Shown here: positions 1 to 64,000 of the stretch, one piece after another | Position numbering within the stretch: position 1 is the first letter of the stretch | How the letters are laid out: every line of letters begins with the position of its first letter | Source: Alcaligenes faecalis | GTDB lineage: Bacteria; Pseudomonadota; Gammaproteobacteria; Burkholderiales; Burkholderiaceae_B | Direction: 5' to 3' | NCBI RefSeq assembly: GCF_002443155.1 | Contig: NZ_CP023667.1 | Location: 3,100,001 to 3,164,000 of the forward strand | DNA length: 64,000 bases | Made by a program: the position numbers and the translations under genes | Notes under the pieces: generated by a model | The model's input: only the letters and a program-made list of their open reading frames with translations | Told to the model about the DNA's origin: nothing | Databases searched by the model: none

Positions 1-507
1 GTGCCCGGTATTTATCGCTCCCAGCAGTTCATGCGTACGCGTATGTCCACCACCCCCGGCCCGCACGAATCCATTGGGGTGCCGCAATACATCTGGTCGA
101 CCTCGCCTCTGCGCCGTTATGTGGACCTGATCAATCAGGGCCAGATTCTGGCGGCGGCCGAGCACGGCATCTCTGCACGTCTGGCCGCCCCCTTCCAACC
201 CAAAGATGCGGATTTGTACGCCATTATTGGTGCCTTTGAATCGCAATACACGCAGTGGTCGGACTACCAGTCCTCTCTGGAGCGTTTCTGGTGCCTGCGC
301 TGGCTGCAACAAAACGACATCAAGCAGGTACAGGCCAGCTTCATCAAGGAAGATCTGGTGCGCCTGACCAATGCGCCGCTGGTTCTGCACGTTCCTGGCC
401 TGCCTGCACTGGAGCGTGGTCAGGAAGTGACGCTGGATCTACTGTCCTTTGACGAGCTGGCTTTGACGGTAGAAGCCCGTTTGCGCTCGGTTGCCACGGC
501 TGACTGA
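1..507 (+). CDS. RNB-family (RNase II/R-type) exoribonuclease, C-terminal part
   Basis: The frame is open from the window edge, so the 5' end lies upstream and the first GTG is not taken as the start. The visible 168 residues contain SPLRRYVDLINQGQI, the conserved end of the RNB catalytic domain found in RNase II and RNase R, which degrade single-stranded RNA 3' to 5'. The remaining tail of about 100 residues is where a small RNA-binding domain would sit, but no clear S1 motif is visible. The TonB-like gene starts 5 bases after the stop, so the two are probably co-transcribed. Family assignment is fairly sure; RNase II versus R cannot be decided from this fragment. Confidence 0.8.
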   Translation: MPGIYRSQQFMRTRMSTTPGPHESIGVPQYIWSTSPLRRYVDLINQGQILAAAEHGISARLAAPFQPKDADLYAIIGAFESQYTQWSDYQSSLERFWCLRWLQQNDIKQVQASFIKEDLVRLTNAPLVLHVPGLPALERGQEVTLDLLSFDELALTVEARLRSVATAD

Positions 508-512
508 CGACC

Positions 513-1382
513 ATGAGCCAGCTCGACCGCCGCCACGCGTCCAAAGACTATTTGTGGCTGGCGGTCGCCCTTTCGGCACTGATCCATCTTTTGCTGATCT
601 TCTGGCCGACTCGCGCGCCCTCGCCCGCTCCGACCAACAGTCTGGATGTAGCACTGGTCAATTTCAGCACCGACTCCGCACCATTAAGTCCTCAACTCTT
701 GGCGCAGCTGAATCTGGACGGTGGCGGAGAGCATCAGCAAGGACAGGCCAGCAATCCTTTGCCGCTGACTGATCCCAACCTGCCCAACCAGTTAGTGCTG
801 GAGGCCTTGCGTGCGCGCCAGCAAAGCCTGGAAGCCGAACAGCAGCGCCTGCTGGGGGAACTGGACAGTCAGGACAAAGTGCCTCCCTCCACACCCAGTC
901 CTGAATATATCGGTGCCTCCATTGAGCCTGGTCCGGACGACCATGACTTGGCCCCCAAAGTTCAAAATAGCCAACTGGCAATCTTGCGTGAGCAGATTCG
1001 GGAGCAGCAACGCCAGCCCCGTTACCACTACGTGGGCCCCAGCGCCAAAGCCAGCGAGCAAGCCCAATACCTGGACCAGTGGCGTCAAAAAGTTGAACAA
1101 ACTGGTACACGCCACTACCCGCAACAGGACGGCAAGCAGCTATACGGCCAGTTGCAAATGACGGTTTATATCCGGCGTGATGGCAGCCTGCTGCGCGCCC
1201 AGATCACTCAGCCCTCAGACCAAGCCGCCTTGAATCTGGCCGCACGCCGCATTGTGGAACTGGCCGCCCCTTTTGCCCCCTTGCCCGAGCAGTTGGCCCC
1301 CGGAGCAGATGTGCTCGTCATTACCCGCAGTTGGAGCTTTACCCATGACAGGCTCAGTATGCACAGCACAGATACGCAGTAA
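513..1382 (+). CDS. TonB-like energy transducer / cell-envelope protein
   Basis: This is a 289-residue protein with a short cytoplasmic N-terminus and one membrane helix at about residues 14-32 (LWLAVALSALIHLLLIFW), as in TonB and TolA anchors. A Gln/Glu-rich, probably coiled-coil middle covers about residues 95-170. The C-terminal domain of about 90 residues contains GQLQMTVYIRRDGSLL and ends near ADVLVITRSWSF, which fits the TonB C-terminal fold. The Pro-Lys stretch of classical TonB is weak. No exbB or exbD is nearby, so a role in powering a receptor is inference. It lies between an RNase gene and aroE, an arrangement I associate with Alcaligenaceae. Confidence 0.75.
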   Translation: MSQLDRRHASKDYLWLAVALSALIHLLLIFWPTRAPSPAPTNSLDVALVNFSTDSAPLSPQLLAQLNLDGGGEHQQGQASNPLPLTDPNLPNQLVLEALRARQQSLEAEQQRLLGELDSQDKVPPSTPSPEYIGASIEPGPDDHDLAPKVQNSQLAILREQIREQQRQPRYHYVGPSAKASEQAQYLDQWRQKVEQTGTRHYPQQDGKQLYGQLQMTVYIRRDGSLLRAQITQPSDQAALNLAARRIVELAAPFAPLPEQLAPGADVLVITRSWSFTHDRLSMHSTDTQ

Positions 1383-1488
1383 GACGGTATTGTCCACAGC
1401 AAGCTCAAGCGAAAGCAGACCCTGAGGTAAAATACCTGCTTTCAGCCTGGGTGCTGACACCTCATAACAAGACAAGCATCGCTTAACC

Positions 1489-2340
1489 ATGCCCGACACG
1501 ACTCCCGCCAAGCGCTACGGCGTTATTGGTCACCCTATCGAGCACAGCCGCTCCCCACAAATCCATACGCAGTTTGCCAGCCAGTTCAACCTTGCCTTGA
1601 GCTACGAGCGCATCCTGGCACCACTGGATGGCTTTAGCACCACGGTGGAAGCGTTTTTCAAGGACGGCAGCGGCCTGAACGTAACCTTGCCCTTCAAAGA
1701 ACAGGCTTACGATCTGGTCGGCCCGCGCTTGAGCCGTCGTGCTCGCATGGCTGGTGCCGTCAATACGCTGTGGTTGGAAGAGGGGCAGTTGCATGGCTGC
1801 AATACCGATGGCGTGGGCCTGTGCTCGGATCTGCTGCGTGTTGGCCACAACCCGGAAGGCAAGCGTATCCTGCTGATCGGTGCGGGTGGTGCCTCGCGCG
1901 GAGTGGTGTTTCCCTTGCTGGAAGCCGGTTGCGAAATGCTGCACATCATCAATCGCACCAGCGCCAAAGCCTACGACATCCGCGAACAGGTCGTTGCCCT
2001 GGACCCGGATGCCTCGCGCCGCCTGAGTGCGGGCGGTCTGGATGACCACTGTGGCGACTGGGACATTGTAATCAATGCCACTTCGGCCAGCCTGAACCAG
2101 AATCTACCCGAACTGCCGGACGCCCGTTACCGCAGCAACTCCCTGGCCTACGATATGTTCTATGCCAGTGAACCCACTGCCTTCATGCGTGCCGCCGAGC
2201 AAGCCGGTGCCACACATAGCAAAGATGGCCTGGGCATGCTGGTGGGTCAGGCAGCCGCCAGCTTTCAGATCTGGCACGGCGTAGAGGCCGATGTCGAACC
2301 CGTACTGGCCAAGCTGCGCCAGGACATCGGGCAAGTCTGA
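1489..2340 (+). CDS. aroE: shikimate dehydrogenase (NADP+)
   Basis: AroE reduces 3-dehydroshikimate to shikimate with NADPH in the cytoplasmic pathway to aromatic amino acids. The 283-residue length is typical. The N-terminal substrate domain begins YGVIGHPIEHSRSPQIHT, with the Ser-Arg-Ser shikimate contacts, and NVTLPFKEQA carries the catalytic Lys. The nucleotide-binding loop is GAGGASRGV at about residue 127, followed by NRT at about 152, which selects NADP+. GLGMLVGQAA near the end is also typical. The stop is followed two bases later by the GTG start of mtgA, so the two are coupled. Confidence 0.96.
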   Translation: MPDTTPAKRYGVIGHPIEHSRSPQIHTQFASQFNLALSYERILAPLDGFSTTVEAFFKDGSGLNVTLPFKEQAYDLVGPRLSRRARMAGAVNTLWLEEGQLHGCNTDGVGLCSDLLRVGHNPEGKRILLIGAGGASRGVVFPLLEAGCEMLHIINRTSAKAYDIREQVVALDPDASRRLSAGGLDDHCGDWDIVINATSASLNQNLPELPDARYRSNSLAYDMFYASEPTAFMRAAEQAGATHSKDGLGMLVGQAAASFQIWHGVEADVEPVLAKLRQDIGQV

Positions 2341-2341
2341 C

Positions 2342-3061
2342 GTGCGTCGCCTTCTGGCCCATCCCTGGAAACTGGCTGGCCTGGCCGTTCTGGCTGTGGC
2401 CGTCGGTGTTCTGCTTTATCAGATCGCCCTGTTCCTGATGGTGCTCTGGTATAGCGTGGTGCCACCTCGCATGACCACCTTCATGGCGGCAGAACAGGGC
2501 CAGTTGCGCAGCGCCAATGCGGATGCCGAACTGCGCTACCAATGGGTCCCTTACGACAAGATCAGCGCCAATTTGAAACGCGCGGTGATTGCCTCCGAAG
2601 ACTCGAACTTCCTGAACCATTCGGGTGTCGAATGGGATGCCATCCGTAAAGCCTGGGAATACAACCGTCGCCAGTCAGAAAAGGGCTCTGCCCGCCGTCG
2701 CGGTGGCTCTACCATTTCCCAGCAATTGGCCAAGAATCTGTTTCTGTCGGAATCACGCAGTTATCTGCGTAAAGGTCAGGAATTGATTCTGACCTATATG
2801 ATTGAAACCGTCATGAGCAAGGAACGCATTCTGGAGCTGTACCTGAACGTCGCCCAATGGGGGGAAGGCGTTTTTGGCGCCCAGGCGGCGGCACGCCACT
2901 ACTTCAAGGTGGATGCGGCCAGGCTCAGTGCCATGCAGGCCGCCCGTCTGGCAGGCATGCTGCCCAACCCGGCCTACTATGACAAAAACCGTAACAGCCC
3001 CTATTTGCAATCGCGCACGCGCACCATCAGTCAACGTATGCGACAAGTCGCTATTCCCTGA
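2342..3061 (+). CDS. mtgA: monofunctional biosynthetic peptidoglycan transglycosylase
   Basis: MtgA polymerises lipid II into glycan strands on the outer face of the inner membrane and has no transpeptidase domain. The product is 239 residues, close to the roughly 240 usual for the family. I chose the GTG start because it falls just after the aroE stop and gives the usual short tail before one membrane helix (about residues 10-35). Family 51 motifs are present: VIASEDSNFLNHSG with the catalytic Glu, GGSTISQQLAKNLFL, and ELYLNVAQWGEGVFG. An ATG 51 bases upstream, inside aroE, is in frame but would add an atypical N-terminus. Confidence 0.93.
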   Translation: MRRLLAHPWKLAGLAVLAVAVGVLLYQIALFLMVLWYSVVPPRMTTFMAAEQGQLRSANADAELRYQWVPYDKISANLKRAVIASEDSNFLNHSGVEWDAIRKAWEYNRRQSEKGSARRRGGSTISQQLAKNLFLSESRSYLRKGQELILTYMIETVMSKERILELYLNVAQWGEGVFGAQAAARHYFKVDAARLSAMQAARLAGMLPNPAYYDKNRNSPYLQSRTRTISQRMRQVAIP

Positions 3062-3114
3062 CTGCAATCCGCATTTTTGTTAAGCTAGCCACGTCTTTCC
3101 TGGGCCCTATTTTC

Positions 3115-4275
3115 ATGCGCACCGCACGCCGCTATCTCGCTTCCGAAATCTATCGCTCCAGCGCCGTGGTGCTGATTGCCCTGCTTGGCCTGTTTACCTT
3201 TTTCGCCCTGATTGAAGAGCTGGACAAGGTCGGTTCCAAATTCACCCTGATGAATCTGTTTTACATCCAGGCCCTGGAACTGCCCACCCGTTTGTACGAC
3301 CTGCTACCCATCGGTTTGCTGATTGGCGCCACCCTGGCCCTGGCCAGTCTGGCACAACGTAATGAACTGGTGATTTTGCGTGCATCGGGCGTCAGCGGCC
3401 TGCACATGATGCTGATGCTCTGGACCATTACCCTGCCCCTGGTAGGTGGTGCGTTTGTGCTATCCGAGTACGTCACCCCCATGGCCGAGATCAAATCCAG
3501 TGAACAAGGCATGGCCTTGCTGGGCCGCTCCGGTGGGGGACGCCTGGACAGCGGGTACTGGTTCAAGGAAAACAATGACAATGGCGGGGTGCGCATCATC
3601 AATATTGCCAACCTGCAAGGCGATGGCAAGGTAAGCGATGTCAGCGTGTTCGACTTCTCGGATGGACAACGCCTGAGTGGAATGACCCAAGCGCCCAGCG
3701 GGCAGTTTCACAAGAACCAGCTGGACTTGCAGGACGTTACTGAGACCCACGTCAATGAACAGGCCCACACGGCTCTGTCACAGGATAAGGCACCCGATCA
3801 AGCACTGGTCAAAATTGAAAAACGCCCAACCCTGACGCTGACCACCACGCTAACGCCGGATCGACTGATTGCACGCGTCGTGACTCCCGAGCGCATGTCC
3901 ATTCTGGACCTGAAGGATTACATCGGCTATCTGGACGCCAACAAGCTGCAAACCAAACGTCAGGTTGTGGCCCTGTGGCGCAAAGTTGCCTATCCCTTCA
4001 CCTTGCTGGTCATGATCACTATTGCTGCGCCTATCGGCTTCATGCAGACCCGCCACGGCGGTGTGGGCACCAAGGTCTTTACCGGTATCTTGCTGGGCGT
4101 GGGCTTTTTCATGATCAACCAGCTGGCCTTGAACGTGGCCATGCTCAGCAATCTGGCGCCGTGGGTCACGGCCCTGGTTCCGAACCTGATCGCCATGGCC
4201 ATGGCCTTGAGTGCGCTTATCATGATGGAAAACCGGCACAACCGGCGTCGTCGCAACTCCAGCACAACCAACTAA
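3115..4275 (+). CDS. lptG: LPS export ABC transporter permease LptG
   Basis: LptG is one of the two permease subunits that with the LptB ATPase extract lipopolysaccharide from the inner membrane and pass it to LptC and LptA. The product is 386 residues with the YjgP/YjgQ architecture: two or three helices up to residue 120, a periplasmic jellyroll of about 170 residues, then three C-terminal helices. LAQRNELVILRASGVS is the conserved coupling region, and the best fit from memory is to LptG rather than LptF. No lptF is adjacent. The gene follows mtgA by about 50 bases and is followed after 3 bases by apaH. Confidence 0.88.
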   Translation: MRTARRYLASEIYRSSAVVLIALLGLFTFFALIEELDKVGSKFTLMNLFYIQALELPTRLYDLLPIGLLIGATLALASLAQRNELVILRASGVSGLHMMLMLWTITLPLVGGAFVLSEYVTPMAEIKSSEQGMALLGRSGGGRLDSGYWFKENNDNGGVRIINIANLQGDGKVSDVSVFDFSDGQRLSGMTQAPSGQFHKNQLDLQDVTETHVNEQAHTALSQDKAPDQALVKIEKRPTLTLTTTLTPDRLIARVVTPERMSILDLKDYIGYLDANKLQTKRQVVALWRKVAYPFTLLVMITIAAPIGFMQTRHGGVGTKVFTGILLGVGFFMINQLALNVAMLSNLAPWVTALVPNLIAMAMALSALIMMENRHNRRRRNSSTTN

Positions 4276-4278
4276 ATC

Positions 4279-5115
4279 ATGTCCTTAGCTACTTCCCCCG
4301 CCATCTGGGCGATTGGTGATATTCAAGGCTGCTGCCGCCCCCTGGACAGCTTGCTCAGCCATCCTGATGTTGCAGCCGACAGCCAGGCCAAATTCTGGTT
4401 TGCAGGCGATCTGGTCAACCGTGGCCCGGACTCTCTGGGAGCGTTGCGCCTGATTCGTTCTCTGGGCGATCGCGCCGTCTGCGTGCTGGGCAACCACGAC
4501 ATTCACTGTCTGGCAGTTGCTGCCGGGGTACGCAAATCCGGCAAGCAGGATACCTTGCAGGAACTGCTGGCTGCGCCGGACGCACAAGAGCTGCTGGACT
4601 GGCTGCGACACCAGCCCCTGGCTCATTACGAACATGGACATTTGATGGTTCATGCCGGTGTGCATCCCGACTGGAGCCCGGAGCAAACGCTGGGCTACGC
4701 CCACGAACTGGAAGCGCTTCTGCGCGCCGATGATTGGCAAGACAAGATTATCGAATTGTTCGGCAATCACCCGGATCGTTGGGATGCCAAGCTAGAAGGT
4801 TACGACCGCCTGCGCGCCATTGTCAGTACCCTGACCCGCATGCGCATGTGCGAGGTGAATGGCCGCATGGACTTCAAGCACAAGGGTGCGCCGGATGCCG
4901 AATCGGGTTTGCTGGCGTGGTTTGAATTGCCAAATCGTGCCTGTGCCCAGGTACCTATTATTTTTGGTCATTGGTCTACACTAGGCTTGCTGAATACGCC
5001 TACCGTAATCAGTCTGGATACCGGCTGCGTCTGGGGTCGTCAGCTTAGCGCTGTACGCCTGCAAGACCGGCATCTGGTTCAGATCCACTGCCCGGAAAGC
5101 AAGAAACCGGGCTAA
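4279..5115 (+). CDS. apaH: symmetrical bis(5'-nucleosyl)-tetraphosphatase
   Basis: ApaH hydrolyses Ap4A to two ADP and also acts on Np4-capped RNA 5' ends. The 278-residue product has the calcineurin-type metallophosphatase blocks in order: GDIQGC near residue 14, GDLVNRGPDS, GNHDIHCL, then the His of HAGVHPDWSP and the late GHWSTLG. These supply the two-metal ligands. The ATG lies 3 bases after the lptG stop, which suggests co-transcription. The convergent acyltransferase gene ends only 5 bases away, and no terminator hairpin was seen between them. Confidence 0.95.
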   Translation: MSLATSPAIWAIGDIQGCCRPLDSLLSHPDVAADSQAKFWFAGDLVNRGPDSLGALRLIRSLGDRAVCVLGNHDIHCLAVAAGVRKSGKQDTLQELLAAPDAQELLDWLRHQPLAHYEHGHLMVHAGVHPDWSPEQTLGYAHELEALLRADDWQDKIIELFGNHPDRWDAKLEGYDRLRAIVSTLTRMRMCEVNGRMDFKHKGAPDAESGLLAWFELPNRACAQVPIIFGHWSTLGLLNTPTVISLDTGCVWGRQLSAVRLQDRHLVQIHCPESKKPG

Positions 5116-5120
5116 GCCTG

Positions 5121-5885
5121 TCAGGCCTCGACGGTGACAGCCTCGGGGCACACGATCGCACGAATCTGTTCACGGGCGTTTTGTGCCGTTTGTGAGCGCC
5201 CCCATTGCGTACAGGACTGAGCAGGCATCAGATCCAGAAAATGGCAGTGCACGGAAACATGGCGGGCGCTGAGCAACACCCAGATATTGCCAACCAGAGA
5301 CTGCTCACCCACAAAGGCAAAACGCTCGCTGCGCTGGCCTTTCTGTTCAAACACCAAAGCAACAGGTTGGATATCTACATTCAAGCTGATGGCGGTCTCA
5401 AACAGGCTGGCATGAAAAGGCTGTACATCCAGCCCCGTCGAAGTCGTACCTTCCGGGAACAGGCCCACGGCATCACCACGCTCGAAACACACGGCCATTT
5501 GCTGGCTGACGACCTGAATGGCACGTCGCTGCCCACGCTCGATGAAAACCGTACCGGCACCCGCAACCAACCAGCCAATGACCGGCCAGCGGCGAATATC
5601 GCTTTTTGCAATGAAAGAAGTGCAGCGCACGCTGTTAAGGACAAAAATGTCCAACCAGGAAATATGGTTGGACACATACAGCACCGAGCGATCCTGGACG
5701 GCCTGGCCATGCTGGAGCACGCGCACGCCACAGATCAGCATCAAGAGGCGCGACATGCGCAGCACCATGACGCGGCGTCCGCCTGGACGCAATACCGGAA
5801 AAAGCAGACCGACGCTTAACAAGCCGACCACGATCCACACAATCAGAACGACAGCGCGCCAACTAAAACGAAATAAACTAATCAA
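5121..5885 (-). CDS. plsC: 1-acyl-sn-glycerol-3-phosphate acyltransferase (PlsC-type)
   Basis: This enzyme adds the second acyl chain to lysophosphatidic acid at the inner membrane, giving phosphatidic acid. It is 254 residues with one or two N-terminal helices (WRAVVLIVWIVVGLLSVGLL), then the acyltransferase motifs NHISWLDIF (HX4D) at about residue 71 and FPEGTTSTG at about 142. The start is read as TTG, because it keeps the membrane anchor and no ATG lies before it; no strong ribosome site is visible. A related acyltransferase such as an ornithine-lipid or lyso-lipid enzyme is possible, since several paralogues usually exist. Confidence 0.85.
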   Translation of the reverse strand: MISLFRFSWRAVVLIVWIVVGLLSVGLLFPVLRPGGRRVMVLRMSRLLMLICGVRVLQHGQAVQDRSVLYVSNHISWLDIFVLNSVRCTSFIAKSDIRRWPVIGWLVAGAGTVFIERGQRRAIQVVSQQMAVCFERGDAVGLFPEGTTSTGLDVQPFHASLFETAISLNVDIQPVALVFEQKGQRSERFAFVGEQSLVGNIWVLLSARHVSVHCHFLDLMPAQSCTQWGRSQTAQNAREQIRAIVCPEAVTVEA

Positions 5886-5908
5886 AAGGCTGCAACCTTA
5901 TAGAGGGC

Positions 5909-6340
5909 TCAGGCCGGTGGCAGGCTGTCCAGATATCGCTGCAGGATCACGCAAGCTGCCATGGCATCATCATCGTCATTATTGCCCAGCAATTCTTGAG
6001 CCTCCATGCTGGAGCCCCGCTCATCGACCAGGTCTACTGCAACGCCATAGCGACCGTGCAGCTGGTTGGCAAAACGCCGACACCGCAGCGAAGCATACTG
6101 CTCGCCGCCATCCAGGGTCAAAGGCAAACCTACCACGACGCGATCGGGCTGCCACTCCTTGAGCAAGGCCTCGATCGCCGCAAAGCGCTGTTCCCGTGTC
6201 ACGGGCCGCAAAATCGTATAAGGGCGGGCCTGGCGCGTCAAGGTGTTGCCCAGCGCCACGCCAATTTTTTTCAGGCCATAGTCAAAAGCCAGCAAGGTTT
6301 GTGCCGAGCTGACCGTTGACGGTGTTTCGTGTTCAGGCAT
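5909..6340 (-). CDS. ruvX: Holliday junction resolvase-like RuvX/YqgF
   Basis: RuvX (YqgF) is an RNase H-fold nuclease associated in various bacteria with 16S rRNA 5' maturation and Holliday junction cleavage. The product is 143 residues. Expected motifs are present: LAFDYGLKKIGVALGN with the first catalytic Asp, DRVVVGLPLTLDG, VDLVDERGSS with the second acidic residue, and DDDDAMAACVILQ with the last. The ATG overlaps the end of yqgE by 8 bases, and this yqgE-ruvX pairing is common in proteobacteria. An ATG four codons upstream is possible but unnecessary. Confidence 0.94.
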   Translation of the reverse strand: MPEHETPSTVSSAQTLLAFDYGLKKIGVALGNTLTRQARPYTILRPVTREQRFAAIEALLKEWQPDRVVVGLPLTLDGGEQYASLRCRRFANQLHGRYGVAVDLVDERGSSMEAQELLGNNDDDDAMAACVILQRYLDSLPPA

Positions 6341-6923
6341 GGCCCGCAGCACCTGTCAGGGTAAAAGGACTGATTCCCAGCAAAGCCAGGGCGCGATCAT
6401 AGCGCTCCCCAACCGGGGTAGAGAACAGGATTTCATGGGTGGCCTTGATGCTCAGCCAGGCATTGTCGGCCATCTCGCTTTCCAGCTGACCGGCGCCCCA
6501 CCCGGCATAGCCCAGCGTAACCAGCATATGCACTGGCCCCTGGCCTTGAGCCACATCCTGCAGCACATCGCGGGAGGTTGTCAGGGTCAGATCACCCACC
6601 CCCAGGCTGGAGGTATAGGTTTTGTCAGAATCATGGAGAACAAAGCCGCGATCCGTTTGCACGGGCCCACCGAAGTAGACGGAGGTCGCGGCCAGATCAG
6701 CCCGGTTTTCCACGTCCACCTCGATGCGAGACAGCAATTCAACCAGGCTCAGATCCGTTGGTCGATTAATGACCAGGCCCAAAGCACCTTGTTCATTATG
6801 TTCACAGACATAAATCACCGTATCGGCCAAGCTGCCCGAAACCACACCGGGCATGGCAAGTAACAGGTGGTGCGTTAGATCAGCGCTTTCTTGGATTAGC
6901 GGGGACTGGCTAGTGGCACTCAT
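6333..6923 (-). CDS. yqgE: YqgE/AlgH family protein
   Basis: This 196-residue protein belongs to the UPF0301 (YqgE/AlgH) family, whose biochemical function is not established. Family marks are LLLAMPGV near residue 20, VIYVCEHNEQGALGLVINRP, YFGGPVQTDRGFVLH, and LVTLGYAGWGAGQLESEM. I chose the ATG at 6923 because a GGGAGG ribosome site lies just upstream. A GTG two codons earlier overlaps that site. The gene overlaps ruvX, forming a two-gene operon on the minus strand. Confidence 0.93.
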   Translation of the reverse strand: MSATSQSPLIQESADLTHHLLLAMPGVVSGSLADTVIYVCEHNEQGALGLVINRPTDLSLVELLSRIEVDVENRADLAATSVYFGGPVQTDRGFVLHDSDKTYTSSLGVGDLTLTTSRDVLQDVAQGQGPVHMLVTLGYAGWGAGQLESEMADNAWLSIKATHEILFSTPVGERYDRALALLGISPFTLTGAAGHA

Positions 6924-6966
6924 ACACACCTCCCGTCAAAACAAACCACCTTGGAACTTGAGATGA

Positions 6967-7131
6967 TCACACTTGGATCATTTCGAAGTCTTCCTTACGA
7001 GCGCCGCATTCGGGACAGACCCAGTTCGGAGGGACATCTTCCCAGAGTGTGCCCGGCGCAATGCCTTCCTCAGGCAAACCTGCTTCTTCATCATAAATCC
7101 AGCCGCAAATCAGGCACATCCACGTACGCAT
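6967..7131 (-). CDS. rubredoxin
   Basis: This is a 54-residue one-iron electron-transfer protein. The four iron-ligating cysteines lie in two CxxC pairs: MCLICGWIYDEEAG near the start and VCPECGARKEDFEM near the end. The start was set at the Met of MRTWMC, giving the standard length; the frame is open for 18 more codons, but that extension does not resemble rubredoxins. It may pass electrons to an alkane hydroxylase, a reductase or an oxygen/NO detoxifying enzyme, but no partner is adjacent. It is transcribed divergently from the thiD-like gene. Confidence 0.95.
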   Translation of the reverse strand: MRTWMCLICGWIYDEEAGLPEEGIAPGTLWEDVPPNWVCPECGARKEDFEMIQV

Positions 7132-7253
7132 AGTATTCCTACTGTATTTGTAAACATAGTCCGATCCGCGTGCAAATCGGGGCAATCCATTAAAATGGAG
7201 TTCATATTACTAAATTACTCAACCCGTGACATCCAGAGCCGTGCTGGCCCTGC

Positions 7254-8081
7254 ATGTGTATCCAAGACAAGATGGCTGCTGAAATCAAAAATTCAAGTCC
7301 TGCCCTGGCGCTCGTGCTGGCTCCTTATGACCCAAGCGGTGGAGCCCACCTGCCTGCCGATTCAATCACTGGCGCTCATCTGGGCTGCCATATCGTCAGT
7401 GTGCCAACCGCCCTGCTGGTACGCGATAGCGCCCAGCAGGAAAACATCCAGACCCTGGCAGAAGACATTGCCGACGACCAGGCGCGCTGCTTGCTGGAAG
7501 ACATGAACATCCAGGCCATCAAGTGCGGACCTGTCTACAGCCCTGAAATCGCCAGCATGGTGGCCGAGCTATGCTCTGACTACCCTGAACTGCCCCTGGT
7601 CCTGCACCTGAGCGCCATGCCCACGGGCCTGGACGAACTGGATGCGGACGACGCTCTTGATGCCAGTTTACGCCTGCTCCTGCCGCTGAGCTCCTTATTA
7701 TTGATCGACCATCCCAGTCTGGAGCGCTGGCAAGCCGACGAGTTGCTGGGCGACACCCCGGATGCCGTGGAAACCTTGTTGAACAACGGTGCCAATGCCG
7801 TACTGGTGACGGGCGTGCCAGGGACCGCCGGGCAGTGGCACACACGTTTCCAGGGTCACCATGGCCGACTGGACTACAGCATGCCGCTGGATGGCGGCCT
7901 GCGCCAGCAGGACATAGACAGTTTGCTGGCTACCGCCTGCCTGAGCTTTCTGGCTCAAGGTCACGAGCTGGATAACGCGGTAGAATCAGCCTTGTTGCAT
8001 CTGCAGGCACGCGCCAGCAACACCTTCCAGCCCGGTATGGGCCATCGCCTGTTCAACCCTGTTGCTCCCCAAGATGACTGA
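7254..8081 (+). CDS. ThiD-like (HMP/HMP-P kinase family) protein with altered active site
   Basis: The 275-residue product aligns by eye with ThiD, the ribokinase-fold enzyme that phosphorylates hydroxymethylpyrimidine in thiamine synthesis. It keeps APYDPSGGAHLPADSI (compare the usual G-D-SGGAGIQAD), QAIKCGPVYSPEIASMV and NNGANAVLVTG. However, the usual DPVM motif reads LHLSAMPTG, and the GTGC motif with the catalytic Cys is replaced by GGLRQQDIDSLLATACLSF. It may be inactive, regulatory, or specific for another substrate. It overlaps thiE by 8 bases (ATGACTGA), so the two are coupled. The start could also be the ATG at 7272; neither has a clear ribosome site. Confidence 0.75.
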   Translation: MCIQDKMAAEIKNSSPALALVLAPYDPSGGAHLPADSITGAHLGCHIVSVPTALLVRDSAQQENIQTLAEDIADDQARCLLEDMNIQAIKCGPVYSPEIASMVAELCSDYPELPLVLHLSAMPTGLDELDADDALDASLRLLLPLSSLLLIDHPSLERWQADELLGDTPDAVETLLNNGANAVLVTGVPGTAGQWHTRFQGHHGRLDYSMPLDGGLRQQDIDSLLATACLSFLAQGHELDNAVESALLHLQARASNTFQPGMGHRLFNPVAPQDD

Positions 8082-8760
8082 CCCCACCACCTTGCGCTTT
8101 CCCGCCGGTCTTTACGGCGTTACTCCCGAATGGGACGACACCGCCCGCTTGTTGAACGCCGTGCGTGCCGCTCACGAAGGTGGTTTGCAGGTTCTGCAGT
8201 TCCGTCGCAAGAACGGCCCGGAACCAATCCGCCAGCAGCAACTCAAAGAGCTGATCAAGCTGTGCCTGTCCCTGGATTTGCCGCTATTGGTAAACGACCA
8301 CTGGAGCTGGGCGCAAGAGTTTGACGTGCAAGGCGCACACCTGGGCAAAAGCGATGGCGAACTGACCCAGGCCCGTCAGGCACTGGGGCCGCAAGCCCTG
8401 CTGGGACGCTCCTGCTACAACAGTCTGGATCTGGCGCGCCAGGCTCTGGCAGACGATGCAGACTACATTGCCTTCGGAGCCATGTATCCCTCCAGCGTCA
8501 AACCCGAAGCGCCACCGGCTGAACTGAACACCTTGCGTCAAGCAAGACTGCTTTGCCAAGAACAAGAACACGAGGGACGGCGTGCTGCCATTGTTGCGAT
8601 TGGCGGCATCACACCCGAGAAAATGCCCGAACTGCTGGAAGCAGGGGTCGATAGCGTTGCCGTTATCAGCAGCCTGTTTGAAACCAGCGATATACGCGCC
8701 ACGGCGCAACGTTTTACCGACTACTTTCACGCCCAGGCCCCGTCGCGCTTTGTGCGCTGA
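8074..8760 (+). CDS. thiE: thiamine-phosphate synthase
   Basis: ThiE joins HMP pyrophosphate and thiazole phosphate to give thiamine phosphate. From the ATG overlapping the upstream stop it is 228 residues, a usual length. The TIM-barrel motifs are intact: VLQFRRKN with the pyrophosphate-binding Arg-Lys, [35 protein letters not shown] and [11 protein letters not shown]. An in-frame ATG 12 bases earlier is less likely because it has no homologous residues. hemL follows after 44 bases. Confidence 0.92.
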
Positions 8761-8804
8761 TCCCTTGCCTGGCCTTGACCTTTTCACCTCTGGATTCTTG
8801 CCTC

Positions 8805-10088
8805 ATGTCCCGTAACTCCGAACTTTTTGAACGTGCCTGCAAAGTCATCCCCGGCGGCGTCAACTCGCCCGTCCGTGCCTTCGGTTCCGTGGGCGGTACA
8901 CCCTGCTTTGTCGAACGCGCCCAAGGCCCTTACATCTGGGATGCAGACGGCCAGCAATACACGGACTACGTAGGCTCCTGGGGGCCGGCCATTCTGGGCC
9001 ACTCCGATCCGGACGTTATCAAGGCCGTACAGGAAGCCGCCGTACACGGCCTGTCCTACGGTGCGCCTACCGAAGGCGAGGTCGTGCTGGCTGAAACCCT
9101 GACCAAGATGCTGCCGTCCATCGAGCAAGTGCGTCTGGTCAGCTCCGGCACCGAAGCCACCATGAGCGCCATTCGTCTGGCCCGTGGCTTTACTGGCCGC
9201 AACACCATCATCAAATTTGAAGGCTGCTACCACGGCCACGCCGACAGCCTGCTGGTCAAAGCCGGTTCCGGCCTGCTGACCTTTGGCAACCCAACATCCG
9301 CAGGCGTACCGGCCGAGTTTGTGGGCCACACCCTGGTTCTGGACTACAACGATCTGGACGCCGTGCGCGATGCTTTCAAACAAAAAGGCAGCGAAATCGC
9401 CTGCATTATTGTTGAGCCTTTTGCCGGCAACATGAACCTGGTGCGCCCAGCCCCCGGCTTTCTGGAAGGCTTGCGTGAACTGTGTACCGAATACGGCGCC
9501 GTACTGATTTTTGACGAAGTCATGACGGGCTTCCGCGTTGGCCCTCAAGGCGTACAAGGTCTGACCGGCATTCGACCTGACCTGACCACATTGGCCAAGG
9601 TGATTGGTGGCGGTATGCCCGTTGGTGCTTTCGGTGGTCGCCGCGACATCATGCAATGCGTCGCTCCCGTCGGTGGCGTTTACCAGGCAGGCACCCTGTC
9701 CGGTAACCCTGTCGCTGTGGCGGCTGGTCTGGCCACCTTGAAGAAACTGGCTCAACCCGGCTTCTACGACACCCTGACCGCCAATACGGCCAACTTGATT
9801 CAGGGCCTGAAAGCGGCTGCGAAAGACGCCGGTGTGCCCTTCACCGCCGACCACCAGGGCGGCTTGTTCGGCATCTACTTCAGCGAGAACGTCCCTACCT
9901 CCCTGGCCGAAGTCTCGGCTGGCGACATCGAACGCTTCAAGCAGTTCTTCCACGCCATGCTGAACAAGGGTGTGTACTTTGCACCATCAGCCTTTGAAGC
10001 CGGTTTTGTATCGGTACAGCACACCTCCGACATTACCGACGCAACCGTGCAAGCGGCCCGCGAAGTTTTTGCTACTTTCAAGAACTAA
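8805..10088 (+). CDS. hemL: glutamate-1-semialdehyde 2,1-aminomutase
   Basis: HemL converts glutamate-1-semialdehyde to 5-aminolevulinate, the C5-pathway entry to haem. The product is 427 residues from [11 protein letters not shown]. It is a class III PLP aminotransferase with [13 protein letters not shown] at the N-terminus, [25 protein letters not shown] with the PLP-pyridine Asp, and [17 protein letters not shown] with the Schiff-base Lys. A strong hairpin terminator follows 13 bases after the stop and is shared with the convergent ligase gene. Confidence 0.97.
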
Positions 10089-10101
10089 ACGCTCCGGACA
10101 C

Positions 10102-10129
10102 AAAAAAGCGGGCCTAAGCCCGCTTTTTT
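10102..10129. terminator. bidirectional intrinsic terminator (hemL / CoA ligase)
   Basis: GCGGGC and GCCCGC form a stem around a CTAA loop, flanked by six A on the left and six T on the right. It therefore works on both strands and separates two convergent genes. Confidence 0.92.
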
Positions 10130-10142
10130 ATTGCCTGGTGAC

Positions 10143-11792
10143 TCAGTCCTGCGCCATCTGACGCAGCACAAAGCGCTGCAACTTGCCTGTTTCAGTACGA
10201 GGCAAGGAAGCCACAAACTCGATGGCACGCGGGTATTTGTAGGGAGCGGCATTCTCCTTCACAAAATCCTGCAGCTTTTTCTTGAGCTCATCGCTGCCGG
10301 TAAAGCCGGGCTTGAGCACAATGAAAGCCTGCACAATCTGGCCACGCTCTTCGTCCGCAGCACCCACCACGCCACACTCGGCAACAGCCTCGTGCTTGAG
10401 CAAGGTACCTTCCACCTCTGGGCCGGCAATGTTGTAGCCCGAGGAAACAATCATGTCGTCGTTACGGGCCTGGTAATACAGGTAGCCGTCCTCGTCCATC
10501 TTGAAGGTGTCACCAGGGAAATTCCAACCGCCCTGAACAAACTGCTTCTGACGTTCATCGTTCAGATACTTGCAGCCTGTTGGGCCTTTCACGGCCAAGC
10601 GGCCTACCGTACCGACCGGCACCGGATTCAGATCATCGTCCAGAATCGTGGCGACATAACCAGGCACCACTTGACCAATCGCACCGGCCCGCACTTTTTC
10701 TGGTGGACTGGACACGTACACGTGAATCATTTCCGTGCCACCAATACCGTCCGTCATCTCGATGCCGCTGGCCTGTTTCCAAAGCTGACGCGTTGCATCG
10801 GGCAAGGCTTCGCCTGCCGACACGGTGGCACGCAAGCTGGCCAAGGAATAACGGTCCACCAAACCAGCCATCTGACGATAGAAGGTGGGCGCGGTAAAGC
10901 TCATGGTCACTTTGAAGCGGTCAATCATGCCCAGCAGATCGGACGGTGTCAGACGCTCCAGCAAGACAGTCGATGCCCCCACACGCAGCGGAAAGCACAG
11001 CAGACCACCCAGGCCGAAGGTAAAGGCCAAAGGAGGCGTACCGCAGACCACATCATCCGGGGTCAAACGCAGCACGTGGCGCGAGAAGGTATCGCACATT
11101 GCCAGCACATCACGATGGAAGTGCATGCAACCTTTGGGCTGGCCAGTCGTACCGCTGGTGAAAGCGATCAGACAAATATCGTCAGCCGCGGTATCGCAAG
11201 CAGTGAACGCTTCGGGCTTGTCAGCCAGCAAGGCTTCCAGACCATTAGCGCTTTCATCGTTAAAGCACAGCAGTTGCTTCAGAACGGGCGTGTAGGAATC
11301 GTGCGCGGAGTCCATGCAATGCTCCAGCTCTTCGCGCAGGCGCTCATCACACAGGGCGGCATGAATCTCGGCCTTGTCCAGAATGGTCTTCAGTTCCACG
11401 GCACGCAACAAAGGCATGGTGGGAACCGTCACCAGACCGGCCTTGATGCTGGCCAACCAGCAAGCGGCCATCATGGGGTTATTGGGGCCACGCAGCAAAA
11501 CCCGGTTGCCGGGCACCAGCTTCAGATCCTCAACCAGAACATGAGCAATACGGTTGGTCAGCACGTCCAGCTGCTTGTAGGTCAGGCTGCGATTCTCATC
11601 GCCCTGTGCCCACTGCAAAGCCACGCGATCACCATGCCCCGCTGCTACCTGCTCCCCCAACAACGCGACAGCGCAATTAAGACGAGCGGGATAGTCCACA
11701 TCCGGATTTCCTTCCAGCAACATCTCCGGCCACCACTCCATGGGTGGCAGATTGTCGCGTGCAAAGGTATCAAGGTGCGCTGAACGTTCCAT
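10143..11792 (-). CDS. benzoate/2-aminobenzoate-type aryl-CoA ligase
   Basis: This is a 549-residue member of the acyl-adenylate-forming superfamily that activates a carboxylic acid to its CoA thioester through an acyl-AMP. Motifs in order: LIAFTSGTTGQPKGCMHFH (P-loop, about residue 195), DGIGGTEMIHVYVSS, GDTFKMDEDGYLYYQARNDD (A8 hinge), and PRTETGKLQRFVLR with the catalytic C-terminal Lys. Overall it fits benzoate- or anthranilate-CoA ligases best. An AGGAG ribosome site precedes the ATG. A MarR gene diverges across the upstream gap and is the likely regulator. The substrate is inferred from family only, since no ring-cleavage genes are nearby. Confidence 0.82.
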   Translation of the reverse strand: MERSAHLDTFARDNLPPMEWWPEMLLEGNPDVDYPARLNCAVALLGEQVAAGHGDRVALQWAQGDENRSLTYKQLDVLTNRIAHVLVEDLKLVPGNRVLLRGPNNPMMAACWLASIKAGLVTVPTMPLLRAVELKTILDKAEIHAALCDERLREELEHCMDSAHDSYTPVLKQLLCFNDESANGLEALLADKPEAFTACDTAADDICLIAFTSGTTGQPKGCMHFHRDVLAMCDTFSRHVLRLTPDDVVCGTPPLAFTFGLGGLLCFPLRVGASTVLLERLTPSDLLGMIDRFKVTMSFTAPTFYRQMAGLVDRYSLASLRATVSAGEALPDATRQLWKQASGIEMTDGIGGTEMIHVYVSSPPEKVRAGAIGQVVPGYVATILDDDLNPVPVGTVGRLAVKGPTGCKYLNDERQKQFVQGGWNFPGDTFKMDEDGYLYYQARNDDMIVSSGYNIAGPEVEGTLLKHEAVAECGVVGAADEERGQIVQAFIVLKPGFTGSDELKKKLQDFVKENAAPYKYPRAIEFVASLPRTETGKLQRFVLRQMAQD

Positions 11793-11878
11793 CCTTATCT
11801 CCTGCGTAGATTACGCCCCACTCAGGCGTAGACCCTGATCCATCAAAGGCGCCAGCCAAATTGGCAAGGTCTATATTG

Positions 11879-11890
11879 TTTAGTTCTAAA
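11879..11890. promoter_or_regulatory. candidate MarR operator upstream of the CoA ligase
   Basis: TTTAGTTCTAAA is an inverted repeat with arms TTTAG and CTAAA, about 87 bases upstream of the ligase start codon. Its size and AT content fit a MarR-family half-site pair, but assignment is inference from position. Confidence 0.4.
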
Positions 11891-12367
11891 GGATATTAGC
11901 AAAAAAAACGCTTCAGTATCAGCAATCCCGACTACGGGTTATCCGCAGTAGCGCATCATCCTCAGCTGTTTCAGGGGTATCCTGAACTGGCCCGTAAATC
12001 TCTGATGTTCTTGCCTGTGCAACGCAAAATTCAATAATAAATTTCAGGATACGAGAAACAAATCGATCCACAGCATGCCTATTTTTCAATTAAGAAAAAT
12101 TACTGCAGGCATTATTTTTGAAACAAAAAAAAGTATCAAAAATAGCAGGAAAATGATTAGGCAAATGAACGATACAGAAGCAAATGCCTTATACTTCAAC
12201 TAAATAATCACTTGCATTTAGCCAGCTTATCGCATCGGGTCAAAGTAAGAGCGCCGACCCAGGAGTATTCAAAGCCACGGTTGAAAAAGTAAATAGCAGA
12301 CAAGAGTTTGCATTTTTTTACTCAATGCTTTGTCACCCTTGCCAGCGCTTTCTATCAAGTTGATTAA

Positions 12368-12379
12368 TTTAAGCTTAAA
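12368..12379. promoter_or_regulatory. perfect 12-base palindrome upstream of marR
   Basis: TTTAAGCTTAAA is a perfect palindrome about 146 bases before the marR start. It could be an operator for autoregulation, but such AT-rich palindromes also occur by chance in this AT-rich gap. Confidence 0.25.
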
Positions 12380-12524
12380 AACGAATTTACTTTGATCTGT
12401 CGCAATGTCAAACTTCGAACCAGCCCCTAAGATACCTTCCAAGCTAACCCAGCTTGCTCATGGCTGCGGTCTGCGTCCTTCAAAGCTAAATATTTTGGAC
12501 ATGCACCATTAAGGCAAGCTATCT

Positions 12525-13055
12525 ATGATCATGAACGATATCCCCGCTTCCGCCGTCGCCGATGCCGCTCCCGACTTGGAAAGCCGTGCCCACAGCGACG
12601 ACCACTTCGACACCCGACTGTGGCTACGCTTGATGGCCTGCACCAATTTGGTCGAGGGCGAAATTCGCAGCCGTCTGCGTACTGAACACAGCACCACCCT
12701 GCCTCGTTTTGACCTGATGGCGCAATTACAACGTCAGCCCGCCGGCATGAAAATGAGCGAGCTGTCCCGCCACCTGATGGTCACCAACGGCAATATCACC
12801 GGCATTACGGACCAGCTGGAAAAAGAAGGCCTGGTCGAACGCATCAAGGTGCTCACCGATCGTCGCAGCTCCCTGATCCGCCTGACACCCAAAGGCAAGC
12901 GCCAGTTCAAGAAAATGGCCGCCTCCCACGAACAGTGGTTGCAGGAGATGTTTGCCAACCTGTCGGAAAAGGCACGCGCCAACCTGTTTGAAGCCTTGGG
13001 CGAACTCAAACTGATCACTCGCAACAACGTGGCCATGGCTGCCCGCGAAAGCTGA
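12525..13055 (+). CDS. MarR-family transcriptional regulator
   Basis: This 176-residue protein has a winged helix-turn-helix at about residues 65-135. MKMSELSRHLMVTNGNITGI contains the recognition helix, and LVERIKVLTDRRSSLIRLTP is the beta wing with the conserved Asp-Arg-Arg. Flanking helices form the dimer interface. MarR proteins near aryl-CoA ligases typically repress them until an aromatic acid or its CoA ester binds. The divergent arrangement across the AT-rich gap supports control of the ligase. An ATG two codons downstream is an alternative start. A strong hairpin follows the gene. Confidence 0.88.
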   Translation: MIMNDIPASAVADAAPDLESRAHSDDHFDTRLWLRLMACTNLVEGEIRSRLRTEHSTTLPRFDLMAQLQRQPAGMKMSELSRHLMVTNGNITGITDQLEKEGLVERIKVLTDRRSSLIRLTPKGKRQFKKMAASHEQWLQEMFANLSEKARANLFEALGELKLITRNNVAMAARES

Positions 13056-13082
13056 TCAGGCCTGGCGACCAAAGCTATGCTC

Positions 13083-13127
13083 AGGCGGCTCAAAGCAAGT
13101 ATCATTATTGCTTTGAGCCGCCTTTAA
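13083..13127 (+). terminator. intrinsic terminator after marR
   Basis: AGGCGGCTCAAAGCAA pairs perfectly over 16 bases with TTGCTTTGAGCCGCCT across a 9-base loop. The trailing T run is short (CCTTTAAC, then GTTTTT a few bases on). It ends only about 20 bases before argJ, leaving little room for a separate argJ promoter. Confidence 0.75.
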
Positions 13128-13148
13128 CATTGTTTTTCGGATCGCGTC

Positions 13149-14375
13149 ATGGCCGTCAATCTGTTCATCCCCTCTGAATCTGATATTCACCCCGTTGCCG
13201 GTGTCAAAATCGGTATTGCCGAAGCCGGTATTCGCAAGGCCAACCGACGCGACCTGACCGTGTTTGAATTGGCCCCCGGCACCAGCGTGGCCGGTGTGTT
13301 CACCACCAACCGTTTCCGTGCCGCTCCAGTGCAAGTGTGCGAAACGCACCTGGCTACCCACGATGGCATCCGTGCCCTGGTCATCAATACTGGCAATGCC
13401 AATGCAGGTACGGGTCAGCCTGGTCTGGAAAAAGCACAGCAAACGTGCAAAGAAGCCGCGCGTCTGCTGAACATCCTGCCCCAGCAAGTGCTGCCCTTCT
13501 CCACAGGCGTGATTCTGGAGCCCCTGCCTATGGATCGTCTGCTCGGTGCCCTGCCCGCCGCCGTGAACGATCTGGCCGACAACAACTGGTTCAATGCTGC
13601 CCACAGCATCATGACCACCGACACGCAGCCCAAAATCGTGTCCCGTCAAATTCAGCTGTCAGGTAAAACCGTGACCTTGACCGGCATCAGCAAAGGCGCG
13701 GGCATGATTCGCCCCAATATGGCCACCATGCTGGGTTACCTGGCCACTGACGCCGGCATTGCTCCCGAACTGCTGCGCGATATGTGCCGTCTGGCGGCGG
13801 ACCGCTCTTTCAACCGCATTACGGTTGATGGCGACACCTCCACCAATGACTCCTTCATCATCATGGCAACTGGCCAGAGCGGTGTCACGGTAGAGTCCAT
13901 CGCAGACCCGAACTACAACGCCTTGCTCGACGCTCTGGTGGATGCCTCGCGCGAACTGGCCCAGAAAATCGTGCGTGACGCCGAAGGCGCCACCAAGTTC
14001 ATGACCATTCAGGTTGATGACGCCGGCTCCAGCGAAGAAGCTCTGAAAGTGGCTTACGCCATCGCCCATTCGCCTTTGGTCAAGACCGCTTTCTTTGCCT
14101 CTGACCCGAACCTGGGCCGCATTCTATGCGCCATCGGCTACGCAGGCATTAGCGACCTGGACGTCAACAAGCTGCGCCTGTGGCTGGGTGATGTACTGGT
14201 CGCCGTAAATGGCGGTCGCAATCCCGACTACCAGGAAGAGGACGGCCAGCGCGTCATGCAGGAAGCCGAGATTCTGGTCCGCGTATCCCTGGGTCGCGGA
14301 CAACACAGCGAAACGGTCTACACCTGCGACTTCTCGCACGAGTACGTCACTATCAACGCGGACTACCGCTCTTGA
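13149..14375 (+). CDS. argJ: bifunctional glutamate N-acetyltransferase / amino-acid N-acetyltransferase
   Basis: ArgJ moves the acetyl group from N-acetylornithine to glutamate (recycling pathway) and in bifunctional forms also uses acetyl-CoA. The product is 408 residues, typical of the Ntn-type family that self-cleaves into alpha and beta chains. The cleavage site is the Thr of [16 protein letters not shown] at about residue 190. [38 protein letters not shown] and [16 protein letters not shown] are further conserved blocks. It stands alone, with hairpins on both sides. Mono- versus bifunctional activity cannot be read from the sequence. Confidence 0.95.
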
Positions 14376-14376
14376 T

Positions 14377-14413
14377 AAAAAACCGCCTCCACCCAATCGG
14401 TGGAGACGGTTTT
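14377..14413. terminator. hairpin after argJ with A/T tracts on both sides
   Basis: AACCGCCTCCACC pairs with GGTGGAGACGGTT (one C-A mismatch) around a CAATC loop. The minus strand has a TTTTTTA tail, so it is the better terminator for the small genes on that strand. The plus-strand tail is only four T. Confidence 0.65.
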
Positions 14414-14422
14414 GCCATACGG

Positions 14423-14450
14423 ACAAGCCCGCCACTGGCGGGCTTGTTCT
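14423..14450 (+). terminator. second hairpin after argJ
   Basis: ACAAGCCCGCC pairs perfectly over 11 bases with GGCGGGCTTGT across ACT, followed by TCTATTTCTT. It touches the stop codon of the DUF1328 gene on the other strand. Confidence 0.6.
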
Positions 14451-14610
14451 ATTTCTTGCCCATGCCCTTGACCAGCGAGAGCACCGCAAGAATCAGGAAC
14501 ACGACAAACAGGATCTTGGCAATCGAAGCAGCACCAGCGGCAATGCCACCAAAACCCAGCACAGCAGCCACGATAGCTACAATAAAAAAGATTACGGCGT
14601 AGTAAAGCAT
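14449..14610 (-). CDS. DUF1328 / YtjA-type small membrane protein
   Basis: This is a 53-residue protein made of two hydrophobic helices: [20 protein letters not shown], then a Gly/Ala turn, then [17 protein letters not shown]. That is the full pattern of the DUF1328 (YtjA) family, whose function is unknown and which is often seen with CsbD-like stress genes. The start was placed at MLYYAV because the upstream 20 codons are not family-like. A CsbD gene lies upstream on the same strand. Confidence 0.88.
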
Positions 14611-14714
14611 ACGATTCTCCTCATCATCAGTACGTACAGGGACAGCACCTTGTCTGACGGGCCATCTCAACGACAGCTCATGAAATACCTACAGACAAAA
14701 AAGGTTCCCACCCG

Positions 14715-14918
14715 CTAACGGTCGTACTTGTCGTAGAAGTCTTTAACCTCACGCTCCGCCTCTTCGCGGGTACGTCCATAGCGCTCTTGCACCAGACCGG
14801 CCAATTGCGTGGCATCCCCTTTCACCTTGGCCCACTCATCATCCGTAATTTCGCCCCAGACGCTGCGGGCTTTACCAGCCAGTTGTTTCCATTTGCCTTC
14901 GATCGTGTCCTTATTCAT
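14715..14918 (-). CDS. CsbD-family stress-response protein
   Basis: The 67-residue hydrophilic product begins MNKDTIEGKWKQLAGKARSV and continues WGEITDDEWAKVKGDATQLA, the CsbD signature. CsbD-like proteins are small, abundant and general-stress-induced; no molecular function is established. AAGGGGAA upstream of the ATG is a reasonable ribosome site. It precedes the DUF1328 gene by about 100 bases on the same strand, so a shared stress response is plausible but not shown. Confidence 0.93.
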   Translation of the reverse strand: MNKDTIEGKWKQLAGKARSVWGEITDDEWAKVKGDATQLAGLVQERYGRTREEAEREVKDFYDKYDR

Positions 14919-15313
14919 ACGTTTCCCCTTAGTAGGTCCGAAAAATAAATGACTTACGCTTCTGTGAACGCAACAGCTCTACCGTAGCGGAAGGCGAGCC
15001 CCTCAAAGGCCACAGATTGAGGAGAAATGTAACCAATTAGCGATATGCCCTGTTTTAGGCGAGGCAGGTCCCCTCACACGTCCTTTACGATCCCCGGGCA
15101 AGGGGCCACCCCTGGCTCCCCAGAGGAAAACGAAAGGATTGGATGCAAAATACAGACAGGAGAAGGCCCAAGCCATTGACAGCAAAGCCTTTTTGCCCTA
15201 TTATTTTTTGCTTGGCATTTTGCGTGTCAAGATTTTTTTATGTTAGATGGCATGGTAGCGGGCTCTTATTGGCCTTTTAAGCGATGCCTGTTTGACTCTT
15301 TAAGGGATTCCCT
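14919..15313. other. intergenic region between csbD-like gene and rplU
   Basis: About 395 bases without a credible gene. A 60-codon frame on the minus strand (15003-15185) shows no family resemblance or ribosome site. The final 100 bases are T-rich and probably contain the rplU promoter and leader, but I cannot place the boxes with confidence. Confidence 0.5.
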
Positions 15314-15625
15314 ATGTACGCGGTTATAAAAACCGGCGGTAAGCAATATCGCATTACTGCTGGCCAAAAACTCAAAATAGAACAGATACCGGCAGACATT
15401 GGGCAAGAAATTTCGCTTGACCAGGTTCTGTCCGTCGGCGAAGGTGAAGCACTGCAAATCGGTGCTCCTTTCGTTGCTGGCGCTGTGGTCAAGGCTACTG
15501 TTCTTGCGCAAGGCCGTCACGACAAAATCAAGATTTTCAAAATGCGCCGTCGCAAGCACTACCGCAAAACGCAAGGCCATCGTCAAAACTACACCGAAAT
15601 CCGCATCGAAGCGATCAACGCCTAA
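15314..15625 (+). CDS. rplU: 50S ribosomal protein L21
   Basis: L21 is an RNA-binding protein of the large ribosomal subunit. The 103-residue product opens [18 protein letters not shown] and contains [20 protein letters not shown], the rRNA-contact segment, matching the family over its whole length. rpmA follows after 50 bases, then a terminator, the usual rplU-rpmA unit. In many proteobacteria ispB is divergent from rplU; here ispB lies elsewhere in the window. Confidence 0.98.
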
Positions 15626-15675
15626 GTTGTTGCTAAAAGCGAATTTGGTATTTTCTTCATCTAGGAGCTAAAGAA

Positions 15676-15936
15676 ATGGCACAGAAGAAAGGCGGCGGCT
15701 CTACGCGGAACGGCCGTGACTCACAGGCCAAACGTCTGGGCGTTAAAGTCTACGGCGGTCAGGTAATTTCGGCTGGCGGCATCATTGTTCGTCAGCGCGG
15801 CACTCAGTTTCACCCCGGCGTGAACGTGGGCATTGGTAAAGACCACACCCTGTTCTCCCTGGTCGATGGCAAAGTCAAATTTTCCATCACTGGTGCTCTG
15901 AACAAGCGTACCGTTTCGGTCGTTGCTGGCGAATAA
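15676..15936 (+). CDS. rpmA: 50S ribosomal protein L27
   Basis: L27 sits near the peptidyl transferase centre. The product is 86 residues, beginning [20 protein letters not shown], so the N-terminal tail is the short uncleaved proteobacterial form. [20 protein letters not shown] is the core motif. A ribosome site (CTAGGAGC) lies 10 bases before the ATG. It ends the rplU-rpmA transcript at the terminator just downstream. Confidence 0.98.
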
Positions 15937-15963
15937 GCCACTCGATCCAAGCGTACTCGCTGC

Positions 15964-15998
15964 GAAAAAGCCCTGCCGCCCTAGGCAGGGCTTTTTTT
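15964..15998 (+). terminator. intrinsic terminator of rplU-rpmA
   Basis: AGCCCTGCC and GGCAGGGCT form a 9-base stem with an intervening GCCCTA loop and a seven-T tail. An A run precedes it, so it may also act on the other strand. Confidence 0.92.
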
Positions 15999-16153
15999 AT
16001 GCATGGCCCCTGCGCCATCCTGAAAGCCCACACACCCGGCTTAGCCAGTCTCCCTACGGCCACAGCAAGAGATTAAAAATCGGCCACTATCACGGCACAT
16101 ACCGGCAGATAAGCCAATCTCCTATACACTAAGCAATTGGGGTTTTTGTTTAA

Positions 16154-17311
<1,158 letters not shown>

Positions 17312-17356
17312 TCGTTGCCACACAGGTCCAGGACTTAGACTCCAGGACTGACTCTA

Positions 17357-17406
17357 AAAATGCCCGGAAGACGCGGTTAAGCCAGCCGCCCTACTCCTGG
17401 CATTTT
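17357..17406 (+). terminator. possible terminator between obgE and proB
   Basis: AAAATGCC pairs with GGCATTTT around a 34-base insert that itself contains a GCGG/CCGC stem. The T tail is part of the stem arm, so efficiency is uncertain. Confidence 0.4.
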
Positions 17407-17445
17407 CTCTATTTACACGCCAAGCGATGGATTTCTGAACTCGTC

Positions 17446-18603
17446 ATGCAGCACTCTTCTCATTCTGAATCGGCCGTTGCACAATCGCGCCGATTGGTTA
17501 TTAAAGTAGGTTCGTCCCTGGTCACCAACGAGGGCAAGGGGATTGACCTGGATGCCGTGGAGCAATGGGCTACCCAGATTGCTCAACTGCATGCCCAAGG
17601 CAAGCAATTGGTGCTGGTTTCCAGCGGTGCCATTGCCGAAGGCATGGCCCGCCTGGGCTGGCCGCGCCGACCGAAGGCCATGAATGAGTTGCAAGCGGCG
17701 GCCGCCGTCGGCCAGATGGGCTTGATTCAAGCCTATGAAGTGGCTTTTGCCCGCCACGGCGTGCGCACCGCCCAGATCCTGCTGACCCATGAAGACCTGG
17801 CAGACCGCCATCGCTACCTGAACGCGCGCGGCACTATCAACACCTTGCTGGATCTGGGTGTGGTGCCCATCGTGAACGAGAACGATACGGTGGTCACGGA
17901 TGAAATCCGCGTGGGCGACAACGATACTTTGGGTGCGCTGGTCACCAATCTGATTGAAGCCGAAACCCTGATCATCCTGACCGACCAGGCTGGCCTGTAC
18001 AGCGCCGATCCGCGCAGCAATCCCGATGCGCAGTTCATCTCGCTGGGACAAGCGGGCGACCCGACCCTGGAAGCCATGGCAGGCGGCTCGGGCAGCAACA
18101 TCGGCACCGGCGGCATGATCACCAAGATTCTGGCGGCCAAGCGTGCTGCGCAAAGCGGTGGTCACACCATTATTGCGTCGGGCCGTGAACAGCAAGTGCT
18201 GTCGCGTCTGTCGCAAGGAGAACGCATAGGCACAGAACTGCGTGCCACTCTGCCTGTACGTTCGGCCCGTCAACGCTGGCTGGTTGACCAACTGCGTGTG
18301 CGTGGTCGCGTGTCGCTGGACGAAGGCGCCGTACGTGCGCTGGTAGACGGCCACAAGAGCCTGCTGCCCGTGGGTGTCACCCATGTAGAGGGCGAGTTTG
18401 ACCGTGGCGATGTGGTGGCCTGCGTGGACAAGCACGGCGTGGAATACGCCCGTGGTCTGATCAACTACTCCTCGGATGACACCCGCCGCATCATGGGCCA
18501 GCCCAGCCACCTGATCAATGAGTTGCTGGGCAGCGAACACGATACGGAACTGATCCACCGCAACAATATGGTGTTCCCGCGCAGTGCTCCGGACCAGGAC
18601 TAA
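17446..18603 (+). CDS. proB: glutamate 5-kinase with PUA domain
   Basis: ProB phosphorylates glutamate in the first step of proline synthesis. The 385-residue product has an amino-acid kinase domain ([17 protein letters not shown] at 15, [47 protein letters not shown]) and a C-terminal PUA domain beginning near [15 protein letters not shown] at about 285. Length and order match the feedback-inhibited two-domain form. proA is not adjacent. Confidence 0.96.
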
Positions 18604-18732
18604 ACCTTGACCCCTGCCCTGCCCGCCTGTTGAAATAGACGGATAAAACGTATCGAATTGCGACAGTACGCGCGGTTTTTCCGCGCCTGATTGCAACACT
18701 TTCCCTTTCGGGCGATGTGCCCAAGGAACCGT

Positions 18733-19986
18733 ATGAAGATCCTCGTGCTAGGTGCTGGCGTAGAAGGCGTAACCAGCGCTTATTATCTTGCCCGCCAAGG
18801 ACACAGCGTAACGGTCATCGACCGCATGGCTGGGCCCGCTCTGGAAACCAGTTTTGCCAATGCAGGTCAGCTTTCCTTTGGCTATGCCTGCCCCTGGGCC
18901 GCGCCGGGTATCCCGCGCAAGGCCATCAAGTGGATGTTCGACGAGCACCCGGCCCTGACTATTCGTCCCGATGGCACGCTGACACAAATCAAGTGGCTGC
19001 TGGCCATGTGGCGCAACTGCACGGCAGACCGCTACGCCATCAATAAAGAGCGCATGGTGCGTCTGGCTGAATACAGCCGCCACTGCATGGCCGAGCTGCG
19101 CGCCCAGACCGATATTCAGTTCGAGCACCGCGCCCAAGGCACCTTGCAGTTGTTCCGTACACAAAAGCAGCTGGACGGTATTGCTGCCGACATCGAGGTA
19201 CTGAAAGAAGCCGGGGTGCCTTACGAGCTGCTGTCTGCGTCTGAGCTGCACATGATTGAGCCAGCTCTGCGCCACGTAGAGCATAAATTGAGCGGTGGTC
19301 TGCGTTTCCCTGAAGACGAAACCGGCGACTGCCAGATGTTTACACGTCGCCTTGGTGAACTGGCTGAACAGGAAGGCGTGGAGTTCCGCTGGAACCAGAA
19401 CATTCAGCGCATTCACAGCAATGGCACGGAGATCAGCGGCGTGCAAAGCTCCGACGGCCTGCTGACCGCCGATGCCTACGTGGTGGCCTTGGGCTCCTGG
19501 TCTACGGGTCTGATGAAAGACCTGCAAGCCATCCCGGTCTACCCTTTGAAAGGCTATTCCATTACCGCCACGATTGCGGACGCCTCCCGTGCGCCCCAAT
19601 CCACCCTGCTGGATGAAAGCTACAAGATCGCCCTGACCCGCTTTGACAATCGCATTCGTGTGGGTGGCATGGCCGAGGTAGTCGGCTTTAACAAGCGTCT
19701 GAATCCCCGCCGTGAGCAGACCTTGCTGATGGTCTTGAACGACCTGTTCCCCGGCAGCTATCAAAGCGATGCCGACCTGCATTTCTGGACCGGCCTGCGT
19801 CCCAAGACGCCGGACAGCACCCCGATTGTGGGCCGCAGCCGCTACCCTAACCTGTTCTTGAATACAGGCCACGGCACGTTGGGATGGACCTTGGCTACCG
19901 GCAGTGCACAATTGCTGGCTGATCTGATCAGCAACAAGGAGCCGGCCATCCGGGCAGACGACTTGTCGGTGCAGCGCTACTACTGA
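18733..19986 (+). CDS. dadA: D-amino acid dehydrogenase, small FAD subunit
   Basis: DadA oxidises D-amino acids, chiefly D-alanine, to 2-oxo acids and passes electrons to the respiratory chain at the inner membrane. The product from [20 protein letters not shown] is 417 residues. That opening is the FAD dinucleotide-binding fold; [20 protein letters not shown] and [20 protein letters not shown] are DadA blocks. An upstream in-frame ATG (18691) adds 14 residues before the FAD motif and was rejected. An alanine racemase partner is not adjacent. A terminator follows. Confidence 0.93.
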
Positions 19987-20009
19987 ACCCCTGCCCTCAC
20001 ACGATGAAC

Positions 20010-20045
20010 AAAGGCTCTGCCGGGTTTGACCGACAGGGCCTTTTT
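20010..20045 (+). terminator. intrinsic terminator of dadA
   Basis: AAAGGCTCTGCCGG pairs imperfectly with CCGACAGGGCCTTT around GTTTGA, followed by further T. It sits between convergent genes. Confidence 0.75.
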
Positions 20046-20058
20046 CAACTGCCCTGCC

Positions 20059-20835
20059 CTAATGACGCATCGGCTCGGTCAGCAACTGGCAATTAGCAGC
20101 GAACATATAGCCCCAGTTATGAATCGAGCGGATAGGCAAAGCCGTCCCACCCTGGTTGAATTTGCGCCGCATACGGCTGACCAAAACCCCCAGACGATTG
20201 ATATGCAAAGCCCCAGGCGGATTGCTGATCACATCCGTTTTACTGGCGACAGCCTGCATCAACTCGTAATGGCTGGCCCGGCGACCCTCTTCTCGCAGCA
20301 AACGGACGATGAAGGCGCGCTCCGTGCTGGTCAGACTAAACGAAATACCCACAGGGGATATCAAGGCCCAGCCCTCCTGATCCAGCACCCATTCCTGGGG
20401 CAGAGACGGTTCAGGAATGAGGGGCATCTGCATCATGCGCCGCTGCAGGCTATGCAAACTGGCCGCCAGCAGCTCCAAAGACGCATCTTTGGGACAAAAC
20501 TGGTCTCCCCCGCTATGCAAGGCTTGCAGCATGGCCGAATCCGTCGCATCGGACTGCATCAGGATTCCAATTTGCGGACACAGCATACGCAAACGCACGG
20601 CTGCCGAGCAGATCTCTGCCAAGGCCCCACCCAGCCAGGCAATACATATAGAACCCGCATATCGGCCTCGTGTTTGGGCCAACTGCAATAAAGCCGTCAC
20701 ATCCGGACAAAAAATAAGACGATAACCACGTTCTGCCAGAGCCTGAATTTTTTGTTCTAGTAAGTTTCGATCAGGGATAGCTGTGGCCAGGTACAGCACA
20801 ACAGGACCGCCAGCAATTTCATTTGCAACCGACAT
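20059..20835 (-). CDS. OmpR-type winged-helix regulator with a non-canonical receiver-like domain
   Basis: The 258-residue protein ends in a winged-helix domain of the OmpR/PhoB type (about 155-250): ISFSLTSTERAFIVRLL, HYELMQAVASKTD, NRLGVLVSRMRRKF and IRSIHNWGYMF. The first 125 residues look like a response-regulator receiver in size and pattern, but where the phospho-accepting Asp is expected the text is ICIAWLGGA. The usual K-P after the last strand reads CPKDASLELLAASL. It is therefore probably phosphorylation-independent. No histidine kinase is nearby. It diverges from the XRE genes, and an inverted repeat covers its own start codon. Confidence 0.72.
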   Translation of the reverse strand: MSVANEIAGGPVVLYLATAIPDRNLLEQKIQALAERGYRLIFCPDVTALLQLAQTRGRYAGSICIAWLGGALAEICSAAVRLRMLCPQIGILMQSDATDSAMLQALHSGGDQFCPKDASLELLAASLHSLQRRMMQMPLIPEPSLPQEWVLDQEGWALISPVGISFSLTSTERAFIVRLLREEGRRASHYELMQAVASKTDVISNPPGALHINRLGVLVSRMRRKFNQGGTALPIRSIHNWGYMFAANCQLLTEPMRH

Positions 20836-20877
20836 AGTTGATACCTTAACTATAATGACATCTGATGACTATGTCGG
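20829..20877. promoter_or_regulatory. inverted repeat over the start of the winged-helix regulator
   Basis: CCGACATAGT (20829-20838) and ACTATGTCGG (20868-20877) are a perfect 10-base inverted repeat with a 29-base spacer. The first arm covers the regulator's start codon on the minus strand. It may be a pair of binding half-sites for autoregulation or control of the divergent genes; function is inferred. Confidence 0.45.
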
Positions 20878-20886
20878 ACAGTATAA

Positions 20887-20900
20887 ATCACGACCGTGAT
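20887..20900. promoter_or_regulatory. palindrome ATCACG-AC-CGTGAT upstream of the first XRE gene
   Basis: A perfect 6+6 inverted repeat lies about 50 bases before the first XRE start, in the divergent promoter region. It is a good operator candidate for either neighbour. The second XRE copy does not carry it. Confidence 0.45.
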
Positions 20901-20908
20901 TTTTAATT

Positions 20909-20950
20909 AAAACCATCGTGCTGGCGCTTGCATCAACAATCTGTTGTGTG
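20909..20950 (+). repeat. conserved leader of XRE copy 1
   Basis: AAAACCATCGTGC, then a variable stretch, then AACAATCTGT and GTGTG. The same blocks occur, without gaps, at 21497-21538 before copy 2. The leader ends at the GTG start and carries no ribosome site. Confidence 0.7.
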
Positions 20951-21322
20951 AAACATTTCTCCGAACGCCTTCGCCATGCACGTCAATATCGCGGTCTGTC
21001 TCAGGCTGATTTGGCACGTCTATGCGGATTGAGTCAGAGTGCCATCTCCAACTACGAAAACGGTACTCGTCGAGATGCTCGTGAAATTCTGGAATTGTCC
21101 AGAGCCTTGAATGTCAGCGCTGTGTGGTTGCGCAAAGGTACCGGCACGATGGAATTCACCAAGGATGGCTACACACTGTCCGAACCCCAGGCCGGCCCTC
21201 CGATTGTCTCTTGGCCCTTCCGTCTGTTCTCCGTTGATGAGGTGGTTGCTTTGGCAGATAGCGAACGTGATTTGCTTGATCGCACTTTGCGTCATTTGCT
21301 GGACGGCATGAAAAAGCGCTAG
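20948..21322 (+). CDS. XRE-family HTH regulator, copy 1
   Basis: The product is 124 residues from the GTG at 20948. The helix-turn-helix covers about residues 5-60: SQADLARLCGLSQSAISNYE, then NGTRRDAREILELSRAL. The C-terminal part carries GPPIVSWPF and FSVDEVVAL, shared with copy 2. I chose this GTG because copy 2 starts at the identical place and has a stop just upstream in frame, whereas copy 1 merely happens to be open back to 20918. No ribosome site is visible. It probably binds DNA as a dimer; the target is unknown. Confidence 0.82.
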   Translation: MKHFSERLRHARQYRGLSQADLARLCGLSQSAISNYENGTRRDAREILELSRALNVSAVWLRKGTGTMEFTKDGYTLSEPQAGPPIVSWPFRLFSVDEVVALADSERDLLDRTLRHLLDGMKKR

Positions 21323-21496
21323 CTGCGGCTCCTTTCTCCCACCTTCTGGCCCTGCCACCACGCTTCGCAGTGCTTTGCCAAGTACTTGGCAGCACACTGT
21401 TCAATACCAGGCTGCAACCCCGCCTATCCTAACCCTCTCTCTGGTTTAGCAAGCTGGTTGAGCTGGATAGTTTTATCACATACGGGGTTTTTCTTG

Positions 21497-21538
21497 AAAA
21501 CCATCGTGCAGGGCGTTCCATGAACAATCTGTAGTGTG
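21497..21538 (+). repeat. conserved leader of XRE copy 2
   Basis: Gapless match to 20909-20950, with exactly 39 bases from the first A to the GTG start in both copies. It shows that the duplication included upstream sequence, or that this stretch is a functional operator or leader. Confidence 0.7.
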
Positions 21539-21913
21539 AAACACTTCTCTGATCGTCTCCGCCACGCCCGCCTGCAACGCGGCTTTTCTCAAGCCGAACT
21601 GGCTCGCCTGTGTAACCTTAGCCAAAGCGCCATCTCCAATTACGAGAGTGGCACGCGGCGTGACGCGCGTGAAATTCTGGATCTGGCCAAAGCTCTGAAC
21701 ATCAGCGCCCAATGGCTCAAGAACGGGCTGGGCAATATGGAGCTGAGTGCAGCCCATGCCGCCACCTTGCAAGACTCTGGCGAAGGGCCACCGATTGTGA
21801 CCTGGCCCTTCAACCGCTTTTCCGTGGACGAGATTGTGGCTTTGCCACCCAAAGAGCGTGACCATCTGGATCAAACCATCCGTCATCTGCTCAACGGCAT
21901 GAAAAGAAAATAA
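21536..21913 (+). CDS. XRE-family HTH regulator, copy 2
   Basis: This 125-residue protein is a tandem paralogue of the gene 0.59 kb upstream. It keeps SQAELARLCNLSQSAISNYE and SGTRRDAREILDLAKALN and the C-terminal GPPIVTWPF and FSVDEIVAL, and differs mainly in the linker at about residues 70-85. The start is GTG with no visible ribosome site. About 40 bases of upstream sequence are conserved with copy 1. It is followed by the thiC riboswitch, which looks like a separate transcription unit. Confidence 0.85.
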   Translation: MKHFSDRLRHARLQRGFSQAELARLCNLSQSAISNYESGTRRDAREILDLAKALNISAQWLKNGLGNMELSAAHAATLQDSGEGPPIVTWPFNRFSVDEIVALPPKERDHLDQTIRHLLNGMKRK

Positions 21914-21958
21914 GCCTTATACGTCCACAAGCAGCTCCAAGATACCTATACTTGTCAG

Positions 21959-24020
<2,062 letters not shown>

Positions 24021-24083
24021 TGCTTTGTTGAACACGGGCCTGGGTGTGAACATGATCTTTGTTTGATCGGGCCTTGATGGGTT

Positions 24084-24123
24084 AAAGCCCTGGGTGGATT
24101 TTTTCTGCCTGGGGCTTTTTTTT
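24084..24123 (+). terminator. intrinsic terminator of thiC
   Basis: AAAGCCCTGGG pairs with CCTGGGGCTTT (two wobbles) across a T-rich loop, with an eight-T tail. Confidence 0.85.
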
Positions 24124-24200
24124 GTGCGGGGTTCGTTGCTTCATTTGTAGGAACGCGAGGTTTGTCAGGCAGAAGAGATCGTTGCAGGAGACGCCAGTCA

Positions 24201-24417
24201 AGCCTAGCTTCAGGGTGTCCGGGCTGAGTGTTTGCCGGTGCTGCGCACCGGTGCCCTTGTCAGGAGATAGCTACGGGCGCATCCTGAACTCGCCGGGTAC
24301 TTGGTCCCCCGGACCAAGTACAAGCGTCCGGCTCAAACAGCAGGATGCTTGCATCCCTACGCTATCTCCCGCCCGCGGCAAACCCTCTGAACCGCCCGGA
24401 CACCCTGAAGCTAGGCT
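24201..24417 (-). repeat. structured repeat element, intact copy (217 bases)
   Basis: Perfect 24-base outer arms (24201-24224 and 24394-24417) enclose several nested hairpins: an 11-base stem at 24297-24321 with a 3-base loop (arm GTACTTGGTCC), and CCGGTGC/GCACCGG at 24235-24251. Read on the minus strand, the core matches a second element at 24671-26082, which is split by an insertion sequence. No coding frame is credible. It resembles a non-autonomous or RNA-like palindromic element; I do not recognise a named family. Confidence 0.85.
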
Positions 24418-24500
24418 CAACTGGCTCACAATCGTTTTTTTCTGAACAGTTCAAACTGCATCCTTGAATGGCGTATGGCACTTTCCTAACCTGCGTCGAA

Positions 24501-24644
24501 TCTCTGACCTCCCACCTCAGGCCTCTCACCTGAGACCTTTCACCTCCGACCACTCACCTCAGTCCTTTCACCTCCGACGTCAAACGTCAAACCTCAAGCC
24601 CCAAACTTCAGATCCGAGATCCCAAATCTCAGACCCTGAATACA
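24501..24644 (+). repeat. pyrimidine-rich degenerate tandem repeats
   Basis: Units such as CTCACCTCAG, CTTTCACCTCCGAC and CAAACGTCAAACCTCAAG recur imperfectly. This low-complexity stretch lies between the two structured repeats and shows no credible gene. Confidence 0.6.
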
Positions 24645-24670
24645 TGATTACTTGAATAGCCACGGTATGA

Positions 24671-24810
24671 GCCCTTGGGGGCGGTGGGGACCCGGAGGGG
24701 CGATTCAGAGTACTTGCCGCGGGCGGGGGCATGATCCGGGGTGCAAGCACTCTGCTGTTTGAGCGGAACGCTTGTGGTTCGTCCGGGGGACGAACCACCC
24801 CGCGAGGTTC
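24671..24810 (+). repeat. structured repeat element, second copy, left part
   Basis: This holds the left outer arm (24671-24701), the shared core with GCAAGCA, CTGCTGTTTGAGC and CGCTTGT, and an 11-base hairpin at 24774-24798 (arm GTGGTTCGTCC, loop GGG). It stops at GTTC (24807-24810), where the insertion sequence begins. The right part resumes at 25986. Joined, the element would be about 233 bases. Confidence 0.85.
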
Positions 24811-24821
24811 TATGGTTTGGG

Positions 24822-25772
24822 TCAAGCTGTTTTAGGTGATAGTTTGGACGGGTCAAAGGCTTGTCCACTTTTCCACACGGCATATGCAATGCGCAGCAAC
24901 TTACGAGCCAGAATCACAATCGATTCTGTGCCCGCCAGGCCTCGGGCACGATACGCTTCATACAACGGTTTACATGCCGCACTGCGGCAGGCCGACATCG
25001 CTGCCAAATACAGTTGTCGGCGCAGCAAAGTCGGCCCACGCTTGCTGATACGACGACGGCCTCGCTTGGTCCCTGAGTCGTTGGGTCGGGGATCGAGCCC
25101 GCTATACGCGACTAAGGCATCCGCATTGGCAAAGGGAATACGATTGAGCAGTTCGGTCAACAAGGCCGCTGTCTGTTGACCGATGCCACTCACACTACGT
25201 AAACGTTGATATCCCTGTTCGAGCTGCGGGTCGTTCGCAATCAAATGCTGTATTTGTTGATCCATTGAGGCCAGCACAACATCAAATCCATGTTGCAACG
25301 CTTGGGTATCGACACCTGATAGATCCACGTCGGTAAAGGCCTGGCGTAAAGCGCTCTGGTGAGTGATCACTTGAGCGCGACGAGACAACAGTTGACGCAA
25401 CTGTTGTTGCTCGGGGGTGAGCGGTTGCCAAGCTTGCAGGCTGGATTGATGCTCTTGCAGGTAGCGGACAATGACCTCTGCATCAATATTATCGGTCTTG
25501 GCCCGGCTGCCTAAGGCTCGTGCATAGTAAAAGACATCACGCGCGTTCAAGATATAGACCGTCAAGCCATGCAGATAAGCCAACTGGGCCAGTAAGGTGT
25601 GGTAATTGCCCGTTGACTCCATGGCAATTAGCGCGTGTTCTGACACTGTCTTTAACCAACGGGTAATGCCAGTCGCCGTGTTGGCAATGATGCAGGGCCG
25701 TTGGCCCGCTACGCTTATGACCAGCTCAGCCTTGGCAACATCAGCACCGATATAAAGCACAGTCGTTTGCAT
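24822..25772 (-). CDS. IS110-family transposase (DEDD recombinase)
   Basis: From MQTTVLYIGADVAKAEL, with a GGAGG site 7 bases upstream, the product is 316 residues and appears intact. The N-terminal RuvC-like domain shows the acidic residues: GADVAKAE, ALIAMESTGNYH and AKTDNIDAEV. The C-terminal Tnp20 domain has LRSVSGIGQQTAALL, VAYSGLDPRPNDSGTKRG and MSACRSAACKPLYEAYR with the candidate catalytic Ser. IS110 enzymes use an RNA encoded in the element to choose target and donor DNA. An upstream in-frame start (25820) lacks family resemblance. Confidence 0.93.
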   Translation of the reverse strand: MQTTVLYIGADVAKAELVISVAGQRPCIIANTATGITRWLKTVSEHALIAMESTGNYHTLLAQLAYLHGLTVYILNARDVFYYARALGSRAKTDNIDAEVIVRYLQEHQSSLQAWQPLTPEQQQLRQLLSRRAQVITHQSALRQAFTDVDLSGVDTQALQHGFDVVLASMDQQIQHLIANDPQLEQGYQRLRSVSGIGQQTAALLTELLNRIPFANADALVAYSGLDPRPNDSGTKRGRRRISKRGPTLLRRQLYLAAMSACRSAACKPLYEAYRARGLAGTESIVILARKLLRIAYAVWKSGQAFDPSKLSPKTA

Positions 25773-25985
25773 GGGAGCACCTCCAAAGCGCACAATGAGT
25801 AACGTCGGGGTGTACGCCATCCGGCTCGTTGACTTGCGTTCAGATCGGCGGTCGCGGTTCGATGAACGGCGCCGCTCAGTTCCTTATCGACGGTGATGGG
25901 TGGGGCGGGAGAGTTCTCGCGGTGTCGGTCCGGCATTGGCCGATCGTTCAGGATGTCCCTCCACCCCGACAACTTAACCATACAA
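25773..25985 (-). ncRNA. candidate bridge RNA region of the IS110 element
   Basis: The 213 bases between the left end and the recombinase have no gene. On the minus strand GGGTGG...GGGA can pair with TCCC...CCACCC, enclosing an internal loop closed by a TCGGC-CAAT-GCCGG hairpin. One loop side reads CATCCTGAAC (25955-25946), 8/10 identical to the occupied site's left half and 10/10 to the same place in the intact repeat. The other side contains CCGCGAG (25922-25916), complementary to the right half CTCGCGG. This is the expected design of a target-binding loop. Exact RNA ends are unknown. Confidence 0.7.
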
Positions 25986-26082
25986 GTTCAGAGTGCGCCC
26001 GGATGATGACCTCGACAAGGGGACCGGTGCGCAGCACCGGCAAGTGCTCAAGCCCCTCCGGGTCTCCACCGCCCCCAAGGGC
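25986..26082 (+). repeat. structured repeat element, second copy, right part
   Basis: It resumes at GTTC and contains GTGCGCCCG, GACAAGG and ACCGGTGCGCAGCACCGG, all shared with the intact copy. The right outer arm (26052-26082) pairs with 24671-24701 over 31 bases with one mismatch. About 250 further bases to the lipoprotein gene hold only a heptamer repeat and a terminator. Confidence 0.85.
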
Positions 26083-26183
26083 GTGCTCATTACTGGGTTC
26101 TACTCAATAATCAGTCTTACCCCAAAGCAACGGTGACGTCATCAGCGACAACAGATAAGCACCAATTGGCAGCTCACAGCTAA

Positions 26184-26225
26184 CAACAAGCAACAAGCAA
26201 CAAGCAACAAGCAACAAGCAACAAG
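26184..26225 (+). repeat. six tandem copies of CAACAAG
   Basis: Six exact heptamers in a row, with a partial unit on each side. It lies in non-coding DNA between the structured repeat and the lipoprotein terminator. Too short and spacerless to be CRISPR. Confidence 0.95.
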
Positions 26226-26270
26226 CAGAGGATTCTGCCCTAAAACCCCATTACTCCCCGATCGAGCACA

Positions 26271-26301
26271 AAAAAAGCCCGGCTAAAAAACCGGGCCTTT
26301 T
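26271..26301 (-). terminator. intrinsic terminator of the OmpA-like lipoprotein gene
   Basis: On the minus strand a CCGG-GC rich stem (GCCCGG/CCGGGC) with an A/T-rich loop is followed by a seven-T run. It lies about 35 bases after the stop codon. Confidence 0.85.
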
Positions 26302-26333
26302 ATCAACACGCCCGAAGGCGTACAAGCAGAGAC

Positions 26334-26996
26334 TTACTTCTGCGGAGCGTACAAATACAACTCCACGCGGCGGTTCATGGCGCGGCCTTCTGCCGTCGCA
26401 TTATCACCAATAGGAGCGTTCGGGCCACGGCCTTCCACCATCAAACGACCTTGCCCCACACCTTGCTGCGTCAGATAATTCGTCACAGCACTTGCGCGGT
26501 TAACCGACAAAGTTTGATTGGTCTGTGCCGACCCGGTGCTATCGGTATGGCCGACAGCCTTGGCACGCAACTCTGGGTGCTGATTCATGGCGCGAGCCAC
26601 ACTATCCAGAACAGGCAGCAAAGCAGGTTTCAACTGATAATGGCCGGTATCAAAAGACACGCTGCTAGGAATATTGACCCGCAAGCTGCCGTCCGGCATT
26701 TCGGTCACATCCACACCCAGGCCAGTTGCGCCAGACTGCTGAACATCCTTTTTAATGCCAGACCAGTTATAAGCCGCAATACCACCAGCCAGTGCACCGA
26801 TACCTGCACCGATCATGGCTGCCTTGCTGCTATCGCCAATCAAAGCCCCCAGACCAGCCCCCACAGCAGCGCCACCACCCGCACCCACTGCGGTGCGACC
26901 ACCAGTGCTCATATTGTCCATCGTGCCGCAAGCGGCCAAGAGGGAAAGAGCACCAGCACATGCTGCTAATTTTGCAGAACGAATGGAAATTGTCAT
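26334..26996 (-). CDS. OmpA-family outer-membrane lipoprotein (YiaD-like)
   Basis: This is a 220-residue exported lipoprotein. The signal peptide ends in LSLLAACGT, giving the lipidated Cys at about residue 23. A Gly-rich segment (GAGGGAAVGAGLGALIGD, then AAMIGAGIGALAGGIAAY) resembles glycine-zipper membrane motifs. The C-terminal OmpA domain starts near VSFDTGHYQL and has VGHTDSTGSAQTNQTLSVNRA and GRAMNRRVELYL, the peptidoglycan-binding signature. It probably tethers the outer membrane to the wall. It is a single-gene unit with its own terminator. Confidence 0.92.
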   Translation of the reverse strand: MTISIRSAKLAACAGALSLLAACGTMDNMSTGGRTAVGAGGGAAVGAGLGALIGDSSKAAMIGAGIGALAGGIAAYNWSGIKKDVQQSGATGLGVDVTEMPDGSLRVNIPSSVSFDTGHYQLKPALLPVLDSVARAMNQHPELRAKAVGHTDSTGSAQTNQTLSVNRASAVTNYLTQQGVGQGRLMVEGRGPNAPIGDNATAEGRAMNRRVELYLYAPQK

Positions 26997-27177
26997 TATT
27001 GGCTCCGTAATCTCAAATTAAGTACCAGGACCGCTTGAATGCCTCTAATACTAGCAAGATGAACAGCAAGCAGGTACTTCAAAACAGACTTCACTGCCTT
27101 CTTTAACAATTCTTGAGCTTGCCAGCGACCAGACCAACTTAAGTCACTGATTGCCTGGGGGCTAAGTCTTTGAAAGC

Positions 27178-28167
27178 TTAGAACAACTCGGCGCCCGAGT
27201 CGGCAACGACTTCTTTGTACTTCTTCAGATCATTGCTGACAAGCTCGCTGAACTCAGCCATGGTACCAGGCTGCACATCAGAACCCATGGTAGCCAGTGC
27301 CTCACGCACGGCCGGGTCCATCAAAGCCTTGGAGTAAGCGGCATACAGCTTGTCCAGAACAGGCTGTGGCGTACCGCCGGTAGCGAACACACCAAACCAG
27401 GTACCCAGATCAAAAGGCTTCACACCAGCCTGTTCCATGGTAGGAACGTCGGGCAGGAAACTGGAACGCTCCAGAGTAGTCACCGCCAGTGCCTTGACGG
27501 TATCGGCCTTGATCAGCGGCGCTGCAGAAGCCAGGTTGTCAAACATGAAATGCACTTGGCCAGCCAGCAAGGCCGTCTTGGCGGGGTTGGCACCGGCGTA
27601 AGGAACGTGCACGGAATTGATCTGAGCACGGGTATTCAGCACTTCACCAGCCAGATGACCTGCACTGCCATTACCGCCCGAAGCAAAGTTCATCTGACCG
27701 GGGTGTTCTTTGGCATAGCTGATCAGATCCTGCACGGACGCAATCTTGTTTTCCGCAGCAAATTCCTTGTTCACGATCAGGATGTTAGGCACCGAGGCAA
27801 CCAGAGCGATAGGCGCAAAGCTCTCGACCGGATCAAAAGGAACCGTCTTGTACAACCAGGGATTGATGGAGTTGATAGCCACGGCGCCCATCATCAGGGT
27901 GTAGCCGTCCGGAGCGGCCTTGGCCACGATGCTGGCACCAATGTTGCCACCCGCGCCCGACTTGTTCTCCACCACAACCGTGCCCAGATCGCCTTTGACA
28001 CGTTCAGCCAGCAAGCGTGCCATGCTATCCAAGGGGCCACCCGGCGGGTAAGGCACCACGAACTGGATAGGTTTGGAAGGATAGGAATCCTCTGCCATTA
28101 CAGCCGGGGCAGCCATGACAGCCGCAACACCAGAGACAGCCAGCAGCCACTTACAGACACGAAACAT
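27178..28167 (-). CDS. Bug/TctC-type periplasmic solute-binding protein
   Basis: The 329-residue product begins MFRVCKWLLAVSGVAAVMAA, a Sec signal peptide. SKPIQFVVPYPPGGPLDSMAR is the hallmark start of the Bug fold, followed by VVVENKSGAGGNIGASIVAKA, YTLMMGAV and FAPIALVASVPNILIVN. Bug proteins bind carboxylates and related small molecules and are greatly expanded in Bordetella and relatives, mostly without a cognate TctAB permease, as here. The ATG at 28167 has AAGGA upstream; a longer start lacks the signal peptide shape. The ligand is unknown. Confidence 0.92.
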   Translation of the reverse strand: MFRVCKWLLAVSGVAAVMAAPAVMAEDSYPSKPIQFVVPYPPGGPLDSMARLLAERVKGDLGTVVVENKSGAGGNIGASIVAKAAPDGYTLMMGAVAINSINPWLYKTVPFDPVESFAPIALVASVPNILIVNKEFAAENKIASVQDLISYAKEHPGQMNFASGGNGSAGHLAGEVLNTRAQINSVHVPYAGANPAKTALLAGQVHFMFDNLASAAPLIKADTVKALAVTTLERSSFLPDVPTMEQAGVKPFDLGTWFGVFATGGTPQPVLDKLYAAYSKALMDPAVREALATMGSDVQPGTMAEFSELVSNDLKKYKEVVADSGAELF

Positions 28168-28236
28168 CACTTTTTTCCTTGAAATAAAAATGCATATGGG
28201 CTGCGCAAGGCAGCCCATTCAGAGCAGCCACCGATC

Positions 28237-28974
28237 TTAATGAATGATCTGGCTTAAGAACTCGCGTGTTCTTTCACTGCGTGGCGAGTCAAAGAACTCA
28301 TCAGGGGTATTTTGCTCGATGATTTCGCCCTGATCCATAAAAATGACCCGATCTGCCACTTTACGCGCAAAACCCATCTCGTGGGTCACGCACAGCATGG
28401 TCATGCCGGTATGGGCCAGTTCCACCATCACTTCCAGCACTTCCTTGACCATTTCCGGGTCCAAGGCCGAGGTGGGCTCGTCGAACAGCATGATTTTAGG
28501 CTCCATGCACAAGGAACGTGCAATAGCCACGCGCTGCTGCTGTCCACCGGAAAGCTGTCCGGGATACTTGTTGGCCTGCTCCGGGATGCGCACACGCTCC
28601 AGATACTTCATGGCCAGCTCCTGCGCCTGCGCCTTGGTCTTGCGACGTACCCACATCGGTCCCAAAGTCAGGTTCTCCATTACGGTCAGGTGGGGAAACA
28701 GGTTGAAGTGCTGAAATACCATGCCCACATCACGCCGAATGGCCTCGACCTGGCGCACATCGTTGGTAAGCTCCTCACCGGCCACAATAATCTGCCCTTT
28801 CTGATGCTCTTCCAGGCGATTGATACACCGGATCAACGTGGACTTGCCCGAACCCGATGGGCCGCAAATAACGATGCGCTCGCCCGAGGCCACGTCCAGA
28901 TTGATGTCGCGCAGCACATGAAACTGCCCGTACCATTTATTGACGTTCTTTAGCTGAATAATGGCGTCTGCCAT
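28237..28974 (-). CDS. aapP: general L-amino acid ABC transporter, ATPase
   Basis: This 245-residue ABC ATPase powers the amino-acid importer encoded with it. Walker A is GPSGSGKST at about 37, the Q-loop lies in [16 protein letters not shown], the signature is [15 protein letters not shown], Walker B is [14 protein letters not shown] and the switch His is in CVTHEMGFA. It is the last gene of aapJQMP, about 60 bases after aapM. The near-identical GlnQ subfamily is distinguished only by context. Confidence 0.92.
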
Positions 28975-29034
28975 GCAAAACTCCTTGTCTGGCCAGCAAG
29001 GCTCGAGGTGACACCCAAAGCCTTGCTACCTGTG

Positions 29035-30129
29035 TCAGCGTTCATAACCCGTTTGCAAACGTCGCTCCAGCGAACGACTGTAGCGAGAGATGGAGTAGCA
29101 GAACACAAAATAAATCAGTGCGATGAACAGATAGGCTTCCCGGCTGAAGCCGCGCCAGGCTGCATCGGCCAAGGCCACTTTGGCCGCCTGAGTCAGATCG
29201 AAAATACCGATAATCACGACCAGGGAGGTGTCCTTGAACAGGGAAATGAAAATGCCTACCAGTGGTGGGATCACGATCTTGAGAGCCTGCGGCAAAATAA
29301 TCTGCCGCATGGTGCGCCAGTAGCTCAAGCCCAGCGAAGCCGCCCCTTCGTACTGTCCTTTGGGAATGGCCTGCAAGCCGCCCCGCACGGTTTCCGCGAT
29401 GTACGCCGCCGCAAACAGAATGATGGCGATCTGAGCGCGCAACAGCTTGTCGATGTTAAAGCCCTCGGGCATGAACAAAGGCAGCATCACCGAGGACATG
29501 AACAGCAAGCTGATCAGCGGCACGCCACGAATCAGCTCGATATAGACCACGCAGACCGCCTTGACGGCCGGCAAGCGCGAGGTACGTCCCAAGGCCAGCA
29601 ACAGGCCCAAAGGAAAGGCAAAAGCGATGCCGAAGGTAGCCAGAATCAAGGTCAACGGCAAGCCGCCCCACAGGCTGTTTTCCACATAGCTCAGACCCAG
29701 CACACCGCCCCACATCAAAATACCCACGACGCTCAATCCAACCAGCCAGAGCAAAGGCAGCCACGGCTTCCAGAACCAGCGCACGCAACTGCACACGATC
29801 AGCAAAGTCAGCAGGATGGAGGCCAGCAAGGGCCGCCACTGCTCGTCATAGGGATAGATGCCAAACAGGATCAGACGGTGCTTTTCACGAATGAAAGCCC
29901 AGCACGCACCCGCACTGGCCCGACAATCCTGCGCGGTTTGCGCATCGAAATTGGCCTTGATGAACAACCAGTCGATCATGGCCGGTACGGTCATCAAGAG
30001 CAGCCAGGCCGACAAGGCTGTCAGAATGGCATTCAAGGGAGAAGAAAACAGGTTCTGGCGCAGCCAGCCCAGGGGGCCCCGCTGCAATGGCGGTGGCCCG
30101 CTTACGGTGGATGTAGGCGTATGACTCAT
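29035..30129 (-). CDS. aapM: general L-amino acid ABC transporter, permease 2
   Basis: The 364-residue inner-membrane permease has an N-terminal extension with a helix at about 30-55, then the transport domain with several helices. The EAA-type loop that contacts the ATPase is around EGAASLGLSYWRTMRQIILP at about residue 265. It pairs with AapQ to form the channel for amino acids delivered by AapJ. Its start directly follows the aapQ stop, so the two are translationally coupled. Confidence 0.92.
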   Translation of the reverse strand: MSHTPTSTVSGPPPLQRGPLGWLRQNLFSSPLNAILTALSAWLLLMTVPAMIDWLFIKANFDAQTAQDCRASAGACWAFIREKHRLILFGIYPYDEQWRPLLASILLTLLIVCSCVRWFWKPWLPLLWLVGLSVVGILMWGGVLGLSYVENSLWGGLPLTLILATFGIAFAFPLGLLLALGRTSRLPAVKAVCVVYIELIRGVPLISLLFMSSVMLPLFMPEGFNIDKLLRAQIAIILFAAAYIAETVRGGLQAIPKGQYEGAASLGLSYWRTMRQIILPQALKIVIPPLVGIFISLFKDTSLVVIIGIFDLTQAAKVALADAAWRGFSREAYLFIALIYFVFCYSISRYSRSLERRLQTGYER

Positions 30130-31317
30130 TTAGCGCTCCACCAAAGCAATGCGATTGTTGTACCAGTTCATGAAGACCGAAATCGACAGACTGACCGTCA
30201 AATAAGCCGCCATGATGATCAAGATGCCTTCAATCGCCTGCCCAGTCTGGTTCAAGGTGGTGTTCACCACAGACACAATATCGGGATAACCAATAGCCAC
30301 CGCCAGGGAACTGTTTTTAGTCAGGTTCAAATACTGGCTGGTCATGGGGGGCACAATCACGCGCAGTGCCTGAGGCAGAACCACCAGACGCATCATGCGA
30401 CCACGGGACAGACCCAGTGCCTGCGCCGCTTCCCATTGCCCTTTGCCCACAGCCTGAATGCCGGAGCGCACCACTTCCGCCACGAAAGCCGAGGTATAGG
30501 TAATCAGGCCGGCCAGCAAAGCGGCAAATTCAGGCGATAAGGTCACGCCCCCGACAAAGTTGAAACCTTGCAGGCGTGGTATATCCAGCGCCAAGGGTTG
30601 GGGGCTGATCAGCAAGGCCAGAGCCGGCATCAGAACAAGCAACAAAATGCCAAAACGAATGGTGGGGAAAGGTCGGCCGGTTTTTTCCAGACGACGACGC
30701 GCCCAGTGCGCCATCAAGACCCACAGCACCACAGCAAGCCCCAGACCCATGAAGATCCAGTCCATGCCATCGCCCTGCAAGGTGGGTAGCTTCAAACCTC
30801 GATTCGATAAAAATACGCCGCCCAAGGGGTTCAAAGCCTGCCTGGGGCCGGGCAAGGTTTCGGTAATCAGGGCGTACCAGAAAAACAGTTGCAGCAGCAA
30901 TGGCACGTTACGCATCACTTCCACGTACAAGCCCGCCAGCCGGGAAACCAGCCAGTTCTTGGACAAACGTGCAATGCCCAGCAAGGTGCCAAATACGGTG
31001 GCGGCAATAATGCCGATCACCGCTACTTTCAACGTATTGACCAGGCCGACCAGAATGGCCCGCCCATAAGTATCCGAGGGCTTATAAGCCAGCGCCGACT
31101 CGCCAATGGCAAAGCCAGCCTCTCGATTCAGGAAATCAAAGCCTGTAGAAATATTGCGAACAGCCAGGTTGTGCAAGGTATTGGAGACCAGATACCACAC
31201 ACAAAAGCCAAGCACACCCAAAATCAGCACCTGGTAAATAATGCCGCGAGTGAACGGATCATTCCAGGACAGGCGCCGTTTAGGGGGGGCTGGCGCGGCA
31301 GGTGTATTTTGTGCCAT
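30130..31317 (-). CDS. aapQ: general L-amino acid ABC transporter, permease 1
   Basis: The 395-residue permease carries a cytoplasmic N-terminus, a first helix at about 27-48, a second near LKVAVIGIIAATVFGTLLGI, and a long central insert before the final helices, which is the layout of AapQ. The coupling loop is WEAAQALGLSRGRMMRLVVL. aapM starts in the base after its stop. The gene lies 98 bases downstream of aapJ, with a stable hairpin in that gap. Confidence 0.92.
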   Translation of the reverse strand: MAQNTPAAPAPPKRRLSWNDPFTRGIIYQVLILGVLGFCVWYLVSNTLHNLAVRNISTGFDFLNREAGFAIGESALAYKPSDTYGRAILVGLVNTLKVAVIGIIAATVFGTLLGIARLSKNWLVSRLAGLYVEVMRNVPLLLQLFFWYALITETLPGPRQALNPLGGVFLSNRGLKLPTLQGDGMDWIFMGLGLAVVLWVLMAHWARRRLEKTGRPFPTIRFGILLLVLMPALALLISPQPLALDIPRLQGFNFVGGVTLSPEFAALLAGLITYTSAFVAEVVRSGIQAVGKGQWEAAQALGLSRGRMMRLVVLPQALRVIVPPMTSQYLNLTKNSSLAVAIGYPDIVSVVNTTLNQTGQAIEGILIIMAAYLTVSLSISVFMNWYNNRIALVER

Positions 31318-31367
31318 AGCGTAAAACCCGTGGATGCAGCACTACGCGTAGCCCTGCGAGGTGGCGC

Positions 31368-31389
31368 GCGTCTGGCCGAAGCCAGACGC
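31368..31389 (-). promoter_or_regulatory. UUCG-capped hairpin between aapJ and aapQ
   Basis: In the transcript, GCGTCTGGC pairs with GCCAGACGC around a TTCG tetraloop closed by C-G, an exceptionally stable fold. No U tract follows, so it is not a terminator. Such hairpins after binding-protein genes often protect the upstream mRNA and allow more binding protein than permease to be made; that role is inferred here. Confidence 0.65.
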
Positions 31390-31415
31390 AAGAACAAACA
31401 GCGAAGACCGAAATC

Positions 31416-32432
31416 TTAACGCACTGGCCAGCCGTACATCACGCCACCGTCACGCCATTGCGCATTCAAACCGCGCTCCAGCTTCAAGGCGGTCGATTTA
31501 CCCAGATTGCGCTCGAAGCTTTCGCCGTAGTTGCCGACCTGTTTAATTATGTTGTAGGCCCACTTGTTATCCAGCTTCAGACCTTTGCCCAGCTCACCGG
31601 ATACGCCCAGAATACGCTGGACGTTGGGGTTATCGCTCTTGGTCATTTCATCAACGTTCGCGCTGGTAATGCCATATTCCTCAGCTTCCAGCATGGCGTT
31701 CAGCGTCCAGCGCACCAGAGTGAACCAGTCCTCGTCGCCCTGACGCACGAAGGGGCCCAGCGGCTCTTTGGAGAAGTCCTCGGGCAGGATATCGAACTCG
31801 TCCGGCGTGGCCTGAGCAGCACGCATGGCTGCCAGCTGGGACTTATCACTGGTAAAGCCGTCGCAACGACCGGAGGTAAAGGAGCGCATGGCTTCTTCAG
31901 GGTTGTTGATCACCACAGGGTTGAACTTGATACCCTGACCACGGAACCAGTCAGCCAGGTTCAGCTCAGTCGTGGTGCCGGGCTGTACGCACACAGCGGC
32001 TCCATCCAGCTCCTTGGCGCTTTTCACGCCCAGGGATTTTTTCACCATCACGCCCTGGCTGTCATAGTAGTTAATGCCAGTGCTGACCAAACCTAGAGTT
32101 GTGTCGCGAGAGATCGTCGCGGTGGTATTACGGGTCAGCACATCGACCTCACCCGATTGCAGGGCAGTAAAGCGCTGCTGAGTGGTCAAAGGCGTAACCT
32201 TGTATTTTTTGGCATCCCCAAAAACAGCAGCGGCGATCGCACTGCACATGTCCACGTCAATGCCGGACCAGACACCCTTGCTGTCGGCCAGCGAGAATCC
32301 TGCAATACCTGTTGAGACACCACACTGAACAAAGCCTTTCTTCTTCACCGAGTCCAGGGTTTCACCTGCTTGTGCATTAGCGGCCAGGGCCATCAACGCA
32401 ACACTACATGCAATGGTTTTCACTAAGGTCAT
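31416..32432 (-). CDS. aapJ: general L-amino acid ABC transporter, periplasmic binding protein
   Basis: The 338-residue product starts with a Sec signal peptide (MTLVKTIACSVALMALAANA, cleaved near AQA-GE). The type II amino-acid binding fold includes GFVQCGVSTGIAGFSLAD, VWSGIDVDMCSAIAAAVFGD and LTTQQRFTALQSGEVDVLTR. It delivers a broad range of L-amino acids to AapQM. It is the first gene of the operon. About 220 bases separate it from the divergent ftsE and should contain the promoters of both. Confidence 0.94.
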   Translation of the reverse strand: MTLVKTIACSVALMALAANAQAGETLDSVKKKGFVQCGVSTGIAGFSLADSKGVWSGIDVDMCSAIAAAVFGDAKKYKVTPLTTQQRFTALQSGEVDVLTRNTTATISRDTTLGLVSTGINYYDSQGVMVKKSLGVKSAKELDGAAVCVQPGTTTELNLADWFRGQGIKFNPVVINNPEEAMRSFTSGRCDGFTSDKSQLAAMRAAQATPDEFDILPEDFSKEPLGPFVRQGDEDWFTLVRWTLNAMLEAEEYGITSANVDEMTKSDNPNVQRILGVSGELGKGLKLDNKWAYNIIKQVGNYGESFERNLGKSTALKLERGLNAQWRDGGVMYGWPVR

Positions 32433-32652
32433 GGAATATCACCTCCTGTTTACTTTTGGTAAATGGATGCAGATTACAATTGCAGCTAAGCTGTGGTGTC
32501 CAATCGTAGAGCCAGACTGTGCAAACACAAATCGGGGGTTTCCCTCTAACAATCTGACTAATACTTTTACCTACGCCGACATTTTCATGCGAGCCCCGTC
32601 GGTCATTCCATAGGGGCTTTTCAAGCAGATTCCTCTTTAATTGTGCGTCGCG

Positions 32653-33324
32653 ATGATCGAGTTCCAACACGTTTTTAAATCGTATGGCCGCAGTAAAAAT
32701 ATTCTAGCCGACATTAATTTTCGCATTGATGACGGCGAATTCATTTTTGTGTCCGGCCCCTCTGGAGCAGGTAAATCCACTTTATTGCGTCTGATCGGCG
32801 GCCTGGAGCTACCTAGCCGTGGCTCGGTTCAGGTCAATGGGCACAGGCTGGACAAGCTGCCGGCCCGCGCCCGCCCCTATCTGCGACGCGCGGTGGGCGT
32901 GGTTTTACAAGATACGCACTTGCTGCAAGACCGCAGCGCCCTGGCCAATGTGCTCCTGCCCCTGGCAGTCATGGGCCTGGAGCCCAGCACCGCCCAGGCA
33001 CGTGCTCGCGCCGCCATGGAAAAAGTAGGCTTGCGCGGCAAAGAGGATTTAAAGCCCGTGGAAATGTCTGGCGGTGAACAGCAACGGCTGGCGATTGCCC
33101 GCGCTATTGTGAATCGCCCGGCTATTTTGATTGCCGACGAACCAACAGCCAATTTGGACGCCGATAACGCCAAACGCATCATGGATGTATTGATGGACTT
33201 TAACCGGGTGGGTGTCACCACCTTGATTGCTTCGCATGATCTGAATTTGATGGCACGCTATGCGCGCCGCACCCTGCTCATTCAGGACGGCCGTTTTTCC
33301 GATCACCCCGGAGTGCTGGCATGA
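32653..33324 (+). CDS. ftsE: cell-division ATP-binding protein FtsE
   Basis: FtsE is the cytoplasmic ATPase of FtsEX, which controls septal peptidoglycan hydrolase activation. The 223-residue product has Walker A GPSGAGKSTLL at about 35, the Q-loop GVVLQDTHLLQD, the signature MSGGEQQRLAIARA and Walker B ILIADEPTANLD. The ATG starting MIEFQHVFKSYG was chosen over a TTG four codons upstream. Its stop overlaps the ftsX start (ATGA), so the two are coupled. Confidence 0.95.
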   Translation: MIEFQHVFKSYGRSKNILADINFRIDDGEFIFVSGPSGAGKSTLLRLIGGLELPSRGSVQVNGHRLDKLPARARPYLRRAVGVVLQDTHLLQDRSALANVLLPLAVMGLEPSTAQARARAAMEKVGLRGKEDLKPVEMSGGEQQRLAIARAIVNRPAILIADEPTANLDADNAKRIMDVLMDFNRVGVTTLIASHDLNLMARYARRTLLIQDGRFSDHPGVLA

Positions 33325-34229
33325 GAACCTGGCTGCGTCATCATCAATACGCTTTCCTGGTGGCCTTGCGCCGCCTGAAAGTGCAACCTTTCTCCTCACT
33401 GTCCAACCTGCTGGTCATTGCCCTGACCCTGGCCGTGCCTGTGCTGGGGGCCAGTATCCTGCTGGCCGCTCAGCCTGTCGTGCGCGAGATCCCTACCTCG
33501 CCCGAAATGACGGTATTCATGAAGCAAAACAGCACCTTGGAACAGGCGCAGGCTTTCAGCCAGGCCGTGGGCAAAGAGTTTCAAGCTGAATTGGCCCAGA
33601 TCAGGCTGGTCAGCAAGGAACAGGCGCTCAAGCAATTACAGAGCAACCCCAGCTGGACAGACGCCTTGGGCGCGTTGCCCAGCAACCCCTTGCCACACGC
33701 CATTGTGCTGACCCTGCATGAAACCCCGGATCTGGTAACGCGTGCCGACACCCTGGCCGAGACCCTGCAAGGCCGCGAAGGCGTGGATAGCGTGCTGCTG
33801 GATAGCGAATGGGTGCAGCGTCTGGCCGCAATTCTAAGCTTCATTCGCATTGGCCTATGGATTTTGATGGCGGGCGTGGGCGTAGTGGTGATTGCCACCG
33901 TGTTCAATACCGTCCGTCTGCAAGCCCTGAACCAGCGCGAAGAAATTGCCGTGGCTCGTCTGGTCGGTGCAACCGAGGCCTTTGTACGGCGCCCCTTCCT
34001 GTATATGGGTGCGCTCACCGGTCTGACGGCCAGCGTCCTGGCATGCGGTCTGGCCTTGCTGGCACTGACCCCGCTGAACAAGGCCTTATCCAGTCTGGCC
34101 CAAAGCTATGGCGTCCAGCTGACGCTCCAGCTGCCGGAATTTTCTCTTTTGCTGACAGCTGCTATTTTGGTCGCCATTTTGGGCGCACTGGCGGCTCGCT
34201 GGTCTGTTACCCGTAGTACCCAATATTGA
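33321..34229 (+). CDS. ftsX: cell-division permease-like protein FtsX
   Basis: FtsX is the membrane partner of FtsE. The 302-residue protein has an N-terminal helix (SSLSNLLVIALTLAVPVLGAS), a periplasmic domain of about 125 residues expected to contact a hydrolase activator such as EnvC, and three C-terminal helices, the second after NTVRLQALNQREEIAVARLVG, the conserved FtsX cytoplasmic segment. It overlaps ftsE and mutY at both ends. Confidence 0.94.
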   Translation: MRTWLRHHQYAFLVALRRLKVQPFSSLSNLLVIALTLAVPVLGASILLAAQPVVREIPTSPEMTVFMKQNSTLEQAQAFSQAVGKEFQAELAQIRLVSKEQALKQLQSNPSWTDALGALPSNPLPHAIVLTLHETPDLVTRADTLAETLQGREGVDSVLLDSEWVQRLAAILSFIRIGLWILMAGVGVVVIATVFNTVRLQALNQREEIAVARLVGATEAFVRRPFLYMGALTGLTASVLACGLALLALTPLNKALSSLAQSYGVQLTLQLPEFSLLLTAAILVAILGALAARWSVTRSTQY

Positions 34230-35320
34230 TGTCACTTCCTGAACCCCGTCCCCAAGATCTGGCCGAAAAAGTGGTGGCTTGGCAAAAAACCTCCGGCCGC
34301 CACCACCTCCCCTGGCAGAACACGCAAGACCCGTACCGCGTCTGGCTCTCCGAAATCATGCTGCAGCAAACCCAGGTCGCCACCGTCCTGGGTTATTACG
34401 AGCGCTTTCTGGAACGCTTCCCCACCGTCAAGGCTCTGGCCACTGCCGAGCAAGATGAAGTCATGCCCTATTGGGCCGGTTTGGGCTACTACGCCCGTGC
34501 CCGTAACCTGCACCGCTGTGCTCGTGAGGTCATTGAGAAATGGGACGGCCGTTTTCCAGACAATGCCACGGACCTGGCGACCTTACCCGGTATTGGCCGC
34601 TCTACCGCCTGTGCCATCGCCGCCTTCTGTTTTGGCGAACGCAGCCCCATCATGGACGGCAACGTGAAACGTGTGTTCACGCGCTATTTCGGAATTTATG
34701 GCCCCACACAAAAAAAGGCTGTGGAAAACACCTTGTGGGGCAAGGCCGATGAAGTCGTCGAGCTTGCTCCCGCCAGCCTGGATATGGCGGCCTACACCCA
34801 AGGGCTGATGGATTTGGGCTCGCAATGCTGTACGCGCAGCAAGCCCACCTGTAGTCTCTGTCCACTTCAAAGCGACTGCTATGCTCACACCCACCAGGTC
34901 CAGTCCGAACTGCCCAGCCCCAAAGAGCGCATCCGCCAGGATGAACGCTATGCGCATGTGCTGATTCTGGAGCTGAATGGTCAGGTCCTGCTGGAGCAAC
35001 GGCCCGACAAGGGTATTTGGGGTGGCCTGCTCACTCTGCCCCAGTTTGACGATGCCATCAGCCTGCAAACGGCGGCACTGCATTGGTCTGACGAGGAAGC
35101 GATTGCGCTGGCCTCTTTCCAGCATGTGTTCTCGCACTTCAAGCTGCACATCACACCTTGGCTGCTGCAAGTGGACAAATCCTTACTGGCCGAGCCGGTG
35201 GCTGGCCAGCAATGGCAGGATCATGACGCATTGGAACAGACCGCTTTGCCAGCACCCATACGCAAGCTGCTGCTGGGCTTGTACCAGAGCAAAGAGAGTG
35301 AACAATTACTTCTGAGTTGA
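34229..35320 (+). CDS. mutY: A/G-specific adenine DNA glycosylase
   Basis: MutY removes adenine mispaired with 8-oxoguanine. The 363-residue product has the catalytic Glu in WLSEIMLQQTQV (about residue 37), helix-hairpin-helix LATLPGIGRSTACAIAAF with Asp in IMDGNVKRVF, and the iron-sulfur ligands in CCTRSKPTCSLCPLQSDC. A C-terminal Nudix-like domain that reads 8-oxoG follows from about residue 235. The ATG overlaps the ftsX stop (TGATG). An 8-oxo-dGTP-type Nudix gene and xth also occur in this window. Confidence 0.95.
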   Translation: MSLPEPRPQDLAEKVVAWQKTSGRHHLPWQNTQDPYRVWLSEIMLQQTQVATVLGYYERFLERFPTVKALATAEQDEVMPYWAGLGYYARARNLHRCAREVIEKWDGRFPDNATDLATLPGIGRSTACAIAAFCFGERSPIMDGNVKRVFTRYFGIYGPTQKKAVENTLWGKADEVVELAPASLDMAAYTQGLMDLGSQCCTRSKPTCSLCPLQSDCYAHTHQVQSELPSPKERIRQDERYAHVLILELNGQVLLEQRPDKGIWGGLLTLPQFDDAISLQTAALHWSDEEAIALASFQHVFSHFKLHITPWLLQVDKSLLAEPVAGQQWQDHDALEQTALPAPIRKLLLGLYQSKESEQLLLS

Positions 35321-35355
35321 CGCCAGGAACCCCGGCATATCCGGGTTGAGCGGCA

Positions 35356-36498
35356 CTATGCAGGCCGCGCTGGCTTGTCGTTGCTGATGCTCATCAGCAT
35401 CCCGCAGGCCACGCCCAAGGTCATCAAGGCTGTACCGCCATAGCTCAGGAATGGCAAAGGCACGCCCACCACGGGCAGAATCCCCGTCACCATGCCTATG
35501 TTCACGAACACGTAGACAAACAGCATCATGGACATGGAACCGGCCAGCAAACGGCTGAACTGGGTATGGGCCACAGCGGCAATCGACAAGCCGCGCAGAA
35601 TCAGCAAGGCATACAGCACCAGCAGCATGATGCCGCCATACAAGCCGAACTCTTCGGCAAACACTGCAAAAATGAAGTCGGTTGTACGCTCGGGCACAAA
35701 GTCCAGATGGGACTGGGTGCCCATCATATAGCCCTTGCCGTAAACACCACCCGAGCCAATCGCAATCATGGACTGGATGGTATGGAACCCTCTGCCCAGG
35801 CGATCACTACCCGGATTCAGCAGCGTGCAGACACGATGTTTCTGATAGTCGTGCAGCACTACCCAGTCCAGGTCGGGTACGCAAATATAGTCTTCGTAGT
35901 AGAGCAAGGCACTGATACCCAGCACCAGCACCACCACAATCGGCACAATCAGCTTGAAGGACAGACCGGCAAAGTAAATCACGCAGAAACCGGCCGCAAA
36001 CACCAGCAGGGCCGTACCCAAGTCCGGCTGACGCACGATCAGCAAGAACGGAATCATCAGCAAGATACCCGCCACCATGAAGTCCAGCAGGCTCATCTTG
36101 GGCCGCTGATAGCGGTGGAAATACCAGGCCAGCATCAAGGGCACAGAAATCTTGAGCATTTCCGAAGGCTGAATACGCGCCACCCCCAGGTCCAGCCAGC
36201 GCGTTGCGCCCTTGCTGGTCTCGCCAAAGAACTCCACCCCCAAAAGCAGTACCACCCCAACCGAATAAACGACTGGGGCCAGCTTCATCCACATGGTGGG
36301 AGGAATGAGGGCCGCCACCCACATCACGCCAAAGGCCAGCAGGAAATTACGAACCTGGTCTGCAAAACGCCAGTCCGTACCGCCCACGGCCGAATGCATG
36401 ACGGTCATACCCAGTGCGGCCATCAAGACCAGCAACAATAGCAAGGGCCAATCAAAGGCGGTAACGGCTCTCAGGCCCAGTTGCAAAAGTCGCTTCAT
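35356..36498 (-). CDS. rodA: rod-shape SEDS glycosyltransferase RodA
   Basis: RodA polymerises glycan strands during elongation with its partner PBP2. The 380-residue protein has about ten membrane helices and SEDS marks: ATRWLDLGVARIQPSEMLKI, VRQPDLGTALLVFAAG, FHTIQSMIAIGSGGVYGKG and PVVGVPLPFLSYGGTAL. Its ATG overlaps the mrdA stop (ATGA). It is the last gene of the mre-mrd cluster, convergent with mutY. Confidence 0.96.
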   Translation of the reverse strand: MKRLLQLGLRAVTAFDWPLLLLLVLMAALGMTVMHSAVGGTDWRFADQVRNFLLAFGVMWVAALIPPTMWMKLAPVVYSVGVVLLLGVEFFGETSKGATRWLDLGVARIQPSEMLKISVPLMLAWYFHRYQRPKMSLLDFMVAGILLMIPFLLIVRQPDLGTALLVFAAGFCVIYFAGLSFKLIVPIVVVLVLGISALLYYEDYICVPDLDWVVLHDYQKHRVCTLLNPGSDRLGRGFHTIQSMIAIGSGGVYGKGYMMGTQSHLDFVPERTTDFIFAVFAEEFGLYGGIMLLVLYALLILRGLSIAAVAHTQFSRLLAGSMSMMLFVYVFVNIGMVTGILPVVGVPLPFLSYGGTALMTLGVACGMLMSISNDKPARPA

Positions 36499-38354
36499 TG
36501 CATCTGCCCTCGTTCTACCAGCCAGTAATCAAAGACCTTGCGCACAATCGGTGCCGCAACCGAACCACCCCAACCCGCATTTTCTACAATCAAGGCCACT
36601 GCGATTTTGGGATTCTCTGCCGGAGCATAGGACATGAACAAAGCGTGGTCGCGCAAACGCTCGTCAATAGCATTGGCGTTGTACTTGGCGCCACGCAAGC
36701 TAAAGACCTGTGCCGTCCCTGTCTTGCCCGCAGCCTGATAAGCCGCACCCGCAAAGGCGCGGCGGGCCGTACCCAGGCGCACCACATCCACCAGAGCGCG
36801 TTTGACCACATCCACATTAGCCTGCTTCAAAGGAATCAGCTTGGCATCAATACGCACAGGCTGTTCAATCTCCGGGTCATGTGGGCTCAACGTCTGGGTG
36901 ACCAGGTGGGGAGGCCGCACAATGCCATTGCTGGCCAGCACGGCAGTGGCATGCGCCAGTTGCAGCACGGTAAAGGAGTTATAGCCCTGTCCCACCGCCA
37001 CCGAGATACTTTCCCCGGCATACCAGCGCTGTTGGGCCGGTTTTCGGTAGGCCTGACGCTTCCACTCAGTAGAAGGCAAAATGCCTTGGCGCTCGCCATC
37101 CAGGTCAATACCCGTCCGCTGGCCAAAGCCAAACTGCTTCATGAAGTCGTGCAGATTATCAACGCCGATTTCCGGGCCCAAGGAATAGAAATAGGTATCC
37201 GAAGAAACCACCAAGGCACGATGCATGTCGGTAGAGCCGTAGACCGCGCCACCCGCGTTACGGAAACGCTGGCCACCAAATTCAAAATAACCGGGGTCGG
37301 AAATACGATCCGTTGCCTTGCGCTTGCCGGTTTCCAGAGCGGCCAAAGCCACAAAAGGCTTGTAGGTCGAACCGATGGGATAGGTGCCGTACAGCGGACG
37401 GTTAATCAGCGGATGATCCGGTGAGTCGTTCAGCTTGCGCCAGTTTTCTACGTCAATACCATCGATAAACAGGTTCGGGTCAAAAGATGGGGCTGATACA
37501 AATGCCAGAACTTCGCCGGTGCTGGGCTCAATGGCCACCAGCGCACCACGTCGCCCGGTGAACAGGGCCTCCGCCATTTTCTGCAGGCCAATATCCAGCG
37601 ACAAGCGCAGGCTGGCACCAGGTACAGGATCAACACGGCTCAAGGTCCGTACCGGCCGGCCCGAAGCGGCTACTTCCACTTCCTCAATGCCGGTGCGTCC
37701 GTGCAAGGTTTTTTCCCAGGTTTTCTCGATCCCTTTCTTGCCGATGACCTGCGTGCCCCGGTAATTGCCGGTTTGCCCGGTTTCTTCCAGACGCTGCTGA
37801 TCGCCCTCGGAAATACGCCCCACATAACCCAGTACGTGCGCCGCCGCTTCACCTTGCGGATACTCGCGTACCCAACGGGCTTGCAGGGTCACACCAGGAA
37901 ACTTGAAAGCATGGGCGGAGAACCAGGCTGCCTCATCATCGCTCAGATTATTACGCAGCAGTATTTCGGAATATCGGCTATTTTGCGCGACGTTCTGCTT
38001 GAATCGACGACGATCACGTGGACTTAGCTCCACCAGCTCACCCACTCGATCCAGCATATCGTCTACTGGCTCGCCCAAACTGGCGGGTACGGCCGACAAG
38101 GTGTAGTCCCGGTAATTACGGGCCAGTACCTCGCCATTGCGATCCAGAATCTCGCCTCGACGAGGGGTAATCGGGATGACGGCTATACGGTTCTGATCGG
38201 CTCGGGCGGCAAAGCCTTCGTAGCGCACCACTTGCAAATACCACAAGCGCACGCCCAGCACCCCTAACAGAACGCAGGCCAGAACGGCCGCTACCAAGGC
38301 GCGAAACAGAATGCGCTGGCGCAGCTGATGCGAGGTTTTTTTGAATTCAAACAT
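36495..38354 (-). CDS. mrdA: penicillin-binding protein 2 (elongation transpeptidase)
   Basis: PBP2 cross-links peptidoglycan during elongation. The 619-residue class B protein has one N-terminal helix (about 20-42), a pedestal domain with RGEILDRNGEVLARNYRDY, and a transpeptidase domain. The nucleophile is in GSTYKPFVAL (SxxK, about 325), the second motif is VSSDTYFYSLG and the third AAGKTGTAQVF. It lies 14 bases after mreD and overlaps rodA. Confidence 0.96.
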   Translation of the reverse strand: MFEFKKTSHQLRQRILFRALVAAVLACVLLGVLGVRLWYLQVVRYEGFAARADQNRIAVIPITPRRGEILDRNGEVLARNYRDYTLSAVPASLGEPVDDMLDRVGELVELSPRDRRRFKQNVAQNSRYSEILLRNNLSDDEAAWFSAHAFKFPGVTLQARWVREYPQGEAAAHVLGYVGRISEGDQQRLEETGQTGNYRGTQVIGKKGIEKTWEKTLHGRTGIEEVEVAASGRPVRTLSRVDPVPGASLRLSLDIGLQKMAEALFTGRRGALVAIEPSTGEVLAFVSAPSFDPNLFIDGIDVENWRKLNDSPDHPLINRPLYGTYPIGSTYKPFVALAALETGKRKATDRISDPGYFEFGGQRFRNAGGAVYGSTDMHRALVVSSDTYFYSLGPEIGVDNLHDFMKQFGFGQRTGIDLDGERQGILPSTEWKRQAYRKPAQQRWYAGESISVAVGQGYNSFTVLQLAHATAVLASNGIVRPPHLVTQTLSPHDPEIEQPVRIDAKLIPLKQANVDVVKRALVDVVRLGTARRAFAGAAYQAAGKTGTAQVFSLRGAKYNANAIDERLRDHALFMSYAPAENPKIAVALIVENAGWGGSVAAPIVRKVFDYWLVERGQMQ

Positions 38355-38368
38355 GGCCGCCCTACCAA

Positions 38369-38950
38369 TCAGGACGAACCGGAGTCGGACTCGTCCAGAC
38401 GTCGCTGCGGCAAGAACAGCACGCTATCGGCCAGCGGCCACAAGGCGGCGGTCAGCAAGGTGCCACCCGCCCACTCCCAGCCAGACCACTCGCCCACCAG
38501 CCAGGCGTGCAAGACATGCACGATCAACTGGGCCAGCAGCATGACGACAGCCATATGCAGCAAGTGGGTCCACATGCCAAAGTTCAAGATGCGCTTGCGC
38601 AAGAGCAAGGCGCCATACACGACCAGCACATACGCCAGGGCGTGCTCGCCCAGGAGGCTACCGTCATGCACATCCACCAGAATGCCCAGCACAAAGGCCA
38701 GGGACATGGGCACACGACGCGGTTCATGAACGGCCCAAAAACCCAGCACCAGCATCAACAGGTCCGGCGCGAAAGGCAGCAGGCGCCAGGGCAGCATGGA
38801 CCCCAGCCACATCAGCAGAATCGAGCCCCATATCAGCCAGGGACTGGAGGCGCGCGAAAACGGGCTGCTATCAATAGGCTGCAAGCTACTCAAGGATGAG
38901 GACCGGGTTTTACGGCCAGAGGTGTCCGAGGACTCAGCGCGTCGCATCAT
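38369..38950 (-). CDS. mreD: rod-shape-determining membrane protein MreD
   Basis: MreD is a small multi-helix partner of MreC. The product is 193 residues from MMRRAESSD, with five or so membrane helices (WLIWGSILLMWLGSMLPW, LLMLVLGFWAV, MSLAFVLGILVDV, ALAYVLVVYGALLL, LHMAVVMLLAQLIV). The long polar N-terminus of about 35 residues is unusual. The start overlaps the mreC end, and further ATGs lie at 38968, 38956 and 38947, so the exact start is open. Confidence 0.88.
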   Translation of the reverse strand: MMRRAESSDTSGRKTRSSSLSSLQPIDSSPFSRASSPWLIWGSILLMWLGSMLPWRLLPFAPDLLMLVLGFWAVHEPRRVPMSLAFVLGILVDVHDGSLLGEHALAYVLVVYGALLLRKRILNFGMWTHLLHMAVVMLLAQLIVHVLHAWLVGEWSGWEWAGGTLLTAALWPLADSVLFLPQRRLDESDSGSS

Positions 38951-39815
38951 TGGCATCGTCCTGTTCAAGAGGGCGCTCGCTCTCGGGCACCAGCAAAATC
39001 AGAAAATGGCGGTAACGCTCCGGGTGTGACAGGGGCGTCACCAAGGCCAGGGCGAAACCGGAAGCGTCGTCACGCTCGATACTGCTGACCATACCCACTG
39101 GCAGGCCGGCAGGAAACAGGCCACCGATACCGCTGGTAATCAAGGTATCGTTCGGCTCCAGATCAACGTCAGCCGTCAGAAAACGTACTTCCACCTTGCC
39201 ACCGGGGTTGCCACCAAAGGCAATCAGACGCAGGCCATTGCGCAGCACCTGCACCGGTACCGAGACCTTGTCGTCAGTAATCAGCGCGGCTTCCGAGGTA
39301 AAGCGCGTGACACGCACCACCTGTCCCACCACCCCGCCCTCGTCAATGACAGGCATGCCGGGGCGAATGCCACTGGCCGAGCCTTTATTGAAGATCAGGT
39401 GACGGGCATAGCCATTGGGCGGTTCGTACAGAACCTCCACGGCCACAGAGGGTTGGGTGACGGTATCAGCCACTTGCAGCAAGCGACGCAACTGTTCGTT
39501 TTCAGCAGAAAGCTGGGCTGCATGGGTAGAGAGCTGAGCCAGCTCGATACGCTGGCGTTGCAAGGCTTCTTTTTCGGAGCGGGCGGTGGAGGCCGCGTCG
39601 GTCCAGCTGCTGAAGTAGGTGACCAGATCGCGAGGGGCCAGCATGACACGCTGAAAGGGATACAGGACGGTGGCCACGGCCTGGCGCACCGGTTCGAGCA
39701 CCGCATAACGAGCATCAGTGATCAACAAGCCCACTGCCAGCACCAAAAGAGCGGCCAAACGCAGCTCAGCTGATGAGCCGCGCCTAAATAGCCGGATGGA
39801 GCCTTGTTCTCGCAT
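38934..39815 (-). CDS. mreC: rod-shape-determining protein MreC
   Basis: MreC is a single-pass periplasmic protein that links MreB filaments to the elongation enzymes and stimulates PBP2. The 293-residue product has a helix at about 17-35 (LAALLVLAVGLLITDARY), a coiled coil at about 70-115 rich in Glu and Gln, and the beta-rich C-terminal domain with GIRPGMPVIDEGGVVGQVV and LITSGIGGLFPAGLPVGMV. It follows mreB after about 60 bases and overlaps mreD. Confidence 0.95.
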   Translation of the reverse strand: MREQGSIRLFRRGSSAELRLAALLVLAVGLLITDARYAVLEPVRQAVATVLYPFQRVMLAPRDLVTYFSSWTDAASTARSEKEALQRQRIELAQLSTHAAQLSAENEQLRRLLQVADTVTQPSVAVEVLYEPPNGYARHLIFNKGSASGIRPGMPVIDEGGVVGQVVRVTRFTSEAALITDDKVSVPVQVLRNGLRLIAFGGNPGGKVEVRFLTADVDLEPNDTLITSGIGGLFPAGLPVGMVSSIERDDASGFALALVTPLSHPERYRHFLILLVPESERPLEQDDANDATR

Positions 39816-39876
39816 TAATCAAGCACTCGATCGCTTGCCCCCACAGGCAGACATTGCCGTGAAAGCCAAGCAAAGA

Positions 39877-41016
<1,140 letters not shown>

Positions 41017-41191
41017 TCAAAAATACCTGGGAAGGAAACGGTCAATGATAACTTATAATTGCTCTACATTAGGACTGTTTTAATGGTCAGTTAAGTTCTG
41101 TAACCCCCGCATTTGCTGTAAAAGTGCCAAACTGTCCCTAACTGACGGATTTCCGCTTTTTTTTATTACTCATTTTCCAGTACCCACCCAC

Positions 41192-41500
41192 ATGTCTATC
41201 ACTGAACAGGATGTTGCCCGTATAGCGCAACTGGCGCGCCTTGATCTTTCTGCTGAACAAGCCTCCCAGGTCGAGCACGATTTGACGCGCATCCTGGGCC
41301 TGATCCAGACCTTGCAAACCGTTGATACTCAAGGCGTTGAACCCATGGCCCATCCTTTGTCCGCCCGCCAGCAGATCAGTCTGCGTCTGCGCGAGGACAA
41401 GGCCCTGCCTTCCGGAACGGTAGAAAGCCGTCAGGCCATGATGCGCAACGCCCCCGCCGAGCAGGATGGCCTGTTTCTGGTACCCACGGTCATCGAATAA
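41192..41500 (+). CDS. gatC: Asp/Glu-tRNA(Asn/Gln) amidotransferase subunit C
   Basis: GatC stabilises the GatAB complex that converts mischarged Glu-tRNA(Gln) or Asp-tRNA(Asn). The 102-residue product begins MSITEQDVARIAQLARLDLS and has LTRILGLIQTLQTVDTQGVEP and a C-terminal NAPAEQDGLFLVPTVIE, all typical. The 270 bases upstream, shared with the divergent mreB, should contain the promoter. gatA follows after 9 bases. Confidence 0.96.
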   Translation: MSITEQDVARIAQLARLDLSAEQASQVEHDLTRILGLIQTLQTVDTQGVEPMAHPLSARQQISLRLREDKALPSGTVESRQAMMRNAPAEQDGLFLVPTVIE

Positions 41501-41509
41501 AGCAAAACC

Positions 41510-43030
41510 ATGTCTTTTACCCCTGAATTCGCGACTATTGCAGCGCTGCGACTAGCCCTGCAAAACAAAACCGTCAGTGCCCGCGAGCTGGCCCAGCAAG
41601 CTCTGGACAGCAGCGCCCGCCAAAAAGAGCTCAATGCCTTTGTGCAGCAGGACGCTGCCCTGACCCTGGCCCAGGCCGATGCCGCCGATGCCCTGATTGC
41701 TCAAGGCAAGGCCGGCCCACTGACCGGCATCCCCATCGCCCACAAAGATTTGTTTGTCACCAAGGATTGGCAGACCACCGCCTGCAGCAAAATGCTGGAA
41801 GGCTACGTCAGCCCCTTTGACGCCACGGTTGTGACCAAGCTGCAGGCAGCCGGTGCTGTCTCGCTGGGCAAACTGAACTGTGACGAGTTCGCCATGGGCT
41901 CGCGCAACGAGAGCTCCGTGTTTGGCCCCGTACGCAACCCCTGGGATCACTCCATGGTGCCCGGTGGCTCCTCGGGTGGTTCCGCCGCTGTTGTGGCCGC
42001 TGGCCTGGTCGCCGGTGCAACCGCAACCGATACCGGCGGTTCGATTCGCCAGCCTGCCGCCCTGTGTGGCGTCAGCGGCATCAAGCCCACCTACGGCACA
42101 ATTTCCCGCTTCGGGATCATTGCCTACGGCTCCAGCCTGGATCAGGCCGGTCCTATCGCCCGCAATGCCCGCGATTTGCTCGATCTGCTGGAAGCCATGT
42201 GTGGTTTCGACCCGCAAGATGCCACCAGCCTGGAATTCTGCGACGACCAGCCCAATAACGGCGCACGCATTCGCCAGCAATTTGAACAGCAACAGGCGCA
42301 GCAAGAAGCCCAAGGCAGCCAGCCCCTGAAAGGCTTGCGTATTGGTGTACCCGCCCAGTTCTTTGGCCCCGGCCTGGACCCGGTCGTTGCCGACGCCATC
42401 GAAGCTGCACTGAAAACCTACGAAAGCCTGGGTGCAGAACGCGTCACCGTGCAACTGCCCCTGACGGAATTGTCTGTCCCTACTTATTACGTCATCAGCC
42501 CTGCCGAGGCCTCCACCAACCTGTCGCGTTTTGACGGCGTACGCTTTGGCCACCGCGCCAGCCAGTACACCGATCTGAACAGCATGATCTCGCGCTCGCG
42601 CTCGGAAGGCTTCGGCCCTGAAGTGGTGCGCCGCATTCTGGTCGGCACCTACGTGCTCTCGCATGGATACTACGACGCCTACTACCTGCAAGCCCAACGC
42701 GTGCGCCGCATGATTGTGGACGACTTCCAGAAAGTCTTTGAACAGTGCGACCTGATCCTGGGCCCCGTCACACCGGCCCTGGGCCGCAAGCTGGGTGCCA
42801 CCATCGAGGATCCCACCACGGACTGGCTGGGTGATGTCTACACCCTGGGCGTGAGCCTGGCCGGCCTGCCCGCCATGTCCATTCCTTGCGGCTTCAGCAA
42901 GGATGAGCGCCCCTTGCCCATTGGCCTGCAAATCATTGGCAACTACTTCCGTGAAGGCCAATTGCTGGCCTTTGCCGACCGCTTCCAGCAAGTCACCGAC
43001 TGGCATCAACGTCAACCAGGACAACAATAA
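41510..43030 (+). CDS. gatA: Asp/Glu-tRNA(Asn/Gln) amidotransferase subunit A
   Basis: GatA releases ammonia from glutamine or asparagine. The 506-residue amidase-signature protein carries the Ser-cisSer-Lys triad: PIAHKDLF (Lys), [17 protein letters not shown] (cis-Ser region) and [18 protein letters not shown] (nucleophile region). [11 protein letters not shown] and [10 protein letters not shown] are typical GatA blocks. Its stop overlaps the gatB start (TAATG). Confidence 0.97.
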
Positions 43031-44487
43031 TGGAATGGGAAATTGTGATCGGGCTGGAAACCCATACCCAGCTCTCGACCGAATCCAAAATCTTCTCCAG
43101 CAGCAGCACCCGCTTTGGCGCCTTGCCCAACACGCAAGCCAACGAAGTCGATATGGCCTTGCCCGGCGCGCTGCCCGTCTTTAACCGTGGCGCTGCCGAA
43201 CGGGCAATTCGCCTGGGTCTGGCCGTCGGTGGCCACATTGCGCCGCGCTCCGTGTTCGAGCGCAAGAACTACTTCTACCCGGATCTGCCCAAGAACTACC
43301 AGATCAGCCAGATGGAAATTCCCGTTGTCAGCGGCGGCACAGTCAGCTTCATGCTGAACGGTGAAGAAAAAACCATCAATCTGACACGCGCCCACCTGGA
43401 AGAAGATGCCGGTAAATCCCTGCACGAAAACTTCCGTGGTCCTTACGGCGAGTCCAGCACCGGGATCGACTTGAACCGCGCGGGCACTCCGCTGCTGGAA
43501 ATCGTATCCGAACCTGAAATGCGTTCGGCTGCTGAAGCCGTGGGCTATGCACGCGCCCTGCATAGCCTGGTAGTCTGGCTGGGCATTTGCGACGGCAATA
43601 TGCAGGAAGGCTCTTTCCGCGTGGATGCCAACGTATCGGTACGCCCCAAAGGCCAGAAGGAATTTGGCACCCGTTGCGAACTGAAGAACATCAACTCCTT
43701 CCGCTTCCTGGAACGTGCCATTCAATACGAAGCACGCCGCCAGATCGAGCTGATCGAGGACGGTGGCAAAGTCATTCAGGAAACGCGCCTGTACGACTCG
43801 GACCGCGACGAAACCCGCAGCATGCGCAGCAAGGAAGATGCACACGATTACCGCTACTTCCCCGATCCTGATCTGCCACCTCTGTTTATCAGCGAAGAGT
43901 GGATCGAGCAGGTTCGTCAGGACATGCCTGAACTGCCCGCCCAGAAACTGGCTCGCTTCGAGCAGGAGTTTGAACTGAGCCGTTACGACGCCTCGCAACT
44001 GACGGTAGACCGTGCAACGGCCGACTTCTTCGAAGCCATCTTGCAAGCGGGCTCCAAGGCGAACGCGAAACTGGCCGCCAACTGGATTCTGGGCGAGCTC
44101 TCGGCTGCCTTGAACCGTGAAGAGCTGAGCATTGAGCAGTCCAAAGTCAGCCCCGCGCAATTGGCTCAGCTGATTGCCCGTATTGCTGACGGTACCATCT
44201 CCAACAAGATTGCCCGTGACGTGTTCGCGGCGCAGTGGGACGGCGAGCTCAATGGCGATGTGGATGCCATCATCGACGCCCGTGGCTTGAAGCAGATCAA
44301 CGACGTGGGTGCCATTGAGGCCATGGTGGACGAAGTACTGGCCGCCAACCCCAGCATCGTTGAGCAGCACCGTGCCGGCAAGCCAAAGGCCTTCAACGCT
44401 TTGGTCGGCCAGGTGATGAAGGTTGCCAAGGGCAAGGCCAATCCGCAGCAGATCAACGAAATGCTCAAGCAAAAGCTGGACGCCTAA
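43030..44487 (+). CDS. gatB: Asp/Glu-tRNA(Asn/Gln) amidotransferase subunit B
   Basis: GatB binds the mischarged tRNA and phosphorylates the acyl group before amidation. The 485-residue product has [48 protein letters not shown] and [16 protein letters not shown] in the kinase domain, then a helical YqeY-like tail ending [13 protein letters not shown]. It is the last gene of gatCAB, with a strong terminator after it. Confidence 0.97.
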
Positions 44488-44516
44488 GTCCGGACGCTGC
44501 GCTACGCGGATACAAA

Positions 44517-44546
44517 AACACCAGGCCTTGGCCTGGTGTTTTTTTT
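44517..44546. terminator. intrinsic terminator of gatCAB
   Basis: AACACCAGGCC and GGCCTGGTGTT form an 11-base perfect stem with a TT loop region and an eight-T tail. Preceding A bases suggest it may also serve the convergent pyrE. Confidence 0.92.
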
Positions 44547-44578
44547 ACTACTGAATCCTGCTTAACAAACGCGGGAGA

Positions 44579-45253
44579 TCAGACGCCGTAGCGATCGCGG
44601 TAGGCTTTCACCTGGGGAGCGTGAGCCGCCAGGGTCGTATCGTCCGCCAGCACCGCCATGATGTCCGCCAGCGAGGCAATGCTGATCACAGGAATACCGT
44701 AAGTCTGTTCCACTTCCTGCACAGCAGAATGCGCAGACAGTTCCTGATCATTACCGGCGCGCTCCATGCGATCCAGAGCAATCAACACCGCTGCAGGTTC
44801 CGCACCTGCGGCCTTGATGATCTGCATGGATTCACGCACGGACGTACCCGCGGTGATCACGTCATCAATAATCACGACCTTGCCTTGCAAGGGTGCGCCC
44901 ACCAGGGTGCCGCCTTCGCCGTGGTCTTTGGCTTCTTTGCGGTTGAAGGCAAAGGGCACATCACGATCACCGATTTGCGGGTGTTCAGCCAGAGCAATCG
45001 AGGTCGCGGCGGCCAGAGGAATGCCTTTGTAGGCGGGGCCGAACAGCATGTCAAAAGACACGCCCGAATCCAGCAAAGCCTGGGCATAGAAACGGGCCAG
45101 CTGACCCACGCTACGTCCCGTATTGAACAGGCCGGCATTGAAGAAGTAAGGGCTCAAACGGCCGGACTTGACCTTGAATTCCCCAAAGCGCAGCACTCCC
45201 TGTTCCAGGGAAAAGCGCACAAAATTGCGACGATTATCGTTATTAGCCGACAT
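44579..45253 (-). CDS. pyrE: orotate phosphoribosyltransferase
   Basis: PyrE joins orotate to PRPP in pyrimidine synthesis. From [18 protein letters not shown] it is 224 residues. [48 protein letters not shown] and the PRPP loop [17 protein letters not shown] are diagnostic. An upstream in-frame ATG (45310) overlaps the LysR gene and lacks homology to the family. It stands alone on this strand. Confidence 0.96.
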
Positions 45254-45306
45254 GACAGAGTATGAAAAAGATAGAGACGAAAGGCATTTTAGCGTGTTGT
45301 GAGCCA

Positions 45307-46197
45307 TCACTTGGCAGGTTCAGCCAGTTCTTCTAGCAAGAAGTCGATAAAACTGCGCACTTTAGGTGTCAAATAGCGACGGCTGGCATAGACGGCGTGC
45401 AGTTGTTGCAGCTCTTCGGTGTAATCGGGCAAGAGGCGAACCAGTCGACCACTGTCCAGATCATCCATCACCAGCCATTCGGGCAAATAGGCCAGCCCTG
45501 CTCCGCCCAGGGCGCTGTAGTAGGTCAGATTTGTATTGTCCGAGCGCATGAATGGATTCAGACGCAAGGACTCCGGCCCATCCGGTCCTATAAACTCGAA
45601 ACTGGGCTGCTGCAAATAGCTGGGGCTGATAGCGGGCAGGCGCATCACCTCCGCGCAGTTACGTGGCATGCCGTGCCGGGCCACAAACTCCGGGCTAGCC
45701 ACCAGATGAAACGGCGTGGGGCAAATAAGACGCGCAATCTGATGCGGCGCAGGCTCACGCATCACCCGCAAGGCCAAGTCAAAACCTTCCGCCACCAAAT
45801 CCACTTTGTGATTGCTCAGGCTCATGTCCAGGGTCACTTCCGGGAAGCGCGTTTGGTAATCCTGCAACAGTTGCGCCACTTTGCGGTTTGCAAACCATAC
45901 GGGTGCTGTCACCCGCAATACCCCTTGGGGCTGATGCTCAGAACCCGACAAAGCCTGCTGACCGCGCTCCAGGGTATCGAGAGCCTGCAAACAATAATCA
46001 AAGTAGGTTTGCCCCAACTCCGTCAGGCTCAAACGACGACTGCTGCGATGGAGCAAGCGGGCGCCCAGCTGTTTTTCCAGGTTGGCCAGATGCTTGCTGA
46101 CCATAGGCGCTGACATATCCAGACGTTGCGCCGCGGCTGCAAAACTGCCTGCCGCCACAATCTCCCGGAACACCCGCAAACTCTGAATCGTATCCAT
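45307..46197 (-). CDS. LysR-family transcriptional regulator
   Basis: The 296-residue protein has the LysR winged HTH at about 1-60 ([20 protein letters not shown], then [20 protein letters not shown]) and a periplasmic-binding-like effector domain. The helix and length fit the CrgA/AaeR-like group. It is divergent from doxX and the dioxygenase gene across a 220-base gap, the usual arrangement when a LysR protein controls its neighbours. The inducer is unknown; quinones or phenolics would fit the context but this is inference. Confidence 0.93.
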
Positions 46198-46417
46198 GCT
46201 TTCCTAATAAGAAAGTAACTAATGAAAATAGGCCTGTTTATTTCCTGATAGTAATTGATTAATCTTGAACGAGCGCTAACCCGGTGCTCGTCTGGACCTT
46301 GAATGGGCGGGACCAGTACCAGGCCGACATCACGTCGTGCCTGACACAGAGCTTCTTTCACCACACCGGGCCAACCGCTTCTTTTACCGATACTGTCAAC
46401 TTTCCAAAGGAAAATAC

Positions 46418-46819
46418 ATGAGCGCCCTTACCTCTAGCTGGACTCCTCGCATCCTTAGCCTGCTACGCATCGTTACTGGCTATCTCCTGCTGACACACGG
46501 TACTGCCAAGATCCTGGGTTTCCCCAAAGTAGACATGTTTGCCAACCTGCAAATCGGCTCCATTTACGGTATTGCGGGCATTCTGGAACTGATTCTGGGT
46601 GTCCTGCTGGTAATTGGCCTGTTCTCTCGTTTTGCAGCCTTTATTGCTTCAGGCCTGTGCGCTTTCGCCTACTTTATTGGCCACGCCAGCGGCAGCACCT
46701 TCGCAACCCCTATCCTCAATGGTGGTGAAGCGGCAGTTCTGTTCTGCTTTGCCTTCCTGTACCTGGCCTTTGCCGGCCCAGGCCCATGGAGTATTGACGC
46801 AGGCCGCGGCAAAGCCTGA
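46418..46819 (+). CDS. DoxX-family membrane protein
   Basis: The 133-residue product from MSALTSSWTPRILSLLRIV has four membrane helices with the DoxX marks RIVTGYLLLTHGTAKILGF, GIAGILELILGVLLVIGLF and AFAYFIGHASGSTF, GGEAAVLFCFAFLYLAFAGPG. DoxX-like proteins act near quinone, thiosulfate or redox-stress enzymes; the precise role is not established. AAAGGAAAA precedes the ATG. It lies 56 bases before the dioxygenase gene, so co-expression is likely. Confidence 0.92.
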   Translation: MSALTSSWTPRILSLLRIVTGYLLLTHGTAKILGFPKVDMFANLQIGSIYGIAGILELILGVLLVIGLFSRFAAFIASGLCAFAYFIGHASGSTFATPILNGGEAAVLFCFAFLYLAFAGPGPWSIDAGRGKA

Positions 46820-46839
46820 CGCCTTAACCAACCCCTTAT

Positions 46840-46863
46840 CCCCTGCCCCTATCAGGGCAGGGG
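46840..46863 (+). promoter_or_regulatory. G/C-rich hairpin before the dioxygenase gene
   Basis: CCCCTGCCC pairs perfectly with GGGCAGGGG around CTATCA, ending 12 bases before the ATG. There is no T run. It could uncouple the gene from doxX or limit ribosome access to the AGGAG site next to it. Confidence 0.45.
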
Positions 46864-46875
46864 CAGGAGATCATC

Positions 46876-47685
46876 ATGACAATGCCCACCTACTTCATCT
46901 CGCATGGTGGCGGACCCTGGCCCTGGATGCCTGAAGCGCAAACCATGTACGCCCCGCTGCGTGCTGCCTTGCAGGATATTCCACGCCAATTGGGCCGCAC
47001 GCCCAAAGCGATCTTGATGGTCTCCGCTCACTGGGAAGCTCAACAGGCCAATTTGCTGGTCGCAGCCGCTGCACAACCCAGCATGGTGTACGACTACTAC
47101 GGTTTTCCGTCCCATACCTACGAGATTCATTACCCCGCACCAGGCGACCCTGCCCTGGCCCGACAGGCCTGTAATTTGCTGGAAGGCGCTGGCCTGCCCA
47201 CCCATCTGGATTCGCAGCGGGGCTTTGACCACGGTGCCTTCGTCCCGGCTTATGTGATTTACCCGCAAGCCAAAGTCCCTATGGTGCAGTTGTCCATACA
47301 CGCCAATTACGACCCGGCCCTGCACTACGCCATGGGTGAAGCGCTGGCACCGTTGCGAGATGAGGACGTACTGATTATTGGCAGCGGCCTGAGCTATCAC
47401 AACCTGCGCAATATGGGCCCCGGCGGTGTGGAGCCCTCTGCCCAGTTTGATGCCTGGCTGCATCAAAGCCTGAGCCTGGAGGATCCTGCCGCACGTCGTC
47501 AGGCCCTGATGAATTGGGAACAGGCACCGGCAGCACGTATTGCCCATCCCCGCGAGGATCACCTGGTCCCTGTCATGGTTGCCGCTGGTGCTGCGCGTGG
47601 AGATGCGGCGCATCGCTTCCACCATGAAATCCAGGCCTTTGGTGGCTTGACCGTGTCCAGCTACCGTTTTGGCTCGGCCACGTAA
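46876..47685 (+). CDS. class III extradiol-type dioxygenase (YgiD/DOPA-dioxygenase-like)
   Basis: The 269-residue product has the LigB-type fold: PTYFISHGGGPWPWM with an early His ligand, ILMVSAHWEAQ with the second, RGFDHGAFVPAYVIYP with conserved His, and IIGSGLSYHNLR. These enzymes open catecholic rings with Fe(II) or Zn(II); the closest characterised relatives act on DOPA, but the substrate here is unknown. It is coupled in context with doxX and the divergent LysR regulator, often seen as a quinone or catechol response unit. Confidence 0.88.
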   Translation: MTMPTYFISHGGGPWPWMPEAQTMYAPLRAALQDIPRQLGRTPKAILMVSAHWEAQQANLLVAAAAQPSMVYDYYGFPSHTYEIHYPAPGDPALARQACNLLEGAGLPTHLDSQRGFDHGAFVPAYVIYPQAKVPMVQLSIHANYDPALHYAMGEALAPLRDEDVLIIGSGLSYHNLRNMGPGGVEPSAQFDAWLHQSLSLEDPAARRQALMNWEQAPAARIAHPREDHLVPVMVAAGAARGDAAHRFHHEIQAFGGLTVSSYRFGSAT

Positions 47686-47757
47686 CAAGCTCTGACGGCC
47701 ACTGACATCGAAGCAGATTACGGGTTACAGTGCTGACGCTATAAGGAGAATTGCCAC

Positions 47758-48552
47758 GTGTTACGCGTCACCTCGTTAAACGTCAACGGTATTCGGGCTG
47801 CTTTTCGTAAAGGCCTGCCCGACTGGCTGGAAGCCCAGAAACCTCATATTGTCTGCATGCAGGAAATCAAGATCAGCGAGCCTGATCTGACCCCTGACCT
47901 GACCAACCCCGGTCAGTATCACGGGCATTTTCACCATGCTCAGAAAAAAGGCTATAGCGGCGTCGGCCTGTACTTGAACCACAAGGCAGAAAGTGTGGCC
48001 GAAGGCATGGCCTGTGAAGAATTCGATGCTGAAGGCCGCATCATCCGCGCCGACTGGAACGACCTTAGCGTTATCAGCGCCTACCTGCCCTCGGGTTCAT
48101 CAGGCGACGAGCGTCAAACCGCCAAGTACCGCTTTCTGGATCATTTTGAGCAGTGGATTAATGGCTTGATGCAGGAACACCGCGATACTGGCCGCGAGTT
48201 CATTATTTGTGGTGACTGGAATATTGCGCACCACGAAGCCGACTTGAAGAACTGGAAAGGCAATCTGAAAAACAGCGGTTTTCTGCCAGAAGAACGCGCC
48301 TGGATGACTAAAGTGCTGGGCGAGCTGTCCTGGGTAGATGTGTATCGCAGCCTGCATCCCGATACCACCGAAGAGTGCTACACCTGGTGGAGCAACCGCG
48401 GCCAGGCGTGGGCCAAAAATGTGGGGTGGCGCATTGATTATCAAATTGCCACCCCAGGTATTGCTGCCAAAGCGCGTAGTGCCACGGTCTATAAAGAAGA
48501 GCGTTTCAGCGACCACGCGCCTTTGACGGTTGATTACGACTGGAACTTGTAA
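47758..48552 (+). CDS. xth: exodeoxyribonuclease III
   Basis: Exonuclease III is the AP endonuclease and 3' repair exonuclease of base-excision repair. The 264-residue product has LRVTSLNVNGIRAAFRKG, IVCMQEIKISEPDL with the metal Glu, ICGDWNIAHHEADLKN with the catalytic Asp-Asn, and RIDYQIATPG and FSDHAPLTVDY with the final Asp-His. The start is GTG with AAGGAG 8 bases upstream. Confidence 0.94.
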   Translation: MLRVTSLNVNGIRAAFRKGLPDWLEAQKPHIVCMQEIKISEPDLTPDLTNPGQYHGHFHHAQKKGYSGVGLYLNHKAESVAEGMACEEFDAEGRIIRADWNDLSVISAYLPSGSSGDERQTAKYRFLDHFEQWINGLMQEHRDTGREFIICGDWNIAHHEADLKNWKGNLKNSGFLPEERAWMTKVLGELSWVDVYRSLHPDTTEECYTWWSNRGQAWAKNVGWRIDYQIATPGIAAKARSATVYKEERFSDHAPLTVDYDWNL

Positions 48553-48576
48553 GTCCAGCCCGAGCGGGTCAGCGCC

Positions 48577-48906
48577 TTAGCTGCCCTTCTCAACCATGTA
48601 GCGCACCACGCTGCGCAATTGTTCATCAGTGGCTTTGGGCGCAGCGCCACGCGGTGGCATGGCGCCCTTGCCATTGATGACCACTTCCATCAAGGCATCC
48701 TCGCCTTGAGCAATCAAGGGAGCCCAACGAGCCTTGTCGCCCAGACGGGGAGCATTGGCCATACCGGATGCGTGACAGACCATACACGAAGATTTGTACA
48801 GCTTCAGAGCTTCTTCGGAATCGGCATGTGCTGCAGGTATAGCAGCCAACAAGAGCAAAGCGGCCATTGCGGATGACATCATGGTGGCGGGGCGATAGGT
48901 TCTCAT
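48577..48906 (-). CDS. class I cytochrome c (c5-like)
   Basis: The 109-residue product begins MRTYRPATMMSSAMAALLLL, a Sec signal peptide cleaved near AHA-DS. Haem attaches at SSCMVCHASGM (CxxCH) and the axial Met is in GKGAMPPRGAAP, giving a mature protein of about 80 residues. It is a periplasmic electron carrier. It lies 197 bases from nirK on the same strand and could donate electrons to NirK, though azurin-type donors are more usual. A longer start (48969) lacks a signal peptide shape. Confidence 0.92.
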   Translation of the reverse strand: MRTYRPATMMSSAMAALLLLAAIPAAHADSEEALKLYKSSCMVCHASGMANAPRLGDKARWAPLIAQGEDALMEVVINGKGAMPPRGAAPKATDEQLRSVVRYMVEKGS

Positions 48907-49103
48907 GGTTTTACCCTTTAAACAGTCGGCATGAACGCATGCCCGGCTGATACTTCGTTTTCTGAACAAGAGGCCTGGTTTTCAAAATCCGCGCCCCCTG
49001 CTTGTTCACTGACTAATTACTATCCGAGTACTGCCTGAAAGCCCGGGCGGAATTGATTCGTACACCTTTTCCTCAATTCCGCCTACCGGGGCTGGCTCCT
49101 GCC

Positions 49104-50249
49104 TTAAGCCTTGATCGGGCCGGGAGGGCTGACTTGCTTCATCAAGTCGTCATTCCATTCGCCTTCGACCAGGACGTGACCTGCGGCGCCCAGTTCCATG
49201 GCTTCGATCAGGTTGTGGTTCACATAGGCGTACACACCAGGCTGCTTGAAGGTGTAGAGCGCCACACCGGCCGAACCACCGCGAATGAACCAGGTTTCCA
49301 GGTTCTTGGCGGGTGGGTCATCAAACTTGCCCAGTTCCCAAACCCAGTCACCGTGACCACCGATCAGGTGAGGACGGGTGTCGCGGTTGGCCTGCGAGTG
49401 AATGAACAGCACGGTTTCGCCCACATTGGCCTTCATGGCACCATCGCCCATCAAGGCACCGACCTTGCCGTTGAACACCACGTGGCTGGGGATCAGACCA
49501 CGCATGGCTTCCAGGGTGTCGCCGTAGCTTTCAGCCGACGAGCCATACTTCTTGAAATTGCCCTTTTCATCACGAGGAATGTAGAGGTCAAATTCACCAA
49601 TGGTGTAGACACGGTCGTAATGCAGCGAGTTGCCAGCCGAGTCCTTCAGGCCGTCGCGTGGCAGCACCATGACGGTACCGTGCATACCCTGAACCACGTG
49701 CCAGGCTACCGAACCTTCGGGTGCGCAGTGGTAAATGAAGGTACCAGTACGGTCGGCCTTGAAGCGCAGTGTGGCTTGCTCACCAGGGTTGACATTGGTT
49801 AGCTTGGCACCGCCCAGCGCGCCTGTGGAGGCGTGAAAGTCGATGTTGTGCGGCATGGTGTTGCTGGCCGGGTTGACCAGGGTCAGCTCCAGGTAGTCGC
49901 CTTCATGCACAACCATGGTGGGGCCGGGCATGGAGCCGTCAAACATCATGGCGTGCATGGTTGTGCCGTCACGGTCGACCACGATCTCTTTTTCCACGAT
50001 GCTCATGCGGAATTCCACCACGCGAGGCTCGGGACCCACTTTCTGCTCGTGCTTGTGGACCATAGGAGGCGCAACCAGATCCACCTTGACCCGCTCCAGC
50101 TTGGCGATCTGGGCTTCTGTACGCGCGGCCAGCCAGGGCGCGTTCTTTTTTGGTGCAGCCGTCTCGCGGGCTTGTACTTGAGCCGCCAGCAAAGTCGTTC
50201 CTGCGGCGACACCTAGGCCAGCACTTTTCAAGAAATGACGACGTTCCAT
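49104..50249 (-). CDS. nirK: copper-containing nitrite reductase
   Basis: NirK reduces nitrite to NO in the periplasm as a homotrimer. The 381-residue precursor starts [17 protein letters not shown], a twin-arginine signal. Two cupredoxin domains follow. Type 1 copper ligands are the His of [10 protein letters not shown], and His-Cys, His and Met in [20 protein letters not shown]; the type 2 site uses His from NIDFHA, IYHC and [14 protein letters not shown]. The catalytic Asp is in NIDFHA and the second His in PSHVVFNG. No complete FNR/NNR-type box was found in its 200-base upstream region. Confidence 0.96.
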
Positions 50250-50382
50250 ACTACCTCCGGTTTGATCCAGGCGTGATGCCTGCTGATTAAATGTTTTTCA
50301 GATCTAACAGTTACTGAATGTATTGGACCGCAATCAGACTTCGCACTCTTTGCTGCAGCGCAAGCATCTCGTAGAAGCAACA

Positions 50383-50410
50383 AAAAAAACCGCCCGAAGG
50401 CGGTTTTTTT
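50383..50410. terminator. intrinsic terminator between norB and nirK
   Basis: AACCGCC and GGCGGTT enclose CGAA, with eight A before and seven T after. It ends the norB transcript, so nirK needs its own promoter in the 130 bases that follow. Confidence 0.92.
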
Positions 50411-50456
50411 CATAGACGGAATCTCACAGAAGCAAAGAGACCGTCCTGGCAAGGGA

Positions 50457-52736
50457 TCAGGATGCTTTTACTGCGCCTGCAGCATGCGCTGCGGCACCGC
50501 GACGGCCAGCCATGATACGTACCAGAACTTGCTGGAATACGAGCAGGGCACCGGCAATAAACACAACGTCACCCAAGGTACGCCACCAGCGCAGGGATTG
50601 CAGAATAGGCTGCTGCATGAACTCTTCGCTGCGTGCATACCACATGCCTTCCGAGATGCTGGCCCAGGCCTGAATAATCCCGGCTGGCAGCAGGCTGACG
50701 AACATCATCAGAACCAGACCCAGGTTCAGCGTCCAGAAACCCCAGCTCATCAAGCGGTCGTTGTAGCGAACCTCTGGCGAGATATAACGCACCACCAGCA
50801 AGACAAAGCCCAGAGACAGGAAGCCATACACACCGAACAAGGCTGCGTGTGCATGCAGTGGCGTGGTGTTCAAGCCCTGGATGTAGTACAGCGAGATAGG
50901 TGGATTGATCAGGAAACCAAACACACCGGCGCCGAGCATGTTCCAGAAAGCCACGGCCACGAAGAACATGACAGGCCAACGCAGATCGCTCATCCAGCTG
51001 GCTTGTTTCTGCATCTTCCAGTTATGGAAGGCTTCGTAACCCAGCATGATCAAGGGCACCACTTCCAAGGCACTGAAGGAAGCGCCAATGGCCATGATCG
51101 GTGTAGTCGTGCCCGAGAAGTACAGGTGATGCAAGGTACCAGGCACACCGCCAACCAGGAACAGCGAGGCGGCAGCCAGACCAGCAATGGTGGCACTGCG
51201 CTTGGAAACCAGACCCAGGGTCAGGAAGATAAAGCCCATGGCAACCGTGGCAAAGACCTCGAAGAAGCCCTCAACCCACAGGTGAACCACCCACCAGCGC
51301 CAGTACTCCATGATGGTGATATTGGTGTGTTCGCCGTAGAACAAGCCGGTACCGTAGAACAGGCCAATGGCCACGGTCGAGATGGTCAGCAGAACCAGCA
51401 GGTGGTTGTCGCCCTTGTCACGACGCAGAGCAGGCCACATGCCACGCAGCATCAGCAACAGCCAGAAAGCCAGGCCAACAAACTTGATGATCTGCCAGAA
51501 ACGGCCCAGATCCAGGTACTCATAGCCCTGGTGACCGAACCAGAAGTTCAGCTCGGGTGGCAGGATGTTCTTGATGGCCAGGAAGTTGCCGGCAAAAGAA
51601 CCAATAAAGAGCACAACCAGAGCACCGAACAGAACATCCACACCCAGACGCTGGAACTTGGGATCTTCACCCCCGTTAATCAAAGGCACCAGAAACAAAC
51701 CGGCGGTCAGGAAACCACTGGCAATCCACAAGAGAGCTGCCTGAATATGCCAGGTACGGGTCAGCGAGTAAGGGAACCACTGCGACACGTCTATGCCATA
51801 GAACATCTGGCCTTCAACTGTGTAGTGCGCGGTAAAGCCGCCCAGGAAGACCTGGATGACAAACAGGGCAACCGTCAGGAAGGCATATTTTTTCAGGGCA
51901 CGCTGCGAAGGTGTCAGGCGGAAAGCCAGAACCGGGTCGGTTGCCGGTGCAACAGGCGCTTCCTCTTCTTTGTGCGTAAAGGCCCAGATCCAGACTAGCA
52001 GGCCAATACCGGCCAACAAGAGCACGATACTGACAATGGACCAGACGATATTGGCCGTGGATGGATGGTTATCCACCAGGGGCTCGTGTGGCCAGTTGTT
52101 GGTATAGCTGACAGTAGTGCCGGGACGCTCAGTTACCGTAGCCCAGGACAGCCAGAAGAAAAAGCGGGTCATGTCCTGACGACGCTGCAGCTCTGGCAAG
52201 GTGTTGTCCTTCATGGCGAAGCTTTCGCGGCTGGACTTCAGCTCGGGCGCGTCGCCAAACAGGTCGATGTAATACTGGGCGGTGGTATCGATGGCCTTGG
52301 CGCGGCGCTCGCTGATCTGCAATACGCCCGTCGCTTCATCAATGCGGTTGGGACGGTACTCGTCCTGCAGTTCCTGCCGCAAAGTGGCCTGCTGACTGGT
52401 TGTCAGCTGATCGTAGTTCAGCGAGTAGGTTTGCTGGGCAGCCAGATCCAGCCAGGCCAGAGCCTCGCGGTGCAACCAGTCGGCGCTCCAGTCCGGAGCC
52501 TGGTAGGCCCCATGCCCCCAGATCGAACCCAGCTGCATGCCGCCGGTACTTTGCCAGGCGGACTGGCCACGATGTATCTGTTCCTGTGAGGTAAATTCAC
52601 GGCCATCCGGTGTGACTACCTTGACGGGCATAGGGGGTGCCTGACGATACACCTCCACGCCTGTCCATCCCAGGATGGCAAAGGTCACCATGGTGACTGC
52701 CACCAGGGACCACCATAGTTTTTTATAGCTACGCAT
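50457..52736 (-). CDS. norB: quinol-dependent nitric oxide reductase (qNor)
   Basis: This enzyme reduces two NO to N2O at the inner membrane with electrons from quinol. At 759 residues it is the single-subunit form: an N-terminal extension of about 220 residues resembling the NorC domain but without a CxxCH haem site, then a haem-copper-oxidase-type core of 12 or more helices. HLWVEGFFEVFATVAMGFIF and LHHLYFSGTTTPIMAIG carry metal-site His and Glu residues, and LHAHAALFGVYGFLSLGF contains further His ligands. A sigma-54 promoter and NorR sites lie upstream. Confidence 0.95.
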   Translation of the reverse strand: MRSYKKLWWSLVAVTMVTFAILGWTGVEVYRQAPPMPVKVVTPDGREFTSQEQIHRGQSAWQSTGGMQLGSIWGHGAYQAPDWSADWLHREALAWLDLAAQQTYSLNYDQLTTSQQATLRQELQDEYRPNRIDEATGVLQISERRAKAIDTTAQYYIDLFGDAPELKSSRESFAMKDNTLPELQRRQDMTRFFFWLSWATVTERPGTTVSYTNNWPHEPLVDNHPSTANIVWSIVSIVLLLAGIGLLVWIWAFTHKEEEAPVAPATDPVLAFRLTPSQRALKKYAFLTVALFVIQVFLGGFTAHYTVEGQMFYGIDVSQWFPYSLTRTWHIQAALLWIASGFLTAGLFLVPLINGGEDPKFQRLGVDVLFGALVVLFIGSFAGNFLAIKNILPPELNFWFGHQGYEYLDLGRFWQIIKFVGLAFWLLLMLRGMWPALRRDKGDNHLLVLLTISTVAIGLFYGTGLFYGEHTNITIMEYWRWWVVHLWVEGFFEVFATVAMGFIFLTLGLVSKRSATIAGLAAASLFLVGGVPGTLHHLYFSGTTTPIMAIGASFSALEVVPLIMLGYEAFHNWKMQKQASWMSDLRWPVMFFVAVAFWNMLGAGVFGFLINPPISLYYIQGLNTTPLHAHAALFGVYGFLSLGFVLLVVRYISPEVRYNDRLMSWGFWTLNLGLVLMMFVSLLPAGIIQAWASISEGMWYARSEEFMQQPILQSLRWWRTLGDVVFIAGALLVFQQVLVRIMAGRRGAAAHAAGAVKAS

Positions 52737-52929
52737 TTTCTTCTCCGTCTCGCTGATGAATCAAACGACCCAATCCAAACAGGTCCTGGCAGGACCCAGT
52801 TACCTGGTCAAAACCTGTTTGGGTACGGCCCCGGAACGGGGGACGGACCGAAGTACACGCCTTGTAGCGATGTTCTGCTAAGTCGGGGGTCATGTCATAG
52901 TCCTTAAAAATGTATGACAAAACATCTAA

Positions 52930-52946
52930 AGCAAAGACCGTGCCAA
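52930..52946 (-). promoter_or_regulatory. sigma-54 (-24/-12) promoter of norB
   Basis: On the minus strand TTGGCACGGTCTTTGCT matches the RpoN consensus (TGGCACG, four bases, TTGC[AT]). The GG and GC elements are 12 bases apart, as required. It points toward norB; transcription should begin near 52919. Confidence 0.88.
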
Positions 52947-52985
52947 GTCCTGGACGATATAGATCAAAGGTTTGCCGCCAGCATG

Positions 52986-52998
52986 GGTATAAACTACC
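52986..52998. promoter_or_regulatory. NorR enhancer site 1
   Basis: GGT-ATAAACT-ACC fits the GGT-N7-ACC pattern described for Ralstonia NorR. It is about 45 bases upstream of the -24 element. Confidence 0.75.
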
Positions 52999-53010
52999 TC
53001 GACAAAACTG

Positions 53011-53023
53011 GGTAATTTTCACC
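53011..53023. promoter_or_regulatory. NorR enhancer site 2
   Basis: GGT-AATTTTC-ACC, the second GGT-N7-ACC match, 25 bases from site 1. Confidence 0.78.
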
Positions 53024-53028
53024 ATAAG

Positions 53029-53041
53029 GGTATTTTTCACC
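53029..53041. promoter_or_regulatory. NorR enhancer site 3
   Basis: GGT-ATTTTTC-ACC ends one base before the norR ATG, so NorR bound here could also block its own expression. Confidence 0.78.
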
Positions 53042-53042
53042 C

Positions 53043-54584
53043 ATGCTAGATCTTTTGATTGCCGACCTTGCCACCGAGATTCCGGGGCCACTACGCCTGC
53101 AGCGCATGGTGCATCTGCTGGCGCGGCACTTTGGCTGTGATGCGGCCGGTTTGCTGAAGCTGGACGACACGGTGCTGCGCATTGTGGCGGCCAGCGGCCT
53201 GGGCCATGACACACTGGGACGCCATTTTGTGATTGCGGATCATCCCCGTCTGGCTCGAATTCTGAGCACGCCCAACCTGACCCGCTTTGAGCCCAACTGC
53301 GGCTTGCCGGACCCTTACGATGGCCTGCTTGATGACAAGCTGGGGCAACCCTTGCCCGTGCACGACTGCGTGGGAATTACCTTGCAAGTGCAGGGCACGC
53401 CTTGGGGCATCCTGACGCTGGATGCCTTGCGGCCCGGCACTTTTTCCGCCTCCACACTGGTGGAGTTGAAGCACTGGTGTCTGGTGCTGGAAAGTGCAAT
53501 CCGCATCAGCGAACTGGAGGAAGAAAACCGCAGCCTGCGCCTGCTCTCCACCTTGCCACCCGACTATTTATCGCGCAGCAACTCGGCTGCCATTATTGGC
53601 AACAGCAAACCCTTGCTGGAAGTGATTCAGTTGCTGGATACGGTAGCGACCTCCGAGCTGCCCGTGTTGTTGCTGGGCGAAACAGGTGTGGGTAAGGAAC
53701 TGTTTGCACAACGCCTGCATCAACGCTCTCCACGCCACAGCCGGCCCTTGATCTACGTGAACTGTGCCGCCCTGCCCGAGTCTCTGGCAGAAAGCGAATT
53801 GTTCGGGCACGTAAAGGGGGCTTTTTCCGGCGCGCATGAGAACCGGGCCGGGCGATTTGAAGCCGCCCAGGGCGGTACCCTGTTTCTGGATGAAATCGGT
53901 GAGCTGTCTTTGACGATTCAGGCCAAGCTGCTGCGTACCTTGCAAAATGGCGAGATTCAGCGCTTGGGGGCGGACCATCCCATCAAGCTGAATGTACGGT
54001 TGGTGGCAGCCACCAACCGTGATCTGAGTCAGCAGATAGCCCAAGGCGGTTTCCGCGCTGACCTGTTTCACCGCCTGTCGGTTTTTCCACTCACCATCCC
54101 TGCACTGCGCGAGCGCCATCAAGACATCTTGCTGCTGGCAGGCCACTTTCTGGAAACCAACCGTTCTCGCTTGGGATTGCGCGGAATTCGCTTGTCGCCC
54201 GACGCAGAAGCCGCTTTACTGGCTTATCATTGGCCAGGTAATGTTCGCGAATTGGAACATTTAATCAGCCGGGCGACCATCCGCCTGCTGGTCGATACGC
54301 CAGACCGTAACCAAATATTTACGCTTAGCGCCGATAATCTCAATTTGTTACCTTCTACCCAGCAACCTGTCGCCGCGACCAGTATGGAAATTGGTGCACC
54401 CCGCCAATCCTTGCGTCAGTCCGTTGAACAGCTACAAAGCCAGCTGATACGACAGGCTCTGGAAGAGACAGACCGTAACTGGAGCCAGGCTGCCCGACAG
54501 CTAGGCATGGACCCCAGCAATCTGCACAAGCTGGCCAGCAAACTAGGGCTTAAAACCCGCTCAGAAAGCTTAAGTGATGACTGA
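53043..54584 (+). CDS. norR: NO-responsive sigma-54 activator NorR
   Basis: NorR senses NO through a non-haem iron in its GAF domain and activates sigma-54 promoters. The 513-residue product has the GAF domain at about 20-165, a linker, then the AAA+ domain: [20 protein letters not shown] (Walker A), [15 protein letters not shown] (GAFTGA with Ser), [11 protein letters not shown] (Walker B) and [13 protein letters not shown] Fis-type HTH ([20 protein letters not shown]) ends it. It is divergent from norB with three matching sites between. No ribosome site is obvious. It overlaps the Crp/Fnr gene. Confidence 0.94.
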
Positions 54585-55275
54585 CATATCCTACCCCTCC
54601 TTGTTAGCCAGCCTGCCCGTTTTCTCCCTGCTGGACTCAGCCAGCATCAACGACCTGTGGCAAGAGGGACGCCTGATCCACTACGACAAAGACAGCCAGG
54701 TTTTCCGTCAGGAACAAAGCAGCGACCATTTTTTTGTCCTGCTGCAGGGTCTGATCAAGGTCGTACGCACCATGCCCAATGGCTCACAACTGCTGGTACG
54801 TTTTGCCTTGCCCGGCGATGTGATCGGCATTGCCCCTGCCTTGCGCCGTCGCAATTACCCGGCTACCGCCATCAGCGTCACCACCAGCGCTACACTGGCC
54901 TGGCCAGAAAAGTCCTGGGAAAGCCTGACCCAACGCTTTCCGTGCCTGCTCAGCGCCGCCCAAGACACGGTCGCCCGACGTCTTAGCGATGCCGATGATC
55001 GCTTGCTGGAAATTCACAGTCTGGAAGTCGAGCAGCGGCTGGCTCACAGCCTGCTGCGCTTGATTCGCCAGGTGGGCCAAAGCGGCACGGAAGGGACGTC
55101 CTTAAGTATTCCGGTGACCCGGCAAGATCTGGCGGATCTGGCCGGAACCACTTTGTATACGGCCAGCCGCGTAGTCAGCAGTTGGGATCATCAGGGCTTG
55201 ATCCTGGCAGGCCGCAAACAAATCACGATTGCGGACCTGGATAAATTTGCACAAACCGTGCTGGAACGAGGCTAA
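54574..55275 (+). CDS. Crp/Fnr-family regulator of the NO/denitrification cluster
   Basis: The 233-residue protein has a cyclic-nucleotide-binding-type sensor domain (about 25-130), a dimer helix and a C-terminal HTH: VTRQDLADLAGTTLYTASRV. No N-terminal Cys cluster of FNR type is present, so it belongs with the NnrR/DNR side of the family, which usually senses NO through haem. The recognition helix reads YTASR instead of the E-x-x-S-R of FNR, so it probably does not bind FNR boxes. It overlaps the end of norR by 11 bases; an ATG three bases later is an equal start candidate. Confidence 0.88.
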   Translation: MMTDISYPSLLASLPVFSLLDSASINDLWQEGRLIHYDKDSQVFRQEQSSDHFFVLLQGLIKVVRTMPNGSQLLVRFALPGDVIGIAPALRRRNYPATAISVTTSATLAWPEKSWESLTQRFPCLLSAAQDTVARRLSDADDRLLEIHSLEVEQRLAHSLLRLIRQVGQSGTEGTSLSIPVTRQDLADLAGTTLYTASRVVSSWDHQGLILAGRKQITIADLDKFAQTVLERG

Positions 55276-55283
55276 GCGAGCGC

Positions 55284-56087
55284 TTAGTCTTCGGTGACCA
55301 GGCGCAGCCCCAGGTAACGCGGGGGCACGCCAACCGAACACGCTCCGGTTTTAGGGTCGCGGATAAAGTCAGGCATCACTGCAATGTGCTCGCCACCCAA
55401 GGTGCGTACACCACAGTTTTCCAGACGCGACTCCGCGCGCGGCATGCTGATACGGTGTACCCGTACGTGACAGGTATTGGTCCACTCGGCCACCTGCCCA
55501 CCCGCATCAAACACCCCATAAGCATTGGCAACGCCCTGCCCCAACGGTGCCAGAGGAACCTCCTGGTCCTGCTTGCGCTTGTAGCTGTCCTGATACTCCT
55601 GCAGCCACAGGGCAGCCTGCTCGTTTTCATCCAGCCCGCCTTGCGCCGACTCAGGCACTTTCTGGTCTGCGAAATAGCTCCACTCCAGGTAATCCGGCAG
55701 ACGGAATTTCTTGCCCGTGCGCTCGCTTAGCCAAGCTGCATAATCCTGCCCGTCCTGCCAGCTGACACCTACCACTGGCAAATTCTTGGCCTGCCCTTGG
55801 CCCACCGCGTCAGCGGCCTTGCAGCGTTCCGCACGAACACATTGGTCGTACTCGAACTGGCTGACCTGATACTTCATGGCTTTCAAGGTGGGAACAGGCG
55901 CGTACATCACGGTATCGGAGGCGATCAGACGGCCATCCAACAAATACTCACCCGCCTGCATGACCTCGCGGGCCGGACCGGCCACTTCCACCAGCTCGGG
56001 CAAAGCGGACGGATTGCTGGACTCGCCAGCCGAACATCCGGCCAATATGGCCACTACCAGCACGGATCCCACTACATGGCTTCGCAT
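55284..56087 (-). CDS. nirV: NirV-like lipoprotein with formylglycine-generating-enzyme (SUMF1) domain
   Basis: The 267-residue product starts MRSHVVGSVLVVAILAGCSAG, a lipoprotein signal with Cys at about 18. The rest is a SUMF1/FGE fold: MKYQVSQFEYDQCVRAERCK, PVVGVSWQDGQDYAAWLSER, KFRLPDYLEWSYFA, FDAGGQVAEWTNTC and RYLGLRLVTED. Family members next to nirK are called NirV; their reaction is not established. It is convergent with the Crp/Fnr gene, 8 bases apart. The name is given by context and is less sure than the domain. Confidence 0.75.
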   Translation of the reverse strand: MRSHVVGSVLVVAILAGCSAGESSNPSALPELVEVAGPAREVMQAGEYLLDGRLIASDTVMYAPVPTLKAMKYQVSQFEYDQCVRAERCKAADAVGQGQAKNLPVVGVSWQDGQDYAAWLSERTGKKFRLPDYLEWSYFADQKVPESAQGGLDENEQAALWLQEYQDSYKRKQDQEVPLAPLGQGVANAYGVFDAGGQVAEWTNTCHVRVHRISMPRAESRLENCGVRTLGGEHIAVMPDFIRDPKTGACSVGVPPRYLGLRLVTED

Positions 56088-56178
56088 TGTGCACTCCCTA
56101 GAGACAAACACAATTGAAGCCCAGCCGCCGCAAACCGTCCTTGCGCCAAGGCAAATTGATGCGCTGGTCTACACAGGC

Positions 56179-57408
56179 TTAGGTCAGAAAATTCACAAAG
56201 CCCGTAATAATCACGGCATTGAAGAAGTCAATGAACAAGGAACCCACTAGAGGTATCACAAAGAAGGCTTTGCGGGATGGACCGTTGTCTTCTGTAAAAG
56301 CCTGCATATTGGCCATGGCGTTAGGCGTTGCGCCCATGCCAAAACCACAATGGCCAGCCGACATCACCACAGCATCGTAATCCTTGCCCATGACCTTGAA
56401 AGTCACGTAGCTGGCAAAGAAGAACATCAGCACCGTCTGGGCGATCAGGATAATCAACAGCGGACCCGCTACGTCAGCCAACTCCCACAGCTTCATTACC
56501 ATCAACGCCATGACCAGGAAGAAAGCCAGGGACACATTGCCCATGGTTTCAAACTCTTTTTCCGGCAAACGGTAACGACGCCAGTCGATCACGTTACGGA
56601 TGACGGCCGCCACCAGCATGGAGCCCAGGTAAGCGGGCAAGACAATGCCACGCTCGCCCAGCCATTCAATGATGACACTGCCCACACCAATCGCGATGGA
56701 CAGCAGCACTACGGCGTATACCGGCATTTCAAAGCCGCCATCGTCAACCTGAACGGTTTCCTTGACCGTGGTTTGCACCGCATGAGGCGCATCTGCACCT
56801 TCGTGCTGGCGACGATGACGACGGTGTGGAGCAGGGCCATCAATATTGTATTTTTTCATCAGGCGCTTACCCAAGGGCCCGCCGATGACGCAACCCATCA
56901 CCAGCCCCCATGTCGAAGCAGCAATGGCAGCAGGCAAAGCCCCGACAGCACCGGCATTTTCCAGCATCGGACCGAAGGCAGCAGAGGTACCGTGGCCCCC
57001 CGTCATGGAGATCGAACCGGCGGCCAGACCCAGCAAGGGATTGGCGTCCATCAGGGTCGCCAAGGTCACGCCCATCACGTTTTGCAGAATAATCAGGACA
57101 ACCGCACAGCCCAGAAACAGAGCAACCGCCAGGCCGCCTTTTTTCAGCAGCTCGAAACTGGCTGAAAAACCGATGGTCGTGAAAAAGGCCATCAGCAAGA
57201 AATTGCGTATATCGTCGTTGAACGAAAAGTTGAACGAGCCGGTCTGATGTCCTACCAAGGCAATCAAGGCAAAAATCAAACCGCCAATAATGGGGCTGGG
57301 AATGAAATAGCGGGCCAATACAGCAACGCGATTCTTTATATATTCTCCCAGCACGAGAAAGACAGCCGCCAAACCTACCGTTTGCGCGATATCGAGCTGA
57401 ATGTTCAT
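56179..57408 (-). CDS. gltS: sodium/glutamate symporter
   Basis: GltS imports glutamate with sodium. The 409-residue protein has about ten helices arranged as two inverted halves, each with the pore-loop GSISMTGGHGTSAAFGP (about 135) and SAGHCGFGMGATPNAMANM (about 350). RYFIPSPIIGGLIFALI near the N-terminus is typical. A charged cytoplasmic loop with several His and Arg (about 200-220) separates the halves. It is a lone gene between the nirV-like gene and ispB. Confidence 0.94.
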   Translation of the reverse strand: MNIQLDIAQTVGLAAVFLVLGEYIKNRVAVLARYFIPSPIIGGLIFALIALVGHQTGSFNFSFNDDIRNFLLMAFFTTIGFSASFELLKKGGLAVALFLGCAVVLIILQNVMGVTLATLMDANPLLGLAAGSISMTGGHGTSAAFGPMLENAGAVGALPAAIAASTWGLVMGCVIGGPLGKRLMKKYNIDGPAPHRRHRRQHEGADAPHAVQTTVKETVQVDDGGFEMPVYAVVLLSIAIGVGSVIIEWLGERGIVLPAYLGSMLVAAVIRNVIDWRRYRLPEKEFETMGNVSLAFFLVMALMVMKLWELADVAGPLLIILIAQTVLMFFFASYVTFKVMGKDYDAVVMSAGHCGFGMGATPNAMANMQAFTEDNGPSRKAFFVIPLVGSLFIDFFNAVIITGFVNFLT

Positions 57409-57620
57409 CTATCCGTTCCTTACATCTTTGGAATAAGGGGCCTGCACCTGTGTGTCTGACAGAGGCTTCAAACCAATTTGTTCAAATAGGCATGTTTATC
57501 GTCGCTACTTCGTCCTTGTGGGATAAAGGCTTGACCACCAACAGCGTTGTAAAACCGAGAAAAATAACATGAACAGGCGCCTAATGACGCCAATTTCCCT
57601 GAATCGGTCCGCTTTATTAC

Positions 57621-57645
57621 AAAAAAACCCGCCGATGGGCGGGTT
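57621..57645 (-). terminator. intrinsic terminator of ispB
   Basis: AACCCGCC/GGCGGGTT with a GATG loop; on the minus strand a seven-T run follows. About 250 bases from here to gltS hold nothing else recognisable. Confidence 0.88.
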
Positions 57646-57661
57646 GGAGAAAGCGTGATGC

Positions 57662-58627
57662 TTAGCGGTCGCGTTCGATGGAAAACGCGCACAAGCTAAG
57701 CAATACCTGCTTGAATTCGCTCTCAGGAACATCAGCCAGGGCCTGAACAGCCAGTTGTGCCTCTGCCTTGGCCGCTTCGCGAGTGTAGGCCAATGCATCG
57801 GTCTGTTCGATAGCCTGGGCAACAGCGGCAAAATCCGCATCACCAGTCTCAATGGCCGATTTGATCAGCTGAACCTGTTCGGGCGTACCCACTTCCATCA
57901 CACGAATCAGGGGCATGGTGGGCTTGCCTTCGCGCAGATCGTCGCCCACGTTCTTGCCCAGAGCCTGGGCGTCGCCGGTGTAATCGAGCACATCGTCAAC
58001 CAGCTGGAACGCAGTACCCAGGTGGCGACCGTAAGCAGCCATCGCTTCTTCCATCTCGGGCGAAGCACCGGCCACAATCGCGCCTACTTGGGCCGCTGCC
58101 TCAAACAGCTTGGCAGTCTTGTAGCGTACGACTTGCAGGTAACGATCCAGTGAAACGTCCGGATCGTGAACGTTCAGCAGTTGCAGAACTTCGCCTTCGG
58201 CGATCACCGTAGTGGCGGCCGACAGCACGGCCATGGCAGGCATGGAGTTCGATTGCACCATCATCTCGAAGGAGCGCGAATACAGGTAGTCGCCAACCAG
58301 GACGCTGGCCGCATTGCCGTAGACGGCATTGGCCGTGTGGCGACCGCGACGCATATCGGACTCATCGACCACGTCGTCGTGCAGCAAGGTAGCTGTGTGG
58401 ATAAACTCCACCACGCCAGCCAGCAAATGATGCGTGTTCCCCTGATACGCCAGTGCACGGGCTACCAGCAACAGCAGCGCGGGACGCATGCGCTTGCCAC
58501 CTGCACTAACGATGTATTCGCCGATTGTGCGTATCAGCACCACATCCGAATTCAAGCGCTCACGAATGACGACATCAAGAGCCTTCATGTCGTCGGCAAT
58601 AGGTTCAATCAGGGTGGACAGGTTCAA
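57662..58627 (-). CDS. ispB: octaprenyl diphosphate synthase
   Basis: IspB builds the C40 side chain of ubiquinone from FPP and IPP. The 321-residue product has SAGGKRMRPALLLLVARA, the first Asp-rich motif LLHDDVVDESDMRRG (about 82) and the second LVDDVLDYTGD (about 210), and ends FSIERDR as in the family. The start is read as TTG. In many bacteria ispB lies next to rplU; here it is 42 kb away in the window. Confidence 0.94.
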   Translation of the reverse strand: MNLSTLIEPIADDMKALDVVIRERLNSDVVLIRTIGEYIVSAGGKRMRPALLLLVARALAYQGNTHHLLAGVVEFIHTATLLHDDVVDESDMRRGRHTANAVYGNAASVLVGDYLYSRSFEMMVQSNSMPAMAVLSAATTVIAEGEVLQLLNVHDPDVSLDRYLQVVRYKTAKLFEAAAQVGAIVAGASPEMEEAMAAYGRHLGTAFQLVDDVLDYTGDAQALGKNVGDDLREGKPTMPLIRVMEVGTPEQVQLIKSAIETGDADFAAVAQAIEQTDALAYTREAAKAEAQLAVQALADVPESEFKQVLLSLCAFSIERDR

Positions 58628-58800
58628 AACAGAATTCCGGGCGAGTAAGGGAGGGGGCCGATAGCGGCCAACCGTAACTTGGTGATTATACGATTTTGAA
58701 TCGCTTTGGGCCTATTGTTACGCGTGATGCACCACAGTGATCGCAGAAAAAGGTGCCAAATTAGCGATAATAAGCATTTCAACCTGAAACGGAGACCGTC

Positions 58801-59667
58801 TTGAGTTCGCAAGACCTGAGTACCCTGATCAGCCGGGCCGAGCGGGTTCTAGCTCAATTGGAAGCCTGGCTGCCCCCTGCTCCACCTCCCATCAACTGGG
58901 ATTCCATTGCTTTTCGCTGGCGTACCAATGGTTCGCGCGGCTGGCTGGAAGGTGTCCAGCACGTAGCCACCATCCAGACCGACGACCTGCACCATATCGA
59001 ACGCCAAAAAGGCATTATTGAGCGCAACACCCATCATTTCCTGGCAGGCAAACCGGCCAATAACGTCTTGATGACAGGAGCTCGCGGTACGGGCAAAAGC
59101 TCGCTGGTCAAAGCCATGCTGGCCAAATTTGCCGACCAGGGCCTGCGCCTGATCGAAGTGGACAAGTCCGACCTGGGCGATCTGGGCTACATCATCGACC
59201 TGATCAGCACCCGCCCCGAACACTTCATCATCTTCAGCGACGACCTGTCCTTTGAAGAAGGCGAAGCCGGTTACAAGGCGCTCAAATCCGTGCTGGACGG
59301 CTCGCTGGCCTCCCCTGGCGACAATGTACTGATCTACGCCACGTCCAACCGACGTCACCTGATGCCCGAGTACATGAAAGAAAACCTGAGTGCCTCCACG
59401 TCCGCCGACGGCGAGATCCACCCCGGTGAGGCGGTTGAAGAAAAGGTATCCCTGTCCGAGCGCTTTGGACTATGGTTGTCGTTTTACCCCTTTAAACAAG
59501 ACGACTATCTGGACATTGTGTATTACTGGCTGAGCGCATTGGGTTGCCCTGCAGAACACATCGAAAGCTCGCGTACGGAAGCCTTGCAATGGGCTCTGGA
59601 ACGTGGCTCGCGCTCCGGCCGGGTAGCACGTCAATTTGCTAGAGATTGGACCGCTAGACATGTCTAA
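58801..59667 (+). CDS. DUF815-type AAA ATPase
   Basis: The 288-residue product has an N-terminal helical segment, then VLMTGARGTGKSSLVKAML (Walker A, about 85-103), HFIIFSDDLSFEEGEAGYKA (Walker B-like) and VLIYATSNRRHLMP with the sensor Asn. This matches DUF815, a conserved proteobacterial ATPase of unknown substrate. The start is TTG with GGAG 6 bases upstream. It overlaps the Nudix-ThiE gene by 8 bases, a three-gene operon with the methyl/aminopropyl-transferase-like gene. Confidence 0.9.
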   Translation: MSSQDLSTLISRAERVLAQLEAWLPPAPPPINWDSIAFRWRTNGSRGWLEGVQHVATIQTDDLHHIERQKGIIERNTHHFLAGKPANNVLMTGARGTGKSSLVKAMLAKFADQGLRLIEVDKSDLGDLGYIIDLISTRPEHFIIFSDDLSFEEGEAGYKALKSVLDGSLASPGDNVLIYATSNRRHLMPEYMKENLSASTSADGEIHPGEAVEEKVSLSERFGLWLSFYPFKQDDYLDIVYYWLSALGCPAEHIESSRTEALQWALERGSRSGRVARQFARDWTARHV

Positions 59668-60661
59668 ACCCACGTTGGAAGTGGCCGTTGGCGTTTTACT
59701 GAACCAACACGGCCAAGTGCTACTGGGAAAACGCCCAGCCGATAAACCCTGGCCAGGCTGGTGGGAACTGCCAGGCGGCAAGATTGAAGCGGGCGAGAGC
59801 GTCATACAGGCGCTGGTACGGGAACTGCGCGAAGAACTCGGCATTGAAACCACCCATGCACACCCCTGGGTCACCTATACACACGAATACCCCAAGAACT
59901 TTGTCAAACTCTCTTTCTGCCTGGTGCGGGAATGGGAAGGCGAACCCCAGTGCCTGGAAGGCCAAGAGCTTGCCTGGGTCAGCCCTAAAGGTCCATTGGA
60001 AGTCGGCCCTGTACTGCCTGCTACCGAACCGCCGCTGAAATGGCTGCAACTGCCCGAACGCTACCTGATTACCCACATCGACGAGCCGGCCCGCTTACCC
60101 GCCTATCTGGAACAACTGGAACAAGCCCTGCAACAAGGCCCGGCCTTGGTCCAGTTTCGTGAGCCAGCCTGGGCTGCCCGGCCCGATGCCGAATTCCATT
60201 TGCACCAGGCGTTCCTGCAAGTTGTGAACCTGTGCCAGCGCTACCAAGCGCGCTGCCTGGTCAATAGCCTGCACCCCGAGAGCTGGTGGGACCACGCTGA
60301 TGGTGTGCATTTGCGCGCCAGCGACGCCCAAGCCCTGTCCGCGAAATGCCACGACACGCTGACGACATTTCCTGCGATCAGCAAAGGCTTGATCGGCATG
60401 TCCACGCACAATGAAAGTGATATTGAAATAGCCCGCAAGATCCAGGCGGACTTTCTGGTTCTGGGCCATGTCCTGGAAACCTCCTCCCATCCCGGCGATC
60501 CCGGCATGGGCTGGGCCCGTTTTGCCAGTCTGGCGGAACAAGCTGGCCTGCCAGTGTTTGCCATAGGCGGGCAATCGGCCAAGACCCTGGCTGACGCCCG
60601 CAATCACGGCGCACACGGTATTGCCGGTATCCGCCACATGCTGGACAACGACCCGGCATGA
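59660..60661 (+). CDS. Nudix hydrolase fused to a degenerate ThiE-like domain
   Basis: The 333-residue protein has a MutT-type Nudix domain first (about 1-130): VAVGVLLNQHGQVLLGKRP and the box GGKIEAGESVIQALVRELRE. The second half is a TIM barrel like thiamine-phosphate synthase, with VHLRASDAQALS, GLIGMSTHNESDIEIA and FAIGGQSAKTL, but ThiE's ND and pyrophosphate-binding Lys positions differ (NSLHPES, ETSSHPGDPGMG). The Nudix half may sanitise oxidised nucleotides or hydrolyse a thiamine precursor; the second half may only bind. Start chosen at MSKPTLEVAVGV. It overlaps both neighbours. Confidence 0.88.
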   Translation: MSKPTLEVAVGVLLNQHGQVLLGKRPADKPWPGWWELPGGKIEAGESVIQALVRELREELGIETTHAHPWVTYTHEYPKNFVKLSFCLVREWEGEPQCLEGQELAWVSPKGPLEVGPVLPATEPPLKWLQLPERYLITHIDEPARLPAYLEQLEQALQQGPALVQFREPAWAARPDAEFHLHQAFLQVVNLCQRYQARCLVNSLHPESWWDHADGVHLRASDAQALSAKCHDTLTTFPAISKGLIGMSTHNESDIEIARKIQADFLVLGHVLETSSHPGDPGMGWARFASLAEQAGLPVFAIGGQSAKTLADARNHGAHGIAGIRHMLDNDPA

Positions 60662-61383
60662 CGCCACACGTCAAGATTTCGGAACACGAAGGCGTACGCT
60701 ACCTGCATCTGGGCTCTGCCTGGGTGCAGGGTGCGATGCGCCTGGATGCGCCCGATCAACTGGAGTTGCACTACATCCGTCAGATGATGATCTGGACCTT
60801 GTTCCAGACCGATCCGCGCCGTATTGCCCAACTGGGCCTGGGCGCCGGCAGCCTGACGCGCTTTTGCTACCAGCATTTCCCCCAGGCGCGCATCGACGCC
60901 GTAGAAATCAACCCGGAAGTGGTACAGGCCAGCCGCCTGCTATTCAATCTACCGCCCGACGATGAGCGCCTGAACGTGCACACGGTAGACGCGCTGGATT
61001 ATCTGGACGCGGTCTACGGCGAGCTGGATGTGCTGCAAATTGATGTGTATTCAGACCAGGCCGAGCACCCTGCCCTGGAAAGCGAAGCCTTTTATCAGGC
61101 CTGTCGCAAAGCTCTGGGGCCGCAAGGACTATTGACGGTGAACCTGCTGGGGTCGGAAATGGTACATGCGCGCAATCTGCATGCGCTGCAAGAGAGTTTC
61201 CCGGCTGTGGTCTGGTTGCCTGAAACGCACGATGGCAATCTGGTTGCCCTGGCCTTTGCTGACCCGCCGCAAATTGATTTTGATGATTTGTACCAGCGGG
61301 CCGAAGAAATCCACGCCACCCTGGGCTTGGCCGACGGCGAGGAATGGGTTGACGGGCTGTATGCCTGGATGGATCAGGACTGA
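60658..61383 (+). CDS. spermidine-synthase-like SAM-binding protein
   Basis: The 241-residue product has the Rossmann core of polyamine aminopropyltransferases: IAQLGLGAGSLTRFCYQHFP, IDAVEINPEVVQAS and LDVLQIDVYSDQ. It is shorter than true spermidine synthase and lacks its N-terminal beta domain, so it may use SAM or decarboxylated SAM on an unknown acceptor. It overlaps the Nudix-ThiE gene (ATGA) and is the last gene of the DUF815 operon. Confidence 0.8.
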   Translation: MTPHVKISEHEGVRYLHLGSAWVQGAMRLDAPDQLELHYIRQMMIWTLFQTDPRRIAQLGLGAGSLTRFCYQHFPQARIDAVEINPEVVQASRLLFNLPPDDERLNVHTVDALDYLDAVYGELDVLQIDVYSDQAEHPALESEAFYQACRKALGPQGLLTVNLLGSEMVHARNLHALQESFPAVVWLPETHDGNLVALAFADPPQIDFDDLYQRAEEIHATLGLADGEEWVDGLYAWMDQD

Positions 61384-61682
61384 GGCGGTTTCCACGCACT
61401 ATCAAGCAAGGAATGAGCCGCTGTTGAACTGCAAGCAAGCAAACTGCAGCCCCAAGCTTGAGAGGTAGTCCAATCCTTGCTTGGTCCATACGAGGTAAAC
61501 CGGGCGTTGAAGCTCCGGCCCAGCCAGGCCGGAGAGCACGGTGAAACGGCCAAACCCAACCAAGCGCCAAGAAGTTCAGCCAACGCCGAACCAGATCAAA
61601 CCAAACTAAACCAAACTTGATTAAGACCAGACTGGATCGGATCGGGTCAGATCAGGTCAGATTAGTGGAGGTCAGGCCAAAC
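61384..61682. repeat. low-complexity intergenic region with a hairpin
   Basis: No gene is seen. CTCCGGCC/GGCCGGAG forms a perfect 8-base hairpin (61513-61534) without a T tract. From 61589 the sequence repeats ACCAAACTAAACC-like units, then GATCGG, GGTCAGATCAGGTCAG. It separates two convergent operons. Confidence 0.6.
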
Positions 61683-63158
61683 CTATTCTGCTTTCGCAGC
61701 TGGATCAGCTTCCACCGCGTTCGGCTCTTCAGGATTCAGGCCTGTCGCTACATCCCAGCCACCGCCCAAGGCCACCATCAGCTTGACCGCCGCCCGCAGG
61801 CGTTGAGACTCCAGGTCCAAAGCCTGCCGCTCGGCTGACAAAGCCGTGGCCTGGGTTTGGGCCAGACTCAGAAAATCCACCAGACCGGCATCAAACTGAT
61901 TGCGCGTCAGCCGCAGGGACTCGCGGGCCGCAGCCAGAGAACGCGCCTGGCTGGCTTGCTCCAGCTCCAGGCCATTACGCTCAGACAAGGCATCTTCCAC
62001 CTCTTTCAACGCGTCCAGAACCGTCTGGCGGTAAGCTGCCAATTGTTCGTCATAGCTGGCTTCAGCCTGCTCGACTTGCGCGCGACGCGCTCCAAAATCC
62101 AGCAAGGTCAGGGCAAAGGCCGGCCCCAAGGACCAGACTCGCGCCGGAGCCGTCAGCCATTCGCTTAAATCACTGCTACTGAAACCCCCGCTGGCTTTCA
62201 AACTCAAACTGGGAAACCAGGCCGCCTTGGCCACACCGATCTGGGCATTGGCCTGCGCCATGCGACGCTCGGCACGAGCCACATCGGGGCGCCGCTCCAG
62301 CAAGCTGGATGGCAGGCCCACCGGAATATCCGGAGCAACAGGCCACGGAGCATGGGGCACGACTTCAAACTGGGACGGTGCACGGCCGACCAGCACAGCC
62401 ATGGCATGCTGATACGTCGCTTTCTCGCGGTTCAAGGCCAAACGCTGGGTACGTGCACCTTCAAGCTGGCTCAAGGCTGCCGCCACATCCCCCGGCGCCG
62501 AAAAGCCGGCGTCCAGGCGGTTCTGATTGATTTGCAAAGAGCGCTCGTACGCGGCCACCGTTTCATCCAGCACTCGTTCGCTGGATTCCACACTGCGGTA
62601 CTGCAAATAGGCCTGCGCCAATTGAGACTGCAGGCTCAAGCGCGTGGCGGCCATGTCCGCTGCACTGGCTTGCAGGCCCGCATCACCGGCCTCTACCTGA
62701 CGGCGAATCCGCCCCCACAAGTCCACTTCCCAATTCACCGTGATGCTGGCGTCGTAAGCACTGCTGCTTTGGCTAGTATCACCCGACCCACTGCCCCGTC
62801 GCGTCGTGCCGACCGAGCTGCCCACTTGCGGGAACTGGGTCGAGCGCGTATTGGACAAGGTGGCTTGCGCCTGACGGACGCGCGCCTGTGCTTGCTGCAA
62901 GGTGAAGTTCTGCTCGTTCAGGCTTTGCATCAAGGCATTGAGTACGCCGTCGTTAAAGCTTTCCCACCAAGGGCCGCGATCCTTCAAATCAGCCGGTTCA
63001 GCCTGCTTCCAGGCTGTGGAACGTACCTCTTCGCGAAAGTGCTCGCCCACTGGTGCTTCAGGCCGCTGATAATCGGGGCCAACAGCACATGCGGCCAGGA
63101 GCAGCACCATCCCAGCCAGTGCGAAGCGCGGAAAAATCATGGCGTTAGAAGTAGGCAT
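61683..63158 (-). CDS. RND efflux outer-membrane channel lipoprotein (OprM/NodT family)
   Basis: The 491-residue product has a lipoprotein signal (GMVLLLAACAVGPDYQRP, Cys at about 24) and two TolC-like repeats. QAQARVRQAQATLSNTRSTQFP, VNWEVDLWGRIRRQVEAGDA, LLERRPDVARAERRMAQANA and ARAWSLGP-type (PARVWSLGPAFALTLLDFG) blocks mark the family. It would form the trimeric channel for the RND pump encoded 6 bases upstream. An internal Met six codons later is an alternative start. Confidence 0.93.
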   Translation of the reverse strand: MPTSNAMIFPRFALAGMVLLLAACAVGPDYQRPEAPVGEHFREEVRSTAWKQAEPADLKDRGPWWESFNDGVLNALMQSLNEQNFTLQQAQARVRQAQATLSNTRSTQFPQVGSSVGTTRRGSGSGDTSQSSSAYDASITVNWEVDLWGRIRRQVEAGDAGLQASAADMAATRLSLQSQLAQAYLQYRSVESSERVLDETVAAYERSLQINQNRLDAGFSAPGDVAAALSQLEGARTQRLALNREKATYQHAMAVLVGRAPSQFEVVPHAPWPVAPDIPVGLPSSLLERRPDVARAERRMAQANAQIGVAKAAWFPSLSLKASGGFSSSDLSEWLTAPARVWSLGPAFALTLLDFGARRAQVEQAEASYDEQLAAYRQTVLDALKEVEDALSERNGLELEQASQARSLAAARESLRLTRNQFDAGLVDFLSLAQTQATALSAERQALDLESQRLRAAVKLMVALGGGWDVATGLNPEEPNAVEADPAAKAE

Positions 63159-63164
63159 ATCAGC

Positions 63165-64000
63165 TTATATATTCAAAGTTGTCTGGTTCTTGCGGCGCAT
63201 GAAGCGATGGCGCCAACGATCCAGATAAAGATAAACCACCGGCGTGGTGTACAAGGTCAGGATTTGACTGAGCACCAAACCTCCCACAATGGTGACGCCC
63301 AGAGGCTGGCGCATTTCCACACCTGGGCCGGACGCCAAAATCAAGGGAATAGCACCAAAGATGGCAGACAAGGTCGTCATCATGATGGGACGAAAACGCA
63401 CCAGGCAGGCTTCATAAATGGCTTCACGCGAACCCATGCCGCGCTCACGCTCCATTTGCAAGGCGTAGTCCACCATCATGATGGCGTTTTTCTTGACGAT
63501 ACCGATCAGCAAGAACACCCCGATCATGGCAATCAGGTTGAATTCGCCACTGGTCATCATCAGGGCCAGCAAGGCTCCGATCCCGGCAGAAGGCAAGGTG
63601 GACAGAATGGTAAGCGGGTGCATGTAGCTCTCGTACAGCATCCCCAGCACGATGTACAAAGCAACCAGAGCAGCCAGGAACATCATGGGCTGCTTGGCCA
63701 GGGCATCGAGCATCTGCGCCGTATTGCCTTCAAAGCCCGCCTGAATCTCGCGTGTAGGCAGCTGAATGCGGGCCATGGCCTGTTCAATGGCCGCCGTTGC
63801 CTGACTGAGGGTGACGCCTTCGGCCAATCCGAACGACACAGACTCGGCCACCAGCAGACCCATATGGTTAATGCTGCGCGGCGCGGTGCCCGTGCTAAAG
63901 CGAGTAAAGGCTGACAGGGGGACGCGGGTGCCGTCCTTGGCCACCACCTCGATTTCCTTCAGGGACTCCAGATCCTGGGCAAACCGGGGCTCCACTTCCA
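63165..64000 (-). CDS. RND multidrug efflux permease (MdtB/MdtC-like), C-terminal part
   Basis: Only the last 278 codons are in the window; the frame runs off the right edge, so the Met at 63995 is internal. LYIVLGMLYESYMHPLTILS, FLLIGIVKKNAIMMVDYAL and SREAIYEACLVRFRPIMMTT are the central and C-terminal RND motifs, and the text best resembles the MdtB/MdtC group of heteromeric pumps. It would export drugs or bile-type compounds using the proton gradient, with the OprM-like channel downstream. The adaptor and any partner permease must lie beyond the edge. Confidence 0.9.
   Translation of the reverse strand, partial: EVEPRFAQDLESLKEIEVVAKDGTRVPLSAFTRFSTGTAPRSINHMGLLVAESVSFGLAEGVTLSQATAAIEQAMARIQLPTREIQAGFEGNTAQMLDALAKQPMMFLAALVALYIVLGMLYESYMHPLTILSTLPSAGIGALLALMMTSGEFNLIAMIGVFLLIGIVKKNAIMMVDYALQMERERGMGSREAIYEACLVRFRPIMMTTLSAIFGAIPLILASGPGVEMRQPLGVTIVGGLVLSQILTLYTTPVVYLYLDRWRHRFMRRKNQTTLNI

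Follow-up and report, generated by a model that had tools for sequence, protein, structure and literature searches.

The window, by which we mean the whole 64,000-nt stretch of DNA analysed here, contains a repeat that is split by an insertion sequence, and the left end of that insertion sequence carries letters that match the split site. An earlier note had proposed that an RNA from the left end directs the element to this repeat family. The locus raises two questions: how the element finds its target, and what the target is. With regard to the first, comparison of copies and relatives makes it very probable that the element is an autonomous IS110-group insertion sequence using a bridge RNA.

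Ends, core and insertion sites of the element

The genome of origin (G000; 4,075,263 bp in one contig) contains four copies of the element. Comparison of these copies gave the following features.

24807..25986, minus strand: IS110-group insertion sequence, 1,180 bp including one CT core; ends from the four own-genome copies
24822..25772, minus strand: recombinase gene, 316 aa, with Pfam PF01548 and PF02371; aligns with the IS621 and ISCro4 chains over residues 4-314
24805..24806, minus strand: CT core at the right junction, from junction comparison of copies
25985..25986, minus strand: CT core at the left junction, from junction comparison of copies

The left junction reads ..GAA-CT-TGTATGG and the right junction CCATAGAAC-CT-CGC.. 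in the four copies. CT comprises the only letters common to both junctions, and the letters flanking it differ. There is no target duplication around this short core, and intact repeat copies show the uninterrupted order. The end of the element, previously placed at 25989, was corrected accordingly, as positions 25987-25989 are target. The subterminal repeats are short (CCATA/TATGG, 5 bp), and the non-coding ends of 214 nt on the left and 15 nt on the right indicate the IS110 group layout, not that of IS1111.

Both Pfam families in the recombinase scored above their cut-offs, and the protein has the DEDD RuvC-like and C-terminal serine domains typical of the IS110 family. When a 2-residue offset of the chain was allowed for, D11, E52, D94, D97 and S233 aligned opposite D11, E60, D102, D105 and S241 of IS621 (catalytic positions as given in PMC11208158). 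IS621 and ISCro4 were the only chains matched in a Protein Data Bank search. A protein search scored 7998 candidates, of which 1666 had E <=1e-50; among the best 120, the leading identities were 98% and 87%, followed by values of <=66%. The 98% match is probably the element itself. Within the family, 8/268 genomes encode a recombinase at E <=1e-60, the best outside G000 being 49% identical, and a closer protein (63% identity) was found outside the family in G1302. No DNA relative of the element was present in plasmid records, and a protein search of plasmids (1926 records) gave only proteins of <60% identity. We found neither this insertion sequence nor the structured repeat described in the open-licence literature, and the insertion sequence may already have an ISfinder name.

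All four own-genome copies (4/4) were inserted at one identical point, in four different repeat copies. In a check set beforehand on other copies of the same insertion sequence, none of the four lay at an unrelated site. Copies L002, L003 and L004 are mutually identical. Against these three the window copy shows 8 differences, none of them before element position 271, and all four therefore have one and the same left end, guides included. The target lies around CATCCTGAACTCGCGG, and TGAA-CT-CGC is kept in all four sites. We compared both guides, in loop order, with each target and with dinucleotide shuffles of the left end (n=3000).

Window site: CACTCTGAA-CT-CGCGG; 15/17 guide letters matched, 8/3000 shuffled left ends as good
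L002 site: CATCCTGAA-CT-CGCAC; 15/17, 6/3000 shuffles as good
L003 site: CATCCTGAA-CT-CGCCG; 16/17, the best match, 0/3000 shuffles as good
L004 site: CCCTGTGAA-CT-CGCGG; 13/17, the worst match, 744/3000 shuffles as good and on its own no better than chance

At the two sites with right half CTCGCGG (window and L004), the right guide is perfectly complementary.

The left match at the window site, which had been reported as 8/10, was borne out, and its two mismatches are explained by a helix that varies between repeat copies. Target letters were counted in alignment columns from 51 of 57 repeat copies (alignment A2). Guide letters one to seven lie in a helix with a varying middle, the third letter being C in 23, T in 21 and G in 7 copies (n=51), and AACT deviates in 1/204 cells. 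Exact CATCCTGAACT occurs in 16/51 copies and exact TGAACTCGC in 28/51. The 2 mismatches at the window site and the 4 at the L004 site all fall in columns that vary, and the opposite arm of the copy concerned carries the complementary letters. The left match is thus only 8/10 because both mismatch positions lie in the variable repeat helix, where the other arm changes to match. Since both arms agree, it is less likely that the repeats changed after insertion. Judged from these letters, the guide spells the commonest form of the repeat, and rarer forms are hit too. The sites also show where mismatches are tolerated in nature, namely at guide positions that fall in the helix of the repeat that varies.

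The candidate bridge RNA and its relatives

The left end contains the following features, all on the minus strand.

25773..25986: left non-coding end, 214 nt, with the candidate bridge RNA; can be aligned with those of relatives
25898..25967: target-binding stem with internal loop; minimum-energy fold, stems conserved and loop variable in 18 left ends
25946..25955: left target guide CATCCTGAAC, from guide/target matching in own copies and relatives
25916..25922: right target guide CCGCGAG, from guide/target matching in own copies and relatives
25879..25885: left donor guide region AAGGAAC (donor left end ATAGAAC), from agreement between the pre-core base and its guide in 22/22 types
25832..25836: right donor guide CAAG with handshake base T (25832), from comparison of the handshake base with target position 7

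The letters and coordinates in the earlier note were correct for CATCCTGAAC (25955-25946), CCGCGAG (25922-25916) and GCAAGT (25837-25832), as were the letters of the occupied left half CACTCTGAAC and of the intact repeat CATCCTGAAC. For 25975-25890 the hairpin with an internal loop that it had drawn has the lowest folding energy, but its stability is ordinary compared with shuffles (z -0.40, 70/200 as good). The whole left end is likewise of ordinary RNA stability (z 0.75). As neither is more stable than shuffles, folding energy gives no support, and what supports a bridge RNA is comparison. Its transcript is predicted to start near 25970. Rfam covariance models gave no match in the left end.

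Recombinase loci were collected for this comparison (n=43): 24 from the family (including the four own copies), 11 from the order, 4 from the class, 3 from the family of G434, and L039 from Xylophilus sp. Leaf220, the sole locus from a protein scan of named genome contigs. L091 (identical in sequence to L039) and L097 (no recognised left end) were dropped, leaving 41 copies of 23 element types. One flank is missing for L039 (left) and L098 (right), so 21 types have both flanks. In the alignment of 18 left ends, the stems are conserved and the first loop is variable. We then searched every loop against every target in an identical, free manner, using one copy per type. The 21 own guide/target pairs totalled 288, compared with a mean of 219.5 and a maximum of 252 on permutation (0/100,000 as good). 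The internal loop in related elements is thus conserved in position and variable in letters (18 left ends), and its letters track the targets (21 types). These results sustain the proposal that the element is directed to this repeat family: its own copies occupy the same repeat point in 4/4 cases, and the loops of relatives track their own targets.

Agreement was not uniform. Guides are common to related types, L070 and L074 (2/21) score another type's target above their own, and several others tie. L103, L104, L068 and L107 have a good right match (6-7 of 7) and a poor left match, and the right guide match of L094 is poor. For some elements the free search chose a stretch outside the loop, e.g. 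L104 and L107 (left) and L092 (right).

In IS621, a base just past the right donor guide pairs, once strands have been exchanged, with position 7 of the target (PMC11208158). This handshake base is T here, and target position 7 is A at 4/4 own sites. Where the left target is known (22 types), the two bases form a Watson-Crick pair in 18/22, a G-U pair in 2/22 (L074 and L107) and no pair in 2/22 (L068 and L103). The earlier note had matched GCAAGT with ACTTGT on the donor side. The donor guide stands, but the A of ACTTGT is a target letter, so the sixth pair, formed by the handshake base, would be a contact with the target and not with the donor.

The base that precedes the donor core equals its guide base in 22/22 types with a known donor end; it is C in the window, L039, L106, L107 and L108, A in L094, and T in the rest. 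When the donor loop was compared with the joined ends, GAAC and CAAG matched, both short. In the window element, L039, L106 and L107 the left donor guide is GAACTG and lacks the CT that follows GAAT in most others, and in our element it does not spell the core CT. The junction predicted from the element ends is CCATAGAAC-CT-TGTATGG. Joining the right and left ends creates a possible promoter, TTGACC-17 nt-TATGGT, which matches at 9/12 positions, as does another promoter-like pair within the same 120 bases. A promoter scan of the integrated element found nothing at its ends. A joined-end promoter has been described for IS621 (PMC11208160).

The candidate bridge RNA is compact. In the window element, L039, L106 and L107, the target stem starts 19-20 nt from the element end, a lead too short for a 5' stem-loop. 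In the other 19 types 24-56 nt precede the target stem, a rough figure since the pattern stops inside the stem-loop in some. The stem-loop before the target stem, a trait of the IS621 consensus that is not known to be required, is thus absent here. In a tree of 18 recombinases, the window element, L039, L106, L107 and L068 form one well-supported group (100/99). Because L068 has a longer lead, the short-lead label needs 2 changes, not 1.

Proposed mechanism and alternative explanations

In the proposed cycle, the recombinase would excise the element as a circle, and the joined ends would rebuild a promoter for transcription of the left end. The first loop of the resulting RNA is predicted to pair with both target strands through the left guide CATCCTGAAC and the right guide CCGCGAG, while the second would pair with the element's own joined ends. 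Strand exchange would then occur at the common CT, helped by handshake pairing with target position 7. The element would land in the repeat because its guides spell the invariant AACTC loop and parts of the adjoining helices. The element may be mobile at present, with its RNA transcribed and bound and its recombinase catalytically active.

An alternative explanation is that the recombinase itself reads the shape of the repeat DNA, as a hairpin or cruciform, and that the guide match is a by-product. The target repeats do fold strongly, and palindromes also adjoin some relatives, for example on the left of L069 and L072. However, the insertion point and the guide letters change together across 21 element types, the handshake base follows target position 7, and the right guide is a perfect complement of both CTCGCGG sites. 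We consider recognition of DNA shape very unlikely. Less probable still is that homologous recombination between repeat copies spread the four elements, in which case their common site would say nothing about targeting. All copies do lie in related repeats and three of the elements are identical, but the repeat letters around each insertion are different, target letters by the core among them, and relatives in other genomes occupy unrelated sites that match their guides. We give hardly any credence to a chance match between guides and targets: the 8/3000 shuffles that did as well at the window site and the 744/3000 at the L004 site are set against 0/3000 at the L003 site and 0/100,000 permutations.

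The guided mechanism has already been published for IS621 of E. coli (PMC11208160, PMC11208158), so the insertion sequence is well supported but ordinary in kind, a new member of a known group. As described there, IS621 shares with our element a recombinase with both domains, a left-end RNA with target and donor loops, a CT core, a joined-end promoter, handshake pairing and insertion in a multicopy palindromic repeat (REP). In contrast to IS621, our element has no room for a 5' stem-loop, its left guides lack the second core letter, its target is a ~180-nt structured repeat rather than REP, and the proteins are only ~31% identical. ISCro4 (IS110 group, chain 9t56_A), the second of the two solved-structure matches, was compared by protein sequence over residues 4-314. 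ISEc21, from the seekRNA description of IS110/IS1111 elements, is reported to have an upstream non-coding region with the bottom-strand match before the top-strand match, as here, whereas its reported target lies in IS3-family genes (PMC11187229). ISPpu9, ISPpu10 and ISPa11, likened here by description, are IS110-family elements of other hosts and repeats that are highly selective for multicopy palindromes (PMC1525189). As a natural example of guide-target pairing our element is a clean one, and its candidate bridge RNA is compact, without space for a 5' stem-loop.

The structured target repeat and a second element within it

The repeat and a second element were located as follows.

24671..24806, plus strand (the structured strand): half of the repeat copy split by the insertion sequence; model R1 24696-24866, 70.2 bits
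25987..26082, plus strand: other half of the split copy; model R1 25867-26053, 35.8 bits
24222..24399, minus strand: structured core of an intact copy; model R1 199.7 bits, inverted repeat I3
L036:345-1742 (G000:C1:3641244-3642641), ends approximate: second IS110-family element, IS1111 layout

The structured core is ~180 nt long, the outer arms of the intact copy reach 24193-24425, and the core of the insertion sequence lies in the invariant AACTC loop. BLAST found 34 repeat matches in G000, including the halves of split copies and two self-inverted matches, and matches in 9/10 genomes of the genus. Model R1 gave no match in one genome of the genus, G003. At E <=0.001 it detected the repeat in 69/268 family genomes and 23/43 genera, in a scan with stricter filters and at most 10 candidates scored per genome. 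Rfam at gathering scores found no match in the window, and the 6 matches obtained with E up to 1 in 16 loci did not overlap any repeat copy.

We extracted 57 distinct near-full copies from the collected loci (L005-L066 and L123-L152 among the repeat loci). In A2 (51 copies), 38/54 predicted pairs had changed on both sides. In A4, with 40 copies read on the opposite strand, pairing holds in 98.4% of cells, and 41/58 pairs had changed on both sides; 0/500 shuffles reached any of five measures, and sliding the partners lowered pairing to 32.5-43.4%. The 78 pairs of A3 (48 copies, the strand of A4) comprise 3348 Watson-Crick, 163 G-U, 34 A-C and 198 other cells, such cells counting copies rather than events, so that fewer changes than is apparent may underlie the excess. 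G-U pairs in the repeat helices are tolerated mainly on one strand. The structured strand folds better than its complement in 54/57 genus copies and in 20/22 copies from other genera. As template switching alone should prefer no strand in a perfect palindrome, we read this bias as selection on a single-stranded molecule, either RNA or single-stranded DNA. RNA is favoured because the symmetric UUUGA/GAGUU internal loop with tandem G-A has what we take to be the look of an RNA motif.

The arms of 23 stretches from other genera differ, yet each folds into one long paired structure. The loops are kept in A6 (21 other-genus stretches and L031), and GAGTT, the complement of AACTC at the core of the insertion sequence, is invariant in 22/22 rows. 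By a simple ORF rule, the neighbours of the repeat at 41 loci are convergent in 23, codirectional in 11, divergent in 4 and undetermined in 3. In the own-genus repeat pairs listed, the structured strands point away from each other; in L137, which comes from a different genus, both copies are oriented alike. The Bordetella repeat BRE is also an intergenic multicopy repeat of Betaproteobacteria including Alcaligenaceae, but at 75-91 bp and often in tandem it differs by description from our ~180-nt repeat, to which it might still be related (PMC3110155).

The second element adjoins copy L002, so that one repeat copy holds both elements. It encodes a 342-aa recombinase with the same two Pfam families (PF01548 and PF02371), and its downstream non-coding region and longer subterminal repeats are those of the IS1111 group. 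G000 contains 5 copies, and G005 contains 4 full copies and a partial one. All full copies (n=9; 8 read at both ends, L120 at the right end only) split the apical hairpin at one point. Independent insertions number fewer than 9, as the flanks of L113/L117 and of L119/L121 are nearly the same and the four G005 right flanks are alike; the G005 left flanks of L110 and L118 contain N, beyond which they are not repeat-like. A further G005 copy, at the L012 locus (L166), has different flanks. The downstream region contains GTCCCCC followed by CTTGTCC, a match equalled by 1/3000 shuffles, the CTTGTCC target letters having been chosen after the copies were seen (other copies read TTTGTCC or TTGGTCC). 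In IS1111 elements the top-strand complement is reported to precede the bottom-strand match (PMC11187229). We regard RNA guidance of the second element to the apical hairpin as a candidate mechanism, and the structured repeat appears to have been reached from both branches of the IS110 family.

In our estimate there is an even chance that the repeat belongs to a class of structured nucleic acid not yet described, probably RNA made from one strand. Such a class would have a ~180-nt branched, covarying core, invariant internal loops and copy-specific near-perfect arms, often between convergent genes, and two guided elements would have settled on it independently, at the AACTC loop and the apical hairpin, each reading a part kept constant by selection. 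Widespread, strong in compensatory change and without an Rfam entry, the repeat is a larger prospect than the insertion sequence. Because both an IS110-type and an IS1111-type element land in it, the repeat offers a way to test whether guided elements favour the invariant parts of multicopy repeats.

Alleles without the repeat core, in which one outer arm is kept and the other is missing, were seen at two loci: one in G006 (L159), where we read the ORF as thiC, and the L024 locus of G004 (L171/L172 = G000 and G004). Copying of flanking host DNA by the repeat in inverted form was considered and is not claimed, the core-less alleles suggesting deletion or an odd insertion. For the G004 allele deletion is more likely, because more distant genomes are filled.

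Among the loci of relatives of the insertion sequence, model R1 with E up to 1 gave no match in L068, L069, L070, L072, L074, L076, L078, L081 or L085, so that the insertion sites of these elements may be other sequences than the structured repeat. The left flanks of L069, L070, L072, L076, L078, L081 and L085 (genus g2) adjoin another palindrome, GGTCCGGAG..CTCCGGAC, present in a close form in L070. It continues as TGCCCC.TTGTCATC or a variant. This palindrome is faintly like part of the structured repeat and is not matched by model R1. Elsewhere in the window, two neighbouring related genes (20887-21905), ~70% alike in DNA, encode small proteins that resemble helix-turn-helix regulators.
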